Shown piece after piece: positions 1-64,000 of a stretch of DNA of 64,000 nt. The DNA comes from Aequorivita echinoideorum. Its GTDB lineage: Bacteria > Bacteroidota > Bacteroidia > Flavobacteriales > Flavobacteriaceae. The position numbers and the translations under genes were made by a program. The DNA lies in contig NZ_JAHCTB010000004.1 in the NCBI RefSeq assembly GCF_018476645.1, positions 62,001-126,000 of the forward strand, in the 5' to 3' direction. The notes below the pieces were generated by a model. It made no database searches, was not told the origin of the DNA, and worked only from the letters and a program-made list of their open reading frames with translations. Each line of letters begins with the position of its first letter. The first letter of the stretch is position 1.

Positions 1-250
1 GTTCCATTAAATTTACGGTGAAAATGCCGCCGATAATTCCGGCAGAAATGGCAACTATAAGATTTGCGGTAAAAGCCGAATGAAAATCATAAGCCGAACT
101 AAGCACGCCGTTGCTTTTAAGCGTGATAAACTCGTAAAAGAACATGATGTTGCTAATAATTGTCCACGCAACCAAAATCCAAAAGGCCCTTCTGGCATAA
201 AACCAGATTTGCCGGCTGTTGTATCGTTCAAAATTAGGTTTTATGGCCAT
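1..250 (-). CDS. Membrane protein, N-terminal part only
   Basis: The minus strand is open from an ATG at 250 to the window edge (83 codons). It starts MAIKPNFERYNSRQIWFYAR, followed by a hydrophobic stretch (FWILVAWTIISNIMFFYEF) and a second one (FTANLIVAISAGIIGGIFTVN), so at least two membrane helices lie close to the N-terminus. The ATG shares one base with the TAA of the upstream DUF1801/YdeI gene (TAATG), which suggests translational coupling. The layout, a short basic N-terminus and then closely spaced helices, resembles membrane-anchored class III adenylate cyclases of this phylum, but the catalytic part lies outside the window, so this is only a guess. I do not assign a function. Confidence 0.6.
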   Translation of the reverse strand, partial: MAIKPNFERYNSRQIWFYARRAFWILVAWTIISNIMFFYEFITLKSNGVLSSAYDFHSAFTANLIVAISAGIIGGIFTVNLME

Positions 251-870
251 TACGCTTTTTTATATTTATCGTGAAGACCTTTTTTCTCCATTATAAGCGG
301 AAGTATTTTTGCCAATCGTCGTATTTTGGTGCTTTCCTGTTTTGCTTCCGCAATATATTCTGAATATTCGCGGCGGCAACTGGGAGCTAAGGCCTGGAAA
401 TTTTTTTGGAGCAATTTATCTTTTTCAAGCGCCTCCCGTAAAAGCTGAGGTATTTCAATTGGCTTTTTCGCCGTTTTTTTCAATTCTTTGCCGGCTTTGG
501 TATTTTCAATTGCTTCATTAATATATTCTGCGACCAAATTTTCATCAATTTCATCCTCTTTTGTAAAGCGCCACTGCCGCAACGCTTTTGTCACACCTTC
601 TTGCGCATTCACCAATTTTTCCTTTTTATCCTGTAAAAAAACGCCTTGATGAAACCAGAGCGCTATGTGGTTTTTGAAATCTGAAATGGCCGCGACCATT
701 TTCCCTTTATAGGTATATGTGGGCTTGCCCCATTTCACTTCTTCCTTGAGTTCGGTTTTTTTGAATATTTCGCGCAGTTGCGTTAGCTTGGTTTTCCATT
801 GCGTTTGCTTTTCAAGAAAGGCATCCACTTTATCGGAATCGGTCATGGCTTTTTGTTTCGAAGATACCAT
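250..870 (-). CDS. DUF1801 / YdeI-OmdA family protein
   Basis: The 206-residue soluble protein has two parts. Residues ~10-115 match the DUF1801 (YdhG-like) fold, with the typical VKWGKPTYTYKGKMVAAISDFKNHIALWF core. Residues ~140-206 match the OmdA/YdeI C-terminal helical domain (LREALEKDKLLQKNFQALAPSCRREYSEYIAEAKQ... type). Proteins with this two-part layout are common in Bacteroidota; their biochemical role is not established, although YdeI was linked to stress and polymyxin tolerance in enterobacteria. The start could also be Met9 (MTDSDK), which fits the domain better than the basic MVSSKQKA leader. The gene is followed by the membrane-protein gene with a one-base overlap. Confidence 0.8.
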   Translation of the reverse strand: MVSSKQKAMTDSDKVDAFLEKQTQWKTKLTQLREIFKKTELKEEVKWGKPTYTYKGKMVAAISDFKNHIALWFHQGVFLQDKKEKLVNAQEGVTKALRQWRFTKEDEIDENLVAEYINEAIENTKAGKELKKTAKKPIEIPQLLREALEKDKLLQKNFQALAPSCRREYSEYIAEAKQESTKIRRLAKILPLIMEKKGLHDKYKKA

Positions 871-1072
871 TTTTGATAGTTTTACATTGCAATAAAAATT
901 ATTAATTGAAATGCTTCATTACGGTTCAGAACTTATTTTTTACAGTTCGGTAAATTCTCTTTTGAATTTTTTAGATTGTAGTGCAATTTTGAAATGTGAA
1001 ATTTAAAAATAGAAATCAGAAAGAATTTTCTAGTTGTAAAATCAATCTATTTTCATCCCAATAAAACCACAA

Positions 1073-2401
1073 ATGAAATTTATAAAAGATATCGGAAAAG
1101 CATTTTTTATAGGCACGCTGGTATTTATAATTATTAGTGTTCTTGAATATATCAATGGATATACCTACTCGAGTGGCAAGCAATTGCTTATTGCTTTTCT
1201 CTACAACCAATTATATTCCGTAGTGTTGTATTTGGTGAATGCGCATTATTTCGGTTTTTTATTGAAGCAATTTCCGAACTCCGTTTTTAAGGTCAAAAAT
1301 CTTGTGAAGGGACTTGTTGGCGGAATCATCATTACCGTTTTAAGTTTATTTTTATTACGAATCTTCACCGAATTAGCTATAAAGGGAAGGACTTTTACTG
1401 AATTCATTACCTACGAAAATATCCGCTTCTATTACATTTCGTTTATAATTTCAATTGTTGTCACCTCTATTTTTTATGCCGTCTATTACTACCGAAACAA
1501 ACAGGAAAAACGTGTTACGGAGCAAAAAATAATAGCAGGAACGGCTTCCGCAAAATTTGATGCGCTTAAAAATCAGTTGGATCCTCATTTTCTTTTCAAT
1601 AGTTTAAATGTTTTGACAAGCTTGATTGAGGAAAATCCGCGGGCAGCCACACGTTTTACTACTTCACTATCCAAAGTTTACCGTTATGTTTTGGAACAGA
1701 AAAATAAGGAATTGGTGACGCTTGAAGAAGAATTGAATTTTGCGAAATTATATATGTCTCTTTTAGCGGTTCGTTTCGAGGACAGCATCGTTTTTGAGGC
1801 TCCCGAAATTTTGATAGATCCGCAAGCCAAAGTGGTACCGCTTTCGCTTCAGCTCTTGCTTGAAAATGCGGTAAAGCACAATCAGGTGATGCCTTCAAAG
1901 AAACTTCACATAACTATTAGGGAAGAAAATGGCAATCTGGTCGTGGCCAACAATGTGCAACCCAAACAGGTTTTGAGGGAAAGTACGGGGGTTGGGCTTC
2001 GCAACATTCACGATCGTTATAAACTGTTGACGCAGCGTCCCGTTTCAATTCACAAAAATGAAAAAGAATTTATAGTAAGTATTCCAATATTAACCGAAAA
2101 TATACAATTTATGAACACAACAACTGAATTTATTTCTGAAAAGAGATACAAGCTCGCCAAAAAATGGGTAGAACAACTGAAAGGCTTTTACATCCATTTT
2201 GGCGTGTATTTGCTTTGTGTCCCCGGTTTCATTTATTTGAATTTTCTCTCTTCTGCGGGATTTCCGTGGGCAATTTTCCCGATTTTGGGTTGGGGAATGG
2301 GCGTAGCCAGCCACGCATCTGAAACTTTCAACTACAATCCATTCTTCGGAAAAAATTGGGAAGAGCGCAAGATTCGCGAATTGATGGACAAGGAGGAATA
2401 G
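1073..2401 (+). CDS. LytS-type sensor histidine kinase with C-terminal 2TM domain
   Basis: A 442-residue inner-membrane histidine kinase. Four hydrophobic segments lie in residues ~8-138. They are followed by a His_kinase (PF06580-type) box LKNQLDPHFLFNSLNVL, with H172 the probable phospho-acceptor, and an HATPase-like N box (LLLENAVKHN, ~255) and G box (GVGLRNIHDRY). The last ~90 residues form a 2TM domain (KRYKLAKKWVEQLKGFYIHF ... NYNPFFGKNWEERKIRELM). The two downstream genes encode the same 2TM domain alone, and the LytTR regulator at 3177 is the obvious partner. The four genes are closely spaced and look like one operon. The signal is unknown. Confidence 0.9.
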   Translation: MKFIKDIGKAFFIGTLVFIIISVLEYINGYTYSSGKQLLIAFLYNQLYSVVLYLVNAHYFGFLLKQFPNSVFKVKNLVKGLVGGIIITVLSLFLLRIFTELAIKGRTFTEFITYENIRFYYISFIISIVVTSIFYAVYYYRNKQEKRVTEQKIIAGTASAKFDALKNQLDPHFLFNSLNVLTSLIEENPRAATRFTTSLSKVYRYVLEQKNKELVTLEEELNFAKLYMSLLAVRFEDSIVFEAPEILIDPQAKVVPLSLQLLLENAVKHNQVMPSKKLHITIREENGNLVVANNVQPKQVLRESTGVGLRNIHDRYKLLTQRPVSIHKNEKEFIVSIPILTENIQFMNTTTEFISEKRYKLAKKWVEQLKGFYIHFGVYLLCVPGFIYLNFLSSAGFPWAIFPILGWGMGVASHASETFNYNPFFGKNWEERKIRELMDKEE

Positions 2402-2497
2402 TTACAATTCAGCCCCGTTTATCAACGGTTGGGTAGGTTTTTATTTCCTTCCAAAAAAATTGATAGTACTTTTAAAGTATAATTAAAAACCAAAATT

Positions 2498-2806
2498 ATG
2501 GAACCAAATACAAAGGACAGCAAATATTTTAAAGCGAAGCAACGCGTTGCCGAAATTAATAAATTTTACAGTAGCTTGATGTTTTACATCATTTTCATTG
2601 CGGCGCTGGCAGCCCTTAATTATTATACAAATGAGTGGCGTTATCCTTGGTTTTTGTGGGCGGCTTTTGGTTGGGGAATTGGCATTGTTTTTAAAGCCTT
2701 AAAAGTTTTTGAATGGACTCCATTTTTCGGAAGGGATTGGGAGGAGCGCAAACTTCAAAAATATATGCAGGAAGAGGAAAACCGAAATAATCCAACACGA
2801 TTTTAA
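2498..2806 (+). CDS. 2TM domain protein
   Basis: A 102-residue protein made almost entirely of one 2TM domain. It has an amphipathic N-terminus (KYFKAKQRVAEINKFY), two membrane helices (LMFYIIFIAALAALNYY and WFLWAAFGWGIGIVFKAL) and the ending EWTPFFGRDWEERKLQKYM. This ending closely matches the C-terminus of the upstream kinase (FGKNWEERKIRELM). Such small proteins are usually found beside LytS/LytTR pairs in Flavobacteriia. A role as an accessory or modulator of the kinase is inference from context; no activity is known. Confidence 0.85.
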   Translation: MEPNTKDSKYFKAKQRVAEINKFYSSLMFYIIFIAALAALNYYTNEWRYPWFLWAAFGWGIGIVFKALKVFEWTPFFGRDWEERKLQKYMQEEENRNNPTRF

Positions 2807-2807
2807 T

Positions 2808-3125
2808 ATGGAAACTATGGACTATCCCAAAAATAAAGCCTATTTAGAGGCTAGAAAGAAACTGGAGGCATTGAAAGGTTTTTACAACCATTTGGCAGTT
2901 TATATTGTTGTTAATCTCGCCATAATCCTTGTTTCTGCCAATGTTTTTAATTCAAAAGCAGTTGATTTATTTCATTGGACCAATTATATCACGGCCTTTT
3001 TCTGGGGATTTGGATTGGTATCTCACGGACTTTACGTTTTATTTTTTCTAAATTCAAAAAACAATTTTCTGAAACGCTGGGAAGATCGAAAAATCCGGGA
3101 ATTTTTGGAAAAGGATAATTTTTAG
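2808..3125 (+). CDS. 2TM domain protein, second copy
   Basis: A 105-residue 2TM protein: N-terminal helix (AYLEARKKLEALKGFYNHL), two membrane segments (VYIVVNLAIILVSANVF and ITAFFWGFGLVSHGLYVLFF) and the ending NFLKRWEDRKIREFLEKD. The reading frame is open upstream to 2709, but I choose the ATG at 2808, one base after the stop of the preceding gene, because the upstream part only re-reads that gene in another frame and the domain begins here. With the kinase C-terminus and the gene at 2498, it forms a run of three 2TM domains. Confidence 0.85.
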   Translation: METMDYPKNKAYLEARKKLEALKGFYNHLAVYIVVNLAIILVSANVFNSKAVDLFHWTNYITAFFWGFGLVSHGLYVLFFLNSKNNFLKRWEDRKIREFLEKDNF

Positions 3126-3176
3126 ATATAAATCATTTCAGAAAAAATAAAATTCAAAACCTGAACGCGCCACAAA

Positions 3177-3932
3177 ATGAATGTAATAATTATTGAAGAC
3201 GAAAAACCATCTGCTCGACATTTGCAACGAATGCTTGAAAAACTTGATGTTGCCGTTAACCAAATGCTTCACAGCGTTGAGGAATCCGTGCAATGGTTTA
3301 CAGAAAACGCGCACCCAGATTTAATTTTTCTGGATATTCAATTGAGTGACGGGTTATCCTTTGAAATTTTTGAAAAAGTATCTATTAAAAGTCCCATAAT
3401 TTTCACAACAGCATTTGATGAATATGCGCTGCAGGCGTTTAAATTGAATAGTATTGATTATTTGCTGAAACCAATTGATGAGGATGAATTAACTGCCGCC
3501 GTAAAAAAATATCGAAGTCTAAAACCGCAGGCACAAGCTGTACAATTCAATTTTGAGGATATCAAAAAATTACTCGTCAATCCGGTGGAACGCGAGTATA
3601 AAAAACGATTTACAACAAAAATAGGCCAGCACATAAAAATAATCTCAGCAGATGAAATTGAATGTTTTTATTCTGAAAATAAAGGAACCTACGCCCACAC
3701 TGTCGATGGCCGTGATTATCTGCTCGAAACAACCTTGGAACAGCTGGAAACCGAACTTTCTCCGGAAAAGTTTTTCAGGATTAGCCGTAAATTCTTTATA
3801 AATATTGATGCCATAAAGGATATTATTTCCTACACCAATTCCCGACTTCAGTTGAAACTCAATAGTTTTAGTGGGCAGGAAGTTATCGTGGCGCGTGAAA
3901 AAGTGAAGGATTTTAAACTTTGGCTAGAGTAA
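3177..3932 (+). CDS. LytTR-family response regulator
   Basis: A 251-residue response regulator. The receiver domain spans residues 1-~115, with acidic pocket EDE (7-9), phospho-acceptor D53 in LIFLDIQLSDG, Thr in FTTAFDEYAL and Lys in YLLKPIDED. The LytTR DNA-binding domain covers ~140-250 (FTTKIGQHIKIISADEIECFYSENKGTYAHT ... FFRISRKFFINIDAI). It is the cognate regulator of the LytS-type kinase at 1073, in the same orientation and separated only by the two 2TM genes. LytTR regulators bind paired short direct repeats; I did not identify such sites here. Confidence 0.92.
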   Translation: MNVIIIEDEKPSARHLQRMLEKLDVAVNQMLHSVEESVQWFTENAHPDLIFLDIQLSDGLSFEIFEKVSIKSPIIFTTAFDEYALQAFKLNSIDYLLKPIDEDELTAAVKKYRSLKPQAQAVQFNFEDIKKLLVNPVEREYKKRFTTKIGQHIKIISADEIECFYSENKGTYAHTVDGRDYLLETTLEQLETELSPEKFFRISRKFFINIDAIKDIISYTNSRLQLKLNSFSGQEVIVAREKVKDFKLWLE

Positions 3933-3952
3933 TTCAGAATTTATTTTATGTA

Positions 3953-5152
3953 TTAAATTCTATTATCGTGAAAACTGGATGGCAAAAGTTTTGGGATAAA
4001 TTTTACAAGCAAGGGCAAAAGCACGCTCCCGCCAGGTAACAGGAAAATAGTGAGGCTGGGAATGCTCTTGCAAATATCCAAAAGTTGTTCCTTTACCTTA
4101 CTTTTTTCAGCTGTAGTAAGATCACGTTTGGTAGATTGCCGCAGTAATATTACAAGTTCGCCACTTTCCTCAAGCTCTCTTGCCAATCTATCCTTGTTCC
4201 GGATAATCAATAATTTTACGGTGGCGGATGACTGCTTATAAAATTGTTTTACGGGATGCGAATATTCAAAAAGATGCAGTTTTTCAGTATGCTTTTCTGA
4301 AAAATGCTTCAACTGAAGCAAACTTTCCTGAAGCGAAATTTCTGGAATTTCAAGCGTGTCGTTTAATTTTTTCAAGAACTGATATTCGTTTTCGTCCAAT
4401 TTTAAATCTTCCCAAATAGTAAGACAGCACAAATCCTGAATGTATTTTTTTTCCAAAATTGCGTCGGCACCTATATAATTCAGGGATTTCAAAAAAGCAA
4501 TATCATTACTTTCGGTATAAGCATTCCAATATTCCGAAGAAGATTCAAAAAGATCAATCAACAATTTATCGTACTTGTTTTTTTTGAATTTTGATTTTAG
4601 TGTAAAAAAGCAAGCAGTTAGCACAGCTTTTTCAATTTCCTTATAATATTCCTTCGCTGAATCCGGTTTCCGCAACCAATATCGAAAGGTAAGCACATCC
4701 AGAAAAAGAAGTGCGTACGTTAATAGTGAAATGGTGTTTTTCTTTAGTAAGGTATTCGCTTCCTGTAACCGCGCCGCCAGAATATTTTCAAGATTGTTTG
4801 ATGGACTTTGGGTTAGCGACAATTTCTGAAAAAAGCCTGTTTTTCCCTTTTCCAATTGTTTATAGAAGGATAGAATTGTTTTTACGGCATCATCAAAAGA
4901 ATTTTCATTGTGCGCCTGAAAATATTGAAATAACAAGCAGTGAAAAAGATTCACTTTTGTAAATTCCTCCCGCGTTAGTTTAAGATTGCTCAAGCTTTCC
5001 TGCGGAAGTGCGGCTTCGGAAAGTCCATAAACAAACCCGATTCTTTTAAGGTCTTGATAGAATTCTGCCTCAGTTCCAAAATTTTCAATAAGCACAACTT
5101 TATCGAACCTATTCAGAAATTTTTGGATCCAGTCTGGCGCAGAAGGGTTCAT
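3953..5152 (-). CDS. LETM1-related protein
   Basis: A 399-residue, largely helical protein without a signal peptide. The last ~60 residues (STKRDLTTAEKSKVKEQLLDICKSIPSLTIFLLPGGSVLLPLLVKFIPKLLPSSF) carry the conserved LPGGS-LLPLL-KF-PKLLPS signature of the LETM1-like domain. In Flavobacteriaceae such proteins are annotated as LETM1-related and sometimes linked to biofilm; I know of no defined biochemical activity. The N-terminal ~330 residues are charged helices with no recognised domain. The gene is convergent with the LytTR regulator (20-bp gap) and divergent from the DUF4331 genes. Confidence 0.75.
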   Translation of the reverse strand: MNPSAPDWIQKFLNRFDKVVLIENFGTEAEFYQDLKRIGFVYGLSEAALPQESLSNLKLTREEFTKVNLFHCLLFQYFQAHNENSFDDAVKTILSFYKQLEKGKTGFFQKLSLTQSPSNNLENILAARLQEANTLLKKNTISLLTYALLFLDVLTFRYWLRKPDSAKEYYKEIEKAVLTACFFTLKSKFKKNKYDKLLIDLFESSSEYWNAYTESNDIAFLKSLNYIGADAILEKKYIQDLCCLTIWEDLKLDENEYQFLKKLNDTLEIPEISLQESLLQLKHFSEKHTEKLHLFEYSHPVKQFYKQSSATVKLLIIRNKDRLARELEESGELVILLRQSTKRDLTTAEKSKVKEQLLDICKSIPSLTIFLLPGGSVLLPLLVKFIPKLLPSSFHDNRI

Positions 5153-5195
5153 AATTTAATTATCATTATTTTTACGACTTTCAAAGGGAGAACGT

Positions 5196-5203
5196 TACCT
5201 TCG
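5196..5203 (+). promoter_or_regulatory. Possible -7 element for the DUF4331 genes
   Basis: TACCTTCG is one base off the Bacteroidota -7 consensus TAnnTTTG and lies 77 bases before the ATG at 5281, in the divergent gap. No clear -33 TTTG was found at the expected distance. This is inference from motif and position only. Confidence 0.35.
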
Positions 5204-5280
5204 CAAAAATTTACAGACACTTTTTTAGTAATATGTACGTTTTCCAAGTATCCTAAAATTTGAGGGTAAAATTATAAAAT

Positions 5281-5988
5281 ATGAAATTGAATACTATGAA
5301 AAGACCAAAACTTTTTGGCACCGTTGCGGCGCTTGCAATCGCAGCGATTTCGGTGTTTTTTATTTCCGCTGACCATCTTGATGGCCCCGGAGTTTCTGGA
5401 ACATCATCAGATATTGCGGATTTTTATGCATTTCAATCTCCAGACCCCAATAATTTTGTTTTCGTTGCAAACCTTCAGGGAATTTTATCACCCGGAAGAA
5501 CCACGGAGCAAGCTATTTTTGATGAAAATGTTTTGACAGAATTCAATATAGATGTTGACAATGACTTACTTGAAGATTTTGTAATACAAGCAATACCGAG
5601 CGGGGATTATATGTACTTTTTTGGTCCCGCTGCGCCGGTACAGGATCAAAACCGAAGCCAACTTTTAAGTTCCATTGCCCGGGACAGTGTTTTGATAAGC
5701 TCTGTGACGGATGTTCAAATTGCTGAAGTCAATGGCAAAAAATTTTTTGCAGGCCCACGGGACGACCCCTATTTTTTTGATTTGAATCAATTCAATGAAG
5801 TTATAAACAATGAAGATTCTGAAGGATTTGATAATCCCGGCACTGATAGATACGCCGGTCTCAATGTGTTAAGCATTGTGGTAGAATTCCCAAAATCATT
5901 ATTGCCCAGCGGAACAGTTGGTGTAAATCCGTTTGCTCCAGATAGACCAATATATAATGTTTGGGTTGAAACAAAAAGGAGAAGATAA
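5281..5988 (+). CDS. DUF4331 family exported protein
   Basis: A 235-residue protein with an N-terminal signal or anchor (PKLFGTVAALAIAAISVFFISA) followed directly by ADHLDGPGVSGTSSDIADFYAFQSPDPNNFVFVANL, the hallmark start of DUF4331. The family is exported in Bacteroidota; its function is unknown. The end (FPKSLLPSGTVGVNPFAPDRPIYNVWVETKRRR) is also DUF4331-like, but the protein is shorter than full-length family members, and a second, complementary DUF4331-like protein follows 17 bases downstream. Met6 is an alternative start that would give a tighter signal peptide. Confidence 0.8.
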   Translation: MKLNTMKRPKLFGTVAALAIAAISVFFISADHLDGPGVSGTSSDIADFYAFQSPDPNNFVFVANLQGILSPGRTTEQAIFDENVLTEFNIDVDNDLLEDFVIQAIPSGDYMYFFGPAAPVQDQNRSQLLSSIARDSVLISSVTDVQIAEVNGKKFFAGPRDDPYFFDLNQFNEVINNEDSEGFDNPGTDRYAGLNVLSIVVEFPKSLLPSGTVGVNPFAPDRPIYNVWVETKRRR

Positions 5989-6005
5989 TTTTAGAAGAAA
6001 TAAAA

Positions 6006-6644
6006 ATGAAAAACAATAGATATAAATTTCTTTTTGCAGCAGTATTGATTTCAGTCTTTTTAGTTCAATGTGACGACGATGAAAATGGAAACGTGATTTT
6101 CCAGGAAACCTGCTCCGATGGGATTCAAAATGCCCAAGAAGAGGGAATCGATTGCGGTGGACCGGCCTGCGAGCCTTGCGGAGAATTTTTGGATTTGAGC
6201 GGAATATTCGTGCAGGAAGATCAAGCAGGAAGACCCGAAATAAATTCAATTTTCGGGAGCGATGGATTCCGGGATGATTTCAATACAACGGTTCCGTCAC
6301 AAATGGGATTTTTCTATAAAGATAGATTTCAGTCAAAATTATTAATGGATATAAATCCAGATTATACTACCAATGTTTTGGCATATAATCCTGAGGAATT
6401 TGCCACTTTTCTATCCACAGATGTGCTTTGGTTAGCTGAAACTGGGGAAACCAGCTATTATGATGGAACCAATATTTTGACAGGGCGTTCTTTAGAAGAT
6501 GATGTAGTAGATGCCACATTGTTATTTATTTTTGGCGGTGCGGATGGTACTGAAAATCCAGAATTTACAAGTGATAATGTTCCTGCTAATGACAAACCGT
6601 TCAGCCCATCATTTCCTTATTTAGCTGAACCATTTCAAGAATAA
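6006..6644 (+). CDS. Lipoprotein with a DUF4331-like C-terminal part
   Basis: A 212-residue lipoprotein. The signal peptide (FLFAAVLISVFLVQC) ends in a lipobox-type Cys, followed by the acidic run DDDENG. Next comes the Cys-rich motif CSDGIQNAQEEGIDCGGPAC, which is recurrent near the N-terminus of Bacteroidota surface lipoproteins. The rest resembles the C-terminal portion of DUF4331 (FLSTDVLWLAETGETSYYDGTNILTGRSLEDDVVDATLLFIFGGADG). It probably works with the preceding protein at the cell surface. It is the last gene of the pair and is followed by a strong terminator at 6789. Confidence 0.75.
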   Translation: MKNNRYKFLFAAVLISVFLVQCDDDENGNVIFQETCSDGIQNAQEEGIDCGGPACEPCGEFLDLSGIFVQEDQAGRPEINSIFGSDGFRDDFNTTVPSQMGFFYKDRFQSKLLMDINPDYTTNVLAYNPEEFATFLSTDVLWLAETGETSYYDGTNILTGRSLEDDVVDATLLFIFGGADGTENPEFTSDNVPANDKPFSPSFPYLAEPFQE

Positions 6645-6788
6645 AATTTTCAGAAAAAAAATTACTATTCTGAAAACCAAACATTCAGTTATTTCGTAAA
6701 TGTAATTGAGGTTGGTTATCTATCAGTCGTGATAGATGTTCATAGACCGGACAACACCGGTTTTTCAGAGTTTTTTTGTTAGTTGAAG

Positions 6789-6812
6789 CGCCCACGAGAG
6801 TGGGCGTTTTTT
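6789..6812 (+). terminator. Rho-independent terminator after the DUF4331 pair
   Basis: A perfect 7-bp stem, CGCCCAC and GTGGGCG, with a GAGA loop is followed directly by six T. It lies about 145 bases after the stop at 6644 in the right orientation. Confidence 0.85.
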
Positions 6813-6820
6813 ATTGTATA

Positions 6821-6851
6821 AAAAAGCCCGCAGTATTACGTGCGGGTTTTT
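6821..6851 (-). terminator. Rho-independent terminator of the sigma/anti-sigma operon
   Basis: AAAAAGCCCGCA and TGCGGGTTTTT form an inverted repeat with an 8-base loop. Read on the minus strand it is a GC stem followed by T's, 20 bases beyond the stop of the anti-sigma gene. With the hairpin at 6789 it gives a back-to-back terminator pair between convergent operons. Confidence 0.8.
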
Positions 6852-6870
6852 AAAAACTGGGAATTATAAT

Positions 6871-7668
6871 TTATAGTGTTTTAACTTGTCCTAAAATGTA
6901 GAGTTGGGTTAGGGTGGGGGTTTCGCTACCACCTTCTGGCTCTAATGTTATCCCAAAAGCTTCCGCTTTTGGAAAATCGGTAAACTTATAAATGCCGCTA
7001 GCCACTTCATTTTGTGCCTCGACCAATCCCATACTGCTTGGTGTCAATGGCTCCATTACAAGCGACCAAACCTGGTATACCTTGCCACGCGGCGCTTCGG
7101 GTAACCCTTTTACATCTATATACGCAATACCGTCATTGTTGTTTAAATATACTTTTGCGAAGGCATCAGGAGCAACAGCTTGGTTGCCCGGCAATGTAAA
7201 GGTTTGATATTCCCTTGACCTCAAAATTTCCAAAACTTCCTCATTTGCGGCTAGTGAAGTTTCAGCTTCATTTAGATTTTCCTTTAGCTCAGAATTTTCA
7301 ATATTGGTAAGTTCAACACTTTTATTTAGATTATTGTTTTGGTTTAGCATCCACATAATTCCACCTATGCACAAGATAGCGGCTGCCCAACCAGTGATTG
7401 CACCCCAATTGGTAGATTTGCTTTCAGAATCTCCAAGGGTTTTTACTTTGTTAATGGAATTGAGAATATAGCTCCACACCATTGCAGAAAGTGTTGGAGC
7501 AACTTTTTCTGCAAGTTCTATAAGCGATTCCTCAATTCTTTCAGTTTCTTTTTTTACTTCCGGGTAAGTTTCTATTGCTTCTTCCACTTCAGCAATTTCT
7601 TCCGCTGGTAACGCACCGCAAAGGTACATTTCAAGCTTGCCTGATTCTATAAGCTCTGCTGCTGTCAT
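6871..7668 (-). CDS. Anti-sigma factor, RskA type
   Basis: A 265-residue, single-pass membrane protein. The N-terminal cytoplasmic part (LIESGKLEMYLCGALPAEEIAEVEEAIETYPEV) is the sigma-binding helix bundle of the anti-sigma-K family. A membrane helix follows at ~88-110 (WGAITGWAAAILCIGGIMWML), then a coiled-coil-like stretch (NSELKENLNEAETSLAANEEVLEIL). The periplasmic RskA domain (YQTFTLPGNQAVAPDAFAKVYLNNNDGIAYIDVKGLP ... GITLEPEGGSETPT) completes it. It lies three bases downstream of the sigma factor gene, its presumed target. Confidence 0.9.
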   Translation of the reverse strand: MTAAELIESGKLEMYLCGALPAEEIAEVEEAIETYPEVKKETERIEESLIELAEKVAPTLSAMVWSYILNSINKVKTLGDSESKSTNWGAITGWAAAILCIGGIMWMLNQNNNLNKSVELTNIENSELKENLNEAETSLAANEEVLEILRSREYQTFTLPGNQAVAPDAFAKVYLNNNDGIAYIDVKGLPEAPRGKVYQVWSLVMEPLTPSSMGLVEAQNEVASGIYKFTDFPKAEAFGITLEPEGGSETPTLTQLYILGQVKTL

Positions 7669-7671
7669 ATT

Positions 7672-8205
7672 TTATCCTAAAACCATTGCACGCAATTCGT
7701 TGATGCAATTTCGGTTTCTTGTTTTTAAAGTTCCTAAAGGGATATCAAGAGTTTTTGATGCTTCAGCCTGTGTAAAACCTTTAAAATATAAAAGGTCTAG
7801 AATTTTTATGCATTTGGGTTTTAAGGCTTCCACAAATTTTTTGATACCTATTGAATTTGTTTTCGTATTCAAGCTATCTGACGATGATATGATATCTACG
7901 AAATTGGACGTGCTTAGGTTTTTTCTAGAATTTTTAAATGATTTTGAACGCGTTTCATCAATAGCGCTATTGCGTGCTATATTTAAAATCCAAGTAAAAA
8001 ATCGGCCTTTATTTATGTTGTAGGATGCAGAATTATTCCAAATTTTTACGAAGACATCTTGAAGCACTTCCTCGGCCGCGCTTTCATCGAGTACGATGCT
8101 GTAAATTATTCCATAAATAGCCTCGCTGTACATGGAATAAATTTTTGAAAATGCTTTTTCGTTGCCCGCTTGCATTTCCAGGATCAAAGCGTTGGGTTGT
8201 TCCAT
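7672..8205 (-). CDS. ECF-type RNA polymerase sigma factor
   Basis: A sigma-70 family ECF factor of 177 residues from the preferred start MEQPNALILEMQAGN. Region 2 includes FSKIYSMYSEAIYGIIYSIV and the WILNIARNSAIDETRSK segment. Region 4 includes ILDLLYFKGFTQAEASKTLDIPLGTLKTRNRNCINEL, the helix-turn-helix that contacts the -35 region. The frame is open to an upstream ATG at 8247, which would add 14 basic residues not expected in the family. With the RskA-type anti-sigma downstream it forms a SigK/RskA-like module; the regulon is unknown. Confidence 0.9.
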   Translation of the reverse strand: MEQPNALILEMQAGNEKAFSKIYSMYSEAIYGIIYSIVLDESAAEEVLQDVFVKIWNNSASYNINKGRFFTWILNIARNSAIDETRSKSFKNSRKNLSTSNFVDIISSSDSLNTKTNSIGIKKFVEALKPKCIKILDLLYFKGFTQAEASKTLDIPLGTLKTRNRNCINELRAMVLG

Positions 8206-8314
8206 AAGAGTTTTTTTGTTGAAGGTAAATTTAATGATTTTAATCAATTATAAATCTTTGCAAAAGCAATCTTTTTATTTTCAATTTGAAAGCGCAGGAA
8301 TTTTTTCTTTTCAA

Positions 8315-8322
8315 TAACTTTG
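8315..8322 (+). promoter_or_regulatory. -7 promoter element for the FMN-reductase/pabB operon
   Basis: TAACTTTG is an exact TAnnTTTG match. It ends four bases before the ATG at 8327, so transcription would begin at or very near the start codon and the message may be leaderless. A TTTG lies at 8285-8288, but its spacing is a little long for a -33 element. Confidence 0.5.
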
Positions 8323-8326
8323 AAAA

Positions 8327-8869
8327 ATGAAAAACATTCTAGTATTCAGCGGTAGTAATAGTAGCAGATCGATCAATCAAAAACTCATAAATTTTGCGGC
8401 ATCGCAAGTGGCTGGGTATACCATCAATAGCATAAAACTTATAGATTTTGAACTTCCCGTTTTTAGTGAAGATATAGAGAGGGAAAAAGGGTATTCCATA
8501 AATCTAAAAATGTTGATGAACAAGATAAAAGAGGCAGATGCACTCATTATCTCGGTCAATGAGCACAATAGTATGGTCTCCGCATTTTTCAAAAATGTGC
8601 TTGATTGGCTCTCCCGCTTGGATCGCAAATTTTTGGAAGGAAAGAAAATTCTTTTAATGAGTACTTCAAACGGTAAACGTGGAGGAGCATCAGCACTTGA
8701 ATACACAAAGAATAGTTTCGCACGTTTTGGAGGTGAGGTAGTTGAAAGTTTCAGCTTCCCTTCCTTTTCAGAAAATTTTTCAGAAGAAAAACAAAGCATT
8801 TCAAATGAATTGCTGTTACTGGGATTTATGGATGTACTCCAAAATTTCCTACACCAAATTGAACAGTAA
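8327..8869 (+). CDS. NAD(P)H-dependent FMN reductase family protein
   Basis: A 180-residue flavodoxin-like protein. The N-terminal beta-strand and phosphate-binding loop (ILVFSGSNSSRSINQKL) bind FMN. The segments EADALIISVNEHNSMVSAFFKNVLDWLSR and ILLMSTSNGKRGGASALEY match the NADPH-dependent FMN reductase family, in which E/N-H-N-S residues flank the isoalloxazine. It probably reduces FMN or a quinone or azo substrate with NAD(P)H in the cytoplasm. Its stop overlaps the pabB start by one base (TAATG), so the two genes are co-transcribed; the pairing may be positional rather than functional. Confidence 0.88.
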   Translation: MKNILVFSGSNSSRSINQKLINFAASQVAGYTINSIKLIDFELPVFSEDIEREKGYSINLKMLMNKIKEADALIISVNEHNSMVSAFFKNVLDWLSRLDRKFLEGKKILLMSTSNGKRGGASALEYTKNSFARFGGEVVESFSFPSFSENFSEEKQSISNELLLLGFMDVLQNFLHQIEQ

Positions 8870-10173
8870 TGCGTGCTTCGAAAATCCATTTCCTTTCTTT
8901 GGACGACACTCTGAAAAAAAAACTACTTGCTTGGGCACAACAATACAATGAAATTATTTGGCTGGATAGCAACGCACACGTGCACAAATATTCCCGGTAC
9001 GAAGCAATTTTGGCCGTTGATGCATTTACTTCGGTAAAAACCGATCAATTTGGAGCTTTCGATAAATTGAAAGAGTATCAAAGCATTACTACCGATTGGA
9101 TTTTTGGTTACCTTACATATGATTTGAAAAATGACGTTGAAAAACTTTCATCAAATAATTTTGATGGATTGGATTTTCCAGATCTTTATTTTTTTCAGCC
9201 GAAAAAAATTTTTCTATTTACCCACGATTCCGTGGAATTGCTATATTTAAACGTTGTTGCAGATAAAATGGACTCCGATTGGCAGGAAATTCTTCTTACA
9301 GAAATTCCAGAAATTTCAACTTCTGAAAAAAATCAGTTTAAAATTTGCGAGCGCACAACGAAGAAAACTTATTTGAAGAAAGTAAACCAAATGCTTCAAC
9401 ACATAAATCGTGGCGATATTTATGAAGCCAATCTGTGCCAAGAGTTTTTTTCGGAATTTGCATCAATAGATCCTTTTGCGATATTCTTCCATTTCAATGA
9501 AATTTCCAAAGCGCCATTTGCTGCATTTTTGAAACTCGATCACTATTTTGCTCTTTCGGCATCGCCCGAGCGTTACCTTAAAAAGGAAGGGAAAAATGTA
9601 ATCTCCCAGCCTATAAAAGGAACGGCAAAACGCCATAAAACAAATACCGAAGATGCCTTGACGGCTAAAAATCTGGCAGAAGACCCGAAAGAACGCAGCG
9701 AGAACATTATGATTACAGATCTGGTGCGTAACGACCTTTCCCGCTTTGCCGAAAAAGGAAGCGTTAACGTGGATGAACTTTGTAAAGTGTATACTTTTGA
9801 ACAGGTACACCAAATGATTTCTACCATTTCGTGTACCATTTCACCGCAAATCAATTCTGTCGAAATTTTGAGAAACACATTTCCTATGGGGAGTATGACC
9901 GGTGCTCCAAAGATTTCTGCGATGCAGATAATTGAGGAGTTAGAAGATTCCAAACGTGGACTTTACAGTGGAGCCATCGGCTATTTCAGCCCAGAAGCAG
10001 ATTTTGATTTCAATGTGGTTATACGAAGTATCCTGTATAATTCAAATAAAAAGTATATTAGTTTCTCTGTTGGTGGTGCCATTACCGCTTCTTCTATTGC
10101 CGAAAATGAATATCAGGAATGTCTTTTAAAAGCGAATGCAATGATGAAAGTTCTGGGCGCATCTTTTGATTAA
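8869..10173 (+). CDS. pabB: Aminodeoxychorismate synthase component I (PabB-like)
   Basis: A 434-residue chorismate-utilising enzyme that, with a PabA glutaminase, converts chorismate to 4-amino-4-deoxychorismate for folate synthesis. Conserved features are YLKKVNQMLQHINRGDIYEANLCQEF, the ASPERYLKKEG segment, QPIKGTAKR, the loop EDPKERSENIMITDLVRNDLSR and the C-terminal PMGSMTGAPKISAMQIIEELE and RGLYSGAIGYFSP. The PIKGTAKR motif is typical of PabB/TrpE; anthranilate synthase activity cannot be fully excluded, but no trp genes lie nearby. pabB and tilS often lie close together in this group; here two other genes sit between them. Confidence 0.88.
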   Translation: MRASKIHFLSLDDTLKKKLLAWAQQYNEIIWLDSNAHVHKYSRYEAILAVDAFTSVKTDQFGAFDKLKEYQSITTDWIFGYLTYDLKNDVEKLSSNNFDGLDFPDLYFFQPKKIFLFTHDSVELLYLNVVADKMDSDWQEILLTEIPEISTSEKNQFKICERTTKKTYLKKVNQMLQHINRGDIYEANLCQEFFSEFASIDPFAIFFHFNEISKAPFAAFLKLDHYFALSASPERYLKKEGKNVISQPIKGTAKRHKTNTEDALTAKNLAEDPKERSENIMITDLVRNDLSRFAEKGSVNVDELCKVYTFEQVHQMISTISCTISPQINSVEILRNTFPMGSMTGAPKISAMQIIEELEDSKRGLYSGAIGYFSPEADFDFNVVIRSILYNSNKKYISFSVGGAITASSIAENEYQECLLKANAMMKVLGASFD

Positions 10174-10201
10174 AAACTAATAAATCATATTTATTAGTTT
10201 T
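10173..10201. promoter_or_regulatory. 13-bp perfect inverted repeat after pabB
   Basis: The arms 10173-10185 and 10189-10201 are exact reverse complements (core ACTAATAAAT / ATTTATTAGT) with a three-base spacer. The element begins inside the pabB stop codon. It could be an AT-rich terminator (it ends in TTTT) or a dimeric operator; the right arm contains the first of three phased TATTAG copies found further downstream, which favours an operator. Confidence 0.6.
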
Positions 10202-10283
10202 ATTGCTTATAAATATATTTTATTAGCATTTTAGCTTATATAATAATTTTATTAGTTTAAATACCAATAAAGTGATATATTTG
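10192..10283 (+). promoter_or_regulatory. 29-bp phased TATTAG repeats and promoter of the SatD-like gene
   Basis: TATTAG(T/C) occurs at 10192, 10221 and 10250, exactly 29 bp apart. The first two 29-bp units agree at about 21 of 29 positions (shared GCTTATA core). The -7 element TATATTTG at 10276-10283 follows, 14 bases before the ATG at 10298, and the last TATTAG sits where a -33 element would lie. I infer a promoter covered by a tandem operator, possibly bound by the downstream gene's own HTH domain. Confidence 0.5.
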
Positions 10284-10297
10284 AAAAAAAAGGATAA

Positions 10298-10990
10298 ATG
10301 AAATATTCCGTTATTTCTGGTGATATTATTTCCTCAACGAGCTTGAGCAGTGCGGATCGTATTTTCGTGGAAGAAAAATTGGAGGAATTATTGACAGAGT
10401 TAAAAAATAGCTTCAATATTTATGGCCGAATTATTAAGGGCGATTATATTGAATGCGTGGTGCCAAAAGCGGAAGAAGGCCTACGGGTTGCCTTGGCGAT
10501 AAAAAGCTATATTAAGGCAATTCCGCTGGAAATTAAAACGTACCAAAAAGAAAAAAAGCGCGCAAAGCAATTCAAAATCCACGGAATAAGGCTGGCAATT
10601 GGCTATGGCGAATTGAGCCGTTTCAATGCCGAGGAAGGAATTATTGATGGGGAAGCCATTTACCTTTCCGGACGCGAAATCAGCGGAAGCTCAACGTATA
10701 ATAAAGAGCGGATTGTAATAAAAAACACATTGTTCTTCACTTCAAATTATGATGATTTCAATAGAAATTTTCAACCTATCCTTGCACTGATCGATGTTTT
10801 GATGACCAAGGCAACTTCCCGTCAATGCGAGGTGGTCTACCTTAAATTAATGGATTATCAAGAGGAACAGATCGCAAAAAAACTCGGGATCGGGCAATCT
10901 GCAGTCAATCAGCATTCCACGAGCGTTGGCTGGAACGCGCTGGATGAAGCAGTGCGCTATTTTAATCACGTAATCTCCAACGCAAATTGA
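10298..10990 (+). CDS. SatD-like protein with C-terminal helix-turn-helix
   Basis: A 230-residue protein. The N-terminal region (YSVISGDIISSTSLSSADRIFVEEKLEELL ... YGRIIKGDYIECVVPKAEEGLRVALAIKSYI ... HGIRLAIGYGELS) matches the SatD family. The C-terminal ~60 residues (LMDYQEEQIAKKLGIGQSAVNQHSTSVGWNALDEAVRYF) form a sigma-region-4-like HTH. It overlaps the start of a DUF3307 membrane protein, and SatD/DUF3307 pairs are a recurring gene couple in Firmicutes and Bacteroidota. Function is not established; autoregulation through the upstream 29-bp repeats is my inference. Confidence 0.7.
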   Translation: MKYSVISGDIISSTSLSSADRIFVEEKLEELLTELKNSFNIYGRIIKGDYIECVVPKAEEGLRVALAIKSYIKAIPLEIKTYQKEKKRAKQFKIHGIRLAIGYGELSRFNAEEGIIDGEAIYLSGREISGSSTYNKERIVIKNTLFFTSNYDDFNRNFQPILALIDVLMTKATSRQCEVVYLKLMDYQEEQIAKKLGIGQSAVNQHSTSVGWNALDEAVRYFNHVISNAN

Positions 10991-11694
10991 TGGACTTTAA
11001 AACATTTTTATTGCTTCAGTTTTTGGCCCATTTGTGCTTGGATTATTTTTTTCAAACAGATAAACTTGCACAGAATAAAAATTCCATAGGTTTCAAAAGC
11101 AATTTCTTGTACTGGCACGCTTTGTTGTGTTTTGGGCTATCTTGGTTGTTTTCACTTCAATTTGATTTTTTGTGGGGCGCAGCAATTATTGGCGCGACAC
11201 ATTTTATAATTGATGGTTTCAAAAAAAATCTGTGCAACAGTAATCTGCTCGGAAAATATGCATTCTTTATAGATCAAGCCCTGCATCTACTGGTTTTGTT
11301 CATCGTTGCATTCTTTTTCGATAAATTTCAGGGAATAAACCCTACTGTACATATTTCATTTAATTTTAAATATTTATTGATTATTACTGCCTATTTGGTT
11401 TGCTTAAAACCGGCCAATATTTTTATAAAGGAAGTTTTTTCTAGCACAAATATTATGGTGAGCAGTGATAATGAGATGCCAAATGCCGGTAAGGTAATTG
11501 GTATGTTGGAACGTATATTAACACTTACATTCATCATTGTTTCCCAGTACTCCGCCGTTGGATTTCTCATAGCTGCAAAATCCATTTTACGTTACGGTAA
11601 TAATGAAACCCTCAAAACCGAATATGTACTAATTGGCACAATGCTCAGTTTCGGAATTGCCGTAATCACCGGGATAATCATTAATCTCTTCTAA
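10990..11694 (+). CDS. DUF3307 membrane protein
   Basis: A 234-residue multi-pass membrane protein. The N-terminal segment (TFLLLQFLAHLCLDYFFQTDKLAQNKNSIGFKSNFLYWHALLCFGLSWLF ... IIGATHFIIDGFKK) carries the histidines and aspartates typical of DUF3307 (HLCLDYFFQ, YWHALL, THFIIDGFK). About six hydrophobic helices follow, including one at the extreme C-terminus. I use the ATG at 10990, which shares a base with the TGA of the SatD-like gene; a TTG one codon earlier is also possible. The conserved H/D residues suggest metal or lipid chemistry, but no activity is known. Confidence 0.75.
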   Translation: MDFKTFLLLQFLAHLCLDYFFQTDKLAQNKNSIGFKSNFLYWHALLCFGLSWLFSLQFDFLWGAAIIGATHFIIDGFKKNLCNSNLLGKYAFFIDQALHLLVLFIVAFFFDKFQGINPTVHISFNFKYLLIITAYLVCLKPANIFIKEVFSSTNIMVSSDNEMPNAGKVIGMLERILTLTFIIVSQYSAVGFLIAAKSILRYGNNETLKTEYVLIGTMLSFGIAVITGIIINLF

Positions 11695-11703
11695 AATGTA
11701 ATT

Positions 11704-13029
11704 GTGGAACTACAAGCTATTTTGAAAAGAAATATTGACGAAAACTTTCCATTTCTGAAAGAAAAAAAACTGCTGATTGCCTGTAGCGGCGGACTCGATA
11801 GTACGGTTTTGGCATATTTGATGAAAAGTTTGGAATTTCAAATTGCCTTGGCACATTGTAATTTTTCGCTTCGCGGAAAAGAAAGTGACGGGGATGAAAT
11901 GTTTACAGTAGGGCTGGCAAAAAAAATGGAAATCCCAGTTTTTGCCGAAACGTTTGAAACAAAAAAATACGCAGCGGAAAATAAAGTTTCAACACAAATG
12001 GCAGCGCGCGACCTTCGCTATCATTGGTTTGGAGAAATTTTGAAAAATTTTGGATATGATTATGTATTGACTGCCCACCATTTGGATGACGACTTGGAAA
12101 CATTTCTGATAAATCTTTCGCGAGGTAGCGGCCTTCAAGGTCTTACGGGAATTCCCTTTCAAAATGAGAAAATCATTCGACCTTTTTTAAATGTCTCAAG
12201 GGAAGAAATTTTTGAATATGCCAAAGAAAATAAAATTTCCTGGCGAGAGGATAGTAGCAATGCGAAACCGGATTATCTGCGAAACAAATTAAGGCTGGAT
12301 GTTATTCCTCAATACAAGGAAGCGGCAAATTCATTATTGCGCAACTTTCAGAAATCACGGCAGAATTTGCGCGCATCACAGCATTTGGTTGAGGATTATA
12401 TGGCGCTTGTCTATAAACTTATTATTGCCGAAACTGCCGATGGTTACAGCATAAATATTGAAAAATTACAGGAATTGCCACATCCGCGCGCTATTCTTTT
12501 TGAGCTTTTATCCGGTTTTGGATTTACAGCTTGGGAAGATGTTTATAATCTATTGGAAGCGCAAACCGGGAAACGGGTCTTTTCTGAAACGCACCAACTT
12601 TTAAAAAACAGAGACCTATTATTCCTTTCTGAGATTTCTTCCGAAGAAAATTTTTCTGAATTTGAAATTTCAAAAGAAACACCCGAAATCAGTGAGCCCA
12701 TTCGCCTAAAATTTGAAACTGAAAAGTATATTGGTGAGACTGAAAAGAACATTGCACATTTTGATTTTCATAAACTAAAATTTCCATTAAAGCTAAGAAA
12801 ATGGCAGGAAGGAGACCAGTTTCAACCTTTCGGGATGAAGGGAAAAAAGAAATTGAGCAAATTCTTCAAAGATGAAAAGCTATCTTTGTCACAAAAGGAT
12901 AAAATTTGGCTTCTTACCAGCAACAATCAAGTTATTTGGGTAATTGGCCACAGGATGGACGAACGTTTTAAGGTGACGGAAACCACTTCAGAAATATTCA
13001 AAATAACTTATTTTAAAGAGAAAAAATAA
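11704..13029 (+). CDS. tilS: tRNA(Ile)-lysidine synthetase
   Basis: A 441-residue enzyme that ligates lysine to C34 of tRNA-Ile(CAU) using ATP, an essential step in decoding AUA. The PP-loop SGGLDST (residues 28-34) binds ATP. LAHCNFSLRGKESDGDE, TAHHLDDDLETFLINLSRGSGLQGLTGI and the RNA-binding segment WREDSSNAKPDYLRNKLRLDVIP are characteristic, and the C-terminal TilS domain (FPLKLRKWQEGDQFQPFGMKGKKKLSKFFKDEKLS) is complete. The start is GTG; the nearby ATG at 11697 is followed immediately by TAA. The stop overlaps the next ATG by one base. Confidence 0.95.
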   Translation: MELQAILKRNIDENFPFLKEKKLLIACSGGLDSTVLAYLMKSLEFQIALAHCNFSLRGKESDGDEMFTVGLAKKMEIPVFAETFETKKYAAENKVSTQMAARDLRYHWFGEILKNFGYDYVLTAHHLDDDLETFLINLSRGSGLQGLTGIPFQNEKIIRPFLNVSREEIFEYAKENKISWREDSSNAKPDYLRNKLRLDVIPQYKEAANSLLRNFQKSRQNLRASQHLVEDYMALVYKLIIAETADGYSINIEKLQELPHPRAILFELLSGFGFTAWEDVYNLLEAQTGKRVFSETHQLLKNRDLLFLSEISSEENFSEFEISKETPEISEPIRLKFETEKYIGETEKNIAHFDFHKLKFPLKLRKWQEGDQFQPFGMKGKKKLSKFFKDEKLSLSQKDKIWLLTSNNQVIWVIGHRMDERFKVTETTSEIFKITYFKEKK

Positions 13030-14870
13030 TGAGACAAATAAAATTGGTTTTCGCGTTTTTATTGATTTTCAATCTAGCGACTGCGCAGGATGAAAATTTT
13101 GTAAAGGAAAATTACACAAAAACAGAAACCACGATTACTATGCGCGACGGAATAAAATTGTTTACCGTAATCTATGCGCCGAAGGATACTTCAAAGAAAT
13201 ATCCCATACTTTTCCAGAGAACACCCTACAGCTGCCAGCCTTATGGCGAAGATCAATTTCGGTCAAAAATTGGTCCCAATGAATTTTTAATGAAAGAGGG
13301 AAATATTGTCGTGTACCAAGATGTACGCGGTCGTTGGGCAAGTGAAGGCGTTTATGATAATATGCGTGCGTACATTCCCAACAAAAAGGGAAAGCAGGTT
13401 GATGAAGCAAGCGATACGTATGATTCTATTGAATGGCTGGTAAAAAATGTAAAGAATAATAATGGAAATGTGGGCATTTGGGGCATAAGTTACCCAGGAT
13501 TTTACGCTACATATTCGTTGCTGGATTCTCATCCGGCATTGAAAGCTGTTTCGCCACAGGCCTGCATAGGCGATTTCTTTTTTGATGATTTTCACCACAA
13601 TGGCGCATATTTATTGAGCTATTGGCGCGCAACAGCCTTATTTGGTTATGAAAAAACAAAACCTGTGAAGGAAGATTGGTATCAATTTCCGGAGTTGGGA
13701 TCAAAGGATCAATATCAGTTTTTTTTGGATGCTGGGCCTTTGTCAAATCTGGATAAATATTACAAAGAGGACAATGTTTTTTGGCAACAATTGAAAAAAC
13801 ATCCCAATTATGATGAATTCTGGGAAAGCCGAGGCATAATTCAGCATTTGGAAAACATTAAACCAGCGGTAATGGTCGTTGGTGGGCTATTTGATGCAGA
13901 AGATCTGTATGGTCCGTTTGAAACATATAAAAATATTGAAAAACGAAGCAACAATTACAACACTTTGGTTTTTGGACCGTGGAGCCACGGTGATTGGTCA
14001 AGAACCAAAGTTAGGCAGGCCATTGGCAATGTGTATTTTGGGGACAATATTTCTTTGAATTATCAAAAAAACGTGGAAACTAAATTCTTCAATCATTTTC
14101 TAAAAAATAATGGGAAAGGAAATAGCGGTTTACCGGAAGCCTATGTTTTTGACACCGGAACAAAAGAATGGAAATCTTTTGAACAGTGGCCACCAGAGCA
14201 GACTGAAAAGAAAACCTATTTTCTGCAAAGCAATCAAAAGCTTGCTGAGAGCGCAAGTAATACCACAACTTTTGAAGAATTTGTTAGTGATCCCAAAAAG
14301 CCAGTTCCATATTCTGAGGATATAAAAATGGTTTTCACACCCAGAAAATATATGACGGATGACCAACGTTTTGCGGCACGCCGTACAGATGTGTTGGTAT
14401 TCGAAACCCCGATTTTAGAAAAGGACATTACAATGGCTGGAGAAATTTTGGCAAAGCTGAATGTTTCAACTACGGGCACAGATGCAGATTGGGTAGTAAA
14501 GGTGATAGATGTATTGCCGAATGATGCCGAAGATTTTCCTGAAACCCAAGAATATTTAAAAATGGGAAATTACCACATGATGGTGCGCAGTGAGATCTTG
14601 CGCGGGCGTTTCAGGAATAGCTTCAGCAATCCGGAAGCTTTTGTTCCCAATGAAAAAACCGATGTAAATATAAAGCTTCAGGACATTAACCATACATTTA
14701 AAGCAGGACATAAAATTCAGCTACAGATACAGAGTACATGGTTTCCTTTGATCGATTTAAATCCACAAACCTTTGTTCCGAATATTTTTGAAGCCAAAGA
14801 GGAAGATTTCAAAAAACAAACCCACAGGGTTTATAACGATTCTTCCATTGAATTTACAGTGCTGAAGTAA
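13029..14870 (+). CDS. Secreted CocE/NonD family alpha/beta-hydrolase
   Basis: A 613-residue exported protein with a signal peptide (MRQIKLVFAFLLIFNLATAQ). An X-Pro dipeptidyl-peptidase S15-type catalytic domain carries the nucleophile elbow GIWGISYPGFYAT (Ser in GISYPG), the acid in MVVGGLFDAEDLYG and the catalytic His in FGPWSHGDW. The C-terminal CocE/NonD jelly-roll follows (ITMAGEILAKLNVSTTGTDADWVVKVIDVLP ... NHTFKAGHKIQLQIQSTWFP). Family members hydrolyse acyl-amide or ester bonds (glutaryl-7-ACA acylase, cocaine esterase, alpha-amino-acid ester hydrolase); the substrate cannot be told. It is translationally coupled to tilS and followed by a terminator. Confidence 0.9.
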   Translation: MRQIKLVFAFLLIFNLATAQDENFVKENYTKTETTITMRDGIKLFTVIYAPKDTSKKYPILFQRTPYSCQPYGEDQFRSKIGPNEFLMKEGNIVVYQDVRGRWASEGVYDNMRAYIPNKKGKQVDEASDTYDSIEWLVKNVKNNNGNVGIWGISYPGFYATYSLLDSHPALKAVSPQACIGDFFFDDFHHNGAYLLSYWRATALFGYEKTKPVKEDWYQFPELGSKDQYQFFLDAGPLSNLDKYYKEDNVFWQQLKKHPNYDEFWESRGIIQHLENIKPAVMVVGGLFDAEDLYGPFETYKNIEKRSNNYNTLVFGPWSHGDWSRTKVRQAIGNVYFGDNISLNYQKNVETKFFNHFLKNNGKGNSGLPEAYVFDTGTKEWKSFEQWPPEQTEKKTYFLQSNQKLAESASNTTTFEEFVSDPKKPVPYSEDIKMVFTPRKYMTDDQRFAARRTDVLVFETPILEKDITMAGEILAKLNVSTTGTDADWVVKVIDVLPNDAEDFPETQEYLKMGNYHMMVRSEILRGRFRNSFSNPEAFVPNEKTDVNIKLQDINHTFKAGHKIQLQIQSTWFPLIDLNPQTFVPNIFEAKEEDFKKQTHRVYNDSSIEFTVLK

Positions 14871-14894
14871 TAGATTAGGGAAGGCCAAAAAATA

Positions 14895-14921
14895 AATTTC
14901 CCGGCCATTGGCCGGGAAATT
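14895..14921. terminator. Bidirectional-looking terminator after the hydrolase gene
   Basis: A perfect 12-bp stem, AATTTCCCGGCC and GGCCGGGAAATT, with the loop ATT lies 25 bases after the stop at 14870. The A/T flanks allow termination from either side. Confidence 0.85.
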
Positions 14922-15439
14922 ATTAACAAACCTAACTTAGTAAACTTTAAAATTGCACTGAGATTATTTTCTATCCCCACAAAAAATAGTCTGCAGTACA
15001 CTATCCACTAATTCTATGTTTCAAATATAGCATGCTAATTGCACCTATACTATACGTACATGCACGTATTTTTTAGTTACGGATCAATTTTTTTCTATCC
15101 ATGCCGTCATATCCTATAACATATAGTAAACAAAGACCTTCACGGAGATTTTCTACATAAATTTAATAATCAAATACTTAGTTTTGAATTATTTGAATCA
15201 ACTTTCTTGTAGTATAATAGAAGTAAATCTCATCCCAATTCTTATTCAAACTAAAATATTTTTGAGTAGGAACAGGATAAATGGACAATTTATAATTGAT
15301 AATTTTAGAGGTAAGTTACATACGTATTCAAACATTTAATATATTTTTTCTGCACATTTTTCATTAAAATATAAACCGAAAACGTTATAGTAATTATAAC
15401 TGATTGTACAAACTCCAATAATGTAGTAGCTTTACAACA
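14922..15439. other. Non-coding gap before pfkA
   Basis: This very AT-rich ~520-base stretch has no credible gene. Two small inverted repeats are visible: ATACGT-N6-ACGTAT at 15052-15069 and GTTATA-N5-TATAAC at 15385-15401, the latter within 60 bases of the pfkA start. Either could be a regulator site; I see no clean TAnnTTTG element, only TAGCTTTA near 15427. Confidence 0.5.
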
Positions 15440-16426
15440 ATGAGCGAAAAAATTAAAAAAATTGGAGTACTTACCAGTGGCGGTGATGCTCCGGGAATGA
15501 ACGCTGCCATCCGTGCCGTTGTGCGTTCGTGTGCTTTTCATAAATTGGATTGCGTGGGTATTTTTCGAGGCTATGAAGGTCTCATGGAGGCGGATTTCAA
15601 ACCGCTGGATGCACGATCCGTAAAAAATATTATCAATCGTGGTGGCACTTTTTTAAAATCGGCACGTTCCCAAAAATTCCGAACTGCAGACGGTCGAAAA
15701 TTGGCATACAAAAATCTCAAGGAAGCTAACATTGATGCCTTAGTTGTTATAGGCGGTGACGGAACTTTTGCGGGCGCCTCCGTTTTCAACGAAGAATTTG
15801 ATTTTCCAATTGTAGGATTGCCGGGTACCATAGATAATGACATAAATGGAACTGACTACACTATTGGTTACGACACCGCGCTGAACACTGTGGTTGAGGC
15901 TATTGACAAAATTCGGGATACGGCAAATTCTCACAACAGATTATTTTTAGTGGAAGTCATGGGTCGCGATGCCGGAGACATTGCCCTTAATGCCGGAATA
16001 GGCGCAGGAGCTGAGGAAATTTTAATTCCTGAACAGGATATGGGTAAGGATAGACTCGTGGAATCACTTAGAAAAAGCAAACTATCCGGGAAAACTTCGA
16101 GCATTATTGTTGTCTCGGAAGGCGATCAAATTGGGAAAAATATTTTTGAGCTTGCAGAATATATAGAAAATAACCTCACAGCATATGAAGTTCGTGTTAC
16201 TGTACTTGGCCACATTCAGCGTGGCGGATCTCCCAGTTGTTATGACAGGGTCTTGGCCAGCAGGTTAGGAGTGGGTGCCGTAGATGCGCTCATAAATGGT
16301 GAAAGCGATGTAATGATTGGCATTGTCCACAACAAAATTACTTCGGTTCTATTTAAAAATACAGTAAAAACGAAACACAAAATTGATTTGGAATTAATTC
16401 GAGTTGCTGATATTATTTCAATATAA
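15440..16426 (+). CDS. pfkA: ATP-dependent 6-phosphofructokinase
   Basis: A 328-residue PfkA that phosphorylates fructose 6-phosphate to fructose 1,6-bisphosphate. Visible motifs are TSGGDAPGMNAAIRAVVR (ATP loop, 12-29), GGDGTFAGA (105-113), the catalytic PGTIDNDI (D132 and D134), the substrate loop EVMGRDAGDIAL and the C-terminal LGHIQRGGSPSCYDRVLASRLG. Length and motifs match bacterial ATP-PFKs rather than PPi-PFKs. It is the first gene of a run pfkA-gapA-kinase-pgi, which puts several upper- and mid-glycolytic steps together. Confidence 0.95.
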   Translation: MSEKIKKIGVLTSGGDAPGMNAAIRAVVRSCAFHKLDCVGIFRGYEGLMEADFKPLDARSVKNIINRGGTFLKSARSQKFRTADGRKLAYKNLKEANIDALVVIGGDGTFAGASVFNEEFDFPIVGLPGTIDNDINGTDYTIGYDTALNTVVEAIDKIRDTANSHNRLFLVEVMGRDAGDIALNAGIGAGAEEILIPEQDMGKDRLVESLRKSKLSGKTSSIIVVSEGDQIGKNIFELAEYIENNLTAYEVRVTVLGHIQRGGSPSCYDRVLASRLGVGAVDALINGESDVMIGIVHNKITSVLFKNTVKTKHKIDLELIRVADIISI

Positions 16427-16459
16427 TATTCAATTTTTGAATTTTCCGAAACTGAATAA

Positions 16460-17470
<1,011 letters not shown>

Positions 17471-17473
17471 AAT

Positions 17474-18337
17474 ATGATTTTAATTGCAGACGGTGGATCC
17501 ACAAAATGCGATTGGGTCCTGATGGATTCACACGGTGAAGTTATACTAAAAACCAGAACGCGCGGCCTGAATCCGTCTGTTGTTCCGCAGGATGATCTTT
17601 ATGAACGCGTTCGCGAAAATGAAGATTTACAATCCATATTTGAAAAAATTGATCAAGTGGACTTTTATGGCGCTGGAACAGGTACCAAAACACCCCGACA
17701 AATTTTGACGAATGTTATTGCAGAAATTTTTCCCAACGCAAAGGTTTTGGTTCAGGAAGATTTGGAGGCGGCAGTTTACGCAGCAACTACAGAACCTGGC
17801 ATCGTCTGTATTATTGGAACCGGCAGCAATAGTTGTTATTTTGATGGAAAAGAAATCCATGCTCCAGTTCCATCCTTGGGATTTATTTTGATGGATGAAG
17901 CCAGCGGAAATTATTTCGGAAAAAGATTGATCCGTGATTATTTCTATGGAAAAATGCCATCACAATTGGTCGCTAGTTTTGAACAGCGATTTAATCTGGA
18001 TCCAGATAGCATCAAAATGAATCTTTATAAAAAACCCAATCCCAACACCTATTTGGCGTCTTTTGCTGAATTCATTTTCACTTCAGAAGAGGTGAACGGT
18101 TATTTTTATAAACTTATAAGCGAGGGGATGACCAATTTTATTGAGCATAGAATTCTCAGTTTTAAGGAAGCGCAGCATGTACCAATTCATTTTATTGGTT
18201 CCATTGCACATTTTTCGGAAGATATAATTCGGGATGCGATGAAGCCGTACCGACTCCAGTTGGGCAATATTGTACGAAGGCCCATAGATGGACTAATCAA
18301 TTATTATAAAGTACAAATTTCAAATAACAAACTGTAA
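17474..18337 (+). CDS. BadF/BadG-type N-acetylglucosamine kinase family protein
   Basis: A 287-residue ASKHA-fold ATPase. PHOSPHATE-1 is ILIADGGSTKCDWVLMD, PHOSPHATE-2-like is EPGIVCIIGTGSNSCYFDG, and the ADENOSINE-type loop is VPIHFIGSIAHFSEDII; GFILMDEASGNYFGKRLIRDYF is typical of the GlcNAc-kinase subgroup common in Bacteroidota. Probable reaction: ATP-dependent phosphorylation of an amino sugar, perhaps during cell-wall recycling. Its position between gapA and pgi suggests that amino-sugar carbon is fed into glycolysis, but substrate is inference. Confidence 0.82.
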   Translation: MILIADGGSTKCDWVLMDSHGEVILKTRTRGLNPSVVPQDDLYERVRENEDLQSIFEKIDQVDFYGAGTGTKTPRQILTNVIAEIFPNAKVLVQEDLEAAVYAATTEPGIVCIIGTGSNSCYFDGKEIHAPVPSLGFILMDEASGNYFGKRLIRDYFYGKMPSQLVASFEQRFNLDPDSIKMNLYKKPNPNTYLASFAEFIFTSEEVNGYFYKLISEGMTNFIEHRILSFKEAQHVPIHFIGSIAHFSEDIIRDAMKPYRLQLGNIVRRPIDGLINYYKVQISNNKL

Positions 18338-18414
18338 AAGGAAATTCAAAAAACATATAACATAGCAACTTTATAAATTTTGAATTTTCCACTTTAAAAT
18401 CATAAATCAAAATA

Positions 18415-19986
18415 ATGTTCCCAAAAATTGACCCAACGAAAACGGAGGCTTGGCAAGCGTTGCAGCATCATTTTTTAGAATTGAAAGATGTGAAGATGCA
18501 ACAGCTTTTTGCCGAAGATAAAGAACGTGCCAATCGATTTTCATTGGCTTGGGAAGATTTTTACATTGATTTTTCAAAAAATAGAATTGCTTCAAAAACC
18601 CTGGATTTGCTTTTAAACTTGGCAGATGAAGTAAAACTGAAGGAAGCAATTGAAGCGCAATTCAACGGTGAGAAAATAAACGAAACCGAAAATAGGGAGG
18701 TTTTGCACACCGCTTTGCGTGATTTCAAAAATGAAAAGCCGGAAGTAACCGAAGCACTTCAAAAGATGAACCTATTTTCTTCGGAAATCATTAATGGAAC
18801 CCACGTAGGTTATACCGGGAAAGCGATTACAGATGTTGTAAACATTGGTATTGGCGGTAGTGATTTGGGTCCTGATATGGTTACCGAAGCGCTTCAGTTT
18901 TATAAAAATCATTTGAATACGCATTATATTTCAAATGTTGACGGCGATCACGTAAAGGAAATTTTAAAAAAAATAAATCCTGAAACAACGCTTTTTATCA
19001 TTGTTTCCAAAACTTTCACTACGCAAGAAACCCTCACAAATGCACAAACTGTGCGCAAGTGGTTTCTAAATACCGCAACTGAAAAGGATATTGAAAAACA
19101 TTTTGTTGCGGTTTCTACCAATTTAAAAGCTGTAACGGATTTTGGAATTTCCGAAGAAAATATTTTCCCAATGTGGGATTGGGTTGGCGGTCGATTTTCA
19201 TTATGGAGTGCCGTGGGGCTTTCTACTTGCTGTGCCATTGGCTATCCTAATTTTGAATTGCTTTTGAAGGGAGCAAATAAAATGGATGTTCATTTTAAAA
19301 ATTCAGAGTTTAAAACAAATATTCCAGTGGTACTTGCCTTACTTTCAATTTGGTACAACAATTTTTTTAAAGCAGAAAGTGAAGCCGTTATCCCGTATTC
19401 TCAGTATCTGACCAAGCTAGTACCGTATTTGCAACAGGCTATTATGGAGAGCAATGGCAAAAGTGTAGACCGCAATGGCAGCAACGTGGAATACCAAACG
19501 GGCACCATTGTTTGGGGAAGCACGGGTACCAATGCGCAGCACGCTTTTTTTCAACTGATCCACCAAGGCAAAAAATTGATTCCAGCAGATTTTATTGTAT
19601 TTGCCGAATCACTGCACGGCAATAGTGATCATCAAAATAAACTTTTGGCAAACTGTTTTGCCCAAACGGAAGCCCTTTTAATGGGAACTTTTGACACTGA
19701 AGTCGAAAATAACTTCAAAAAATTTGAAGGTAATAAACCTACCAATACAATTTTAATAAAAAAATTGACACCAGAAAATCTGGGAAGTTTGATTGCGCTT
19801 TACGAGCACAAAATTTTCGTGCAGGGCGTAATTTGGAATATTTTCAGTTATGACCAATGGGGCGTGGAACTTGGAAAAAAATTGGCAAAGCAAACACTTT
19901 TGGAAATTGAAAGTAGAAATCCATCAAAATCAGAAAATACTTCTACCCGAAATCTCATAAATCAGGTTTTCTATTTCAAGGAATAA
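18415..19986 (+). CDS. pgi: Glucose-6-phosphate isomerase
   Basis: A 523-residue phosphoglucose isomerase that interconverts glucose 6-phosphate and fructose 6-phosphate. Motifs include [19 protein letters not shown] (phosphate binding), ISNVDGDHV, the first signature [15 protein letters not shown], the catalytic Glu segment [12 protein letters not shown], the catalytic His in [16 protein letters not shown] and the second signature [13 protein letters not shown]. It is the last gene of the glycolytic run and a little shorter than enterobacterial enzymes, with no missing motif. Confidence 0.96.
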
Positions 19987-20077
19987 TTTTTACCCGCTAA
20001 TAATTATATCTCACATTTCATAAGATAATTTTAGTATCTTCATCGTTCATTCTCCCCATTTTTGAAATCATCATAAT

Positions 20078-21619
20078 ATGCTAACAAAAGTTTACGGCAG
20101 TGCTGTTTTTGGGGTAGAGGCTACCACCATAACGGTAGAAGTCAATGTAGATAGTGGCATCGGCTACCATTTAGTTGGTTTGCCTGATAATGCCATTCGC
20201 GAGAGTAATTACAGAATTGCGGCCGCTCTTCAAAATAATGGGTATAAAATTCCAGGTAAAAAACTGATTCTCAATATGTCTCCCGCGGATCTTCGGAAAG
20301 AAGGTTCGGCGTACGATTTGACATTGGCTATGGGGATTTTGGTAGCCACGGAACAGATTGAGGAAAAAAATCCACTCTCGGATTATATAATTATGGGTGA
20401 ACTTTCGCTTGACGGAAAGCTACAGCCCATTCGTGGGGCGCTGCCTATTGCTATAAAAGCGAAGGACGAAGGTTTTAAAGGATTTATTCTTCCGAAGCAA
20501 AACGCCAAGGAAGCCGCAATAGTTGACGGTATTGAAGTTTATGGAATTGAAAACATAAGCGAGGTAATTGATTTTTTCAACGAAGATATTCCGTTACAGC
20601 AGGTGCAGGTAGATATGCAGGCCGAATTTTACAACAATCTTGATAACCCGGAATTTGATTTTGCCGATGTAAAAGGTCAGGAATCCATAAAACGATGTAT
20701 GGAAATTGCCGCTGCCGGCGGACACAATATTATATTGATTGGTCCACCAGGCTCCGGAAAAACCATGCTTGCCAAACGCTTGCCCAGCATACTTCCGCCA
20801 ATGACGCTTCAGGAAAGTCTGGAGACAACTAAAATTCACAGTGTAGCTGGCAGAACGATAGAAAAGGGAGGGATTATGACCGCAAGACCTTTTCGAAGTC
20901 CGCATCATACCATTTCAGACGTGGCACTTGTGGGCGGTGGGCAATATCCGCAACCGGGGGAAATATCCCTTGCACATAACGGTGTTCTTTTCCTTGACGA
21001 ATTGCCTGAATTCAAACGCGGCGTTCTCGAAGTAATGCGTCAACCGCTGGAAGATCGGGATGTTACTATTTCGCGGGCAAAATTTACAGTGACTTACCCT
21101 TCCAGTTTTATGCTTGTTGCAAGTATGAACCCTAGTCCCGGCGGCTATTTTAACGATCCGGATGCGCCGGTGATGAGTTCACCAGCAGAAATGCAACGCT
21201 ATTTGAGCAAGATTTCTGGGCCACTTTTGGACCGTATTGATATCCACATTGAAGTTACACCTGTTCCCTTCGACAAGCTGAGCGAGGAACGTCGCGGCGA
21301 ACCAAGCACCGTTATTCGTGAGCGGGTTACCAATGCTCGAAAAATTCAAAGTGAACGTTTTAGGGAGTTTGATAACATACATTATAATGCCCAAATGGGT
21401 GTTAAGCAAATTCGCGAATTCTGTAAACTTGACGAGGCATCACTTACATTATTGAAAACGGCAATGGAACGGCTTAACCTCTCCGCACGGGCTTACGATA
21501 GAATTTTAAAAGTTGCACGAACCATTGCAGATTTGGAGGCTTCAGAAAGAATTACGGGAAATCACATTTCAGAAGCTATTCAATATAGAAGTCTGGACCG
21601 TGATGGATGGTTTGGATAA
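20078..21619 (+). CDS. YifB/ComM family Mg-chelatase-like AAA+ ATPase
   Basis: A 513-residue protein. The N-terminal ChlI-like (Lon-protease-fold) domain occupies ~1-170 (VEVNVDSGIGYHLVGLPDNAIRES). The Mg-chelatase-type AAA+ domain follows, with Walker A GPPGSGKT (222-229), Walker B LAHNGVLFLDELPEF and sensor segments. A C-terminal helical domain completes it (LNLSARAYDRILKVARTIADLEASERI). ComM homologues are hexameric helicases that extend branch migration during natural transformation, so a role in recombination is likely. A TATCTTCA element at 20035 may be its -7 box. Confidence 0.93.
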   Translation: MLTKVYGSAVFGVEATTITVEVNVDSGIGYHLVGLPDNAIRESNYRIAAALQNNGYKIPGKKLILNMSPADLRKEGSAYDLTLAMGILVATEQIEEKNPLSDYIIMGELSLDGKLQPIRGALPIAIKAKDEGFKGFILPKQNAKEAAIVDGIEVYGIENISEVIDFFNEDIPLQQVQVDMQAEFYNNLDNPEFDFADVKGQESIKRCMEIAAAGGHNIILIGPPGSGKTMLAKRLPSILPPMTLQESLETTKIHSVAGRTIEKGGIMTARPFRSPHHTISDVALVGGGQYPQPGEISLAHNGVLFLDELPEFKRGVLEVMRQPLEDRDVTISRAKFTVTYPSSFMLVASMNPSPGGYFNDPDAPVMSSPAEMQRYLSKISGPLLDRIDIHIEVTPVPFDKLSEERRGEPSTVIRERVTNARKIQSERFREFDNIHYNAQMGVKQIREFCKLDEASLTLLKTAMERLNLSARAYDRILKVARTIADLEASERITGNHISEAIQYRSLDRDGWFG

Positions 21620-21716
21620 AGAAATGATTATTTTGGCCAGCTATTTTCAAAACTTTTAAAGGAATAAATAAAGTAAGTGGACTTCTAATTTTCAATACCT
21701 TTAAAGAAAATTTTCT

Positions 21717-22844
21717 ATGAAACATCTTTTCATATTTGTAATTGCTATTTTTTGTTTTCAGGGTTGTAAGAATGAAAAAAACCAATTTGAAAAGTCTTCT
21801 GAAATTTCAAATGAAATAAAAGCATATCCGGATCCAATCTATACCATTTCCGAAGCAAATAAACTTATTGATTTACCGCTGCATTGTGTAAATACAGCCT
21901 ATCCATATAAACCCGGAGAAACGCTTGAGAGCGCGGAAGATTTAGTAGAACCCAAAACGGTGCATCCTATTTTCTATGGCTGTTTTGACTGGCATAGCGC
22001 CGTTCACGGCTACTGGTCTATAGTTACATTGCTTCAAAAATTTCCAGAAATGGAACGGGCAGGGGAGGCCAGGGCAATTTTGAAAGAAAAAATTACAGCA
22101 GAAAATGTGGCAATAGAGCTTGCGTTTTATAAAAAAGATATCAATAAAAGTTTTGAAAGGACGTATGGTTGGGCGTGGCTGTTAAAACTCTCGGAAGCGC
22201 TTCACAATTGGGAAGATCCCCAAGCACGAAAAATGGAGCAAAACTTAAAGCCGTTATCAGATTTTATTGTAATGCGCTATAAGGAATTTCTGCCAAAATT
22301 AAATTACCCAATAAGAGTTGGGGAGCACGCAAATACGGCATTCGGACTTACGTTTGCATATGATTATGCCGAAACTTTTAACGATGTTGAATTGCAGCAA
22401 CTCATACATAAACGGGCAAAGGATTATTATATGAACGATAAAAATTGCCCGATGAATTGGGAGCCGAGCGGCTACGATTTTCTTTCGCCGTGTTTGGAGG
22501 AAGTGGATATTATGCGGCGCATTCTTTCACCAGAGGCATTTGTAAGTTGGATGGACCAATTTTTACCAGAATTGGCCAATGAAAATTACAAATTACAAGT
22601 AGGCGAGGTAAGCGATAGAACTGATGGTAAACTGGTGCATCTGGATGGGCTGAACTTTAGCCGAGCGTGGGTTTTTTACGGCTTGGCAAAACAATATCCC
22701 AAATATAAGCATCTACAGAATGTTGCTAATGAACATCTTGCATACTCCTATCCCAATCTTGTGGGCGATACCTATGAAGGTGGCCATTGGCTTGGAAGTT
22801 TTGCTATCTATGCATTGGAGACTATAAAAAATACCGAAGAATAA
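21717..22844 (+). CDS. DUF2891 lipoprotein
   Basis: A 375-residue lipoprotein: signal FIFVIAIFCFQGC with a lipobox Cys, followed by a DUF2891 domain over almost the whole length. Recognisable blocks are HPIFYGCFDWHSAVHGYWSIVTLLQKFPEM, RTYGWAWLLKLSEALHNW, REGEHANTAFGLTFAYDYA-like HANTAFG, PSGYDFLSPCLEEVDIMRRIL and LDGLNFSRAWVFYGLAK. The domain is an all-helical, glycosidase-like toroid by its repeated Trp/His motifs, but no activity is known. TACCTTTA at 21696 is a possible -7 element. Confidence 0.85.
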   Translation: MKHLFIFVIAIFCFQGCKNEKNQFEKSSEISNEIKAYPDPIYTISEANKLIDLPLHCVNTAYPYKPGETLESAEDLVEPKTVHPIFYGCFDWHSAVHGYWSIVTLLQKFPEMERAGEARAILKEKITAENVAIELAFYKKDINKSFERTYGWAWLLKLSEALHNWEDPQARKMEQNLKPLSDFIVMRYKEFLPKLNYPIRVGEHANTAFGLTFAYDYAETFNDVELQQLIHKRAKDYYMNDKNCPMNWEPSGYDFLSPCLEEVDIMRRILSPEAFVSWMDQFLPELANENYKLQVGEVSDRTDGKLVHLDGLNFSRAWVFYGLAKQYPKYKHLQNVANEHLAYSYPNLVGDTYEGGHWLGSFAIYALETIKNTEE

Positions 22845-22890
22845 TTTTTTTACCGTTTCACGAAAATAAGCTTGTTCTTCAAAAGCAATT

Positions 22891-22944
22891 CTATCAATAT
22901 TTAAGTTGAATGGTTATAAATTCAATTGATAGTTATCTTTTTTT
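22891..22944 (+). terminator. Probable terminator after the DUF2891 gene
   Basis: Nested arms CTATCAAT ... ATTGATAG enclose an inner TTGAAT ... ATTCAA stem, followed by a T-rich run (TTATCTTTTTTT). It sits in the convergent gap between the DUF2891 gene and the tail-sheath gene. The stem is AT-rich and interrupted, so confidence is moderate. Confidence 0.45.
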
Positions 22945-22949
22945 CAGAA

Positions 22950-24383
22950 TTAAGACTCCTGTATTTTATGTGAAAATTTCAAAACAATAAATTCTGCTGG
23001 TCTCACTACGGCCATACCAATTTCCACGTTCAATATTCTATTCAAAATATCTTCAGCAGTTATAGTTTCGCCCAATCCGACCCTAACATAAAATGCTTGA
23101 TCCGGTTTTGCCCCAGTAAGTGCTCCAGCCCGCCATTGAAGAGTCAAAAAATTTTCAATCATGGCCCTGATTTTTGCCCAAGTGTTCGCATCATTGGGTT
23201 CGAAAACAAATTGCACCGTAGCTTTTTTCACAGATTCCTCAACCATATTGAAAAACCTACGAACGGAAACATATCGCCACTCGTTGTCATTTCCGGCCAA
23301 TGTGCGCGCACCCCAAACTAGGACGCCCTTACCGGTAAAAGCCCGTATGGCGTTTATGGATTTTCCGCTGCTGTGTACATTTAAGTCCTGTTGGTCTTCG
23401 TTGGTAATTATTTCCGTTGGTTCAATGCAAGAGCTTACAGATTCATTTGCCGGTGCTTTCCAAACGCCCCGCAACTTATCCACGCGTGCGTAAATTCCAG
23501 CCATTGCGCTACTTGGAGGAAGTACTACATAGTGTTGCTCTATTGCAGATTTAATTTTATCGTAAAGAGTTAAATTGAAATCGGCATTCGTAATGTCCGC
23601 CAATTCGGAGAGGTTTTTGCCCTCATACGCGCCGTCTGAAGTAGTATTAGTCTGATCTGTAACCGAATGCGAAATGACAACTTCGGCCTCACTGTAGGAG
23701 AAACTATAGGTTGTTCTCAAAAATGGGTGATAGGCTGCTCCATATTTTAAAAGTGAAACTTCATTTCCCAAAGAAGTTGCAGTGCGCAAAGCGTTGCTGG
23801 AGTTATCAAATGTATCAATCAATACAAACCTATCTTTTAATTTTTGACATTGGATCAATGCTTTGTTGATGAGCGAATAATAGCTGTCCGCAGTAGATAT
23901 GGACAACGCATCGGGAAAAATATACAACGTTGGCTCATCATATTTTTCAAGCTTATTCAATCCTGTTACCAATGCGGCTTGAGTCACGCTACCGGTATCA
24001 TAATTTCCTGCGGAATTGATATAGCAAGGCCCGCCACCATTGTCAAAATACATCCGTATGGCGTAATACATTACATAAGGACTTGTGGTGGGAATGGAAA
24101 CTGATATTTTTTGATTCAGCAATTGTATGGGCGAACCGATGCTAACACTATCTTCAATGCTTACCGCGATTGCATCTTCATTGGGCGCTTTTCCGAAATA
24201 GGTTTCGTACTCCAGCATCGTGCTTATGCGTGTGGAAATATTCAAAAGACTTTTCCCATTTTTTTCGGCATATTCCGTATAGCCAATAAATGCGGGAATT
24301 GCTGTTTCCACTTGGGCTACAGACGGTGGGAAGTTTGTTATTTCCTCCACATAGACACCAGGTGTTTTGTACTTTTTTGCCAT
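22950..24383 (-). CDS. Orphan phage-tail-sheath family protein
   Basis: A 477-residue contractile-sheath protein. The start KYKTPGVYVEEITNFPPSVAQVETAIPAFIGYTEYA is the classic tail-sheath N-terminus (PGVYV-E). The end (FEPNDANTWAKIRAMIENFLTLQWRAGALTGAKPDQAFYVRVG ... RILNVEIGMAVVRPAEFIVLKFSHK) is the conserved sheath C-terminal domain seen in extracellular contractile injection systems and related phages. Normally sheath genes lie with tube, baseplate, spike and AAA+ genes; here the neighbours are a convergent DUF2891 gene and a repeat-rich gap before a glycan locus. Nothing in it looks broken. Confidence 0.9.
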   Translation of the reverse strand: MAKKYKTPGVYVEEITNFPPSVAQVETAIPAFIGYTEYAEKNGKSLLNISTRISTMLEYETYFGKAPNEDAIAVSIEDSVSIGSPIQLLNQKISVSIPTTSPYVMYYAIRMYFDNGGGPCYINSAGNYDTGSVTQAALVTGLNKLEKYDEPTLYIFPDALSISTADSYYSLINKALIQCQKLKDRFVLIDTFDNSSNALRTATSLGNEVSLLKYGAAYHPFLRTTYSFSYSEAEVVISHSVTDQTNTTSDGAYEGKNLSELADITNADFNLTLYDKIKSAIEQHYVVLPPSSAMAGIYARVDKLRGVWKAPANESVSSCIEPTEIITNEDQQDLNVHSSGKSINAIRAFTGKGVLVWGARTLAGNDNEWRYVSVRRFFNMVEESVKKATVQFVFEPNDANTWAKIRAMIENFLTLQWRAGALTGAKPDQAFYVRVGLGETITAEDILNRILNVEIGMAVVRPAEFIVLKFSHKIQES

Positions 24384-24714
24384 AATTTTTTAGTTGACAT
24401 TTATTTCTGAAATTGAAATAATACCATTTTCACAGTCATTAAAACTATATGATGTTATTTCGGTTTTGACAGATGGAAATTTGGTTGGGTATGAGGAATG
24501 GATGGACTTACTTGTCATAAACCAAATTTAGATTATTTCAAATAATTGAACAACAGTTGGTTAGCTTTTTTAGGAAATAATATTTTTTTGTTTTCTTGAT
24601 TGCTTGTGATTTTCCGAATTTTGGGGGTGGCTGTGACATAAGTGTATCGTATTCGTGTTGGAGCTCACCAAACAAAAAAACGTTTGGATAACATGGCGTC
24701 AATTAGATTCATTT
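24384..24714. other. Non-coding gap upstream of the tail-sheath gene
   Basis: About 330 bases with no credible gene. They would contain the minus-strand promoter of the sheath gene. A short inverted repeat CCAAAC-N8-GTTTGG lies at 24668-24687. Beyond it begins the heptamer tract at 24715. Confidence 0.5.
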
Positions 24715-24903
24715 CAATTAACAATTAACAATGATCAATAAACAATGATCAATAAACAATGATCAATATACAATGATCAATATACGATGATCAGTTATTA
24801 CTCATAACTCATAACTCATAACTCATAACTCATAACTCATTACTCATTACTCATCACTAATTATTAATCAATCAAAAATTCATCATTCAAAATTCATAAT
24901 TAT
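24715..24903. repeat. Heptanucleotide-periodic tract 1
   Basis: The tract divides cleanly into 7-mers for 27 units. It begins CAATTAA, CAATTAA, CAATGAT, CAATAAA, with CAATGAT alternating with CAATAAA or CAATATA. It then drifts to TACTCAT, five AACTCAT, two TACTCAT and on to degenerate CAATCAA, AAATTCA, TCATTCA. The phase never slips even though the unit sequence changes. It ends just before the wzm promoter region. Confidence 0.85.
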
Positions 24904-24911
24904 AAAAAATG

Positions 24912-24919
24912 TATCTTAG
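24912..24919 (+). promoter_or_regulatory. Possible -7 element for wzm
   Basis: TATCTTAG is close to TAnnTTTG and lies 36 bases before the wzm start at 24956, immediately after heptamer tract 1. No clear -33 TTTG is seen; the tract occupies that position, so tract length could affect spacing or promoter strength. Confidence 0.4.
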
Positions 24920-24955
24920 CAATCGCAGGAAATCCCCAAACTTCTTCAGAGCTAT

Positions 24956-25798
24956 ATGTCTTTAGAGACAAAAATTTATCAAAAGGAAAATAATCTCAAA
25001 CTTGGGAAATTGGTCAAGGAAAGCTTGGGCGATATGTACAGGTCGCGCTTCTTGGCTAGGCAATTGGCTACCCGCGATATCAAAGCGCAATACAGGCAAA
25101 GTTATTTGGGGATTATCTGGGCCTTTCTTACGCCCCTAGCCACGGCGGCTGTTTGGATATTCTTGAATAAATCCGGTACCATCCAAATTACCGATACCGG
25201 TATCCCATATCCTGTTTACGCTTTTAGCGGTACCCTTTTATGGTCCATAATCACGGAATCCTTAAATGCGCCTACAGCGAGCACCAAGGGAGCTGGGGGA
25301 ATTATTTCAAAAATAAACTTTCCCAAGGAAGCACTTATTGTTTCGGGAATCTATAAAATGCTTTTCAATAGCAGCGTGAAAATCATACTACTTTTGGCTT
25401 TTATATTTTTGTATGGTGTGGGATTCCACTGGAGCCAATTGCTTTTTCCATTTGTAATGCTTGGGGCGGTGCTTTTTGGAACAACCTTGGGGCTGTTTAT
25501 TACCCCGCTGGCCATGCTGTATAGTGACGTTTCAAAAATAATCTCGATGGGACTTTCGTTTGTAATGTATGCCACGCCGGTAGTGTACGCCATCCCCGAA
25601 TCTGGAATTATGAAAACCGTAATGGAGCTTAACCCCTTTACCCCATTTATACTTACGGCGCGAGATACCTTAACCGGTTTGGCACCGGAGTATTTGGTCT
25701 ATATGTTAGTATTATTGGCCACCTGCATCCCTTTGTGTTTTTTGGGACTGGTGTTTTATAGAATTTCAATTCCGGTACTGGTTGAGCGGATGGGTTGA
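24956..25798 (+). CDS. wzm: ABC-2 type polysaccharide export permease
   Basis: A 280-residue inner-membrane permease of the Wzm/KpsM/TagG type. The amphipathic N-terminus carries DMYRSRFLARQLATRDIKAQYRQSYLGIIWAFLTPL, the hallmark of this family. Six hydrophobic segments follow, including ITESLNAPTASTKGAGGIISKINFPKEALIVSG and GLSFVMYATPVVYAIPESGIMKTVMELNPFTPFI. With the Wzt ATPase at 26536 it should export a lipid-linked glycan finished in the cytoplasm. wzm and wzt are normally adjacent; here 740 bases of repeats and a four-helix-bundle gene lie between them. Confidence 0.93.
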   Translation: MSLETKIYQKENNLKLGKLVKESLGDMYRSRFLARQLATRDIKAQYRQSYLGIIWAFLTPLATAAVWIFLNKSGTIQITDTGIPYPVYAFSGTLLWSIITESLNAPTASTKGAGGIISKINFPKEALIVSGIYKMLFNSSVKIILLLAFIFLYGVGFHWSQLLFPFVMLGAVLFGTTLGLFITPLAMLYSDVSKIISMGLSFVMYATPVVYAIPESGIMKTVMELNPFTPFILTARDTLTGLAPEYLVYMLVLLATCIPLCFLGLVFYRISIPVLVERMG

Positions 25799-25803
25799 GG
25801 TTT

Positions 25804-26041
25804 GTTCTCGGTTGTCCGTTCTCGGTTGTCTGTTCTCGGTTGTCTGTTCTCGGTTGTCTGTTCTCGGTTGTCAGTTTTCGGTTATCTGTTCTGGGTTATC
25901 TGTTCTCGGTTGTCGGTTGTCGGTTTTCGGTTTTATGTTCTCGGTTGTCTGTTTTCGGTTGTCTGTTCTCGGTTTTCTGTTCTCAGTTTTCCTTTCGTCT
26001 TACGTCTTACGTCTTAAGTCTTACGTCTTTTGTCTTTCGTC
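25804..26041. repeat. Heptanucleotide-periodic tract 2 (GTTNTCN units)
   Basis: From 25804, 27 consecutive 7-mers follow the pattern GTTCTCG / GTTGTCT / GTTTTCG. Then from 25993 there are seven units of the form TTACGTC / TTTCGTC, all in the same 7-bp phase. After 26041 the pattern continues more loosely (TTTCGTC-like with some 8-mers) to about 26090. The tract begins six bases after the wzm stop. Its unit is the reverse complement of the unit in tract 3. Open frames across it encode only low-complexity sequence and are not called as genes. Confidence 0.88.
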
Positions 26042-26122
26042 CTTTCGTCCTTTCATCCTTTCGTCTTTCGTCTTTCGTCTTTTGTTCTCTGCAATTTGTT
26101 TTTTAGTAAATTTAAGCTTCCT

Positions 26123-26130
26123 TATATTTG
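26123..26130 (+). promoter_or_regulatory. -7 promoter element for the four-helix-bundle gene
   Basis: TATATTTG matches TAnnTTTG exactly and ends four bases before the ATG at 26134; TTTG at 26095-26098 may be the -33 element (24-bp spacing). As at 8315, the message would be nearly leaderless. This suggests the gene has its own promoter inside the wzm-wzt gap. Confidence 0.5.
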
Positions 26131-26133
26131 AAA

Positions 26134-26496
26134 ATGAAATCCTATAAAGATTTAGATATCTATAATTTGGCTTTTCAATATGCGCTTGATGTTCATAAGG
26201 TTTCATTATTATTGCCGAAATTTGAGCTTTACGAAATGGGAAGTCAGCTAAGACGTTCTTCAAAAAGTGTTAAAGACAATATTGTTGAGGGTTATGGGAG
26301 ACGAAAGTACAAACAGGATTTCATTAAGTTTTTGATATATGCCCACGCATCATTGTTAGAATGCCTTTCCCAATTGCAAATGATACAAAATTTATATCCC
26401 AATATTTCCGTTTCTTCATTAATAGAAAATTACGATGCATTGGGAGGTAAAATTCATTCTTTTATAACGTACGTAGAAAATAACTGGAAATTATAA
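26134..26496 (+). CDS. Four helix bundle protein (23S rRNA intervening-sequence protein family)
   Basis: A 120-residue all-helical protein with the family pattern: MKSYKDLDIYNLAFQYALDVHKVSLLLPKFELYEMGSQLRRSSKSVKDNIVEGYGRRKYKQDFIKFLIYAHASLLECLSQLQMI. LR(R)SS-SV--NI-EG is the signature. The family is also related to the Avd accessory protein of diversity-generating retroelements, but no reverse transcriptase is present here. A TTG two codons upstream is possible, but the ATG is preferred. The gene is bounded on both sides by heptamer tracts in inverted orientation, and its stop is three bases before degenerate heptamers begin. It is not expected to take part in glycan export. Confidence 0.88.
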   Translation: MKSYKDLDIYNLAFQYALDVHKVSLLLPKFELYEMGSQLRRSSKSVKDNIVEGYGRRKYKQDFIKFLIYAHASLLECLSQLQMIQNLYPNISVSSLIENYDALGGKIHSFITYVENNWKL

Positions 26497-26498
26497 CC

Positions 26499-26782
26499 CA
26501 CAACCGAGAACCTACAATCCACAACATATAACCCCGTGCCCAAGGAAAATCAACATAAAACAATACAAAATCCACAATTCAAAGAGGACAATCAAAACCG
26601 GACATCCCAGAACGTTCAAAGTAATGCGGACAACCCACAACCTACAACCCAAAACCAAGAACCGATAACCGAGAACCAAGAACCGAGAACCAAGAACCAA
26701 GAACTGACAACCCACAACCGACAACCCACAACCGACAACCCACAACCGACAACTGACAACCCACAACCCACAACCGACAACC
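26499..26782. repeat. Heptanucleotide-periodic tract 3 (NANAACC units), inside the wzt 5' end
   Basis: Five degenerate units (CACAACC, GAGAACC, TACAATC, CACAACA, TATAACC) occupy 26499-26533. Then 22 exact-phase units run from 26629 to 26782 (GACAACC, CACAACC, GAGAACC, AAGAACC). The unit is the reverse complement of tract 2. The 26629-26782 part is inside the wzt reading frame and is read as a 7-residue repeat (QPTTDNP three times at the end), because three heptamers equal seven codons. Confidence 0.9.
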
Positions 26783-27981
26783 AAGTTTTAATAAAAGTCG
26801 AAAACCTCTCCAAAAAGTTCTGTAAGGACCTTAAGACCAGTCTTTGGTATGGAGTGAAGGATTTGGTTTCCGGGATTGCGGGCAATAAGGCGGAGCGCGA
26901 ACTGCGGCCCAAGGAATTCTGGGCGGTAAAGGACATCAATTTTGAACTGCGCCGTGGGGAGTGCCTGGGGCTCATTGGCCACAATGGCGCGGGCAAATCC
27001 ACATTATTGAAAATATTGAACGGACTCATAAACCCGGATGCGGGAAAGGTAACCATACGGGGTAAGGTAGGTGCGCTGATCGAGCTGGGTGCGGGCTTTA
27101 ACCCTATATTGAGCGGCAGGGAAAATATTTATAACAACGGTGCGGTGCTGGGTTTTACACGCAAGGAGATTGATGCCAAGGTGGACGAAATAATTGCCTT
27201 TGCCGAATTGGAAGAATTCATTGATATGCCCGTAAAAAATTACAGCAGCGGGATGCGCGTGCGCCTGGGTTTTGCGGTAGCTGCCCAAATGGAACCGGAC
27301 GTGCTTATTATCGATGAGGTCTTGGCGGTGGGTGATTTGGGTTTCGTGCTGAAATGTTTTAAACGGATAGATACCATCTTACCGAATACTGCAATCGTAT
27401 TCGTTAGCCATAATATGCCTATGGTTTCACGTATTTGCAATAAAATTATTTTGATGGATAGGGGAGTTGCAAAATTTCAAGGGGATGAAGTGGGAAAGGC
27501 GATTGATCAATATTATACTAGATTTTCAAATAATAATAGTAATGTAGTTTTTGATGATGGGAATTTAGAATTAGTTAAGGCCAAACTTCTTGGAGCTAAA
27601 AACCTTAATAATATTCCACACTTACATTGGGGAGATGATTTCCAATTATACCTAAAATTTAAAATAAATAATCTTCAAATAGTTCCATCTTTCCACGTGC
27701 TAATTTTTGATAAAGAGCAAAGACCTGTGGCAATTTTTGATTCTAATAAGGAACAATATTTACTTGATAAAAAAGATACATATATTGAATTTAATGTATT
27801 GCATCATAATTTTCAACTATCTAAAGGGATGTACAATGTAGGTCTAAATATTTACAAATCAGAACGAAGAGACCCAATAATGAGAATAAATGATTTGCTC
27901 AAATTTCAAATTTTGCATGACATTGATGTTTCGCCACCATTCTTTTTAAAATCTAATTTCAAATTTATTTCTAATGTATAA
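26536..27981 (+). CDS. wzt: Polysaccharide ABC transporter ATP-binding protein with C-terminal cargo domain
   Basis: A 481-residue Wzt-like ATPase. Residues 1-83 are low complexity and encoded largely by heptamer tract 3; the family core begins at V84 (VLIKVENLSKKFCKDLK). Walker A is GHNGAGKST (148-156), then the signature YSSGMRVRLGFA and Walker B VLIIDEVLAVGD. The C-terminal ~150 residues form a Wzt_C-like beta domain that in homologues recognises the glycan end. There is no ATG in frame between the upstream stop at 26494-26496 and the core, so the GTG at 26536 is the best start. Base composition drops sharply near 27480, at the ATPase/cargo-domain border. Confidence 0.9.
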   Translation: MPKENQHKTIQNPQFKEDNQNRTSQNVQSNADNPQPTTQNQEPITENQEPRTKNQELTTHNRQPTTDNPQPTTDNPQPTTDNQVLIKVENLSKKFCKDLKTSLWYGVKDLVSGIAGNKAERELRPKEFWAVKDINFELRRGECLGLIGHNGAGKSTLLKILNGLINPDAGKVTIRGKVGALIELGAGFNPILSGRENIYNNGAVLGFTRKEIDAKVDEIIAFAELEEFIDMPVKNYSSGMRVRLGFAVAAQMEPDVLIIDEVLAVGDLGFVLKCFKRIDTILPNTAIVFVSHNMPMVSRICNKIILMDRGVAKFQGDEVGKAIDQYYTRFSNNNSNVVFDDGNLELVKAKLLGAKNLNNIPHLHWGDDFQLYLKFKINNLQIVPSFHVLIFDKEQRPVAIFDSNKEQYLLDKKDTYIEFNVLHHNFQLSKGMYNVGLNIYKSERRDPIMRINDLLKFQILHDIDVSPPFFLKSNFKFISNV

Positions 27982-28852
27982 ATTTAATTTTTCCAAAATT
28001 TTTAATGGACAGAAAACTATTTCAGAGAAAGATTTAGATTTGAAATTTTTGGAATATGATAAAAAACATATTCTCCGGACTGTAAACTTGAATGATATAC
28101 CATTTAAAGAATATAGAATAGGAGGCAAAATATCATACGCTGAATGGGCGCATGTAATTGGTTTATTTCAAACTTTGATTTATGAAATCCTTGATAGAAA
28201 AAGTAACAATTATATATTAGATATTGGCTGCGGTACAGGTTTATTGGCTATGTCTTGTCAAAATTATATAGAAGATAGTGGTTTATATATCGGACTAGAT
28301 GTTTCAAAATCCAATATAGATTTTTGTAAAAGTCATTTTACAAATTCTAAATTAAGATTTCATCATTTTGACGTTAATAATGCTATGTATGCAAATAATC
28401 AAGAATCGAAATATAAACCATGGGCTATCGAAAGCGACAAAATGAATCTAGTTACGGCATTATCAGTTTGGACGCATTTAAATGAAGAGGATGCCATTTT
28501 TTACTTTAAAGAAATTTTTAGGGTTTTAAAAAAAGGAGGAAAAGCACTAATAACCTTTTTTTATTTAGACAATTTATATTATGAATCATTAGATTACAGA
28601 AAAAATAAAAAGGGTCAATTTCACAACACGTCACAATCTGATTGGATTTTCGATACTAAAGCTTATAATTCAGACAACTGGTTTTATCCTTCGCAACTAA
28701 ATATCCCTGAAAATGCTATAGGAATAAATAAATTTGGTCTGGAAAAGCTATTAGAGCATAGTGGTTTAAAAATAGTTAAGTATTATCCTGGAAATTGGAA
28801 AGAAATTCCAGGTCTTTATTTTCAGGATATATTTGTTTTTGAAAAACCATAA
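27974..28852 (+). CDS. SAM-dependent class I methyltransferase
   Basis: A 292-residue methyltransferase. Motif I (YILDIGCGTGLLAMSCQ) and the acidic end of beta-2 (IGLDVSKSNIDFCK) bind S-adenosylmethionine; VTALSVWTHLNEEDAIFYFKEIFRVLKKGGKALITFFY is the motif IV-VI region. It overlaps the end of wzt by 8 bases. In Wzm/Wzt systems such enzymes often methylate the non-reducing end of the glycan, which both ends chain growth and provides the tag read by Wzt_C; this role is inferred from position. The gene is notably AT-rich. Confidence 0.85.
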   Translation: MYKFNFSKIFNGQKTISEKDLDLKFLEYDKKHILRTVNLNDIPFKEYRIGGKISYAEWAHVIGLFQTLIYEILDRKSNNYILDIGCGTGLLAMSCQNYIEDSGLYIGLDVSKSNIDFCKSHFTNSKLRFHHFDVNNAMYANNQESKYKPWAIESDKMNLVTALSVWTHLNEEDAIFYFKEIFRVLKKGGKALITFFYLDNLYYESLDYRKNKKGQFHNTSQSDWIFDTKAYNSDNWFYPSQLNIPENAIGINKFGLEKLLEHSGLKIVKYYPGNWKEIPGLYFQDIFVFEKP

Positions 28853-28860
28853 TTTTTAAA

Positions 28861-29550
28861 ATGATCTCCCATAAACACAAATGTATTTTTATACATATCC
28901 CGAAAACTGCAGGAACAAGTATTACAAATCATTATTTTTATGCTAAAAATCTTGATTGGAGAGTACCAAATTATGATGTATTGTATGGATGGTGCCCAAA
29001 AAGAAATATACACCTTCAACATGCTACAAGTAGACAATTATTGGAATTAGATTTAATTACAGAAGAGATATGGAAATCATACTACAAATTTACTTTTGTT
29101 CGCAACCCTTATGATAGAGCTTATTCTGATTATTTATGGATGATGACTGATAGAAATGTTAACGGAAGTTTTTTTGAGTATCTAAATAAAAGAGGAGAAT
29201 TCGAAAGTACTTTAAAGGACAATTCGTCCAAATATTACAGAGGAGATCACTTAATAAATCAAACTGATTTTTTTGATTTCTCGGGTATTATGGCAATGGA
29301 TTATATAGCCAGATTTGAAAAAATAAATCTAGCTATTAGAAAAATCAATAAAAGATTAAATTTATCCGAACCACTGACAAAACATTTTCAAAAAAACACA
29401 AATAGAAGCAAATATTATGCAGATTTTTATAACGAAGAAAGCAGGCTATGGGTCTATAATAAATATAAGACAGATTTGGAATTGCTGAAATATAGATTTG
29501 ATAAAAAAAAATCTTTTAAAGCCAAATTGGCATCCCTGCTTAAACATTAA
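28861..29550 (+). CDS. Sulfotransferase family 2-like protein
   Basis: A 229-residue protein with the 5'-phosphosulfate-binding loop FIHIPKTAGTSITNHYF near the N-terminus and the 3'-phosphate motif FTFVRNPYDRAYSDYLWM. These are the two PAPS-binding motifs of carbohydrate sulfotransferases. It should transfer sulfate from PAPS to a sugar hydroxyl of the exported glycan in the cytoplasm. It lies 8 bases after the methyltransferase, so the two modification genes form a unit with wzt. The acceptor sugar is unknown. Confidence 0.85.
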   Translation: MISHKHKCIFIHIPKTAGTSITNHYFYAKNLDWRVPNYDVLYGWCPKRNIHLQHATSRQLLELDLITEEIWKSYYKFTFVRNPYDRAYSDYLWMMTDRNVNGSFFEYLNKRGEFESTLKDNSSKYYRGDHLINQTDFFDFSGIMAMDYIARFEKINLAIRKINKRLNLSEPLTKHFQKNTNRSKYYADFYNEESRLWVYNKYKTDLELLKYRFDKKKSFKAKLASLLKH

Positions 29551-29555
29551 ATTTC

Positions 29556-30464
29556 TTGATTTCCATAATCCTTCCCAATTATAACCACAAGCAATTTCTT
29601 GAACAGCGCCTAGAAAGCATACTACATCAAACGTATCAAGATTTTGAAATCATTCTTTTGGATGATGCCTCAAATGATGGTAGCGAGAAGATTTTGAGAA
29701 AATATGCTGTTCACCCTAAAGTAACACAATTTTTAATCAATAATGTAAATTCTGGAGGTCCTTTTAAACAATGGAAGAAAGGAATTGAGTATGCGAAGGG
29801 TAACTATGTTTGGATAGCAGAAAGTGATGATTACTGCGCACCTGATTTTCTGGAAAAATCAATTAAAAGATTAAATGAAGAAGTTGGTCTCACATACTGC
29901 CAAAGTATAGATGTTGATGAAAACAATAAAATGATTTCTGAAAGATTACAATATACCAACATTTTCCAACCAAATATTTGGAAAGATGATTTCACAATAT
30001 CGGGTACTGCCTTTATTGATAACTATCTCTATTTTAGAAATGTTATACCTAACGCCAGTGCAGTTCTATTTAAAAAGGAATTGGTAAGTGATGATATATT
30101 TGATAAAAAACTTTTAGAGATGAAAATGGCTGGGGATTGGTTGTTTTGGTCAAGGATTTGCAAAAAAACATGTGTCAGCTTCTCAAGGGAAGTACTTAAT
30201 TTTTTTCGAAATCATGAAAATGTAAGTAGAAATCACAACTCACTGCCGAAGCAAAGGCAAAGAATTTTAGAGGAACTGCATATAGTTCAAGAAATTGACA
30301 ATAAGAGAAAGCTCCCCACACGCCAACCGGAATTGATTAACAAATGGTTTTCTATACATAGCAAATGGCACTTATTCAAAAAGTCATTCTACGCACCATC
30401 TAGGAACATGATTAAAAATATCCAATTATTTTATGATTTTGTATCTTTCAAATTGAAAAAATAG
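29556..30464 (+). CDS. Glycosyltransferase family 2
   Basis: A 302-residue GT-A enzyme. ISIILPNYNHKQFLEQRLESILHQTYQDFEIILLDDASNDGS is the nucleotide-binding start, and VWIAESDDYCAPDFLE carries the DxD-like metal motif (ESDD). The C-terminal part (KMAGDWLFWSRICKKTCVSFSREVLNFFRNHENVSRNH) contains the probable catalytic region. The start is TTG, four bases from the sulfotransferase stop, because the fold begins immediately at that codon. Donor and acceptor are unknown. Confidence 0.88.
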   Translation: MISIILPNYNHKQFLEQRLESILHQTYQDFEIILLDDASNDGSEKILRKYAVHPKVTQFLINNVNSGGPFKQWKKGIEYAKGNYVWIAESDDYCAPDFLEKSIKRLNEEVGLTYCQSIDVDENNKMISERLQYTNIFQPNIWKDDFTISGTAFIDNYLYFRNVIPNASAVLFKKELVSDDIFDKKLLEMKMAGDWLFWSRICKKTCVSFSREVLNFFRNHENVSRNHNSLPKQRQRILEELHIVQEIDNKRKLPTRQPELINKWFSIHSKWHLFKKSFYAPSRNMIKNIQLFYDFVSFKLKK

Positions 30465-30469
30465 AACAC

Positions 30470-31576
30470 TTGAACATTGCCATATTTTCTCCTAACAGAA
30501 ACCCCTATTCGGAAACATTTATCCAAGCCCATAAAAATTGTTTGCAGGGTAAAATTTTTTATTATTACGGCAGAAATCCTATAACCCTTGAAGGAAAATA
30601 CAATAGAGAACCTCGCTACAAAACATTTTTCCTGAGACTTAAAACTAAAATTGGTCGCAAACCTTCGGGATATTTTGAAAGACAAATGCTTTTGCGAGAT
30701 TTTAAATTAAATAAAATAGATGTGGCGCTGGTAGAATATGGGACGCACGCACATACTTTATTATCTATTTTAAAGGAAGCGGATATACCTTTTGTAGTAC
30801 ATTTTCACGGCTATGACGCCAGTGAATTTGATGTTCTTGAAAAAGCAAATTATTATAAGAACGTTTTTTCGAATGCGTCAAAAATTATTTCTGTTTCGAA
30901 AAAAATGAGTGAAATGTTATTAAACATAGATTGTCCCAAAGAAAAGCTGATATACAATGTGTATGGACCACGGCCTGAATTCTTTGAAATTAAACCACAA
31001 TTTGAAAACCAACAGTTTATAAGTGTTGGCAGGTTTACAAATAAAAAAGCACCTTATTATTCCATTCTCAGTTTTAAAAAAGTTTTGAAATATTATCCTG
31101 GGGCTAAATTGATTATGGCAGGAGATGGCGAATTATTGAATACTTGCAAAAATTTGGTGAAAGTGTTTGGGTTGGAGGACAATATTCATTTTCCGGGTAT
31201 AATTACTGCCGAGGAATTCAAGCAATATTTGCAAAGTTCAAGAGCGTATGTTCAGCATTCCATTACAGCGGATAATGGTGATATGGAAGGAACACCTCTT
31301 GCAATATTGGAAGCCAGTGCGGCTGGAATACCTGTAATATCAACTTACCACGCCGGAATACCTGATGTGATCTTACATGAAATAACAGGGTTGCTTTGTA
31401 ATGAGCACGATGTAGATGCTATGGCAAAAAATATGATCAGACTGTTAGATGATGAAAAACTTGCAATTGAAATGGGTAAAATGGGAAAGAAGAGAGTAAT
31501 TGAGAATTTCAGTTTAGAAAGACATATAACGTTATTGGATAAAGTTCTTAATGAATGTAGCTTAAATAAAAATTAA
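30470..31576 (+). CDS. Glycosyltransferase family 4
   Basis: A 368-residue GT-B enzyme. The N-terminal acceptor-side domain starts IAIFSPNRNPYSETFIQAH and contains PFVVHFHGYDASEF. The donor domain carries FISVGRFTNKKAPYYSI, LIMAGDGELLNTCKNL and the E-x7-E motif in MEGTPLAILEASAAGIPVISTYHAGIPDVI. Retaining mechanism is expected for the family. TTG start, six bases after the previous stop. It is the last gene before the terminator at 31641. Confidence 0.92.
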   Translation: MNIAIFSPNRNPYSETFIQAHKNCLQGKIFYYYGRNPITLEGKYNREPRYKTFFLRLKTKIGRKPSGYFERQMLLRDFKLNKIDVALVEYGTHAHTLLSILKEADIPFVVHFHGYDASEFDVLEKANYYKNVFSNASKIISVSKKMSEMLLNIDCPKEKLIYNVYGPRPEFFEIKPQFENQQFISVGRFTNKKAPYYSILSFKKVLKYYPGAKLIMAGDGELLNTCKNLVKVFGLEDNIHFPGIITAEEFKQYLQSSRAYVQHSITADNGDMEGTPLAILEASAAGIPVISTYHAGIPDVILHEITGLLCNEHDVDAMAKNMIRLLDDEKLAIEMGKMGKKRVIENFSLERHITLLDKVLNECSLNKN

Positions 31577-31637
31577 ATGATATATTTATGCTAACCATAA
31601 GAAAAAGCTAAGGAACGAAAGATCCACATAATCCCAT

Positions 31638-31682
31638 AAAAACAAGTCCAACTTTTACTTTAAAGTTGGACTTGTTTTTTTT
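31638..31682 (+). terminator. Strong rho-independent terminator inside the glycan locus
   Basis: A 15-bp perfect stem (AACAAGTCCAACTTT and AAAGTTGGACTTGTT, 31641-31655 and 31662-31676) is followed by a T run. It closes the first wzm-to-GT4 transcription unit and separates it from the HU-like gene. Confidence 0.88.
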
Positions 31683-31792
31683 AAATTAAGTACTACTTTT
31701 GTTTAGATTTCCTTAGTGTTTGTTAAAAATGGCTAATTATTTCTAACAAAAATGCTAAGCAAATAATTAAAACTTTTAAGAAGAAGCATAGT

Positions 31793-32179
31793 ATGGCCAT
31801 AAAATATAGGGTTACAAAGCGTAAGGATACCATCAATAATGAAACCGATTGCAAATACATCATGCAGGCCATTAGCAAAGGCGAGGTGAATTTGAGACGG
31901 TTAAGCTGGGAGATTAGCAATATGAGTACGCATACCGAGGGAGACGTGTACGGTGTCTTAATTATGTTGGTAAAACAAATGCGCGATCATTTGGAACAGG
32001 GCGAGACGGTAGTACTCGATGATATGGGCCGGTTCAAGATAGGCTTTCAATGCCAGCCCGAAACTATGCCTGAAAAACTTAGCAAAAAAAGCATCAAGAA
32101 ATTTTCTGTAAATTACATGCCTTCCAAAGAACTGAAGCACTGGCTGAAAACAGGGCTGGAGGTTGAAAAAGAGAAATAG
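31793..32179 (+). CDS. HU-like DNA-binding protein
   Basis: A 128-residue HU/IHF-fold protein of the Bacteroidota type. It has MAIKYRVTKRKDTINNETDCKYIMQAISKGEVNLRRLSWEISNMSTHTEGDVYGVLIMLVKQMRDHLEQGETVVLDDMGRFKIGFQCQPETM, where the loop LDDMGRFKIGF corresponds to the beta-arm base of HU (L-GFGTF in classic HU). It should be a small nucleoid-associated protein. It starts a new unit after the terminator and before the run of GT2 genes. Such HU-like genes are repeatedly seen in polysaccharide loci of this phylum, but the role there is unknown. Confidence 0.82.
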   Translation: MAIKYRVTKRKDTINNETDCKYIMQAISKGEVNLRRLSWEISNMSTHTEGDVYGVLIMLVKQMRDHLEQGETVVLDDMGRFKIGFQCQPETMPEKLSKKSIKKFSVNYMPSKELKHWLKTGLEVEKEK

Positions 32180-32194
32180 CAATATCGCATTATT

Positions 32195-33139
32195 GTGAAC
32201 GCAAACAACCCTTTAGTTTCAATCATAATCCCCACCTATAACAGGGCGCACCTCATTGGTGAAACGCTAGATAGTATTTTAGCGCAAACCTATACCAATT
32301 GGGAGTGTATCATAGTTGATGATGGTAGTACTGACAATACGGATGCGGTGATCGAAAGTTATGTAAGAAGCGATCAAAGATTTCAATATCACCATCGCCC
32401 AAAAAACCGAAAGAAGGGAGCGAATGCTTGTAGAAATTATGGGTTTGAATTGAGCAAGGGAGAATACATCAATTGGTTTGATAGTGATGATATTATGCTT
32501 TTCGAGCATATAGAGAGTAAAGTTAGCAGGTTTACAGTTGAAACAGATATTGTAATTGGTTATAGTAATTTTGTTGATAAAAATGGCAAGTTTTTAAAAT
32601 CTGAGATCAGAACAAAATTAACATCATATTTATTGGAAGATTTTATTACCCTGAAAGTAAGCTGGTATTTACCTGATCCTATGTATTCCCAAAAGTTTCT
32701 AAAAACACATCAATTACATTTTTGCGAAAACTTACATAAAGGTCAGGATAGGGATTTTCATATTCGTGTATTGTTTAAGTATCCAAAAATAATTTTTATC
32801 AATAAGTCATTAACAAATTATCGACAAACTGAGAATTCCATATCAAATGATTTTTCAAGTAGTACAATATATTCTCTTTACCAAGCTGAAAATAATAGAA
32901 TCGATATGATGGAAAACATGAACCTAAATAAGTTTACCAAATTATTTCTGCTTGTGCAGCAATTAAAAAAGTATCCATTCATATTTAGGGAAAAAGGGGT
33001 TTCATTTAAAAACTTTAAACTTTTCACTACATTAGGAAGTATAAATTTCACTACTGTTAGGTGGTTTTTTAAATATACATTGGCCTTTTTGAGCTTCAAG
33101 ATTTTTAATAGAGGCTATTATTTTTTAAAAGGTAATTAG
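32195..33139 (+). CDS. Glycosyltransferase family 2 (modular copy 1)
   Basis: A 314-residue GT-A enzyme, GTG start. The first ~95 residues (LVSIIIPTYNRAHLIGETLDSILAQTYTNWECIIVDDGSTDNTDAVIESYV ... NRKKGANACRNYGFELSKGEYINWFDSDD) are nearly identical, at DNA level too, to those of the next two genes. Past the FDSDD metal motif the sequence is different (IMLFEHIESKVSRFTVETDIVIGYSNFVDKNG ... HKGQDRDFHIRVLFKYPK), so donor binding is probably shared and acceptor specificity changed. Confidence 0.9.
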   Translation: MNANNPLVSIIIPTYNRAHLIGETLDSILAQTYTNWECIIVDDGSTDNTDAVIESYVRSDQRFQYHHRPKNRKKGANACRNYGFELSKGEYINWFDSDDIMLFEHIESKVSRFTVETDIVIGYSNFVDKNGKFLKSEIRTKLTSYLLEDFITLKVSWYLPDPMYSQKFLKTHQLHFCENLHKGQDRDFHIRVLFKYPKIIFINKSLTNYRQTENSISNDFSSSTIYSLYQAENNRIDMMENMNLNKFTKLFLLVQQLKKYPFIFREKGVSFKNFKLFTTLGSINFTTVRWFFKYTLAFLSFKIFNRGYYFLKGN

Positions 33140-34030
33140 ATGCAAAATTTAGTTTCAATCATAATTCCCACCTATAACAGGGCGCACCTCATAGCTGAAA
33201 CGCTCGATAGTATTTTGGCGCAAACCTATACCAATTGGGAGTGTATCATAGTTGATGATGGTAGTACTGACAATACGGATGCGGTGGTCGAAAGTTATGT
33301 AAGAAAAGATCAAAGATTTCAATACCACCATCGCCCAAAAAACCGAAAGAAAGGGGCGAACGTTTGTAGAAATTATGGGTTTGAATTGAGCAAAGGAGAA
33401 TATATTAATTGGTTAGATGATGACGATTTAATAGGGGTTGATAAAATAAAAAATCAGATTGCTAAACTTGCAAATAATGAGTTTGCTATATCCACTTGTG
33501 CATGGGGAAGATTTACAGTAATAGAAGATTTTGATATCAAAGAATTAAATATTTATAAAAATTATGACAATGGGTATGAACTATTGGAAGACTATGGACA
33601 ATACGATTGTTTTTTCCCATGCCATAGTTTTTTGATATCTAAAGATATTATATATGAAGTTGGATTATGGGATGAAAGTTTGACCATCAATCAGGATGGT
33701 GAGTTTTTTTCGCGAGTAATTTTAGCAGCCAGCAAAATATTATATGCTAACAATACAAATGTAAAATATCGTACACATAAAAATAGTAGGATTAGTAAGC
33801 TATCAAATTTGAAAAAGGCAAACGATATTGTTCGAAGTTGGAAGCTTATCTTTCGGGCTATACCCAACCATTATGAATCAAAACTTTCAAAATATAAATC
33901 AAATTCTAAAAAGATCATATTTAATCAATTGAGATACAATGGTTATAAATTTATTATTCTAAAAAATTCTATATTTTTTAAAAGAGAGATTTTTAATTAT
34001 ATAATAAAAAAAATTAATTCTAATTTATAG
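33140..34030 (+). CDS. Glycosyltransferase family 2 (modular copy 2)
   Basis: A 296-residue GT-A enzyme that begins directly after the previous stop. The N-terminal ~95 residues repeat those of copies 1 and 3; the metal motif is LDDDD. The C-terminal half (ISTCAWGRFTVIEDF ... CFFPCHSFLISKDIIYEVGLWDESLTINQDGEFFSRVILAASKILYANNTNVKYR) is homologous to, but clearly diverged from, copies at 34060 and 34998 and unrelated in detail to copy 1. Donor and acceptor are unknown. Confidence 0.9.
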   Translation: MQNLVSIIIPTYNRAHLIAETLDSILAQTYTNWECIIVDDGSTDNTDAVVESYVRKDQRFQYHHRPKNRKKGANVCRNYGFELSKGEYINWLDDDDLIGVDKIKNQIAKLANNEFAISTCAWGRFTVIEDFDIKELNIYKNYDNGYELLEDYGQYDCFFPCHSFLISKDIIYEVGLWDESLTINQDGEFFSRVILAASKILYANNTNVKYRTHKNSRISKLSNLKKANDIVRSWKLIFRAIPNHYESKLSKYKSNSKKIIFNQLRYNGYKFIILKNSIFFKREIFNYIIKKINSNL

Positions 34031-34059
34031 AATTTAGTATCTTATCTTTTAGATATCAA

Positions 34060-35019
34060 ATGTTTCCAAAAGTTTCAATCATAATTCCCACCTATAACAG
34101 GGCGCACCTCATTGGTGAAACGCTCGATAGTATTTTGGCGCAAACCTATACCAATTGGGAGTGCATTATAGTTGATGATGGTAGTACTGACAACATGGAT
34201 GCGGTGGTCGAAAGTTATTTAAGAAAAGATCAAAGATTTCAATACCACCATCGCCCAAAAAACCGAAAGAAAGGCGCAAATACTTGTAGGAATTATGGAT
34301 TTGAATTGAGTAAGGGAGATTATATACAGTGGCTTGATAGTGATGACTTAATTTCACGAAATAAACTGGAAAAACAAATTTCTATTCTGAATTTGTGTTC
34401 GCCATTGGATATTGTTTTTGGCAAATGGAAACGCTTTAAGGAAGATATCGACAATGCGGTTGATATTAATAAAAAAACTTTTTACAAATCTTATGAGAGT
34501 GGATATGTATTCATGGAAGCTTTAGGTGAATACAAAACTTTTATGGCTTCCCATTCCTATCTTGTGTCCAGAGATATAATATCCAAAAGCGGTTTGTGGA
34601 ATCCTTATTTATTGTCAAATCAAGATGGTGAATTTTTTAATAGAATTTTATTAAATTGTGGTAGAGTGATATTTTGTGAAAATGTTACATCATATTATCG
34701 AATGAATTGCAATATTTCGGTAAGTAGTTATTCTTCTATTGATAAAATTATTAGTGTAATAAATAGTTGGATCCTTATTGAAAATAGGATGATATTGCAA
34801 TACGATTTGTCTAAATTTAAATATATAGAAAATGCCAAGAATAGGGTTTTTATAGATTTAAATAAGTCGGATTTTTCTTATCTAAAGTATAACTATCAAG
34901 ATTTTTTTAATATTCAATTAGTTTCTGAAAAAGAATATTTTAGAAAAAAAAGATTATATAAAAGAGCATTGAGAAAATTGAATAAAAAACTAGAAAGATG
35001 GTTTCCGATGTTTGCGTAA
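34060..35019 (+). CDS. Glycosyltransferase family 2 (modular copy 3)
   Basis: A 319-residue GT-A enzyme with the same near-identical N-terminal block and an LDSDD metal motif. The C-terminal part (IVFGKWKRFKEDIDN ... MASHSYLVSRDIISKSGLWNPYLLSNQDGEFFNRILLNCGRVIFCENVTSYYRM) aligns with copy 2 but with extensive change. Its last 22 bases overlap the next GT2 gene. The C-terminal halves are strikingly AT-rich compared with the N-terminal block. Confidence 0.9.
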   Translation: MFPKVSIIIPTYNRAHLIGETLDSILAQTYTNWECIIVDDGSTDNMDAVVESYLRKDQRFQYHHRPKNRKKGANTCRNYGFELSKGDYIQWLDSDDLISRNKLEKQISILNLCSPLDIVFGKWKRFKEDIDNAVDINKKTFYKSYESGYVFMEALGEYKTFMASHSYLVSRDIISKSGLWNPYLLSNQDGEFFNRILLNCGRVIFCENVTSYYRMNCNISVSSYSSIDKIISVINSWILIENRMILQYDLSKFKYIENAKNRVFIDLNKSDFSYLKYNYQDFFNIQLVSEKEYFRKKRLYKRALRKLNKKLERWFPMFA

Positions 35020-35915
35020 TTATTCCTGTATACAATAGGGAAAATTTCATACTCGAAACCTTAAAAAGTGTTTCTGATCAAACTTATAAAAATTGGTTTT
35101 GTATTGTAGTTGATGATGGTTCAACAGATAAAACTTCAACTGTGGTTGAACAGTTTATTTGTGATGATAAGAGATTTACTTTTATTAAGAGACCGAAAGA
35201 CCGTAAAAAAGGGGCAAGTACTTGCCGGAATATAGGTCTTGAAAATACCTCCTCAAAATATGTTCAATTTTTGGATGCTGACGATGTCATTTCAAAAAAC
35301 AAAATTGAAGAACAATTTAAGCTAATGGATAAAAATTCAAGATCAATTGCTACTTGCCTTTGGGGCAGATTTGAATCTGAAAAATTTGATTTGTACGAAA
35401 ATTTAGATTCTTACCAAAGTTTTGAAAATCCGATTGATTTCTTGAATAGTCTCATAACTTCTAAAGGGTATTTTCCGCCGCATTCGTATTTAATTCCAAG
35501 AAAAATTATTCAATCTGCTGGATATTGGAATGAAAGCATTTCTTTAAACGATGATGGCGAATTTATGATGCGTATTTTGGCCAATACTGAGAAAATCGTT
35601 TTTGCTAAGGACGCTATTGCTTGGTATAGAAAACCAACTGAGAATAATCTAAGCAATTTTAACGATATTATTAAAGTTGAAAAGGCAATTTATAGCTGGA
35701 AATTGATAGAAAATAACTTAAAAATTCGATTTGGTGATAAGGCAAACAGATTTGTTGAATGGAGCAAGGGTAGGTTTTTTATAAATTTAAAGAATTCATT
35801 CCCAGATCTGATAAATGATCACACCAATTTTTTTGAAATACAAATTAGGGAAGATAGAAGAAGCAAACAATTATCTTTCCGTTTATGGATTAAGATAAAA
35901 AATTTGACAAATTAA
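34998..35915 (+). CDS. Glycosyltransferase family 2 (diverged fourth copy)
   Basis: A 305-residue GT-A enzyme. [43 protein letters not shown] and [28 protein letters not shown] resemble copies 1-3 at protein level, but the DNA has diverged, so it was not part of the recent exchange. The C-terminal region ([15 protein letters not shown] ... [53 protein letters not shown]) belongs to the same subgroup as copies 2 and 3. The 22-base overlap with copy 3 suggests coupled translation. Confidence 0.88.
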   Translation: [305 protein letters not shown]

Positions 35916-36923
35916 ATGGATGATTTTATTTCCATAATACTTCCGGTGTACAACGGCGAAAAATATCTGGAAGAAGCTATTGAAAGTTGTTTAAGCCAAA
36001 CACATAAAAATCTTGAGTTGATAATAGTTAATGATTGCTCGACAGATGCATCAGGTCAAATTGCTGAATTTTATAAAGACAAAGATGCAAGAATAACCGT
36101 AATTCATAATAAAATCAATCAAAATCTCCCGGCAAGTTTGAATATAGGACATAGTGCTGCAATTGGTAAATATATTACTTGGACATCTGATGATAATATT
36201 CTTAAATCCAATTTTTTAGAAGAAATGAAAAAACCCTTTTCTGATGAAAGAGTTGATATCGTTTTTAGTGATTATGATGTTCTATATGAGAATGGTAGTA
36301 AAAAAAGGGAACATTTAGCAGGACCTGTCTCCGGTTTGATTTTTGGAAATAGTATTGGAGCCTCATTTCTCTATAAAAAAAAAGTTTTTAAAAAAATAGG
36401 CGGATATGATGAACAATTACATACCGTCGAGGATTACGATTTCTGGTTGAGAGCTTCTTTAATTTCCAATTTTTATCATCTTAATGAAAATCTCTACAAA
36501 TATAGACTGCACATTAGCAGCCTGACAAATACTGTAGATGTGGATAAGATAGAAAAAAGGATGTTTGATGAAAAAACAATCTACGCTTTAAAAAAAATTG
36601 GTGATAGTTTAAATTGGAACCCGATTACGTTTTTTTATTTTACAAAAGCACATAATTTAGATAAATTCAATTATTTTAAGAAATATAATACTATAATTAT
36701 AAATGATTTAAAGGTCTATCAATGTAAAATTAATGTTAATGAAAAAACATCTGTAGAGAATATGCTGAATAAACAACTTCGAATTTTATTGAAAAATTCG
36801 GACGTCAAGATTACGATAGCAGATTTATTTTGGATATTAAGAAATCAGCCAGGAATTTTATTATCAACAGAATATAGCAAAATTGAGAGCTTGAAATTAC
36901 TTAAAAGATTTTTTAAGAACTAA
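35916..36923 (+). CDS. Glycosyltransferase family 2
   Basis: A 335-residue GT-A enzyme starting directly after the previous stop. FISIILPVYNGEKYLEEAIESCLSQTHKNLELIIVNDCSTDAS is the nucleotide-binding start, and KYITWTSDDNILKSNF the metal site (SDD). FKKIGGYDEQLHTVEDYDFWLRASLISNFYHLNENLYKYRLHISSLT is the conserved catalytic block with ED-Y-FWLR. The remaining ~100 residues are helical and AT-rich, of unknown role. Confidence 0.9.
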   Translation: MDDFISIILPVYNGEKYLEEAIESCLSQTHKNLELIIVNDCSTDASGQIAEFYKDKDARITVIHNKINQNLPASLNIGHSAAIGKYITWTSDDNILKSNFLEEMKKPFSDERVDIVFSDYDVLYENGSKKREHLAGPVSGLIFGNSIGASFLYKKKVFKKIGGYDEQLHTVEDYDFWLRASLISNFYHLNENLYKYRLHISSLTNTVDVDKIEKRMFDEKTIYALKKIGDSLNWNPITFFYFTKAHNLDKFNYFKKYNTIIINDLKVYQCKINVNEKTSVENMLNKQLRILLKNSDVKITIADLFWILRNQPGILLSTEYSKIESLKLLKRFFKN

Positions 36924-36925
36924 TT

Positions 36926-37885
36926 GTGTCAAATACTTTAATAACCATCCTCCTCGCCACCTATAACCGCGCCCATTTAATCGAGGAGACCTTACGTTCT
37001 ATTCAAAACCAAACCCACGTAAATTTTGAGTGTTTCATTACCGATGATAATTCCTCTGATGATACAGCAGTTACCGTAAAGAGATTTTGCCAGGGCGATC
37101 CGCGTTTCCATTATTTTTTAAAACCTGAAAAATACCCGAAAGGACTTTCTGCCAATAGAAACTTTGGTCTTGACTTAGCTGAGAAACATGGCGCTCAATA
37201 CATTCAATTTTTTGATGATGATGATATTATGCATCCACGGAAATTGGAATTACAGCTTAAGCCATTTTTGGTAGATAAGAAATTGGATTTGACAATTTGT
37301 TGCTATCGAAAATTTGATAAAACTGCAATGATAGAATTTGATTTGGATTTAGCGGATGATAAAAGCTGCCATATCAAAACTGGCAATTTGCTAAAGTCAT
37401 TTTATTTAAACAAAATAAATCTTAATTCTTTAGGTCCGTTATGGAAAGCTGAAGTGCTCAAAAGATATCGTTTTGATGAGCGTTTGCGCTACACGGAAGA
37501 GCGAGACTTTTATCTAAGAATATTTTTGTTGCAAAAGATTCGATATGTTCCTGTTCCCTATATTCTGTTTTGGTACAGAAAGCACGAGAAGGCTATCACA
37601 TCCAACTTATATGAAGATAATGGCGTATATAAAAAGGAAGCAAAGCGAATCTCCGAAACAAATTTTCTAAATCTAGTTCTCAAACAAGAAAAAGCTCCGT
37701 ATTTTTTGCTGAAATCATTTTTAAAAAAAGCAATTATTACAAACAATTCCAAGAATTTGAAGGGTGTAAATAATTACGTGTTGCAAAAAATTTTTGATTG
37801 GAAATTGCGATACTTCACAATTTTAGTATTAAATCCATATTTTCGAATTATAAGAGTCTTTCATAATTTCAATTTCTATGTATAA
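36926..37885 (+). CDS. Glycosyltransferase family 2
   Basis: A 319-residue GT-A enzyme with GTG start. LITILLATYNRAHLIEETLRSIQNQTHVNFECFITDDNSSDDT and QYIQFFDDDDIMHPRKLELQLKPFL (FDDDD metal motif) identify it. The C-terminal catalytic region has LKRYRFDERLRYTEERDFYLRIFLLQKIRYVPVPYILFWYRKHEKAITSN. It overlaps the next gene by 8 bases. Confidence 0.9.
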   Translation: MSNTLITILLATYNRAHLIEETLRSIQNQTHVNFECFITDDNSSDDTAVTVKRFCQGDPRFHYFLKPEKYPKGLSANRNFGLDLAEKHGAQYIQFFDDDDIMHPRKLELQLKPFLVDKKLDLTICCYRKFDKTAMIEFDLDLADDKSCHIKTGNLLKSFYLNKINLNSLGPLWKAEVLKRYRFDERLRYTEERDFYLRIFLLQKIRYVPVPYILFWYRKHEKAITSNLYEDNGVYKKEAKRISETNFLNLVLKQEKAPYFLLKSFLKKAIITNNSKNLKGVNNYVLQKIFDWKLRYFTILVLNPYFRIIRVFHNFNFYV

Positions 37886-38738
37886 AATTCTTCATTTCTC
37901 TTCCGTGAGAAAACCTCCTGGGATTTTGCAATTACATTTACAAAGTCTGAATGATTTAAATACTTCTGGTTACGAAGTTATATATTCATTTATAGATGAT
38001 AATGATGATCAACTAAGTAGTGATTTGTTGAAAAAATTTTGTAATGAAAAAAATGGAAGAGTATTACTTGATTTTGACATATCCACGCTTCCAAATTATT
38101 CGGGAGATGAGAGGTGGCAGGAGGATTTATACAAGAGAATTACATTAATAAAAAATAAAGCAATTAATTATTTTCTAGAGAATAACTATGATTACTTATT
38201 TTTGACTGATTCAGACCTGATAATACATCCACAAACCCTAAATAACCTAGTTAATGCAGGAAAAGATTTCTGCGCATCAATCTTCTGGACACATTTCGAT
38301 AAGTCTCCTACTTATACTCCGAATTGTTGGAATTCGGTACCTAAAGGATTTACATTAAATAATTTATTGACTTGGATAAATCCCGGAACTTTTGAAGTTG
38401 ATTTTACTGGTGCCTGTACATTGCTTAGTAGAAAAATTCTTTCTAAAGACGTTTCTTTCGAAAAGATTAAAAATGTTTCATATCTGGGTGAGGATAAACA
38501 TTTTTGTATTAGAGCCTCAGTATTGGGTTTTCAACCATACATAAACACTCAAAACCCTTCATTCCATCTATACAATAAGGATTACATAAAAGAGGGGTTA
38601 GAATATATTGAAAGCGGTTATAAATCATATACAGATGAGTGGTTGAATGAAAAGTGGAAAAAATCTTTAATTAATTGGTTAGAGGGAAATAGAAAAAAAA
38701 GTTTAATAAAAAAAATCATTTGTTGGTTAAAAAAATAG
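37878..38738 (+). CDS. GT-A-like glycosyltransferase
   Basis: A 286-residue protein: MYKILHFSSVRKPPGILQLHLQSLNDLNTSGYEVIYSFID is a GT-A-type start without the classic PTYN motif, and YDYLFLTDSDLIIHPQTLNNLV supplies a DxD metal motif (D111-D113). FCASIFWTHFDKSPTYTPNCWNSVP and GACTLLSRKILSKDVSFEKI ... GEDKHFCIRASVLGFQPYI look like the acceptor/catalytic region (GEDKHFC). It resembles Anp1/GT2-related transferases that act on long glycans. Family assignment is tentative. Confidence 0.7.
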   Translation: MYKILHFSSVRKPPGILQLHLQSLNDLNTSGYEVIYSFIDDNDDQLSSDLLKKFCNEKNGRVLLDFDISTLPNYSGDERWQEDLYKRITLIKNKAINYFLENNYDYLFLTDSDLIIHPQTLNNLVNAGKDFCASIFWTHFDKSPTYTPNCWNSVPKGFTLNNLLTWINPGTFEVDFTGACTLLSRKILSKDVSFEKIKNVSYLGEDKHFCIRASVLGFQPYINTQNPSFHLYNKDYIKEGLEYIESGYKSYTDEWLNEKWKKSLINWLEGNRKKSLIKKIICWLKK

Positions 38739-38742
38739 CAAA

Positions 38743-39723
38743 TTGCGAACAGGCGTAAATCCAGAAAAATTTAAGAATGAAAAGAACACACAGTATTATC
38801 ACCGTGTGATTATACCTGTTTATATACCAAACACGATTGATTCTTATTATAAAAAAATGCCCGCAGTTTTTGAGACAATGCTTACACAGTTAATCGACAC
38901 TATAGATTTAACCAAAACTGCTATTACCGTCATTGATAATAATTCCTGTGGTGAAGTAAAAAAAATCATTGAAGACAAATCCCCTCATATCGATAAACTT
39001 ATTCAATATTCAGAAAATAAAGGGAAGGTCTATGCTGTATTGACAGAAGCGCGTGGTTGTTATGAGCCGTTCATAACTATTGCAGACGCTGATGTTCTTT
39101 TTGTAAAAGGTTGGGAAAAAGAGATTTTTACTATTTTCAGAAATTTTAAAAAGGCTGGCATTGTAGCGCCTTTACCATCGCAAGGTTTAGCTCTAAATAA
39201 CAATAAAAGTCTATTTTTTGACACGTTTTTCAATAGACAATTGAAGTACGGAAAAGTAGTGAGCGATAATGATTGTGACATCTATTTACACGGAATGGGA
39301 AATAAAGCTTTGCTGGATAGGCATAATAGGCTATATAATTGGCGGGAAATACAATATTATCTTCATCAAAAAGGGACGTTTGCCATTGTGGGAGCTGGAC
39401 ATTTTGTTGCTACATACCGAACTGAGCTATTCAAGGGAGAAATAAGTTTTCCAGAAATAAAGTTCAAAAATGGTTATGAGGATAAATTCATAGACTCATT
39501 AGCCGATAAAAGAGGGTATTACAGATTATCCACTGTGGACCTAAAAGCATATCATATAGGAACACAATTGGATACTAACGTAATTGAATTATTGGAGATT
39601 GACGGACCAAAAGCGCAAAGTGAGGATTTCGCTGCGGTAGATTGGAAGATTAATAAAAACCTTGTCCCTTACAATTTAAAAAGTTTTTGCTTTAAAATCT
39701 TAAAACGAATAAAAAAATTCTAG
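38743..39723 (+). CDS. GT2-like glycosyltransferase
   Basis: A 326-residue protein with TTG start. HRVIIPVYIPNTIDSYYKKMPAVFETMLTQLIDTIDLTKTAITVIDNNSCGEVKKII is a GT-A nucleotide-binding domain. EPFITIADADVLFVKGWEKEIFTIFRNFKKAGIVAPLPSQ contains the DAD metal motif (115-117), and AGHFVATYRTELFKGEISFPEIKFKNGYEDKFIDSLADKRGYYRLSTVDLKAYHIGTQ the acceptor-side region. No closer subfamily is recognised. Confidence 0.75.
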   Translation: MRTGVNPEKFKNEKNTQYYHRVIIPVYIPNTIDSYYKKMPAVFETMLTQLIDTIDLTKTAITVIDNNSCGEVKKIIEDKSPHIDKLIQYSENKGKVYAVLTEARGCYEPFITIADADVLFVKGWEKEIFTIFRNFKKAGIVAPLPSQGLALNNNKSLFFDTFFNRQLKYGKVVSDNDCDIYLHGMGNKALLDRHNRLYNWREIQYYLHQKGTFAIVGAGHFVATYRTELFKGEISFPEIKFKNGYEDKFIDSLADKRGYYRLSTVDLKAYHIGTQLDTNVIELLEIDGPKAQSEDFAAVDWKINKNLVPYNLKSFCFKILKRIKKF

Positions 39724-39724
39724 T

Positions 39725-40972
39725 GTGCTAAAAATTCTCATCCTCGCCGAAACTATAGACCCAGCTAATAGCAGCGCAGGCAAGGCCAATCATTCATTTA
39801 TTGTTTTCCTTTCCAAAAATTTCGATGTAAAAGCATACCACTTTTCCCAAAAGGAAATTTCAATTCCTAATGTTGAGACTATTCTAATTAAAGAAAAGAA
39901 AACAGATATTTATTATTTTTTCAGTAGGGCGCAGCGCGTGTTCCAAAGGATTTCCGGAATAAACATTTCAAAATCTTTAGAAAATCGCTTTGGGTTTTCG
40001 TTCACCTTTAAAAATGACGCCAACAGTATGGCAGATGCATTAAAAAATGAAAACCCAGCAGCGTATAATCTTATAATAACCTTGAGCAAAGGGGCCAGTT
40101 ACCGTACCCACGCAACCCTTCTAAAGTTACCACAATGGCATCATAAGTGGCTTGCATACATCCACGATCCCTATCCTTTCCATTGGTACCCGCCACCTTA
40201 TGAATGGACTGAGGCAGGCCACAAACAGAAAGAAAAGTTCTTTCTAATGGTCGCCCAAAAGGCCAAATGGTTGGGTTATCCCTCCCAATTATTGGCGGAG
40301 TGGATGGCGCAATTCAACCCTCTTTTTCTCGATAAAGCAGTAATATTGCCACACCAAATGCCAACCCATGAGCAGATTGAAAATCAAACTTTGCCTGATT
40401 TCTTTGAGAGAAAAAAGTTTACGGTACTTCACGCTGGCAATTTACTGAAGCAACGCAATCCATTTCCTTTGATTAAGGCGTGGAAAATGTTTAGAGAGGA
40501 AATACCGGAGGCAAGGGATAATAGTCAACTACTGTTGATTGGCCCATCTACCTATCACCAGCCTAAACTTTCAAAGGTTTGTGGAGCTGACCCATCAATA
40601 TACCTGAGTGATGGCAATATGCCGCACCATGTGGTTTTGGCGATGGAGCAAGCGGCATCTGCAAATATTATTTTGGAAGCAGCATCTGAAACCAGTCCAT
40701 TTTTACCAGCCAAGTTCCCTAGTTTGGTTAAAGCCAATAGGCCCATAATCCATTTAGGTCCTAAAAATAGTGAATCGAGAAGGCTTCTAGGACAAGCGTA
40801 TGAGATGGCCGCAACGGCCGACGATGTGGACGCAATAAAGAAAATGCTGTCAAAATGTTATCTCAATTGGAAATTGGAAATAACCCAACTAGACAGAAAG
40901 GATCTCGAAAATTACTTTTCAAGCCACTTCTTAAAAAAACAGATGGATTATATTTGTGAAAAGACTGAATAG
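39725..40972 (+). CDS. GT-B glycosyltransferase (family 4-like)
   Basis: A 415-residue GT-B enzyme with GTG start right after the previous stop. The start (KILILAETIDPANSSAGKANHSFIVFLSKNF) and PQWHHKWLAYIHDPYPFHWYPPPYEWTEAGHKQKEKFF belong to the N-terminal domain. The donor domain has FTVLHAGNLLKQRNPFPLIKAWKMF and MPHHVVLAMEQAASANIILEAASETSPFLPAKFPSLVKANRPIIHLG. The usual E-x7-E region is altered, so GT4 membership is likely but not certain. Confidence 0.8.
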   Translation: MLKILILAETIDPANSSAGKANHSFIVFLSKNFDVKAYHFSQKEISIPNVETILIKEKKTDIYYFFSRAQRVFQRISGINISKSLENRFGFSFTFKNDANSMADALKNENPAAYNLIITLSKGASYRTHATLLKLPQWHHKWLAYIHDPYPFHWYPPPYEWTEAGHKQKEKFFLMVAQKAKWLGYPSQLLAEWMAQFNPLFLDKAVILPHQMPTHEQIENQTLPDFFERKKFTVLHAGNLLKQRNPFPLIKAWKMFREEIPEARDNSQLLLIGPSTYHQPKLSKVCGADPSIYLSDGNMPHHVVLAMEQAASANIILEAASETSPFLPAKFPSLVKANRPIIHLGPKNSESRRLLGQAYEMAATADDVDAIKKMLSKCYLNWKLEITQLDRKDLENYFSSHFLKKQMDYICEKTE

Positions 40973-41856
40973 TGGATACATCCATTTGTATAGTTTCAAA
41001 AAACAGAAAGGACGATTTAGATAAAACTTTATCTATTTTAAAAGATATAACAGATATTTCAGAAATACTTGTGTTTTTGGATGGTTGTACGGATAATTCA
41101 TCATCCTTAAAAATAAAATATCCTCAGGTCAAATGGTATGGTTCTGAAAAAAGTATTGGTGCATCCCCGGCAAGAAAACATATTTATGCGGAAGCCACAG
41201 GTGAATTACTTTTCGGGTTTGATGATGATGCACATCCTCTCAATAATAATTTTGTAGAACTGGCCAAAAGAATATTTTCGGAACGATCTTCTGTTGCAGT
41301 ACTAGCTTTTGAGGAGATAAAAGGAATTTTTGAAAATGACGCGCTTGCACTGGAAAAACATAGTGCCAATGAGGAATTTTTGTGCAATTCATTTGTGGGC
41401 TGTGGGTTTGTCATAAGAAAAGATGCGTACCACAAAACCGGGGGATTTCCCGACTGGATGGATATCTACGGCGAGGAAGGTGCTGTCTCTATAGAATTAT
41501 TGGATTCTGGTTACGATATTTTATATACTTCCCAAATTAGTGTAAATCATAGAGTGGATAGAAGTATAAGAAAATCCAATAGAATGAATGTATTTCGTTT
41601 TGAAAGACAATTATGTAATATGGGGATGTATTTTATTATATATTATCCCATCACACTCCTTCCTAAAAAATTACTTAAGTTATTCTTCCACAATTTTTTC
41701 AAATATGGTATCATTGATAGTTACTTTTTTTGGGCTTATCTAAAAGGGACATTTACGTTGTTGTCAAAATTGCCCTTGGCAATAAAGCATAGGAAAAAAG
41801 TTTCTAGCAAAACGATAGCGAAAATCAATAAATTGCCACACCCCAAATATGGTTAA
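40972..41856 (+). CDS. Glycosyltransferase family 2
   Basis: A 294-residue GT-A enzyme with GTG start that shares its G with the previous TAG. SICIVSKNRKDDLDKTLSILKDITDISEILVFLDGCTDNSS and ATGELLFGFDDDAHPLNNNF (FDDDA metal motif) identify it; CGFVIRKDAYHKTGGFPDWMDIYGEEGAVSIELLDSGYDILYTSQISVNHRVDRSIRKSN is the catalytic part (YGEE). It overlaps neuA by 8 bases, so the two are probably translated together. Confidence 0.88.
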   Translation: MDTSICIVSKNRKDDLDKTLSILKDITDISEILVFLDGCTDNSSSLKIKYPQVKWYGSEKSIGASPARKHIYAEATGELLFGFDDDAHPLNNNFVELAKRIFSERSSVAVLAFEEIKGIFENDALALEKHSANEEFLCNSFVGCGFVIRKDAYHKTGGFPDWMDIYGEEGAVSIELLDSGYDILYTSQISVNHRVDRSIRKSNRMNVFRFERQLCNMGMYFIIYYPITLLPKKLLKLFFHNFFKYGIIDSYFFWAYLKGTFTLLSKLPLAIKHRKKVSSKTIAKINKLPHPKYG

Positions 41857-42535
41857 CAAGAATAAGAAATCCATCGCCATAATCCCTGCCCGTGGAGGCT
41901 CCAAACGCTTACCGAAAAAAAATATTCGCGAGCTGGGCGGTAAGCCATTGATTGCTTACAGTATTGAATATGCTTTGGAAAACCAAGACATCATAGATCA
42001 AGTATATGTATCAACGGATGATCCCGACATAAAAAATATAGCGCTTCAATATGGGGCAACGGTTGTGGATCGTCCCCAGGCATTGAGCGGTGATCTTGAA
42101 CCCACAGTTACCGCGCTGAAGCACGTATTGCAATCCATCGATGGGAAAGTGGAAAATGTAATTCTTCTGCAACCTACAAACCCACTTCGCCCACAAAATT
42201 TACTGAAGGATTGTTTTTCAGATTTTGAAAATGGAAACTATGAAAGCGCAATGGCCGTAAGCAGAAACCATCAAAAATTTGGTAAGATTGTCAATGGAAA
42301 TTTTGAACCGTTCAATTACAGTTTTGGGCAGCGAAGCCAGGATCTGGAGCCGCTTTATTTCGAAAACGGACTTTTATATATTGCTAAAGCTGAATTGATA
42401 TTAAATGAAAAATTAGTGGGGGATAAAAATTTACCCTTTATAATAAATCATCCGTTTGCGCACATAGATATTGATACGGAAGAAGATTTAATGCAAGCGG
42501 AGTTTTTTCATTCCAGATATTTTAAAAAATATTAG
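41849..42535 (+). CDS. neuA: CMP-N-acetylneuraminic acid synthetase
   Basis: A 228-residue cytidylyltransferase that activates a nonulosonic acid with CTP. IAIIPARGGSKRLPKKNIRELGGKPLIAYSIEYAL is the CTP-binding signature, followed by VYVSTDDPDIKNIALQYGATVVDRP, VILLQPTNPLRPQNLL and HPFAHIDIDTEEDLMQAE (metal-binding DIDTEEDL). NeuC downstream favours N-acetylneuraminate rather than legionaminate or pseudaminate. Unusually, it is separated from neuB by a 2.7-kb repeat island. Confidence 0.93.
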   Translation: MVNKNKKSIAIIPARGGSKRLPKKNIRELGGKPLIAYSIEYALENQDIIDQVYVSTDDPDIKNIALQYGATVVDRPQALSGDLEPTVTALKHVLQSIDGKVENVILLQPTNPLRPQNLLKDCFSDFENGNYESAMAVSRNHQKFGKIVNGNFEPFNYSFGQRSQDLEPLYFENGLLYIAKAELILNEKLVGDKNLPFIINHPFAHIDIDTEEDLMQAEFFHSRYFKKY

Positions 42536-42925
42536 GCCGCGTGGTTTTTTAAAGAAAGCTCAATGTCAGGCCGCGTATTTTTAAAAAAGCGAAGCGGTTT
42601 TTTAAAAATTGTATCGAGACCCTTAGTTGGTAGCTACGCTGATCAAAAGCCAAACTCCCGATCCGTTCTCGATACTTTTTTTTTCGCATTCGCTTAAAAA
42701 AATCACTCGAACTGACAGTGGTTGTTTTAACAAAAATGTCTGATTTTGTGATTTTTAACAAGAAAACGCAATGGCTGATCGACTGTCCCGAACTTGTTAC
42801 GGGATGTATCGAGACCGGGTTCTTGGTTTTTATCTTGATACCGTTGGGGCAGGCTTCTCGATATGCCCCCGAACCGCTATCTCCATTTCGGTGGCTACTC
42901 GAACTGACAGTTTTTTAAATCGCAA

Positions 42926-42959
42926 TGTCAGGTCGAGTAATTTTTAAAAAAGAAGTTTA
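42926..42959. repeat. Truncated type A unit
   Basis: This piece starts like an A unit (TGTCAGGTCGAGTAATTTTT) but ends after about 34 bases, where a complete A unit begins at 42961. It may mark a deletion or a unit inserted into another unit. Confidence 0.7.
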
Positions 42960-43154
42960 ATGTCAGGTCGAGTGATTTTTAAAAAAGCGAAGCGGCTTTT
43001 TAAAAATTGTATCGAGACCCTTAGTTGGTAGCTACGCTGATCAAAAGACAAACTCCCGATCCGTTCTCGATACTATTTTTTTTTCGCATTCGCTTAAAAA
43101 ATCACTCGAATTGACAGTTGTTGTTTGAAACGTAACGTCAGTTCGAGCCCCTTA

Positions 43155-43445
43155 TTATTTAAATTTTTTCTTAGCCAGATTGGGCAACTTTTCAAACTCC
43201 CCGTTTATCAATGCTTTCTTTTTCGCCTGTGACCATTTTTTAATTTGTTTTTCAGTAGTAATCGCAATGCTTACTTCAGAAAATGTGCAGTAATACGCAA
43301 GCTCCACCGGCAACCTTGTGGAGGTGTAACTGTTTAGATATTTTTTATGCTGATGGTCCTCCAACCGCTGGGTTAAATTTGAGGTAACGCCGATGTAATA
43401 GGTTTTATCTGAACATAATAGTATGTAAACGTAATAGGTTTTCAT
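43155..43445 (-). CDS. GIY-YIG endonuclease domain protein, repeat-associated
   Basis: A 96-residue single-domain GIY-YIG protein (UPF0213/YhbQ-like size). YYVYILLCSDKTYYIGVTSNLTQRLEDH carries Y5, the YIG-equivalent Y17-I18-G19, catalytic R27 and H31; E65 in ITTEKQIKKW is the metal-binding Glu. All key residues are present, so it should be an active nuclease. It is the only gene in the palindrome island. Its stop is eight bases from a repeat terminus (GTCAGTTCGAG, 43137-43147), and A units flank both sides. I infer involvement in repeat maintenance or spread; a general DNA-repair role is the alternative. Confidence 0.88.
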   Translation of the reverse strand: MKTYYVYILLCSDKTYYIGVTSNLTQRLEDHQHKKYLNSYTSTRLPVELAYYCTFSEVSIAITTEKQIKKWSQAKKKALINGEFEKLPNLAKKKFK

Positions 43446-45233
43446 AGCAGAAAATTATTAAAAAGAATTTAGATTTTGAAAGTAAATTGTTACTTATAAT
43501 CTTTTGGAATCGCAATGTCAGGTCGAGTGATTTTTAAAAAAGCGGAGCGGCTTTTTAAAAATTGTATCGAGACCATTGGTTAGTAGCTACTCCGATAACA
43601 AAACCTAACTCCCGATCCGTTCTCGATACTATTTTTTTTCGCATTCGCTCAAAAAATCACTCGAACTGACAGTTTTTTAAATCGCAATGTCAGGTCGAGT
43701 GATTTTTAAAAATGCGAAGCGGCTTTTTAAAATTGTATCGAGACCATTAGTTGGTAGCTACGCTGATCAAAAGACAAACTCCCGATCCGTTCTCAATACT
43801 ATTTTTTTCGCATTCGCTTAAAAAATCACTCGAACTGACAGTTTTTTAAATCGCAATGTCAGGTCGAGTGATTTTTAAAAAAGCGGAGCGATTTTTTAAA
43901 AATTGTATCGAGACCATTGGTTAGTAGCTACTCCGATAACAAAACCTAACTCCCGATCCGTTCTCGATACTATTTTTTTTCGCATTCGCTTAAAAAAATC
44001 ACTCGAACTGACAGTGGTTGTTTTAATAAAAATGTCTGATTTTGTGGTTTTTAAAAAGAAAACGCGATGGCAGGTCGACTGTCCCGAACTTGTTTCGGGA
44101 TGTATCGAGACCGGGTTTTTAGTTCTTATTTTGATACCGTTGGGGCAGGCTTCTCGATATGCCCCCAAACCACTATCTCCATTTCGGTGGCTACTCGAAG
44201 TGACAGTTTTTTAAATCGCAATGTCAGGTCGAGTAATTTTTAAAAAAGCGGAGCGGTTTTTTAAAAATTGTATCGAGACCCTTAGTTGGTAGCTACGCTG
44301 ATCACAAGCCAAACTCCCGATCCGTTCTCGATACTATTTTTTTTTCGCATTCGCTTAAAAAAATCACTCGAACTGACAGTTTTTTAAATCGCAATGTCAG
44401 GTCGAGTGATTTTTAAAAAAGCGAAGCGGTTTTTTAAAAATTGTATCGAGACCCTTAGTTGGTAGCTACGCTGATCAAAAGACAAACTCCCGATCCGTTC
44501 TCGATACTATTTTTTTTTCGCATTCGCTTAAAAAATCACTCGAATTGACAGTGGTTGTTTTAACAAAAATGTCTGGTATTGTGGTTTTTTAACAAGAAAA
44601 CGCAATGGCTGATCGACTGTCCCGAACTTGTTTCGGTATGTATCGAGATCGGGTTTTTAGTTCTTATCTTGCTACCGTTGGGACAGGCTTCTCGATATGC
44701 CCCCAAACCGCTATCTCCATTTCGGTGGCTACTCGAACTGACAGTTATTTAAATCGCAATGTCAGGTCGAGTGATTTTTAAAAAAGCGAAGCGGTTTTTT
44801 AAAATTTGTATCGAGACCATTGGTTAGTAGCTACTCCGATAACAAAACCTAACTCCCGATCCGTTCTCGATACTATTTTTTTCGCATTCGCTTAAAAAAT
44901 CACTCGAACTGACAGTGGTTGTTTTAATAAAAATTTCTGGTATTGTGGTTTTTTAAATGAAAACGCAATGGCTGATCGACTGTCCCGAACTTGTTTCGGG
45001 ATGTATCGAGACCGGGTTCTTGGTTTTTATCTTGATACCGTTGGGGCAGGCTTCTCGATATGCCCCCGAACTGCTATCTTCATTTCGGTTACTACTTGAA
45101 GTGACAGCATTGTATTTCCCATTGTTAGATGCTTACTCAAATACTGAACAATTGGTGTAAGTGTATCGACACCTTTTAAACTTGCCAAACATCAAATTAT
45201 TAAATAACTTGGCTTTCAAAATAAAAAATCAAT

Positions 45234-46283
45234 TTGGCAGCAGAATTTAGTATAGCCCATAGGAAAATAGGACCAGAGCATCCGCCTTTGGTAATTGCCG
45301 AAATCGGCATTAACCACGAGGGCTCCCTTGCCGTGGCAAAACAAATGGTCGATGCTGCGAAAAGGGCTGGGGTGGAGCTTATTAAACATCAAACCCACAT
45401 AGTGGAAGATGAAATGAGCCAAGAAGCCAAAAAGGTAATTCCCGGCAACGCAAAAGAATCCATTTACGAAATTATGAAACGTTGCGCCCTTTCCGAAGAG
45501 GACGAATGGGCGCTAAAAAAATATGTGGAAGATGCGGGAATGATTTTTATTAGCACCCCATTTTCAAGAGCTGCCGCCAATAGATTGGAAATGTTTGATG
45601 TTCCCGCATACAAGATTGGAAGCGGGGAATGCAATAATTATCCACTTTTGGAACACATTGCCTCGTTTGGAAAACCCATCATTATGAGTACGGGGATGAA
45701 TTCAATTGAAAGCATTTCAAAAGCGGTTGGGATTTTTGATAAAAAAAATGTTCCCCTTGCCTTATTGCACACCACCAACCTGTATCCCACACCAATCCAT
45801 TTGGTACGATATGGCGCGATGATGGAAATGCACCAATCCTTTCCTAAACTTGTATTTGGATTGAGCGACCACACCCTCAACAATAACGCTTGCTTGGGAG
45901 CCGTAGCTTTGGGTGCTTCTATTCTGGAACGTCATTTTACCGACCATAAGCACCGCACCGGGCCGGATATTGTTTGCAGTATGGATGAAAAGGAATGTGA
46001 ACAATTAATTGTAGGTTCCAAAGAGATTTGGCAAATGCGCGGTGGTACTAAAAAAGCAGCTTCCGAAGAAAAAGTAACCATCGATTTTGCCTTTGCAACA
46101 GTATGCACCATTGCACCCATTAAAAAAGGGGAAGTTTTTACGAAAGAAAATATCTGGGTGAAACGCCCCGGAACAGGAGAAATATTAGCAGAGGATTTTA
46201 ATTCGATATTGGGTGAAAAGGCTTCAGAAGATATAGCTATAGATGTACAATTGCGAAAAAGTGATGTTGATAATAGACAATAG
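45234..46283 (+). CDS. neuB: N-acetylneuraminate synthase
   Basis: A 349-residue enzyme that condenses ManNAc with phosphoenolpyruvate to Neu5Ac. The TIM barrel has [103 protein letters not shown] and GLSDHTLNN ... [16 protein letters not shown]. The C-terminal SAF (antifreeze-like) domain is [28 protein letters not shown]. The start is TTG. The last codons and the TAG stop lie within heptamer tract 4 (NRQ-stop), so the tract has replaced the native 3' end. Confidence 0.93.
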
Positions 46284-46414
46284 ACAATAGACTATAGACT
46301 ATAGACTATAGACATGAGACTATAGACATGAGACAATAGACATAAGACATAAGACGAAAGACATAAGACTAAAGCCAAAAGCCAACAGCCAACAGCCAAC
46401 AACTAACAACCAAT
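46275..46414. repeat. Heptanucleotide-periodic tract 4, filling the neuB-neuC gap
   Basis: Twenty consecutive 7-mers run without a phase slip: AGACAAT, AGACTAT, AGACATG, AGACATA, AGACGAA, AGACTAA, AGCCAAA, three AGCCAAC, AACTAAC and AACCAAT. The first unit overlaps the end of neuB, whose stop is at 46281-46283. The last ends one base before the neuC ATG at 46416. The spacer between the two genes is thus almost nothing but heptamers. Confidence 0.9.
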
Positions 46415-46415
46415 A

Positions 46416-47534
46416 ATGAAAAAAATAGTATTCCTTACCGGTACGCGAGCTGATTTTGGTAAAATTAAATCGCTCATACGTATCTTGGAATCCCACGCGC
46501 AGTTTGAGCCGTATGTTTTTGTAACCGGAATGCATCTTTTGGAGGAATATGGCTATACCGTAATTGAAGTGGAACGTTGTGGCTTCAAGAATATCCATAC
46601 CTTCAAAAATCATACGGATGAATCCACCATGGAACTTACGCTCGCCAAAACGATTGAGGGTTTTTCCGATTTCGTAAAGAAAATTGAACCCGATTTAATT
46701 GTAGTCCACGGCGATAGAATAGAAACACTGGCGGGCGCGCTTGTCGGCTCACTGAATAATATTTTGGTCGCACATATTGAAGGCGGCGAAATTTCCGGCA
46801 CTATAGACGAATTGATTAGGCACGCCACCAGCAAAATGAGTCACGTTCATTTTGTTGCAAATGATTTGGCGAAAAAAAGGCTCATACAAATGGGAGAGGT
46901 AAAGGATGCCATTTTCACAATCGGCTCTCCCGATATTGATTCTATGTTTTCTGAAAATCTTCCTACGCTGGAAACCGCAAAAAAATACTATGAAATTGAA
47001 TTTCAGCAATACGCCATTGCTATTTTTCATCCCATAACCACAGAAATTTCCCAAATTGAAAAATACATCCAAGCCTTTACGCAAGCGCTTGTAGATAGTG
47101 ATAAAAAGTATGTGGTGATCTATCCCAATAATGATCTGGGAAGTAAAATAATACTCAATAATTTTAAAACTTTAGCATCCAATACCCATTTCAGAATTAT
47201 ACCTTCCGTGCGCTTTGAGTATTTTTTGGTACTCTTGAAAAATGCTGAATTCATTATCGGAAATTCCAGCGCCGGAATTCGCGAGGCTCCCTATTATGGC
47301 GTACCAACTATAAATATTGGCACAAGGCAGGAAAATCGTGCCTTGCACAGCCAGATTATGAATGTGGGATATGCTTATGATGAAATTCTTGATGCAATAA
47401 ATGTGGAGCACCAAAAATTTCCACCAGACATTGAAAGTTTTGGGATTGGAAATAGCGATAAACTTTTTTTACAAACGCTCTTGCGCAATGATTTTTGGGA
47501 AATCAACCATCAAAAGCAATTCGTGACACTATGA
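46416..47534 (+). CDS. neuC: UDP-N-acetylglucosamine 2-epimerase (hydrolysing)
   Basis: A 372-residue GT-B-fold enzyme that converts UDP-GlcNAc to ManNAc and UDP, the first step of bacterial sialic acid synthesis. KKIVFLTGTRADFGKIKSLIRIL, VVHGDRIETLAGALVGSLNNILVAHIEGGEISGTIDELIRHATSKMSHVHFVAND, IFHPITTE, and FIIGNSSAGIREAPYYGVPTINIGTRQENR are diagnostic; TGTRADFGK distinguishes hydrolysing NeuC/LegG from WecB. No legB/legC or pseB/pseC is present, so Neu5Ac is the likely product. The stop overlaps the next ATG (ATGA). Confidence 0.92.
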   Translation: MKKIVFLTGTRADFGKIKSLIRILESHAQFEPYVFVTGMHLLEEYGYTVIEVERCGFKNIHTFKNHTDESTMELTLAKTIEGFSDFVKKIEPDLIVVHGDRIETLAGALVGSLNNILVAHIEGGEISGTIDELIRHATSKMSHVHFVANDLAKKRLIQMGEVKDAIFTIGSPDIDSMFSENLPTLETAKKYYEIEFQQYAIAIFHPITTEISQIEKYIQAFTQALVDSDKKYVVIYPNNDLGSKIILNNFKTLASNTHFRIIPSVRFEYFLVLLKNAEFIIGNSSAGIREAPYYGVPTINIGTRQENRALHSQIMNVGYAYDEILDAINVEHQKFPPDIESFGIGNSDKLFLQTLLRNDFWEINHQKQFVTL

Positions 47535-48925
47535 ATTCAAAAAAACTCGCAATAGTAATAACGGATGGGGTGGGCTTTCGCAATTTTGTGTTGAGCGATT
47601 TTTTGGCGGAGGCAAAGAGTCATTTTAGTGAGGTGGTCATTCTTTCTTGCTTGCCGGCTTCGGTCTATAGCGGAATTACCAATTGCAGGATTATAGAACT
47701 TGAAGTTTTTGAGGAACGTTTTTTCACTTGGTTTTTCCGAAAGGCAAAGGAACTGGCGCACCTTCAAAATCATAAACAGGGCAATTTTGGTATTAGTGAT
47801 AATTTAAATACCAATAAATCCAAACATAATACATCGCGGGGTTATGCCACACGCTTCCTGTTTGGGCTTACTTCTATTTTTCACAGCGAAAAATGGATTT
47901 CCCTATTTACAAAATTACAGCAGAGTACCTTCAAAAATAATCAGGTTACAAAGGGTTATATGGAAATTTTGGACCGCGAGTCACCGGACCAGCTTTTCTT
48001 TACGCATCAACGCCCGCCATACATCGCGCCGCTGGTCTATGCAGCCCAAACGCTAAAGATAAAAACGTCGACCTTCATTTTCAGTTGGGATAATCTGGCT
48101 TCAAAAGGGAGGATGGCGGCCGATTTTGATTCGTATCTGGTTTGGAGTGATTTGATGCAAAATGATCTGCTTCGGTTTTATAATAAGGTTGCGCCCGGAG
48201 CAGTTGAAGTGGTTGGCACACCACAATTTGAACCGTACGTATTGCCCAGATATGCCACTTCTCGGGAGCATTTTCAGCACCAATTCAATTTGAATCCTGA
48301 ATTACCAACGGTTTGCTTCAGTTGTGGTGATATTTCAACCAGTAAAAATGACGAACTTTATATTGAAACCATTGCCGAAGCCCTGAAAAATAAAGAGATT
48401 CCAGAATTTAATTTTTTGGTTCGAACCTCTCCCGCGGAGGATTCCATTCGCTTTAAACAACTTTCAGAAAAATATTCCTCTATAATCTGGAATTCCCCAG
48501 ATTGGCATTTAAGTAGGCTCGGCCATCAGGAAAACTGGTCCCAGCGCGTTCCTTCCGTAGATGATGTAAAGACGTTGCGCGCTATTTTGGAATATTCGGA
48601 TATCAGTATCAATATGCTTTCTACGATGAGCCTGGACTTTATGGCGTTCGGTAAGCCTGTGATCAACCCTGTTTTCGGCACGGAGCGCAACGGACTTTAT
48701 AACGACGGCCGATTTTTAAAATACGAACACATAGCGTATGTAGTTAAAAGCAAGGCGACCAAAATTGCGAGGAATAAAGAAGAATTGCTGCAAGCCATAC
48801 AGGCATACCTTAAAAATCCCGAAGCGCAGTCCGAAGAAAGAAAGCAATTATTGGCACAACAAATCGGGAAGCCACTTGAGGGAACAAGCGAGCGGATTGC
48901 AAAAGCTTTAAGCAAATGGGCGTAA
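47531..48925 (+). CDS. Putative GT-B glycosyltransferase coupled to neuC
   Basis: A 464-residue protein from the ATG at 47531, which overlaps the neuC stop; an in-frame start at 47495 would lie within neuC. It looks like a two-domain GT-B fold: KKLAIVITDGVGFRNFVLSDFLAEAKSHFSEVVILS at the N-terminus, FTHQRPPYIAPLVYAAQTLKIKTSTFIFSWDNLASKGRM in the middle, and VVGTPQFEPYVLPRY ... ILEYSDISINMLSTMSLDFMAFGKPVINPVFG as the donor-domain end. No named sialyltransferase motif is visible. Its coupling to neuC makes it a candidate sialic-acid-related transferase; that is inference. Confidence 0.65.
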   Translation: MNSKKLAIVITDGVGFRNFVLSDFLAEAKSHFSEVVILSCLPASVYSGITNCRIIELEVFEERFFTWFFRKAKELAHLQNHKQGNFGISDNLNTNKSKHNTSRGYATRFLFGLTSIFHSEKWISLFTKLQQSTFKNNQVTKGYMEILDRESPDQLFFTHQRPPYIAPLVYAAQTLKIKTSTFIFSWDNLASKGRMAADFDSYLVWSDLMQNDLLRFYNKVAPGAVEVVGTPQFEPYVLPRYATSREHFQHQFNLNPELPTVCFSCGDISTSKNDELYIETIAEALKNKEIPEFNFLVRTSPAEDSIRFKQLSEKYSSIIWNSPDWHLSRLGHQENWSQRVPSVDDVKTLRAILEYSDISINMLSTMSLDFMAFGKPVINPVFGTERNGLYNDGRFLKYEHIAYVVKSKATKIARNKEELLQAIQAYLKNPEAQSEERKQLLAQQIGKPLEGTSERIAKALSKWA

Positions 48926-49998
48926 ATCCTAATAGAATAGCGGTGCTTTGCGACTACCGATTGATGCGGGATCGGGTAGGGGGAATGGACTATTTTTATT
49001 GGATGTTCGATGCCCATTGCAAGGAAAGAAATATGGAGGTAGATTGGTTTTTTCCGAATACTGAAAATCACGGGGACTATGGAAAGTTGAATATAATTTC
49101 AGCCGAAGATGAATCCATCGAAAGTTTATTTCTGAAGTATTTACAAGAAAATGATGTTGCCTATTCCCACATAATTACGCATTTTCTGGAAATCTGCACC
49201 CCGTTTTATAAAGAGGCCAAACAAAATACGGGAGCAAAAATAATAGCGGTAGACCATAACCCAAGACCGTTGAACGGTTATCCCATCAAAAAAAAGATTT
49301 TAAAACGAATCAAGGGACTTCTGTATTCAAAATATATGGATGTTTTTGTGGGAGTTTCGCGCTATACCATCAACGAATTGAAACGGGATTTTGGAAAGCA
49401 GATAAGCCCAAAGTGCCAGGTTATTTACAATGGAATTCCGTTAGAAACTATAAAAGTTAGGGAAAAAAGAAATATGGAGAGTCCCAAATTTCTTGTTGCC
49501 TCGCATTTACGCGAATCCAAAGGAATACAGGATTTGATTGCTTCGGTGGCAAAGCTTTCGGAAAAGGTAAAAGAAAATCTAATAATTGATGTGTACGGCG
49601 AAGGCCCTTTTGAAAGTAGACTTTTACAGCAAGTGAAGGAATTGAATGTTTTGGAAAACTTCAATTTCAAGGGAAGCTCTTCCCAGCTCCACGAGCTGTT
49701 TCACAACTATGATTATTTATTGCATCCCACATATATGGAGTGTTTCAGTTTAACGCTTTTGGAAAGCTTGGCTGCAAACGTTCCTGTGGTCACCACTGCG
49801 GTGGGAGGCAATACAGAAGTAATTTCCAATGAAAAAAATGGCTATATTTTCCCTGCAAAAAATGTGGAAGCCTTAAAATACGTGCTAACGGATTTGCTTA
49901 CTGGAAAAAAATCCATCCAAACAAACACACGCCATTTGGTTGAAAATAACTTTACGCTGGATTTGATGGTGGGGGAGTATTTGAAATTGGTATTATGA
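48916..49998 (+). CDS. Glycosyltransferase family 4
   Basis: A 360-residue GT-B enzyme overlapping the preceding gene by 10 bases. AVLCDYRLMRDRVGGMDYFYWMFDAHCKERNMEVDWFFPNT is the N-terminal domain. The donor domain has CQVIYNGIPLETIKV, FLVASHLRESKGIQDLIASVAKL, DVYGEGPFESRLLQQVKEL and YLLHPTYMECFSLTLLESLAANVPVVTTAVGGNTEVI, with the E-x7-E signature. Family members are retaining; sugar unknown. Confidence 0.92.
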   Translation: MGVNPNRIAVLCDYRLMRDRVGGMDYFYWMFDAHCKERNMEVDWFFPNTENHGDYGKLNIISAEDESIESLFLKYLQENDVAYSHIITHFLEICTPFYKEAKQNTGAKIIAVDHNPRPLNGYPIKKKILKRIKGLLYSKYMDVFVGVSRYTINELKRDFGKQISPKCQVIYNGIPLETIKVREKRNMESPKFLVASHLRESKGIQDLIASVAKLSEKVKENLIIDVYGEGPFESRLLQQVKELNVLENFNFKGSSSQLHELFHNYDYLLHPTYMECFSLTLLESLAANVPVVTTAVGGNTEVISNEKNGYIFPAKNVEALKYVLTDLLTGKKSIQTNTRHLVENNFTLDLMVGEYLKLVL

Positions 49999-51131
49999 AA
50001 ATCGCCTTCCTAACCCCAGAATACCCTCACCCAAATACCGGAAAGTCCGGTGGCTTGGGCACAAGTATCTTTAACCTGGCAAAAGGATTGGTAAAAATTG
50101 GCCACCAAGTTTCCATTTTGGTATATCAACAGCATACGGATACCGTTTTTACGGAAGACGGCATCACGGTGTATCAAATTAAAAATGTGAAAGTCAAAGG
50201 ATTCTCTCTCTTTCTCACCCAACGTAAAGTACAGCGGCTCATTAATACATTGTATGCTGAAAATAAAATTGAAATCGTTGAAGCGCCCGATTGGACGGGA
50301 TTTACGGCATTTGTTAAACCAAAGTGCCCACTCGTAATACGGCTGAATGGCAGTGATACCTATTTTTGCCATTTGGATCAAAGGCCTGTAAAACCAAAGA
50401 ATAAATTTCTTGAAAAACGTGCGCTTCAACAAGCCAATGGTATAATTTCGGTCAGCCAGTTTACTGCTGAGGTTACCAAGCAGTTATTTAATTTAAAAAA
50501 CAAAATAACCATCATTCCAAATTCCATAGATATTTCAAAATTCCACAACAACACTATGGAAATTGAAAATAATTCCATCCTTTATTTCGGGACGTTGATA
50601 CGAAAAAAAGGAGCTTTGGAACTCCCATTAATTTTCAATGAAGTAATTAAAATAAATCCCGAGGCTAAGCTGATTCTGATAGGAAAGGACAGTGGCGACA
50701 AGCAATCGGGCAGTGCCTCCACCTGGAAATTGATGCAACCACTATTTTCTGAAGCCGCCTTGCACAATGTTGATTATAAAGGTTTGGTGCCTTATTCTGA
50801 AATTGGCCACTATATCACAAAAGCCACCGTTTGCGTTTTCCCTACCTTTGCCGAGGCGCTTCCGGTTTCGTGGATTGAGGCCATGGCACTTAAAAAACCC
50901 ATAGTTGCATCAAATATTGGTTGGGCAAATGAGGTGATTGATGACGGAACAAATGGTTTTCTGGTTCATCCCAAAGAACATACATCCTTTGCCGAAAAGA
51001 TAAATGAACTTTTGAAAAATCAACAGTTGCAAAAATCCTTTGGCGAAGCTGCCCGAAAAACGGCGGAACAGAAATTTGCAATGGAAGTGGTGGCAAAGCA
51101 AAGCGAGGTTTTTTACCGTAAATTTTTATAA
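49995..51131 (+). CDS. Glycosyltransferase family 4
   Basis: A 378-residue GT-B enzyme with a 4-base ATGA overlap. KIAFLTPEYPHPNTGKSGGLGTSIFNLAKGLVKIGHQVSILVY is the typical glycine-rich start. IIPNSIDISKFHNN, ILYFGTLIRKKGALELPLIFNEV, LILIGKDSGDKQSGSASTWKLM and VCVFPTFAEALPVSWIEAMALKKPIVASNIGWANEVI complete the family pattern. It resembles GT4 enzymes of O-antigen and teichuronic acid loci. Confidence 0.93.
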   Translation: MKIAFLTPEYPHPNTGKSGGLGTSIFNLAKGLVKIGHQVSILVYQQHTDTVFTEDGITVYQIKNVKVKGFSLFLTQRKVQRLINTLYAENKIEIVEAPDWTGFTAFVKPKCPLVIRLNGSDTYFCHLDQRPVKPKNKFLEKRALQQANGIISVSQFTAEVTKQLFNLKNKITIIPNSIDISKFHNNTMEIENNSILYFGTLIRKKGALELPLIFNEVIKINPEAKLILIGKDSGDKQSGSASTWKLMQPLFSEAALHNVDYKGLVPYSEIGHYITKATVCVFPTFAEALPVSWIEAMALKKPIVASNIGWANEVIDDGTNGFLVHPKEHTSFAEKINELLKNQQLQKSFGEAARKTAEQKFAMEVVAKQSEVFYRKFL

Positions 51132-52681
51132 TGGAATCTACCCCAAACTTTCAAGAATATAAAAATTCCCAAGGCGAAATAATTCTCTATTGCGGAAAGC
51201 CGAATTTGAATATGCTGGAACGGCTCTCTTTGGAAGAGGGTGATATTTGGCACAGTTCGTTTGAGGAGGGATATAAAAATGCCTTCCCTGAAATTGTGTA
51301 CCAAACGGCCGTGTTTTTTTGGTATGGTTTTGATTTTGACAATCTCGAAAAATGCGTAAGTTGGCGCATGTCCCCCAATAATTTTGCAATTCGGAAGCGG
51401 GTTTGGGAACAACTTTTCGGTTTTGACAAAGATTACAATTCACCTACCATGCAAGCGCTCGATTTTGCCTACAACGCACTGCGGAATGGTGGCGTGGTGC
51501 CACTTTATGTAAAAACTCTTTTTAGGAGTTCAAAGGTTTCAGAAGTAAAAATATCGGCTTTGGATCGCTATATTTTCTATAGAAAAAACTTCAAAAGCGC
51601 GCATTCCTACTATATGCTTTTCAGAAAAGGGATTTGGAATTTTTCAGAATGGAATGCTTTTCTGACTGCCCAAAAAAAGTATAAGAAGAGAAAACCTTTT
51701 CCAAAAATTCAACCTAGAAAATTGGAAGCGCTCTCCGGAAATCCCACGGTAAGTTATATAATCCCAACTATGTTTCGGCAGGATTATACGCTCCAGCTTT
51801 TGGAAGATTTAAAAGCCCAAACATATTTGCCTTCGCAAGTTATTGTAGTGGATGCCACGCCCGAGGATAGCAGGAATGAAAATTTGTATACTTCAGAAAA
51901 ATATCCTTTTGAAGTTCAATTTCATTGGCAAACTACCAAAGGGAGCTGCCGTGCGCGCAATGAGGCTATTGCGAAATGCAAAGGCGATTACATTATTTTT
52001 GGGGATGATGATATTCGCATATCCCCCAATTTTATTGAAAACCATCTCCGCTTGTTACAAACGTACCGTGCGGTAGCGTGCAATGGGCTTGATATTCGTG
52101 CCGATAACGAAAACCAAAACCTCGAAGATTTAGCAGAAAAATTGGAAAAATTGGGAGCCGAACGTTGGTTTGTGGGGGCTTCCAATAGTTTTAGCAATGC
52201 CAATAGTTGTGTGAAAAGGGAACACGTGGATGCGCTCATAGGGAATGATATTAATTATGATGGGGGTTATGGCGAGGATAGTGATTTTGGTATTTCGCTC
52301 ACCAAAATGGGAGTTACCGTGCTGCACAATCCGTTTTCGGCAAACCTTCACTTAAAACCTCCCGCAGGCGGCTATCGGTTTTGGGGAAGTCAGGCAAAAG
52401 TACTGGGCAAAAAACGCAAGAAACAGCCGTGGGAACTCGATAATCCCGTGGGTGCCATACGCCCCGTCCCCAGCCCAACTTTAATGTACCAATTCTACAA
52501 ACAGTTCAATAAAACCCAACGCGCAGAATATAAACGGAAATATTTTCTGCGTTATTTGTCAAAAGGAAGCAAATGGGTATTGCCACTACGTATTTTAAAA
52601 CTGCCTTATAAAATCCTTCAGTATAAAAAATCCACTTTTTATGCGAAACAATTAATGAAATTGGGAAAACGAACGGCTTGA
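51131..52681 (+). CDS. Glycosyltransferase family 2 with extra N-terminal domain
   Basis: A 516-residue protein. Residues ~207-516 are a full GT2: PTVSYIIPTMFRQDYTLQLLEDLKAQTYLPSQVIVVDATPED, GDYIIFGDDDIRISPNF (GDDD metal motif) and INYDGGYGEDSDFGISLTKMG. Residues 1-~200 look like the back half of another GT-A domain (CVSWRMSPNNFAIRKRVWEQLFGFDKDYNSPTMQALDFAYNALRNGGVVPLYVKTLF) without its nucleotide-binding start. It is either a fusion whose first domain has decayed or a dedicated acceptor-binding extension. Confidence 0.82.
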   Translation: MESTPNFQEYKNSQGEIILYCGKPNLNMLERLSLEEGDIWHSSFEEGYKNAFPEIVYQTAVFFWYGFDFDNLEKCVSWRMSPNNFAIRKRVWEQLFGFDKDYNSPTMQALDFAYNALRNGGVVPLYVKTLFRSSKVSEVKISALDRYIFYRKNFKSAHSYYMLFRKGIWNFSEWNAFLTAQKKYKKRKPFPKIQPRKLEALSGNPTVSYIIPTMFRQDYTLQLLEDLKAQTYLPSQVIVVDATPEDSRNENLYTSEKYPFEVQFHWQTTKGSCRARNEAIAKCKGDYIIFGDDDIRISPNFIENHLRLLQTYRAVACNGLDIRADNENQNLEDLAEKLEKLGAERWFVGASNSFSNANSCVKREHVDALIGNDINYDGGYGEDSDFGISLTKMGVTVLHNPFSANLHLKPPAGGYRFWGSQAKVLGKKRKKQPWELDNPVGAIRPVPSPTLMYQFYKQFNKTQRAEYKRKYFLRYLSKGSKWVLPLRILKLPYKILQYKKSTFYAKQLMKLGKRTA

Positions 52682-52682
52682 T

Positions 52683-53675
52683 ATGAAATTCTCCCTCATC
52701 ATCTGCACCTATATGCGTCCGCAACCGTTGTTGAATCTGCTTCGGTCCGTGGAGAAGCAAACGGTGTATCCAGATGAAGTATTGGTTGTTGATGGCTCCA
52801 CAAATACTGACACCGAAGAAGTTATTCAGAAAAATTCCTTCAAAAATATAAGCTATTTTAAGGTTGGAGAAAGTCAACGCGGACTAACCAAACAGCGTAA
52901 TTTTGGAATACAGCAAGTTGGCGCAGCTATTGAAATTGTGTGTTTTCTGGATGACGATATTGTTTTGACCGAAACCTATTTTGAGGAATTGCTGAAAACA
53001 TACACTCTGTATCCGCAAGCGCTGGGCGTGGGCGGATATATTGTGAACGAAGTGTTGTGGGAGAAAACTGACGAAAAGCCCAAGCATAATGAATTTGCTT
53101 GTGATGGTTGGAAGCGCAAAGACGGCTCCCGCTTTGTGCTTCGGAAGAAACTGGGGCTGGATGCCGATAGGCCACCTGCGTATTTTCCGGATTTTGGCCA
53201 TGGCAGGAGCGTAAGCTTTCTTCCGCCAAGCGGAAAAATATATGGGGTAGAACAATTTATGGGCGGCGTGGCCTCCTATAAAAAAGAAGTTTTTGAAACA
53301 CAGAAATTTTCAGAATATTTTGAGGGATATGGCCTCTATGAGGATGCCGATTTCACGCTTCGGCTTTCCAAAAAAGGACAGCTGTACGTAAATACTGCGG
53401 CACAATTGTACCATTACCACGAAACATCGGGGCGTCCGGATCACTTCAAATATGGAAAAATGGTAGTGCGAAACGGCTGGTATGTATGGCGGGTAAAAAA
53501 TCCAAAACCATCAATTAAAGCTCGTTTTAAATGGAATGCCACCGCATTTCTACTTACGGCCGTTCGGTTGAGCAATGCAATTACTTCTTCAGATAAAAAA
53601 ACTGCTTTTAAGGAAGCGTTAGGCCGTGCCGTAGGTTGGTTTAGTCTGCTTTTCAACAAACCAAAAATCCGTTGA
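52683..53675 (+). CDS. Glycosyltransferase family 2
   Basis: A 330-residue GT-A enzyme. FSLIICTYMRPQPLLNLLRSVEKQTVYPDEVLVVDGSTN is the nucleotide-binding start; EIVCFLDDDIVLTETYFEELLKTY has the DDD metal motif. FMGGVASYKKEVFETQKFSEYFEGYGLYEDADFTLRLSKKGQLYVNTAAQLYHYHETSGRPDHF is the catalytic region (YEDADF). It follows the previous stop by one base. Confidence 0.92.
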   Translation: MKFSLIICTYMRPQPLLNLLRSVEKQTVYPDEVLVVDGSTNTDTEEVIQKNSFKNISYFKVGESQRGLTKQRNFGIQQVGAAIEIVCFLDDDIVLTETYFEELLKTYTLYPQALGVGGYIVNEVLWEKTDEKPKHNEFACDGWKRKDGSRFVLRKKLGLDADRPPAYFPDFGHGRSVSFLPPSGKIYGVEQFMGGVASYKKEVFETQKFSEYFEGYGLYEDADFTLRLSKKGQLYVNTAAQLYHYHETSGRPDHFKYGKMVVRNGWYVWRVKNPKPSIKARFKWNATAFLLTAVRLSNAITSSDKKTAFKEALGRAVGWFSLLFNKPKIR

Positions 53676-54808
53676 GACTTTTAATTGTTACACATACCGT
53701 ACATATTTTATGCGAGGGAAAACTTTTCGCTTATGCCCCCTACGTGAGGGAAATGGATCTTTGGATGAAGCACGCGCAATCAGTTGAAATCGTAGCACCG
53801 ATTTTCGATAAAAATCCTTCAGAAATAATGCAGGCCTATAAAAATCAGCAAATTGATTTTTCTGAAATAGCCGCCATCTCGCTCGTTTCCATTTCAGAAA
53901 TTTTAAGGACTATTGTAAAACTTCCCGCTATTTTCATTTCAATAATTTCCGCTATGAAAAGGGCTGATCATATCCATTTGCGCTGCCCAGGGAATATTGG
54001 TTTAATCGGCTGCCTTGCACAACTTTTTTTTCCGAAGAAAACAAAAACCGCAAAATATGCCGGAAATTGGGATCCAAAGGCTAAACAACCCTTGAGCTAT
54101 AGATTTCAGAAATGGATACTTTCCAATACGTTTTTAACTAAGAATATGCAGGTTTTGGTATACGGCAATTGGCCAAACCAATCCAAAAACGTCAAACCAT
54201 TTTTTACGGCAACCTATCCTAAAAGCGATCCCGATAGCTATCGGGACGAAACTGAAACCAAAGCTGAAAGAAGGTTTAAAACTCCTTTTCAATTTATGTT
54301 TGTGGGAATGCTTTCGGCAGGAAAACAACCACTTTACGCGGTGAAATTGTTGGAAAATCTTCAGAAAAAAGGAATTGATTGCGAGTTGAAAATTTATGGG
54401 GAAGGGCCAGAAAGAGAAATTATTGAACACTATATTTTCGAAAATAATTTGGATAAAAGCATTCTACTGTTTGGAAATCAAAATTCCGAAACTATAAAAC
54501 AGGCCTATCAACAAAGTGATTTTTTACTGTTGCCCTCAAAAAGTGAAGGTTGGCCCAAAGTGGTTGCCGAAGCTATGTATTGGGGCGTTGTACCAATTGC
54601 CACGGCCATTTCCTGTGTGCCGTGGATGCTGGATAATGGGGAGCGGGGAATTCTTTTGGAAGCTAATTTTGAAAACGATTTGGGTAATATAAAATCTGTA
54701 TTAGAAAATAAAAACGAAATGGATCGTCTTTCAGCAAACGGAAAAAGTTGGTCCCGAAAATATACGCTGGAATATTTTGATGCGGAAATCCAAAAACTTT
54801 TGAAATGA
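53672..54808 (+). CDS. Glycosyltransferase family 4 with an internal palindrome
   Basis: A 378-residue GT-B enzyme with TTG start overlapping the previous TGA. ADHIHLRCPGNIGLIGCLAQL, FQFMFVGMLSAGKQPLYAVKLLENL, LKIYGEGPEREIIEHYI and FLLLPSKSEGWPKVVAEAMYWGVVPIATAISCVPWML show the family. The codons for PDSYRD, between the two domains, are a perfect 18-bp palindrome (54229-54246) that looks like an inserted repetitive element in frame. Confidence 0.9.
   Translation: MRLLIVTHTVHILCEGKLFAYAPYVREMDLWMKHAQSVEIVAPIFDKNPSEIMQAYKNQQIDFSEIAAISLVSISEILRTIVKLPAIFISIISAMKRADHIHLRCPGNIGLIGCLAQLFFPKKTKTAKYAGNWDPKAKQPLSYRFQKWILSNTFLTKNMQVLVYGNWPNQSKNVKPFFTATYPKSDPDSYRDETETKAERRFKTPFQFMFVGMLSAGKQPLYAVKLLENLQKKGIDCELKIYGEGPEREIIEHYIFENNLDKSILLFGNQNSETIKQAYQQSDFLLLPSKSEGWPKVVAEAMYWGVVPIATAISCVPWMLDNGERGILLEANFENDLGNIKSVLENKNEMDRLSANGKSWSRKYTLEYFDAEIQKLLK
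54229..54246. repeat. Perfect 18-bp palindrome inside a GT4 gene
   Basis: TCCCGATAGCTATCGGGA is its own reverse complement and sits inside the GT4 reading frame. Short CCCGAT...ATCGGG palindromes are common intergenic elements in Bacteroidota, and the B units at 42-45 kb carry a comparable TCCCGAA/TTCGGGA hairpin. Confidence 0.8.
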
Positions 54809-55854
54809 AAATTCTCCAACTTATAGATTCCTTGGAAGGTGGCGGTGCGGAGCGTATGGCAGTGAACCTTGCCAATGCGCTGGCAAAGGCAGGACAGCAC
54901 AGTTATTTATGTGCCACGCGAGGCGAAGGAATTCTAAAAAGTGGGATTAACACAGAGGTTGGTTACCTGTTTTTGAATAAAAAGAATGCCTTGGATTTTT
55001 ATGCACTCTCCAGATTGCGGAAATTGGTAAAGCAGCACAAAATTGAAATAGTCCACGCCCACGGAACGTCTTTCTTTTTCGCTACCTTATTAAAAATATG
55101 TTATCCAAAAATTAGATTGGTTTGGCACGATCATAATGGCAATCGCGTTAATCAACAATTAAAAAACAATAAATCACTATTTGTTTGTTCCTATTTTTTC
55201 AATCAAATATTGGCAGTAAACCAAGAATTGGAAAACTGGTCAGCAAAACACTTATTTTGTAAAAGTGTAAAGTATGTTCCAAATTTCGTTTCAACGGAAA
55301 TTTCAGATATTTCCATAAAGGAAAAGGTTATTCTTTGTTTGGCAAATCTCAGAAATCCCAAAAACCATCTTAATTTGCTGAAGGCATTTAAAATTGTAAA
55401 TTCAGCTTATAAAGATTGGCAATTGCATTTGGTAGGAAGGGATTATAATGATTTATATTCCAGAGAGATAAAGGAATTTATTTCAGATAATAATTTAAAT
55501 AAAACTGTTAAAATTTTTGGATCAAGCAATACGGTAAACAATCATTTAAAAATTGCTTCCATAGGTGTATTGGCCTCTGAAAGTGAAGGCTTGCCAATGT
55601 CCCTTCTTGAATACGGAATAGGGAAGTTAGCAGTTGTGGCCACAAATGTGGGGCAATGCGCAACGGTAATTCAGGAATACGGCAAAGTGGTTCCCAGCAA
55701 CAACCCCGAGGCCTTGGCTTCGGCTTTGCTTGACTATATTGAAAATGAAAAACTTCGAAATAAACACGCAAGGCAATATCACGAACATATTTTGAAAATT
55801 TATTCTGAAAAAGCTATCGTTCCGAAGCTATTGGAAATCTATCAAAACCTATAA
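54805..55854 (+). CDS. Glycosyltransferase family 4
   Basis: A 349-residue GT-B enzyme with an ATGA overlap. KILQLIDSLEGGGAERMAVNLANALAKAGQHSYLCATRGEG is the GGGAER-type start typical of WabH/TuaC-like transferases. VHAHGTSFFFATLL, VILCLANLRNPKNHLNLLKAF, LHLVGRDYNDLYSREIKEF and IGVLASESEGLPMSLLEYGIGKLAVVATNVGQC complete the two domains. Sugar specificity cannot be told. Confidence 0.93.
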   Translation: MKILQLIDSLEGGGAERMAVNLANALAKAGQHSYLCATRGEGILKSGINTEVGYLFLNKKNALDFYALSRLRKLVKQHKIEIVHAHGTSFFFATLLKICYPKIRLVWHDHNGNRVNQQLKNNKSLFVCSYFFNQILAVNQELENWSAKHLFCKSVKYVPNFVSTEISDISIKEKVILCLANLRNPKNHLNLLKAFKIVNSAYKDWQLHLVGRDYNDLYSREIKEFISDNNLNKTVKIFGSSNTVNNHLKIASIGVLASESEGLPMSLLEYGIGKLAVVATNVGQCATVIQEYGKVVPSNNPEALASALLDYIENEKLRNKHARQYHEHILKIYSEKAIVPKLLEIYQNL

Positions 55855-55859
55855 AAAGC

Positions 55860-57203
55860 TTGAACCCGAAAAAGGTAACATATCTCCAACTCATATTGCT
55901 GCACGCCGCAATGGGACTGCTTGTTTATCTGTTTCAAGGGATTTCCAAATATTTGCTTCTGCTTATTATCGGTTATTTTCTGTACAGAATTCTCAGCAAT
56001 AATAATAGGAAAGATGAGGTTTTGCTGGCGGCGGGTTATATCACCGGATATGAGGTTTTCTCACGGATGACGGGTGGCACATTTTCCTATGAATTCGCAA
56101 AATATGCTGTCGTGGGATTTTTGGTGCTGGGAATGTTCTACCGCGGATTTACACGTTCTTCCTGGCCCTATTTGTTCTATCTCGTTTTCTTGATGCCGGG
56201 AATTTTCTTTTCCGCCGTCAATCTGGAATACGACACCAATGTGGGCAATGCGATTGGCTTCAACTTAAGCGGGCCCATTTGTTTGGGGATTTCAGCATTG
56301 TATTGTTACAATCGCAAAATGCCAGCAGCGAGATTGCAACAAATACTTTTGGCGGTACTGCTTCCGTTGATAACCACCACGGTATATTTATACTTCTACA
56401 CGCCTAGCATCCGCGATACGCTGCAGGGAACGGCATCAAACTTTGAAGCCTCTGGAGGATACGGTCCCAATCAGGTTGCGACCGTACTGGGATTGGGAAT
56501 GTTTATCTTATTCAGCAGGCTTTTGCTTATAAAAAACAGATTCATCAACTTAGTGGATTTGGTGCTTTTGGCATTTATTTCCTATCGCGGAATTGTAACT
56601 TTCTCGCGCGGCGGAATTTTAACGGCAATAGTTTGTGCCATCTTATTCTTGGGGATATATTACTTGAAAAGCGGCACAAAGGAAAGAAAAGTACTAGTGC
56701 CAAAAATGGGGTTGATTGCAGGATTTTCAGTGTTGATATGGCTCGTTACTTCCATTGCCACTATGGGATTGATCGACAAAAGATATTCAAACGAGGATGC
56801 CGCCGGAAATATAAAAGACGACATAAGTACGGGTAGGGTAGAGCTGATAGAAACTGAAATAAATGCATTTTACGATAACCCAATAACTGGTCTTGGAGTG
56901 GGAAAAATGAAGGAATACAGGGAAGAAACCACCGGCGAGGTTTCTGCCACGCACAATGAAATAAGCCGGATGCTTTCCGAGCACGGTCTTTTCGGGATTT
57001 TTTCATTGCTTATTTTATTTTTTGCGCCCTTGCTTTTGCGCCTTAAAAATAGAAGCAACCTTTATCTGTTTTCGTTTTTGGCGTTTTGGTTTTTGACCAT
57101 AAATCACTCGTCCATGCGAATCGCAGCGCCAGCCTTTATCTATGGTCTTGGTCTAATTTCAATAGTAAATGCAAAAAGGAAGCATACTTTACATAGGAAA
57201 TAA
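55860..57203 (+). CDS. O-antigen polymerase/ligase family membrane protein
   Basis: A 447-residue polytopic membrane protein with about ten to twelve hydrophobic helices and TTG start. YGPNQVATVLGLGMFILFSRL, YRGIVTFSRGGILTAIVCAILFL and the periplasmic loop NPITGLGVGKMKEYREETTGEVSATHNEISRMLSEHGLFGIFSLLILFF match the Wzy_C/O-antigen-ligase superfamily (SRGG and the H-N-E region). It may polymerise repeat units or ligate the glycan to lipid A. Beside an ABC exporter, a WaaL-type ligase is as likely as a Wzy polymerase. No Wzx flippase is visible. Confidence 0.85.
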   Translation: MNPKKVTYLQLILLHAAMGLLVYLFQGISKYLLLLIIGYFLYRILSNNNRKDEVLLAAGYITGYEVFSRMTGGTFSYEFAKYAVVGFLVLGMFYRGFTRSSWPYLFYLVFLMPGIFFSAVNLEYDTNVGNAIGFNLSGPICLGISALYCYNRKMPAARLQQILLAVLLPLITTTVYLYFYTPSIRDTLQGTASNFEASGGYGPNQVATVLGLGMFILFSRLLLIKNRFINLVDLVLLAFISYRGIVTFSRGGILTAIVCAILFLGIYYLKSGTKERKVLVPKMGLIAGFSVLIWLVTSIATMGLIDKRYSNEDAAGNIKDDISTGRVELIETEINAFYDNPITGLGVGKMKEYREETTGEVSATHNEISRMLSEHGLFGIFSLLILFFAPLLLRLKNRSNLYLFSFLAFWFLTINHSSMRIAAPAFIYGLGLISIVNAKRKHTLHRK

Positions 57204-58191
57204 ACATTCCAAAAAGGGCAATACGGTTACTTCCGTGGAAACTTTGGGCGCTTTCCTTGAAGCTGAAGGTTTTCAGGTTTTTTCGGCTTCTTCCTACAGA
57301 AATAAATTCTTGCGGCTATTCGATATGGTTTTGAAAACTATTACATTTAGAAATAAAGTAAACGTTGTCTTAATCGATACCTATAGCACGCAGAATTTCT
57401 ATTACGCCGTAATTGTGGCATTTTTTTGCCGATTTTTCAAGTTGCCCTATATTCCCATTTTGCGCGGTGGAAATCTGCCCAACCGACTTAAAAATAATCC
57501 GCGTTTATGTGCGGGTCTTTTCGGAAAAGCGAACGTAAATGTGGTGCCGTCGCAATATTTAAAAGAAGCTTTTGAAGCCCAAGGGTATACCAATCTTGAA
57601 TTTATTCCAAATACTATTGAATTAAAAAACTATCCCTTTAAATTTCGTGAAACATTGAAGTCAAGATTATTATGGGTACGCTCCTTTGCTGAAATTTACA
57701 ATCCCATACTTGCGCTTCAAATTTTGGAAAAAATGAAACCTGAATTTCCAAATACCACGCTTTGTATGGTGGGGCCGGACAAAGATGGTTCGCTTGCGCG
57801 CTGTAAAAAATTGGCAGAGCAGTTAAATCTCTCTGTCGAATTTAAGGGGAAATTGGAAAAAAGCGAATGGATTGCCCTTTCTGAAAACTTCGACATTTTT
57901 ATAAATACGACCAACTTCGACAATATGCCCGTAAGCGTAATGGAAGGAATGGCGCTGGGATTGCCTATAATTTCAACAAATGTGGGCGGGATGCCACATC
58001 TTATCAAGAATGGGGAAGAAGGGCTTTTGGTACTGCCGGATGATGCGGATTTATTTATTGCGGCGATAAAAGATTTGCTCAGCAATCCACTAAAAGCTGA
58101 AAATCTAGCACTTAAAGCCAGAGAAAAAGTAGAGGATTATGATTGGCAGCGTGTAAAAGGAAAGTGGGTGAGCCTTTTACAAAACGTTTAA
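57169..58191 (+). CDS. Glycosyltransferase family 4
   Basis: A 340-residue GT-B enzyme overlapping the membrane-protein gene by 35 bases. GSILYIGNKHSKKGNTVTSVETLGAFLEAEGFQVFSAS is the start. LPYIPILRGGNLPNRLKNNPRLCAGLF, FIPNTIELKNYPFKF, LLWVRSFAEIYNPILALQILEKM, LCMVGPDKDGSLARCKKLAEQL and FDIFINTTNFDNMPVSVMEGMALGLPIISTNVGGMPHLI follow; the E-x7-E motif is intact. Confidence 0.92.
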   Translation: MQKGSILYIGNKHSKKGNTVTSVETLGAFLEAEGFQVFSASSYRNKFLRLFDMVLKTITFRNKVNVVLIDTYSTQNFYYAVIVAFFCRFFKLPYIPILRGGNLPNRLKNNPRLCAGLFGKANVNVVPSQYLKEAFEAQGYTNLEFIPNTIELKNYPFKFRETLKSRLLWVRSFAEIYNPILALQILEKMKPEFPNTTLCMVGPDKDGSLARCKKLAEQLNLSVEFKGKLEKSEWIALSENFDIFINTTNFDNMPVSVMEGMALGLPIISTNVGGMPHLIKNGEEGLLVLPDDADLFIAAIKDLLSNPLKAENLALKAREKVEDYDWQRVKGKWVSLLQNV

Positions 58192-58229
58192 TTTCTCTAT
58201 TTTTATAACCCCAAACCATAACTCCCCCA

Positions 58230-59624
58230 ATGGCCGCGAAATCCAGTATCCATTTTGATATTTCTGAGCGCAAGGTACTTCTTCGAATTCTGGATATTGT
58301 CTGTGTTCTTGGTCTTTTATATTTGGTGGGGCAAGCGTTTAATTTTGATTACTTCAAAATAAATTCCGAGCACTGGATGTGGTCCATCGTGCTGGCTACC
58401 TATCTTACCGTCTTTGCCACCATATTTGAGCTTTATAATCTTCAAAAGGCAAGTAGGTTTGAATCTGTGGTTAAAAATGTGATTTTAACTTCTTCGCTTA
58501 CTGTTTTAATATATTTGCTAACACCTTTTTACACGCCAACGCTTCCTACAAATAGGCTTCAGATAGTATATTTTTTCATCTCTATGAATGTGGCATTATT
58601 GGCTTGGCGCTATGCCTATATCACATTAATTTCCACACCACGTTTTTTCAAGAGGGTGTTGCTTGTGGCAGATTCGGCGGATATTGAAAGTATTATTGCG
58701 TCCCTTCAAAAATCGGATCCCAATTACCGCGTCGTAGGCTACTTCAACACCAATATTTCTGAAGAAATAACCATCAACAGCCTTGAAATAGATGCGTACA
58801 GCATAAAGGATATTGGGTTGATTACCGAAGAACTTTCCATTTCTGAAATTGTAGTGGGCACACCACTTTCCGAAGGAATGACAGTAGAACTGAACAATCA
58901 GCTAATTTATCTATTGGAAAAAGGAATTCCCATCCGGGAATATACACAGGTTTATGAAGAATTGACCTATAGGATACCTGTACAGCACGTGGAGAAGGAT
59001 TTTTACAAATATTTCCCTTTTAGCCGAAGCAACCAAAATAAGCTTTATCTCTTCTTCAACAGAATTTTTGATGTGCTGATTTCCCTTTTTGGGCTTTCCA
59101 TTGGAATCATTCTTTCGCCCCTTATTTTAATAGGAAATCTTTACGGCAACCGCGGCCCTATTTTTTATAGCCAAAAGCGTGTTGGCAAAAACGGACATAT
59201 CTTTAATATTTACAAGCTTCGGAGTATGATAAGAAACGCAGAGGCAGACGGCGCCCGTTTCGCTGAAGTGCACGATGTCCGGGTGACCAAATTTGGAAAA
59301 TTCTTGCGAAAATCCCGACTAGATGAAATACCCCAATTTGTAAATGTGATTAAAGGAGAGATGAGCCTGATAGGCCCACGGCCGGAACGTCCAATTTTTG
59401 TGGAGAGTCTTTCAAAAGAAATACCATTCTATGAGGTGCGCCATTTGGTAAAACCCGGTGTAACGGGCTGGGCTCAAGTGAATGCCAGGTACGGTTCGTC
59501 CCAAGAGGATTCATTGGAAAAACTGCAATATGACCTCTATTACATAAAACACCGAAGTTTATTTTTGGACATCACTATAATAATCAAAACGCTGAGTACA
59601 ATTGTTTTTTACAGAGGGCAATAA
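58230..59624 (+). CDS. Polyprenyl-phosphate sugar-1-phosphate transferase (WcaJ/PssY type)
   Basis: A 464-residue initiating transferase that loads the first sugar phosphate onto undecaprenyl phosphate. Four N-terminal membrane helices (~15-130) and a CoA-binding-like domain (RVLLVADSADIESIIASLQKSDPNYRVVGYF) precede one more helix (LYLFFNRIFDVLISLFGLSIGIIL). The catalytic domain has QKRVGKNGHIFNIYKLRSMIRNAEADGARFAE, KFLRKSRLDEIPQFVNVIKGEMSLIGPRPERPIFVE and KPGVTGWAQVNARYG. It is the last gene of the locus. Confidence 0.94.
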   Translation: MAAKSSIHFDISERKVLLRILDIVCVLGLLYLVGQAFNFDYFKINSEHWMWSIVLATYLTVFATIFELYNLQKASRFESVVKNVILTSSLTVLIYLLTPFYTPTLPTNRLQIVYFFISMNVALLAWRYAYITLISTPRFFKRVLLVADSADIESIIASLQKSDPNYRVVGYFNTNISEEITINSLEIDAYSIKDIGLITEELSISEIVVGTPLSEGMTVELNNQLIYLLEKGIPIREYTQVYEELTYRIPVQHVEKDFYKYFPFSRSNQNKLYLFFNRIFDVLISLFGLSIGIILSPLILIGNLYGNRGPIFYSQKRVGKNGHIFNIYKLRSMIRNAEADGARFAEVHDVRVTKFGKFLRKSRLDEIPQFVNVIKGEMSLIGPRPERPIFVESLSKEIPFYEVRHLVKPGVTGWAQVNARYGSSQEDSLEKLQYDLYYIKHRSLFLDITIIIKTLSTIVFYRGQ

Positions 59625-59742
59625 AAATTTTAAAATACGGTTTAAAAAACGTATATTATCCTTATTATTAACACTCAATAAATTCGTACCCACAATATTT
59701 TTATATATCTTGGGGCGTTTTAAAAAATTCAAATTAATTTAA

Positions 59743-61620
59743 ATGAAAAAAAATTCCCTATTATTTATTTGTTCCCTCTTGTTCTCCGCTACTGCAGTTG
59801 TTGCTCAAACAGAAGCTCAAAGGGCTCAAATAACTCGTAATTACGATCTTCAGAAGTTAAGACAATTAGAGCAACAATATTCCGATGAATTCCACGCTGA
59901 AAAAGCCGAAGCTTTACGCCTCGCAGCTATTAATGGATGGGAAGAAATAATTGAACTTCCAGAAGGCGGAATAGCTGTCTTGGTGGGAGTATTTCCTGAT
60001 GGTACTCCCAAATATTATCAAACGCACAATAGAGAGGCTGGAATTACCACACGTACTGATAGGGTTCAGACAGGAGGAGCTGCAGGTTTAGATTTAAACG
60101 GAGAAGGTATGACACTTGGAGTGTGGGATGGGGGTATTGTACGTTCTACACATAATCTTTTCAGTGGGCGCGTAGTGCAAATAGATAATCCTAATGATTT
60201 AAGTGATCATGCCACACACGTATCTGGAACTATGATTGGTACTGGCGATGTAATAAATGGTTTGGCTAAAGGTATGGCACCTGCTGCCAATTTGAGAGCT
60301 TTTGATTTCAGCAATGATACTGCTGAAATGTTTGGGGAAGCTGCAGATGGATTATTGGTTTCAAACCATTCTTATGGTTTAAGAATTGAAACTTTGGCAC
60401 TTTGGCAAATAGGTTATTACGATTCAAATTCAAGAAGTATTGATCTGGTAACTTATAATTCACCATATTATCTACCGGTAGTTTCTGCAGGTAATGACCG
60501 CCAATCGGGTCAAAACCCAGTAGATGGGGGGTATGATTATCTTACAGATAAGGGAGTTGCCAAAAATGTTATAGTATGTGCGGCATCTTTTGAAGTGCTT
60601 AATTATACAGGTCCATCTAGTGTAGTTATGTCATCATTTAGTAGTTGGGGACCAACGGATGATGGTCGTATAAAACCAGATCTTACTGGTAAAGGTGTTA
60701 ATACTTATTCTTCTACAGCCGTTTCAGATAATTCATTTGCAAACTTAAGTGGTACTTCGATGTCAACACCAAATATTTCTGGGAGTCTTATTTTATTACA
60801 ACAGCATTATAATAATCTTAACCAAACCTTCATGTTAAATTCTACTCTCAGAGGTTTAGCTCTACATACAGCTGATGAGGCAGGGACTTCTCCAGGGCCA
60901 GATTATCGATTTGGTTGGGGACTTATGAATACTGAAAAAGCTGCTGAGGTAATTACAAATAATGGAGATACTTCCTTAATTATTGAAGAGGAATTGGAAC
61001 AGGATGAGGTATATACAATGACCATCACAGCTGACGGTATTAACACTTTGATGGTTTCTATAACATGGACCGATTTAGCTGGGGTAAGTCCAGAACCTGG
61101 AATAATTGATGAGGATACTCCCATGCTCGTAAATGATCTTGATTTGAGGATATCAGTCGATGGGGGAGAAACATTCTTTCCTTGGATATTAGATGGTACT
61201 AACCCATCTGCACCTGCCACTACAGGAGATAACTTTTTAGACAATATTGAAAAAATTGAAATTCCCGAAGCCAGTGGCGAATATATTGTAACTGTAGGCC
61301 ATAAAGGTTCTTTGACCACAGGTGCACAAACATTTTCAATGATTGTGACAGGTATTTCAGATTTTACTTTAGGAACCAATAAAAATACTATTGAAGGGCT
61401 TGCACTATATCCAAACCCAACTAGTTCAGTTTTAAATGTTGAGGCAAGAACTGTAATTGATTCAGTAGAAATTACAAATGTTTTAGGCCAAACGCTTATG
61501 GTAAATGCCGGTGGCTCAAACAAAGTCCAGTTAAATACATCTGGATTGAGTGCCGGAAATTATTTTGCTAGAATAACTTCGCAAAATAATGTAACAGTAA
61601 AACAATTCGTTAAGAATTAA
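59743..61620 (+). CDS. Secreted subtilisin-like serine protease with T9SS sorting domain
   Basis: A 625-residue S8 peptidase with signal peptide (SLLFICSLLFSATAVVAQ). The catalytic triad is D129 (GVWDGGIV), H156 (HATHVSGTM) and S339 (GTSMSTPNISG), with oxyanion Asn251 (VSAGND). A beta-rich domain follows at ~410-540. The last ~75 residues (LALYPNPTSSVLNVEA ... GLSAGNYFARITSQNNVTVKQFVKN) are a type A C-terminal sorting signal for type IX secretion, so it is delivered to the surface or medium. TATCTTGG at 59706 may be its -7 box. Confidence 0.93.
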   Translation: MKKNSLLFICSLLFSATAVVAQTEAQRAQITRNYDLQKLRQLEQQYSDEFHAEKAEALRLAAINGWEEIIELPEGGIAVLVGVFPDGTPKYYQTHNREAGITTRTDRVQTGGAAGLDLNGEGMTLGVWDGGIVRSTHNLFSGRVVQIDNPNDLSDHATHVSGTMIGTGDVINGLAKGMAPAANLRAFDFSNDTAEMFGEAADGLLVSNHSYGLRIETLALWQIGYYDSNSRSIDLVTYNSPYYLPVVSAGNDRQSGQNPVDGGYDYLTDKGVAKNVIVCAASFEVLNYTGPSSVVMSSFSSWGPTDDGRIKPDLTGKGVNTYSSTAVSDNSFANLSGTSMSTPNISGSLILLQQHYNNLNQTFMLNSTLRGLALHTADEAGTSPGPDYRFGWGLMNTEKAAEVITNNGDTSLIIEEELEQDEVYTMTITADGINTLMVSITWTDLAGVSPEPGIIDEDTPMLVNDLDLRISVDGGETFFPWILDGTNPSAPATTGDNFLDNIEKIEIPEASGEYIVTVGHKGSLTTGAQTFSMIVTGISDFTLGTNKNTIEGLALYPNPTSSVLNVEARTVIDSVEITNVLGQTLMVNAGGSNKVQLNTSGLSAGNYFARITSQNNVTVKQFVKN

Positions 61621-61638
61621 AAAAAATTAATTACAATA

Positions 61639-61672
61639 AAAAAAGCCGATAATTCATATTATCGGCTTTTTT
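61639..61672. terminator. Terminator between the protease and the PLP enzyme
   Basis: GCCGATAAT (61645-61653) and ATTATCGGC (61658-61666) pair with a TCAT loop, flanked by A and T runs on the two sides. It can stop transcription from either convergent gene. Confidence 0.88.
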
Positions 61673-61748
61673 ATTAATATAATTATTTCAATATAACTCT
61701 CAGGGGAAAAAAATATTTAAGGAATGTAATTTTAGGAAAATATATTAA

Positions 61749-62951
61749 TTATACAAAAACCCCAACCTCTTCCATACATTCACGCATCATTCTGTAAGTA
61801 CGCGCAATATCGTTGTCTAACCCTATACTGAAGCGTATCAATCCATCGCTTAAGCCCATTTCCTTTTGTTCCTCTTCGGGAATTTCTGATGACGTTGACG
61901 AACCCGGCGCACTGAACAGCGTTTTATAAAATCCAAGGCTTACCGCCAGATAACCCAAATTTCGTTCCTGCATCAACTCCATCAATTCATTTGCTTTATC
62001 AATACCACCCACATCGATGGTTAGCATTCCGCCAAATCCATATTCTTCATTCATCATTCGTTTAAATAATTGATGTCCGCTATGTGAGGGCAAGCCGGGA
62101 TATGCGGTTTTTAATCCATCAGCCTCAAACTTTTCAGCCAGATAAAGTGCATTTTCGCTATGCTGCTTTATTCTGATGTGAAGCGTTCGTAAATTTTTGA
62201 GAATGGAAGCCGCCCGCAGGCTGTCCATTGCAGGGCCCAAAAGCATATTGGCTCCGTCGTTTACATTCCGCAACGTATCAATAAATTCTTGGGTCCCGCA
62301 GGTCACGCCGCCCATGGTGTCGCTACTTCCGTTTATGAATTTTGTCAAACTATGCAAAACAACATCTGCCCCCAGGGTTGCTGGCGAAATGCTGAGGGGA
62401 GAAAATGTATTGTCTACCAAGAGTTGCAGGTTGTGTTTTTTGGCAATTTGGGACAAGCCTTCAATATCCGCAACTTCAAGAAGCGGATTGCTTACTGTTT
62501 CGCAATAAATAATTTTGGTTTTTTCTGAAATTGCTTCCTCCACGCTTTGAAGATTGGTAATATCTACAAAGGAGGTTTCAATGTTCAACCTTGGGGCAAA
62601 ATTCTTTAGAAAAGCATAGGTTCCACCATAAATCGTCCTGCTGCTAACAATGTGTTCCCCAGCCTTGCAGAGTTGTAAAATTGCAGGGGTTATGGCTCCC
62701 ATACCGCTGGCCGCAACATTTGCAGTCTCGGTGCCTTCCATTGCTGCCAAGGCTTGGCCTAAGTATAAATTAGATGGTGTGGAGTGGCGAGAGTACAGAT
62801 AGCAGCCATCCGCATTACCCTCAAATGTGTCGAACATGGTTTTGGCTGAAAGAAAAGTATACGTAGAGGAATCTGAAATGGAAGGATTCACGCCTCCAAA
62901 TTCCCCAAAATATTGTAAATCCTGAATTTTGTCTGCTGGTTTATAAGCCAT
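61749..62951 (-). CDS. PLP-dependent trans-sulfuration enzyme (cystathionine gamma-synthase / methionine gamma-lyase type)
   Basis: A 400-residue Cys/Met-metabolism PLP enzyme. The phosphate-binding YSRHSTPSNLYLGQALAAMEGTETANVAASGMGAI starts the fold, D180 (LLVDNTFSP) contacts the pyridine nitrogen, and K204 (HSLTKFINGSSD) forms the Schiff base. GFYKTLFSAPGSSTSSEIPEEEQKEMGLSDGLIRFSIGLDN is the C-terminal substrate region. The family covers cystathionine synthase and lyases and methionine gamma-lyase; the exact reaction cannot be fixed from sequence alone. It is transcribed divergently from lpdA. Confidence 0.9.
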   Translation of the reverse strand: MAYKPADKIQDLQYFGEFGGVNPSISDSSTYTFLSAKTMFDTFEGNADGCYLYSRHSTPSNLYLGQALAAMEGTETANVAASGMGAITPAILQLCKAGEHIVSSRTIYGGTYAFLKNFAPRLNIETSFVDITNLQSVEEAISEKTKIIYCETVSNPLLEVADIEGLSQIAKKHNLQLLVDNTFSPLSISPATLGADVVLHSLTKFINGSSDTMGGVTCGTQEFIDTLRNVNDGANMLLGPAMDSLRAASILKNLRTLHIRIKQHSENALYLAEKFEADGLKTAYPGLPSHSGHQLFKRMMNEEYGFGGMLTIDVGGIDKANELMELMQERNLGYLAVSLGFYKTLFSAPGSSTSSEIPEEEQKEMGLSDGLIRFSIGLDNDIARTYRMMRECMEEVGVFV

Positions 62952-63096
62952 TTTTTAAGTTTTCTGGTTTTCGGCAAAAATGCAAAAATTAAAAGGAAGA
63001 GTAAAATAATAATTGGTTTCATTTATCCTAATAACAGCTGTTTTATATAGCATCCAACTTCAAAGAAATAAACTTTTAAACTCCTATGCAGTATTG

Positions 63097-63104
63097 TACC
63101 TTTG
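63097..63104 (+). promoter_or_regulatory. -7 promoter element for lpdA
   Basis: TACCTTTG matches TAnnTTTG exactly and lies 28 bases before the ATG at 63133, giving a normal short leader. The -33 region shows only TTTTA, so the upstream half is weak. Confidence 0.55.
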
Positions 63105-63132
63105 TAATTCCATTTTTAAAAATTCTTATTTT

Positions 63133-64000
63133 ATGAGCAAATATGATGTAGCAGTAATAGGTTCTGGGCCTGGAGGATATGTAGCGGCAATCCGTTGCGC
63201 GCAGTTGGGTCTAAAAACCGCAATCATTGAAAAATATAGCGTATTGGGTGGCACATGCTTAAATGTGGGTTGCATTCCCAGTAAGGCACTCTTGGATTCT
63301 TCGCACCATTACGAGGATGCACTTAAGCATTTTGAGGAGCATGGAATTGAAATTCCAGGCGATATAAAATTGAATTTTAAAAAAATGATTGATCGAAAAG
63401 CATCCGTAGTCGAGCAAACTACTAAAGGAATTGCATTTTTGATGGATAAAAACAAAATTGATGTCTATACCGGAACGGGAGCTTTTAAGGACGCCACGCA
63501 CATTGATATTTCCGGCGAAAAGAATCAGACGATTGAAGCAAAAAATACCATTATTGCTACGGGAAGTAAGCCCGCCTCATTGCCATTCATAAAATTGGAT
63601 AAGGATAGAATCATAACTTCAACCGAAGCATTGAGCCTAAAAGAAATTCCAAAACATTTAATTGTAATTGGGGGAGGGGTAATAGGTCTGGAATTGGGAC
63701 AAGTGTACCGCCGTCTGGGCGCCGAAGTTTCTGTGGTGGAATTTATGGACAGAATTATCCCCACAATGGATGGGGCGCAAAGCAAGGAATTAATGAAAGT
63801 TATGAAAAAGCAAGGTGTAAAATTTTATGTTTCGCATAAGGTTTCGGCAGTCTCAAAAAAGGGAAAAAAGATTACCGTAACAGCTACGGATAAAAATGGT
63901 AAAGAAGTTTCATTTGAAGGTGATTATTGCCTTGTTTCGGTAGGAAGAAAGCCATTTACCGATGGTTTGAAGGCCGAAAACGCAGGGGTAAAAATAACCG
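63133..64000 (+). CDS. lpdA: Dihydrolipoyl dehydrogenase, 3'-truncated by the window
   Basis: The frame is open from the ATG at 63133 to the window end (289 codons). YDVAVIGSGPGGYVAAIRCAQLGLKTAIIEK is the FAD-binding loop, GGTCLNVGCIPSKALL holds the redox-active disulfide (Cys-x4-Cys), IIATGSKPASLP precedes the NAD domain, and HLIVIGGGVIGLELGQVYRRLGAEVSVVEFMDRI binds NAD. The dimerisation domain lies beyond the window. It is the E3 component of 2-oxoacid dehydrogenase complexes and the glycine cleavage system. Confidence 0.95.
   Translation, partial: MSKYDVAVIGSGPGGYVAAIRCAQLGLKTAIIEKYSVLGGTCLNVGCIPSKALLDSSHHYEDALKHFEEHGIEIPGDIKLNFKKMIDRKASVVEQTTKGIAFLMDKNKIDVYTGTGAFKDATHIDISGEKNQTIEAKNTIIATGSKPASLPFIKLDKDRIITSTEALSLKEIPKHLIVIGGGVIGLELGQVYRRLGAEVSVVEFMDRIIPTMDGAQSKELMKVMKKQGVKFYVSHKVSAVSKKGKKITVTATDKNGKEVSFEGDYCLVSVGRKPFTDGLKAENAGVKIT

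Follow-up and report, generated by a model that had tools for sequence, protein, structure and literature searches.

Genes for a small stand-alone GIY-YIG nuclease and short hairpin-forming DNA arms co-occur across the Flavobacteriaceae, and we describe here one such pairing in a repeat island of Aequorivita echinoideorum. We are highly confident that nuclease and repeats form one functional system. Judged from sequence comparison, the recurrence of the enzyme-repeat pairing in related marine bacteria suggests that the enzyme works on the repeats and probably spreads them. Our preferred reading, which we consider rather more probable than its competitors taken together, sees in the island a colony of hairpin elements on the chromosome, accompanied by their own stand-alone GIY-YIG nuclease; this would be a REP/RAYT-like arrangement in which that enzyme stands in place of an HUH transposase.

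Results

A repeat island separates neuA from neuB

The window, by which we mean the whole stretch of 64,000 nucleotides analysed, contains a repeat island of 2.5 kb at 42564..45106 (no strand assigned), flanked by genes like neuA (41849-42535) and neuB (45234-46283). Besides a single gene, the island comprises eight A units, four B units and a lone terminus. Our repeat search recovered the eight A and four B fold-back units described in an earlier note on this DNA, as two repeat families, D1 (A, eight copies, 171 nt including the spacer) and D2 (B, four copies). All units were assigned to the plus strand. The A units lie at 42564..42717, 42961..43116, 43516..43671 (immediately upstream of the gene), 43688..43840, 43857..44013, 44222..44378, 44395..44550 and 44760..44914, and the B units, whose ends are designed as in A around different inner hairpins, lie at 42772..42909, 44068..44205, 44606..44743 and 44969..45106. 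The neuA- and neuB-like genes, together with what is presumably a neuC-like gene at 46416-47534, belong to a nonulosonic (sialic/legionaminic) acid pathway and lie amid glycosyltransferase-like genes.

The earlier note had placed one terminal motif at every unit end, which is too strict, as several termini deviate or are degenerate. The first A unit has a degenerate left end, TGTCAGGCCGCG, and two A units end on the right in TGTCAATTCGAG; the left ends of the B units, including the first, are degenerate (for example TGGCTGATCGAC), and the last B unit is degenerate at its right end too. A lone left terminus, TGTCAGGTCGAGT, stands at 42926..42938 on the plus strand. A further unit terminus, GTCAGTTCGAG (43137..43147, no strand assigned), lies 7 bases past the stop codon of the gene, and not 8 as first counted. 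The strict terminus TGTCAGKTCGAGT has 19 copies in the 2.93-Mb genome, 16 of them in the island, with 0 copies of the reversed control, and 21 of the 22 window matches to TGTCANNTCGAG, with one mismatch allowed, fall inside the island. Counted as strict arms, 17 of 20 in this genome are at the island and 3 are elsewhere; the arms are more dispersed in genomes G159 and G047.

An A unit can form one long hairpin, or two arms that are each able to fold alone. The seventh A unit, the only one that we folded whole as DNA, folds over its full length, as the earlier note had claimed for A units, at -35 kcal/mol (z -6.4), and none of 200 shuffled sequences folded equally well.

Elsewhere in the same genome, on contig C21, locus L138 carries at 3237-3880 a tandem array of about 181 bp that has left arms only and lies in a spacer rich in AACCAACAACC-like sequence.

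The island gene encodes a stand-alone GIY-YIG nuclease

The single gene of the island (43155..43445, minus strand) encodes a 96-residue, UPF0213-like GIY-YIG nuclease according to Pfam, alignment and predicted structure. Pfam bears out its earlier assignment as a GIY-YIG protein (E 1.3e-14); GIY-YIG and T5orf172 were the only Pfam domains matched, and no HUH/Y1 domain was found among them. In an alignment of 61 proteins, that of the window and those of 60 of the 80 loci described below, residues Y7, Y17, R27 and E65 are invariant. Three of the four catalytic residues proposed earlier (Y17, R27 and E65) are thereby retained, but in the first motif the tyrosine that never varies is Y7 and not Y5. 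The island protein thus consists of a stand-alone GIY-YIG domain with its catalytic residues. Among named organisms, those closest by this gene are Aequorivita (Flavobacteriaceae).

AlphaFold2 modelled the protein as a confident small fold (pLDDT 91). The best Foldseek matches of this model were 1zg2 (E 4.7e-5) and 1ywl (2.7e-3), followed by Slx1 chains (5.9e-3 and weaker), and sequence searches matched the UPF0213 proteins BH0048 (1zg2, E 9.5e-8) and EF2693 (1ywl, E 3.2e-5). The entry 1zg2 is an NMR structure, and by the titles of its structure entries Slx1 is a branched-DNA nuclease. The likeness to BH0048, EF2693 and Slx1 concerns the protein alone; in the case of Slx1, the modelled fold fits a GIY-YIG protein that might act on hairpins or forks. 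The gene is under purifying selection, with dN/dS of 0.05-0.13 in 8 of 12 computed pairs (dS was saturated in two of the others and dN was zero in two). A search of 72,556 plasmid records at 1e-5 returned a single record with a homologue, and spread by plasmids was discarded as an explanation.

Gene and repeats are associated across the family

We examined the best 80 of 408 confirmed matches to the gene in public genomes, a set whose lineages are not independent. Within 500 bp of the gene, 66 of these 80 flavobacterial loci have the motif TGTCA[GC]NTCGAG, 76 have a second form, GTCAGNTCGAG, and all 80 have GTCANNTCGAG when one mismatch is allowed. Matches to TGTCA[GC]NTCGAG number 314 (3.1/kb) within 500 bp of the gene, against 0-0.08/kb in the 500-bp bins between 2 and 10 kb, and the one-mismatch motif has a density of 0.13/kb beyond 2 kb. 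The gene is enclosed by two facing (inverted) arms in 49 of the 80 loci and stands between units in 14; both neighbouring arms have one and the same orientation in 9 and 4 loci, and one neighbour is absent in 4. The window gene has its downstream terminus and lacks an upstream arm of its own, and therefore belongs to a minority arrangement.

The association extends to whole genomes. We assigned to clade A those proteins that match the window protein with at least 97 bits, a limit chosen after the scores were known. Of 149 genomes of the family, 22 have a clade-A gene and 127 lack one; one or more strict arms occur in 18 of the former and 28 of the latter (Fisher p 1.2e-7), and three or more in 16 and 12, respectively. 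At the genus level the median motif count is 20 in the 8 genomes with the gene and 6.5 in the 20 without (p 0.002), with high counts in two congeners that lack it, G002 (62) and G025 (26). The gene therefore has a cognate multi-copy genomic sequence in the sense of an association of gene and arms.

Units consist of two inverted arms that obey a pairing rule

Read from the flanks of the clade loci, a unit consists of two inverted arms, with either a short loop or the GIY-YIG gene between them; loci L103 and L062 have both forms side by side. In gene orientation the left arm reads TGTCA-NN-TCGAG-TG-(inner palindrome)-GTATCGAGA-N'N', the right arm has this layout inverted, and the arm stretch is mostly 43-58 nt long.

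Of 504 arms, 473 have an inner N'N' complementary to the outer NN, whereas shuffling the inner pairs within each locus gave 265 on average and never more than 305 over 2000 trials. The rule is obeyed by 383 of 411 distinct arm sequences and by 13 of the 17 arms in the window. The pairs used (GT/AC, CT/AG, GG/CC and CA/TG) vary, so no single sequence lies behind the rule, and in 67 of 71 loci the arms of one orientation have a different majority NN from those of the other. Inner stems measure 5-8 bp in 289 of the 411 distinct arms, and 2-3 bp in 320 of 411 after shuffling. Mismatches at NN show no RNA-like wobble bias (GT 4, TG 1, AC 4, CA 2). When six single-arm stretches were folded, two of them incomplete at their coordinates, z was -5.8 and -2.5 in two cases and between -0.6 and 0.2, which is unremarkable, in four. 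The structure of the arms accordingly rests on the complementarity counts and not on folding energy, and these counts support the view that the arms are paired structures.

Other GIY-YIG genes lie beside repeats of the same design

At several loci, though with no clear case in L126 and L128, paralogues about 40-50% identical are set among different repeats built to the same design, and the rule therefore generalises to GTCA-N4-GAG-(inner hairpin)-CGA-N4', in which N4' is complementary to N4. We assembled 60 GIY-YIG loci from the first 67 rows listed by a family-wide Pfam search, having dropped seven rows (a tandem copy, two rows with long frames, one whose frame has an internal stop, and three by no firm rule); the set still includes one row with an internal stop, and three of its members (L230, L240 and L249) reach at least 97 bits against the window protein. 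A general arm lies within 500 bp of the gene in 24 of the 60 loci (75 arms, 1.03/kb); beyond 1.5 kb we found 14 arms in 9 loci (0.05/kb), and the reversed control gave 0. General-type arms were absent in the other 36. In a motif-free search, an exact repeat of at least 14 nt was present on both sides within 600 bp of 40 of the 60 genes, compared with 2 of 110 control positions, and 20 genes had no flanking repeat; other types are represented among these flanking repeats, and two of them (L202 and L259) resemble tRNA genes on visual inspection. The enrichment of small GIY-YIG genes beside such repeats, for which the earlier note had proposed a test, is thus strong, both for clade A and for the sampled GIY-YIG genes at large.

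In 14 of the 17 loci that have both orientations, the two ends have no N4 in common. When short-loop arms were sought without a pairing requirement, 51 of 82 were fully complementary, and shuffling within loci gave a mean of 32.6 and a maximum of 43. Proteins whose loci share an arm core are more similar to one another (0.523) than those with different cores (0.386; permutation p 0.0004, 24 loci), as would be expected if every enzyme subgroup had its own substrate.

The evidence linking arms and genes is thinner outside the family. In 23 of 28 new loci from the phylum (five family- or order-level loci were dropped), arms of the GAG...CGA type occurred within the locus of about 2-3 kb in 4, and one of these (L268) looks like chance. 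A looser search for GTCA plus a stem found 10 of the 23 and, having been run without a control, is suggestive only.

Repeats like GTCATRCCGGACYTGATCCGGYA and GTCATTGCGAACGTAGTGAAGCAATC lie beside GIY-YIG genes in L292, L275, L271, L256 and L228, on both sides of the gene in the latter two, and all share a GTCA-stem-loop-stem layout. On contig C1 of the congener G002, GIY-YIG genes themselves stand in tandem, mostly about 350-520 bp apart, with five in succession in one place; these tandem genes are at 1928164-1929970, and also at 1605440-1606022, 1721239-1721802 and 2572172-2574857.

Some repeats occur without the gene

The earlier note would have given up its proposal if such repeats proved to occur in many places without a gene of this clade. 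This holds in part, and the interpretation given in that note is supported in part. Orphan arms do occur: 28 of the 127 family genomes without a clade-A gene have arms, 12 of them three or more, which weakens strict dependence of the repeats on the gene, and 4 of the 22 clade-A genomes contain no strict arm. The congener G002 has three arrays away from the genes compared. Genome G047, related at the level of the order, contains 74 motif copies; no GIY-YIG gene was found at the three repeat places inspected (L120, L121 and L122), and its Pfam matches, two long proteins and a 68-residue open frame, lie elsewhere. Nearly all listed copies in G047 have the terminus TGTCAGTTCGAG at both ends and stand in arrays, some of them near several contig starts. 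Orphan repeats also occur in REP systems, and for this reason orphan arms weaken strict dependence and not the partnership.

Site comparisons point to insertion and movement

Two congeners have a neuA-neuB gap of 136 bp (G022) and about 140 bp (G008), compared with 2698 bp in the window, and of the 7 other loci found, 6 have neuA next to neuB, the seventh having neuB near the start of a contig. The short gap in relatives means that the island is most simply an insertion. The search for empty sites proposed earlier therefore succeeded for the island as a whole, but not for single units, where the automatic search was too noisy because arms match one another. The window shares no flank with the 80 loci in the list of flanks above 800 bp, while several congeners share flanks among themselves and many islands are syntenic within genera; because these alignments covered the gene's orientation alone, any flanks shared the other way round would have escaped notice.

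The islands of L090 ([Muricauda] okinawensis) and L091 (an Allomuricauda metagenome assembly) are 97.1% identical between flanks of 82.4-82.9% identity, and the gene has a dS of 0.019. This difference suggests recent transfer or conversion of the island, or possibly a chimeric assembly. At about 14 points it is the largest among 30 pairs, and it is no isolated outlier, given that L042/L045 and L040/L045 follow closely at about 12-13. Locus L086 has two gene copies 7.4 kb apart that are 99.3% identical and represent a duplicated gene-bearing segment, in which near-identity begins within the upstream arm and ends about 15 bases into the downstream arm; as arms are alike in any case, the breakpoints can be placed only approximately. 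More than one gene copy is also present in L067, L089, L101 and L118. Taken together, these comparisons suggest that the GIY-YIG gene moves.

Discussion

Relation to known systems

The nearest family that we can name is Ssn, reportedly described by the Veyrier laboratory in about 2025 as site-specific single-strand GIY-YIG nucleases that work with the NTS repeats of Neisseria and said to have many homologues, each with its own sequences. Both systems combine a stand-alone GIY-YIG nuclease with a multi-copy genomic repeat, and by analogy the island nuclease likely belongs to this family. Compared with Ssn as so described, the gene here often lies inside two inverted arms, N4 differs between the two ends, and tandem arrays surround the gene. 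We know of no system that matches the enclosure of the gene, the N4 pairing specific to each end, or the arrays.

The earlier note had compared the island to REP/RAYT systems. The likeness to REP/REPIN and RAYT (TnpA_REP) in partnership stands: a small nuclease gene lies amid multi-copy palindromes, and solo arms, inverted pairs and orphan repeats occur in both. The island elements are palindromic and intergenic and also form inverted pairs, as REP/REPIN elements do. RAYT membership, however, falls, for the enzyme is GIY-YIG and not HUH Y1. Other differences from REP systems are the island arm stretch of mostly 43-58 nt and, in this genome, the clustering of most repeats at the gene. RAYT as the partner of these repeats was likewise rejected: the genome (G000) has two Y1 (RAYT-like) transposase matches, at C21:105784-106002 and C20:651528-651866, and no arm motif was found within about 1.5 kb of either.

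In IS200/IS605 elements such as IS608, a 4-nt segment at the foot of the end hairpins pairs with another 4-nt segment and differs between the ends. The island arms also have a 4-nt foot pairing that is unlike at the two ends, but their unit contains no HUH transposase, the gene-bearing form is only about 0.4 kb long, and we found no evidence of precise single-strand excision of the IS200/IS605 type at these units. Lacking the HUH domain, the island belongs to neither REP/RAYT nor IS200/IS605. MITEs offer a further likeness, in that gene-less units have the same ends as the gene-bearing unit; they differ in that here there is no DDE transposase and no target-site duplication was shown. Among the best literature matches, judged by title and the start of the abstract, none reported a link between GIY-YIG proteins and such repeats, and searches with the repeat strings returned no matching title about these repeats.

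A possible mechanism and its rivals

We infer action of the enzyme on the arms from their association and from the matching of subgroups, and spread of the units from anatomy and comparison only. In the mechanism that we propose, the hairpin arms would form while the strand is single-stranded, at a replication fork, in incoming transforming DNA or in a cruciform. The nuclease would bind the arm as single-stranded hairpin DNA and nick it near the GTCA/N4 foot, with N4 serving as an end-specific address. Repair from a neighbouring copy could then lead to tandem multiplication and to conversion and homogenisation of units, and gene-bearing units might occasionally be carried to new sites. We give this hairpin-cleavage mechanism an even chance of being right. 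More tentatively, and with more doubt than belief, one may see here a class of minimal mobile element, some 0.4 kb in total, in which two hairpin arms flank a GIY-YIG gene of less than 300 bp. Its ends would be distinguished by a 4-nt address, base-paired where each hairpin has its foot. Two-arm units without the gene, and solo arms, would be its non-autonomous offspring, and many of the short palindromic repeats of Bacteroidota that start with GTCA would form one superfamily.

The most serious competitor, which we think possible though distinctly less probable than the colony of hairpin elements, is genome dynamics of the Ssn type without transposition, where the nuclease cuts repeats in single-stranded incoming DNA and tunes natural transformation while the repeats multiply mainly by ordinary tandem recombination and transformation. 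The enzyme fold and the multi-copy repeat partner are as reported for Neisseria Ssn, tandem arrays have like spacers within a genome and many islands are syntenic within genera, all of which would agree with it; the enclosure of the gene by inverted arms in 49 of 80 loci, the location of islands at different sites and the duplicated gene-bearing segment of L086 argue against it. A homing-type parasite, that is, a GIY-YIG gene using older repeats, moved by something else, as safe landing sites, could account for the frequent orphan repeats and for the 14 of 80 loci in which the gene lies between units and not inside one. It is improbable in our judgement, given that protein similarity is higher within an arm core than between cores, that the repeats cluster at the gene, with 16 of the 19 strict copies of this genome there, and that the two Y1 genes have no motif nearby.

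The last candidate works at the level of RNA: terminators or processing or attenuator hairpins multiplied by chance beside a nuclease for cell maintenance. Hairpins on both sides of the gene and the intergenic position would suit such elements, yet NN mismatches show no excess of G-T over A-C, arrays of gene-less units exist, and four loci (L062, L103, L048 and L069) gave no Rfam match at gathering scores, and we regard this explanation as very improbable. The Rfam result also led us to discard identity with an RNA family, matches in the window at 41800-46000 being below gathering scores only, and a homing endonuclease in a self-splicing intron, to which the same Rfam results apply. Among these readings we retain the colony of hairpin elements with its own nuclease. 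Counting against it are the orphan arms, the clade-A genomes with no strict arm, the sampled GIY-YIG genes that lack general arms or flanking repeats, the loci, the window's among them, where facing arms do not enclose the gene, the stable position of many islands within a genus, the single plasmid record and the unremarkable folding energy of most single arms.

Implications

Bacterial genomes commonly contain short palindromic repeats, and for many of these no enzyme that makes them is known. The present findings offer a candidate enzyme for several repeat families of the Flavobacteriaceae, together with a family-wide set of natural enzyme and repeat pairs. They also offer a simple structural rule, that N4 pairs with N4' and is usually unlike at the two ends, which is testable in one gel. 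If cleavage follows N4, these proteins would be sequence-addressed single-strand nucleases of about 100 residues.
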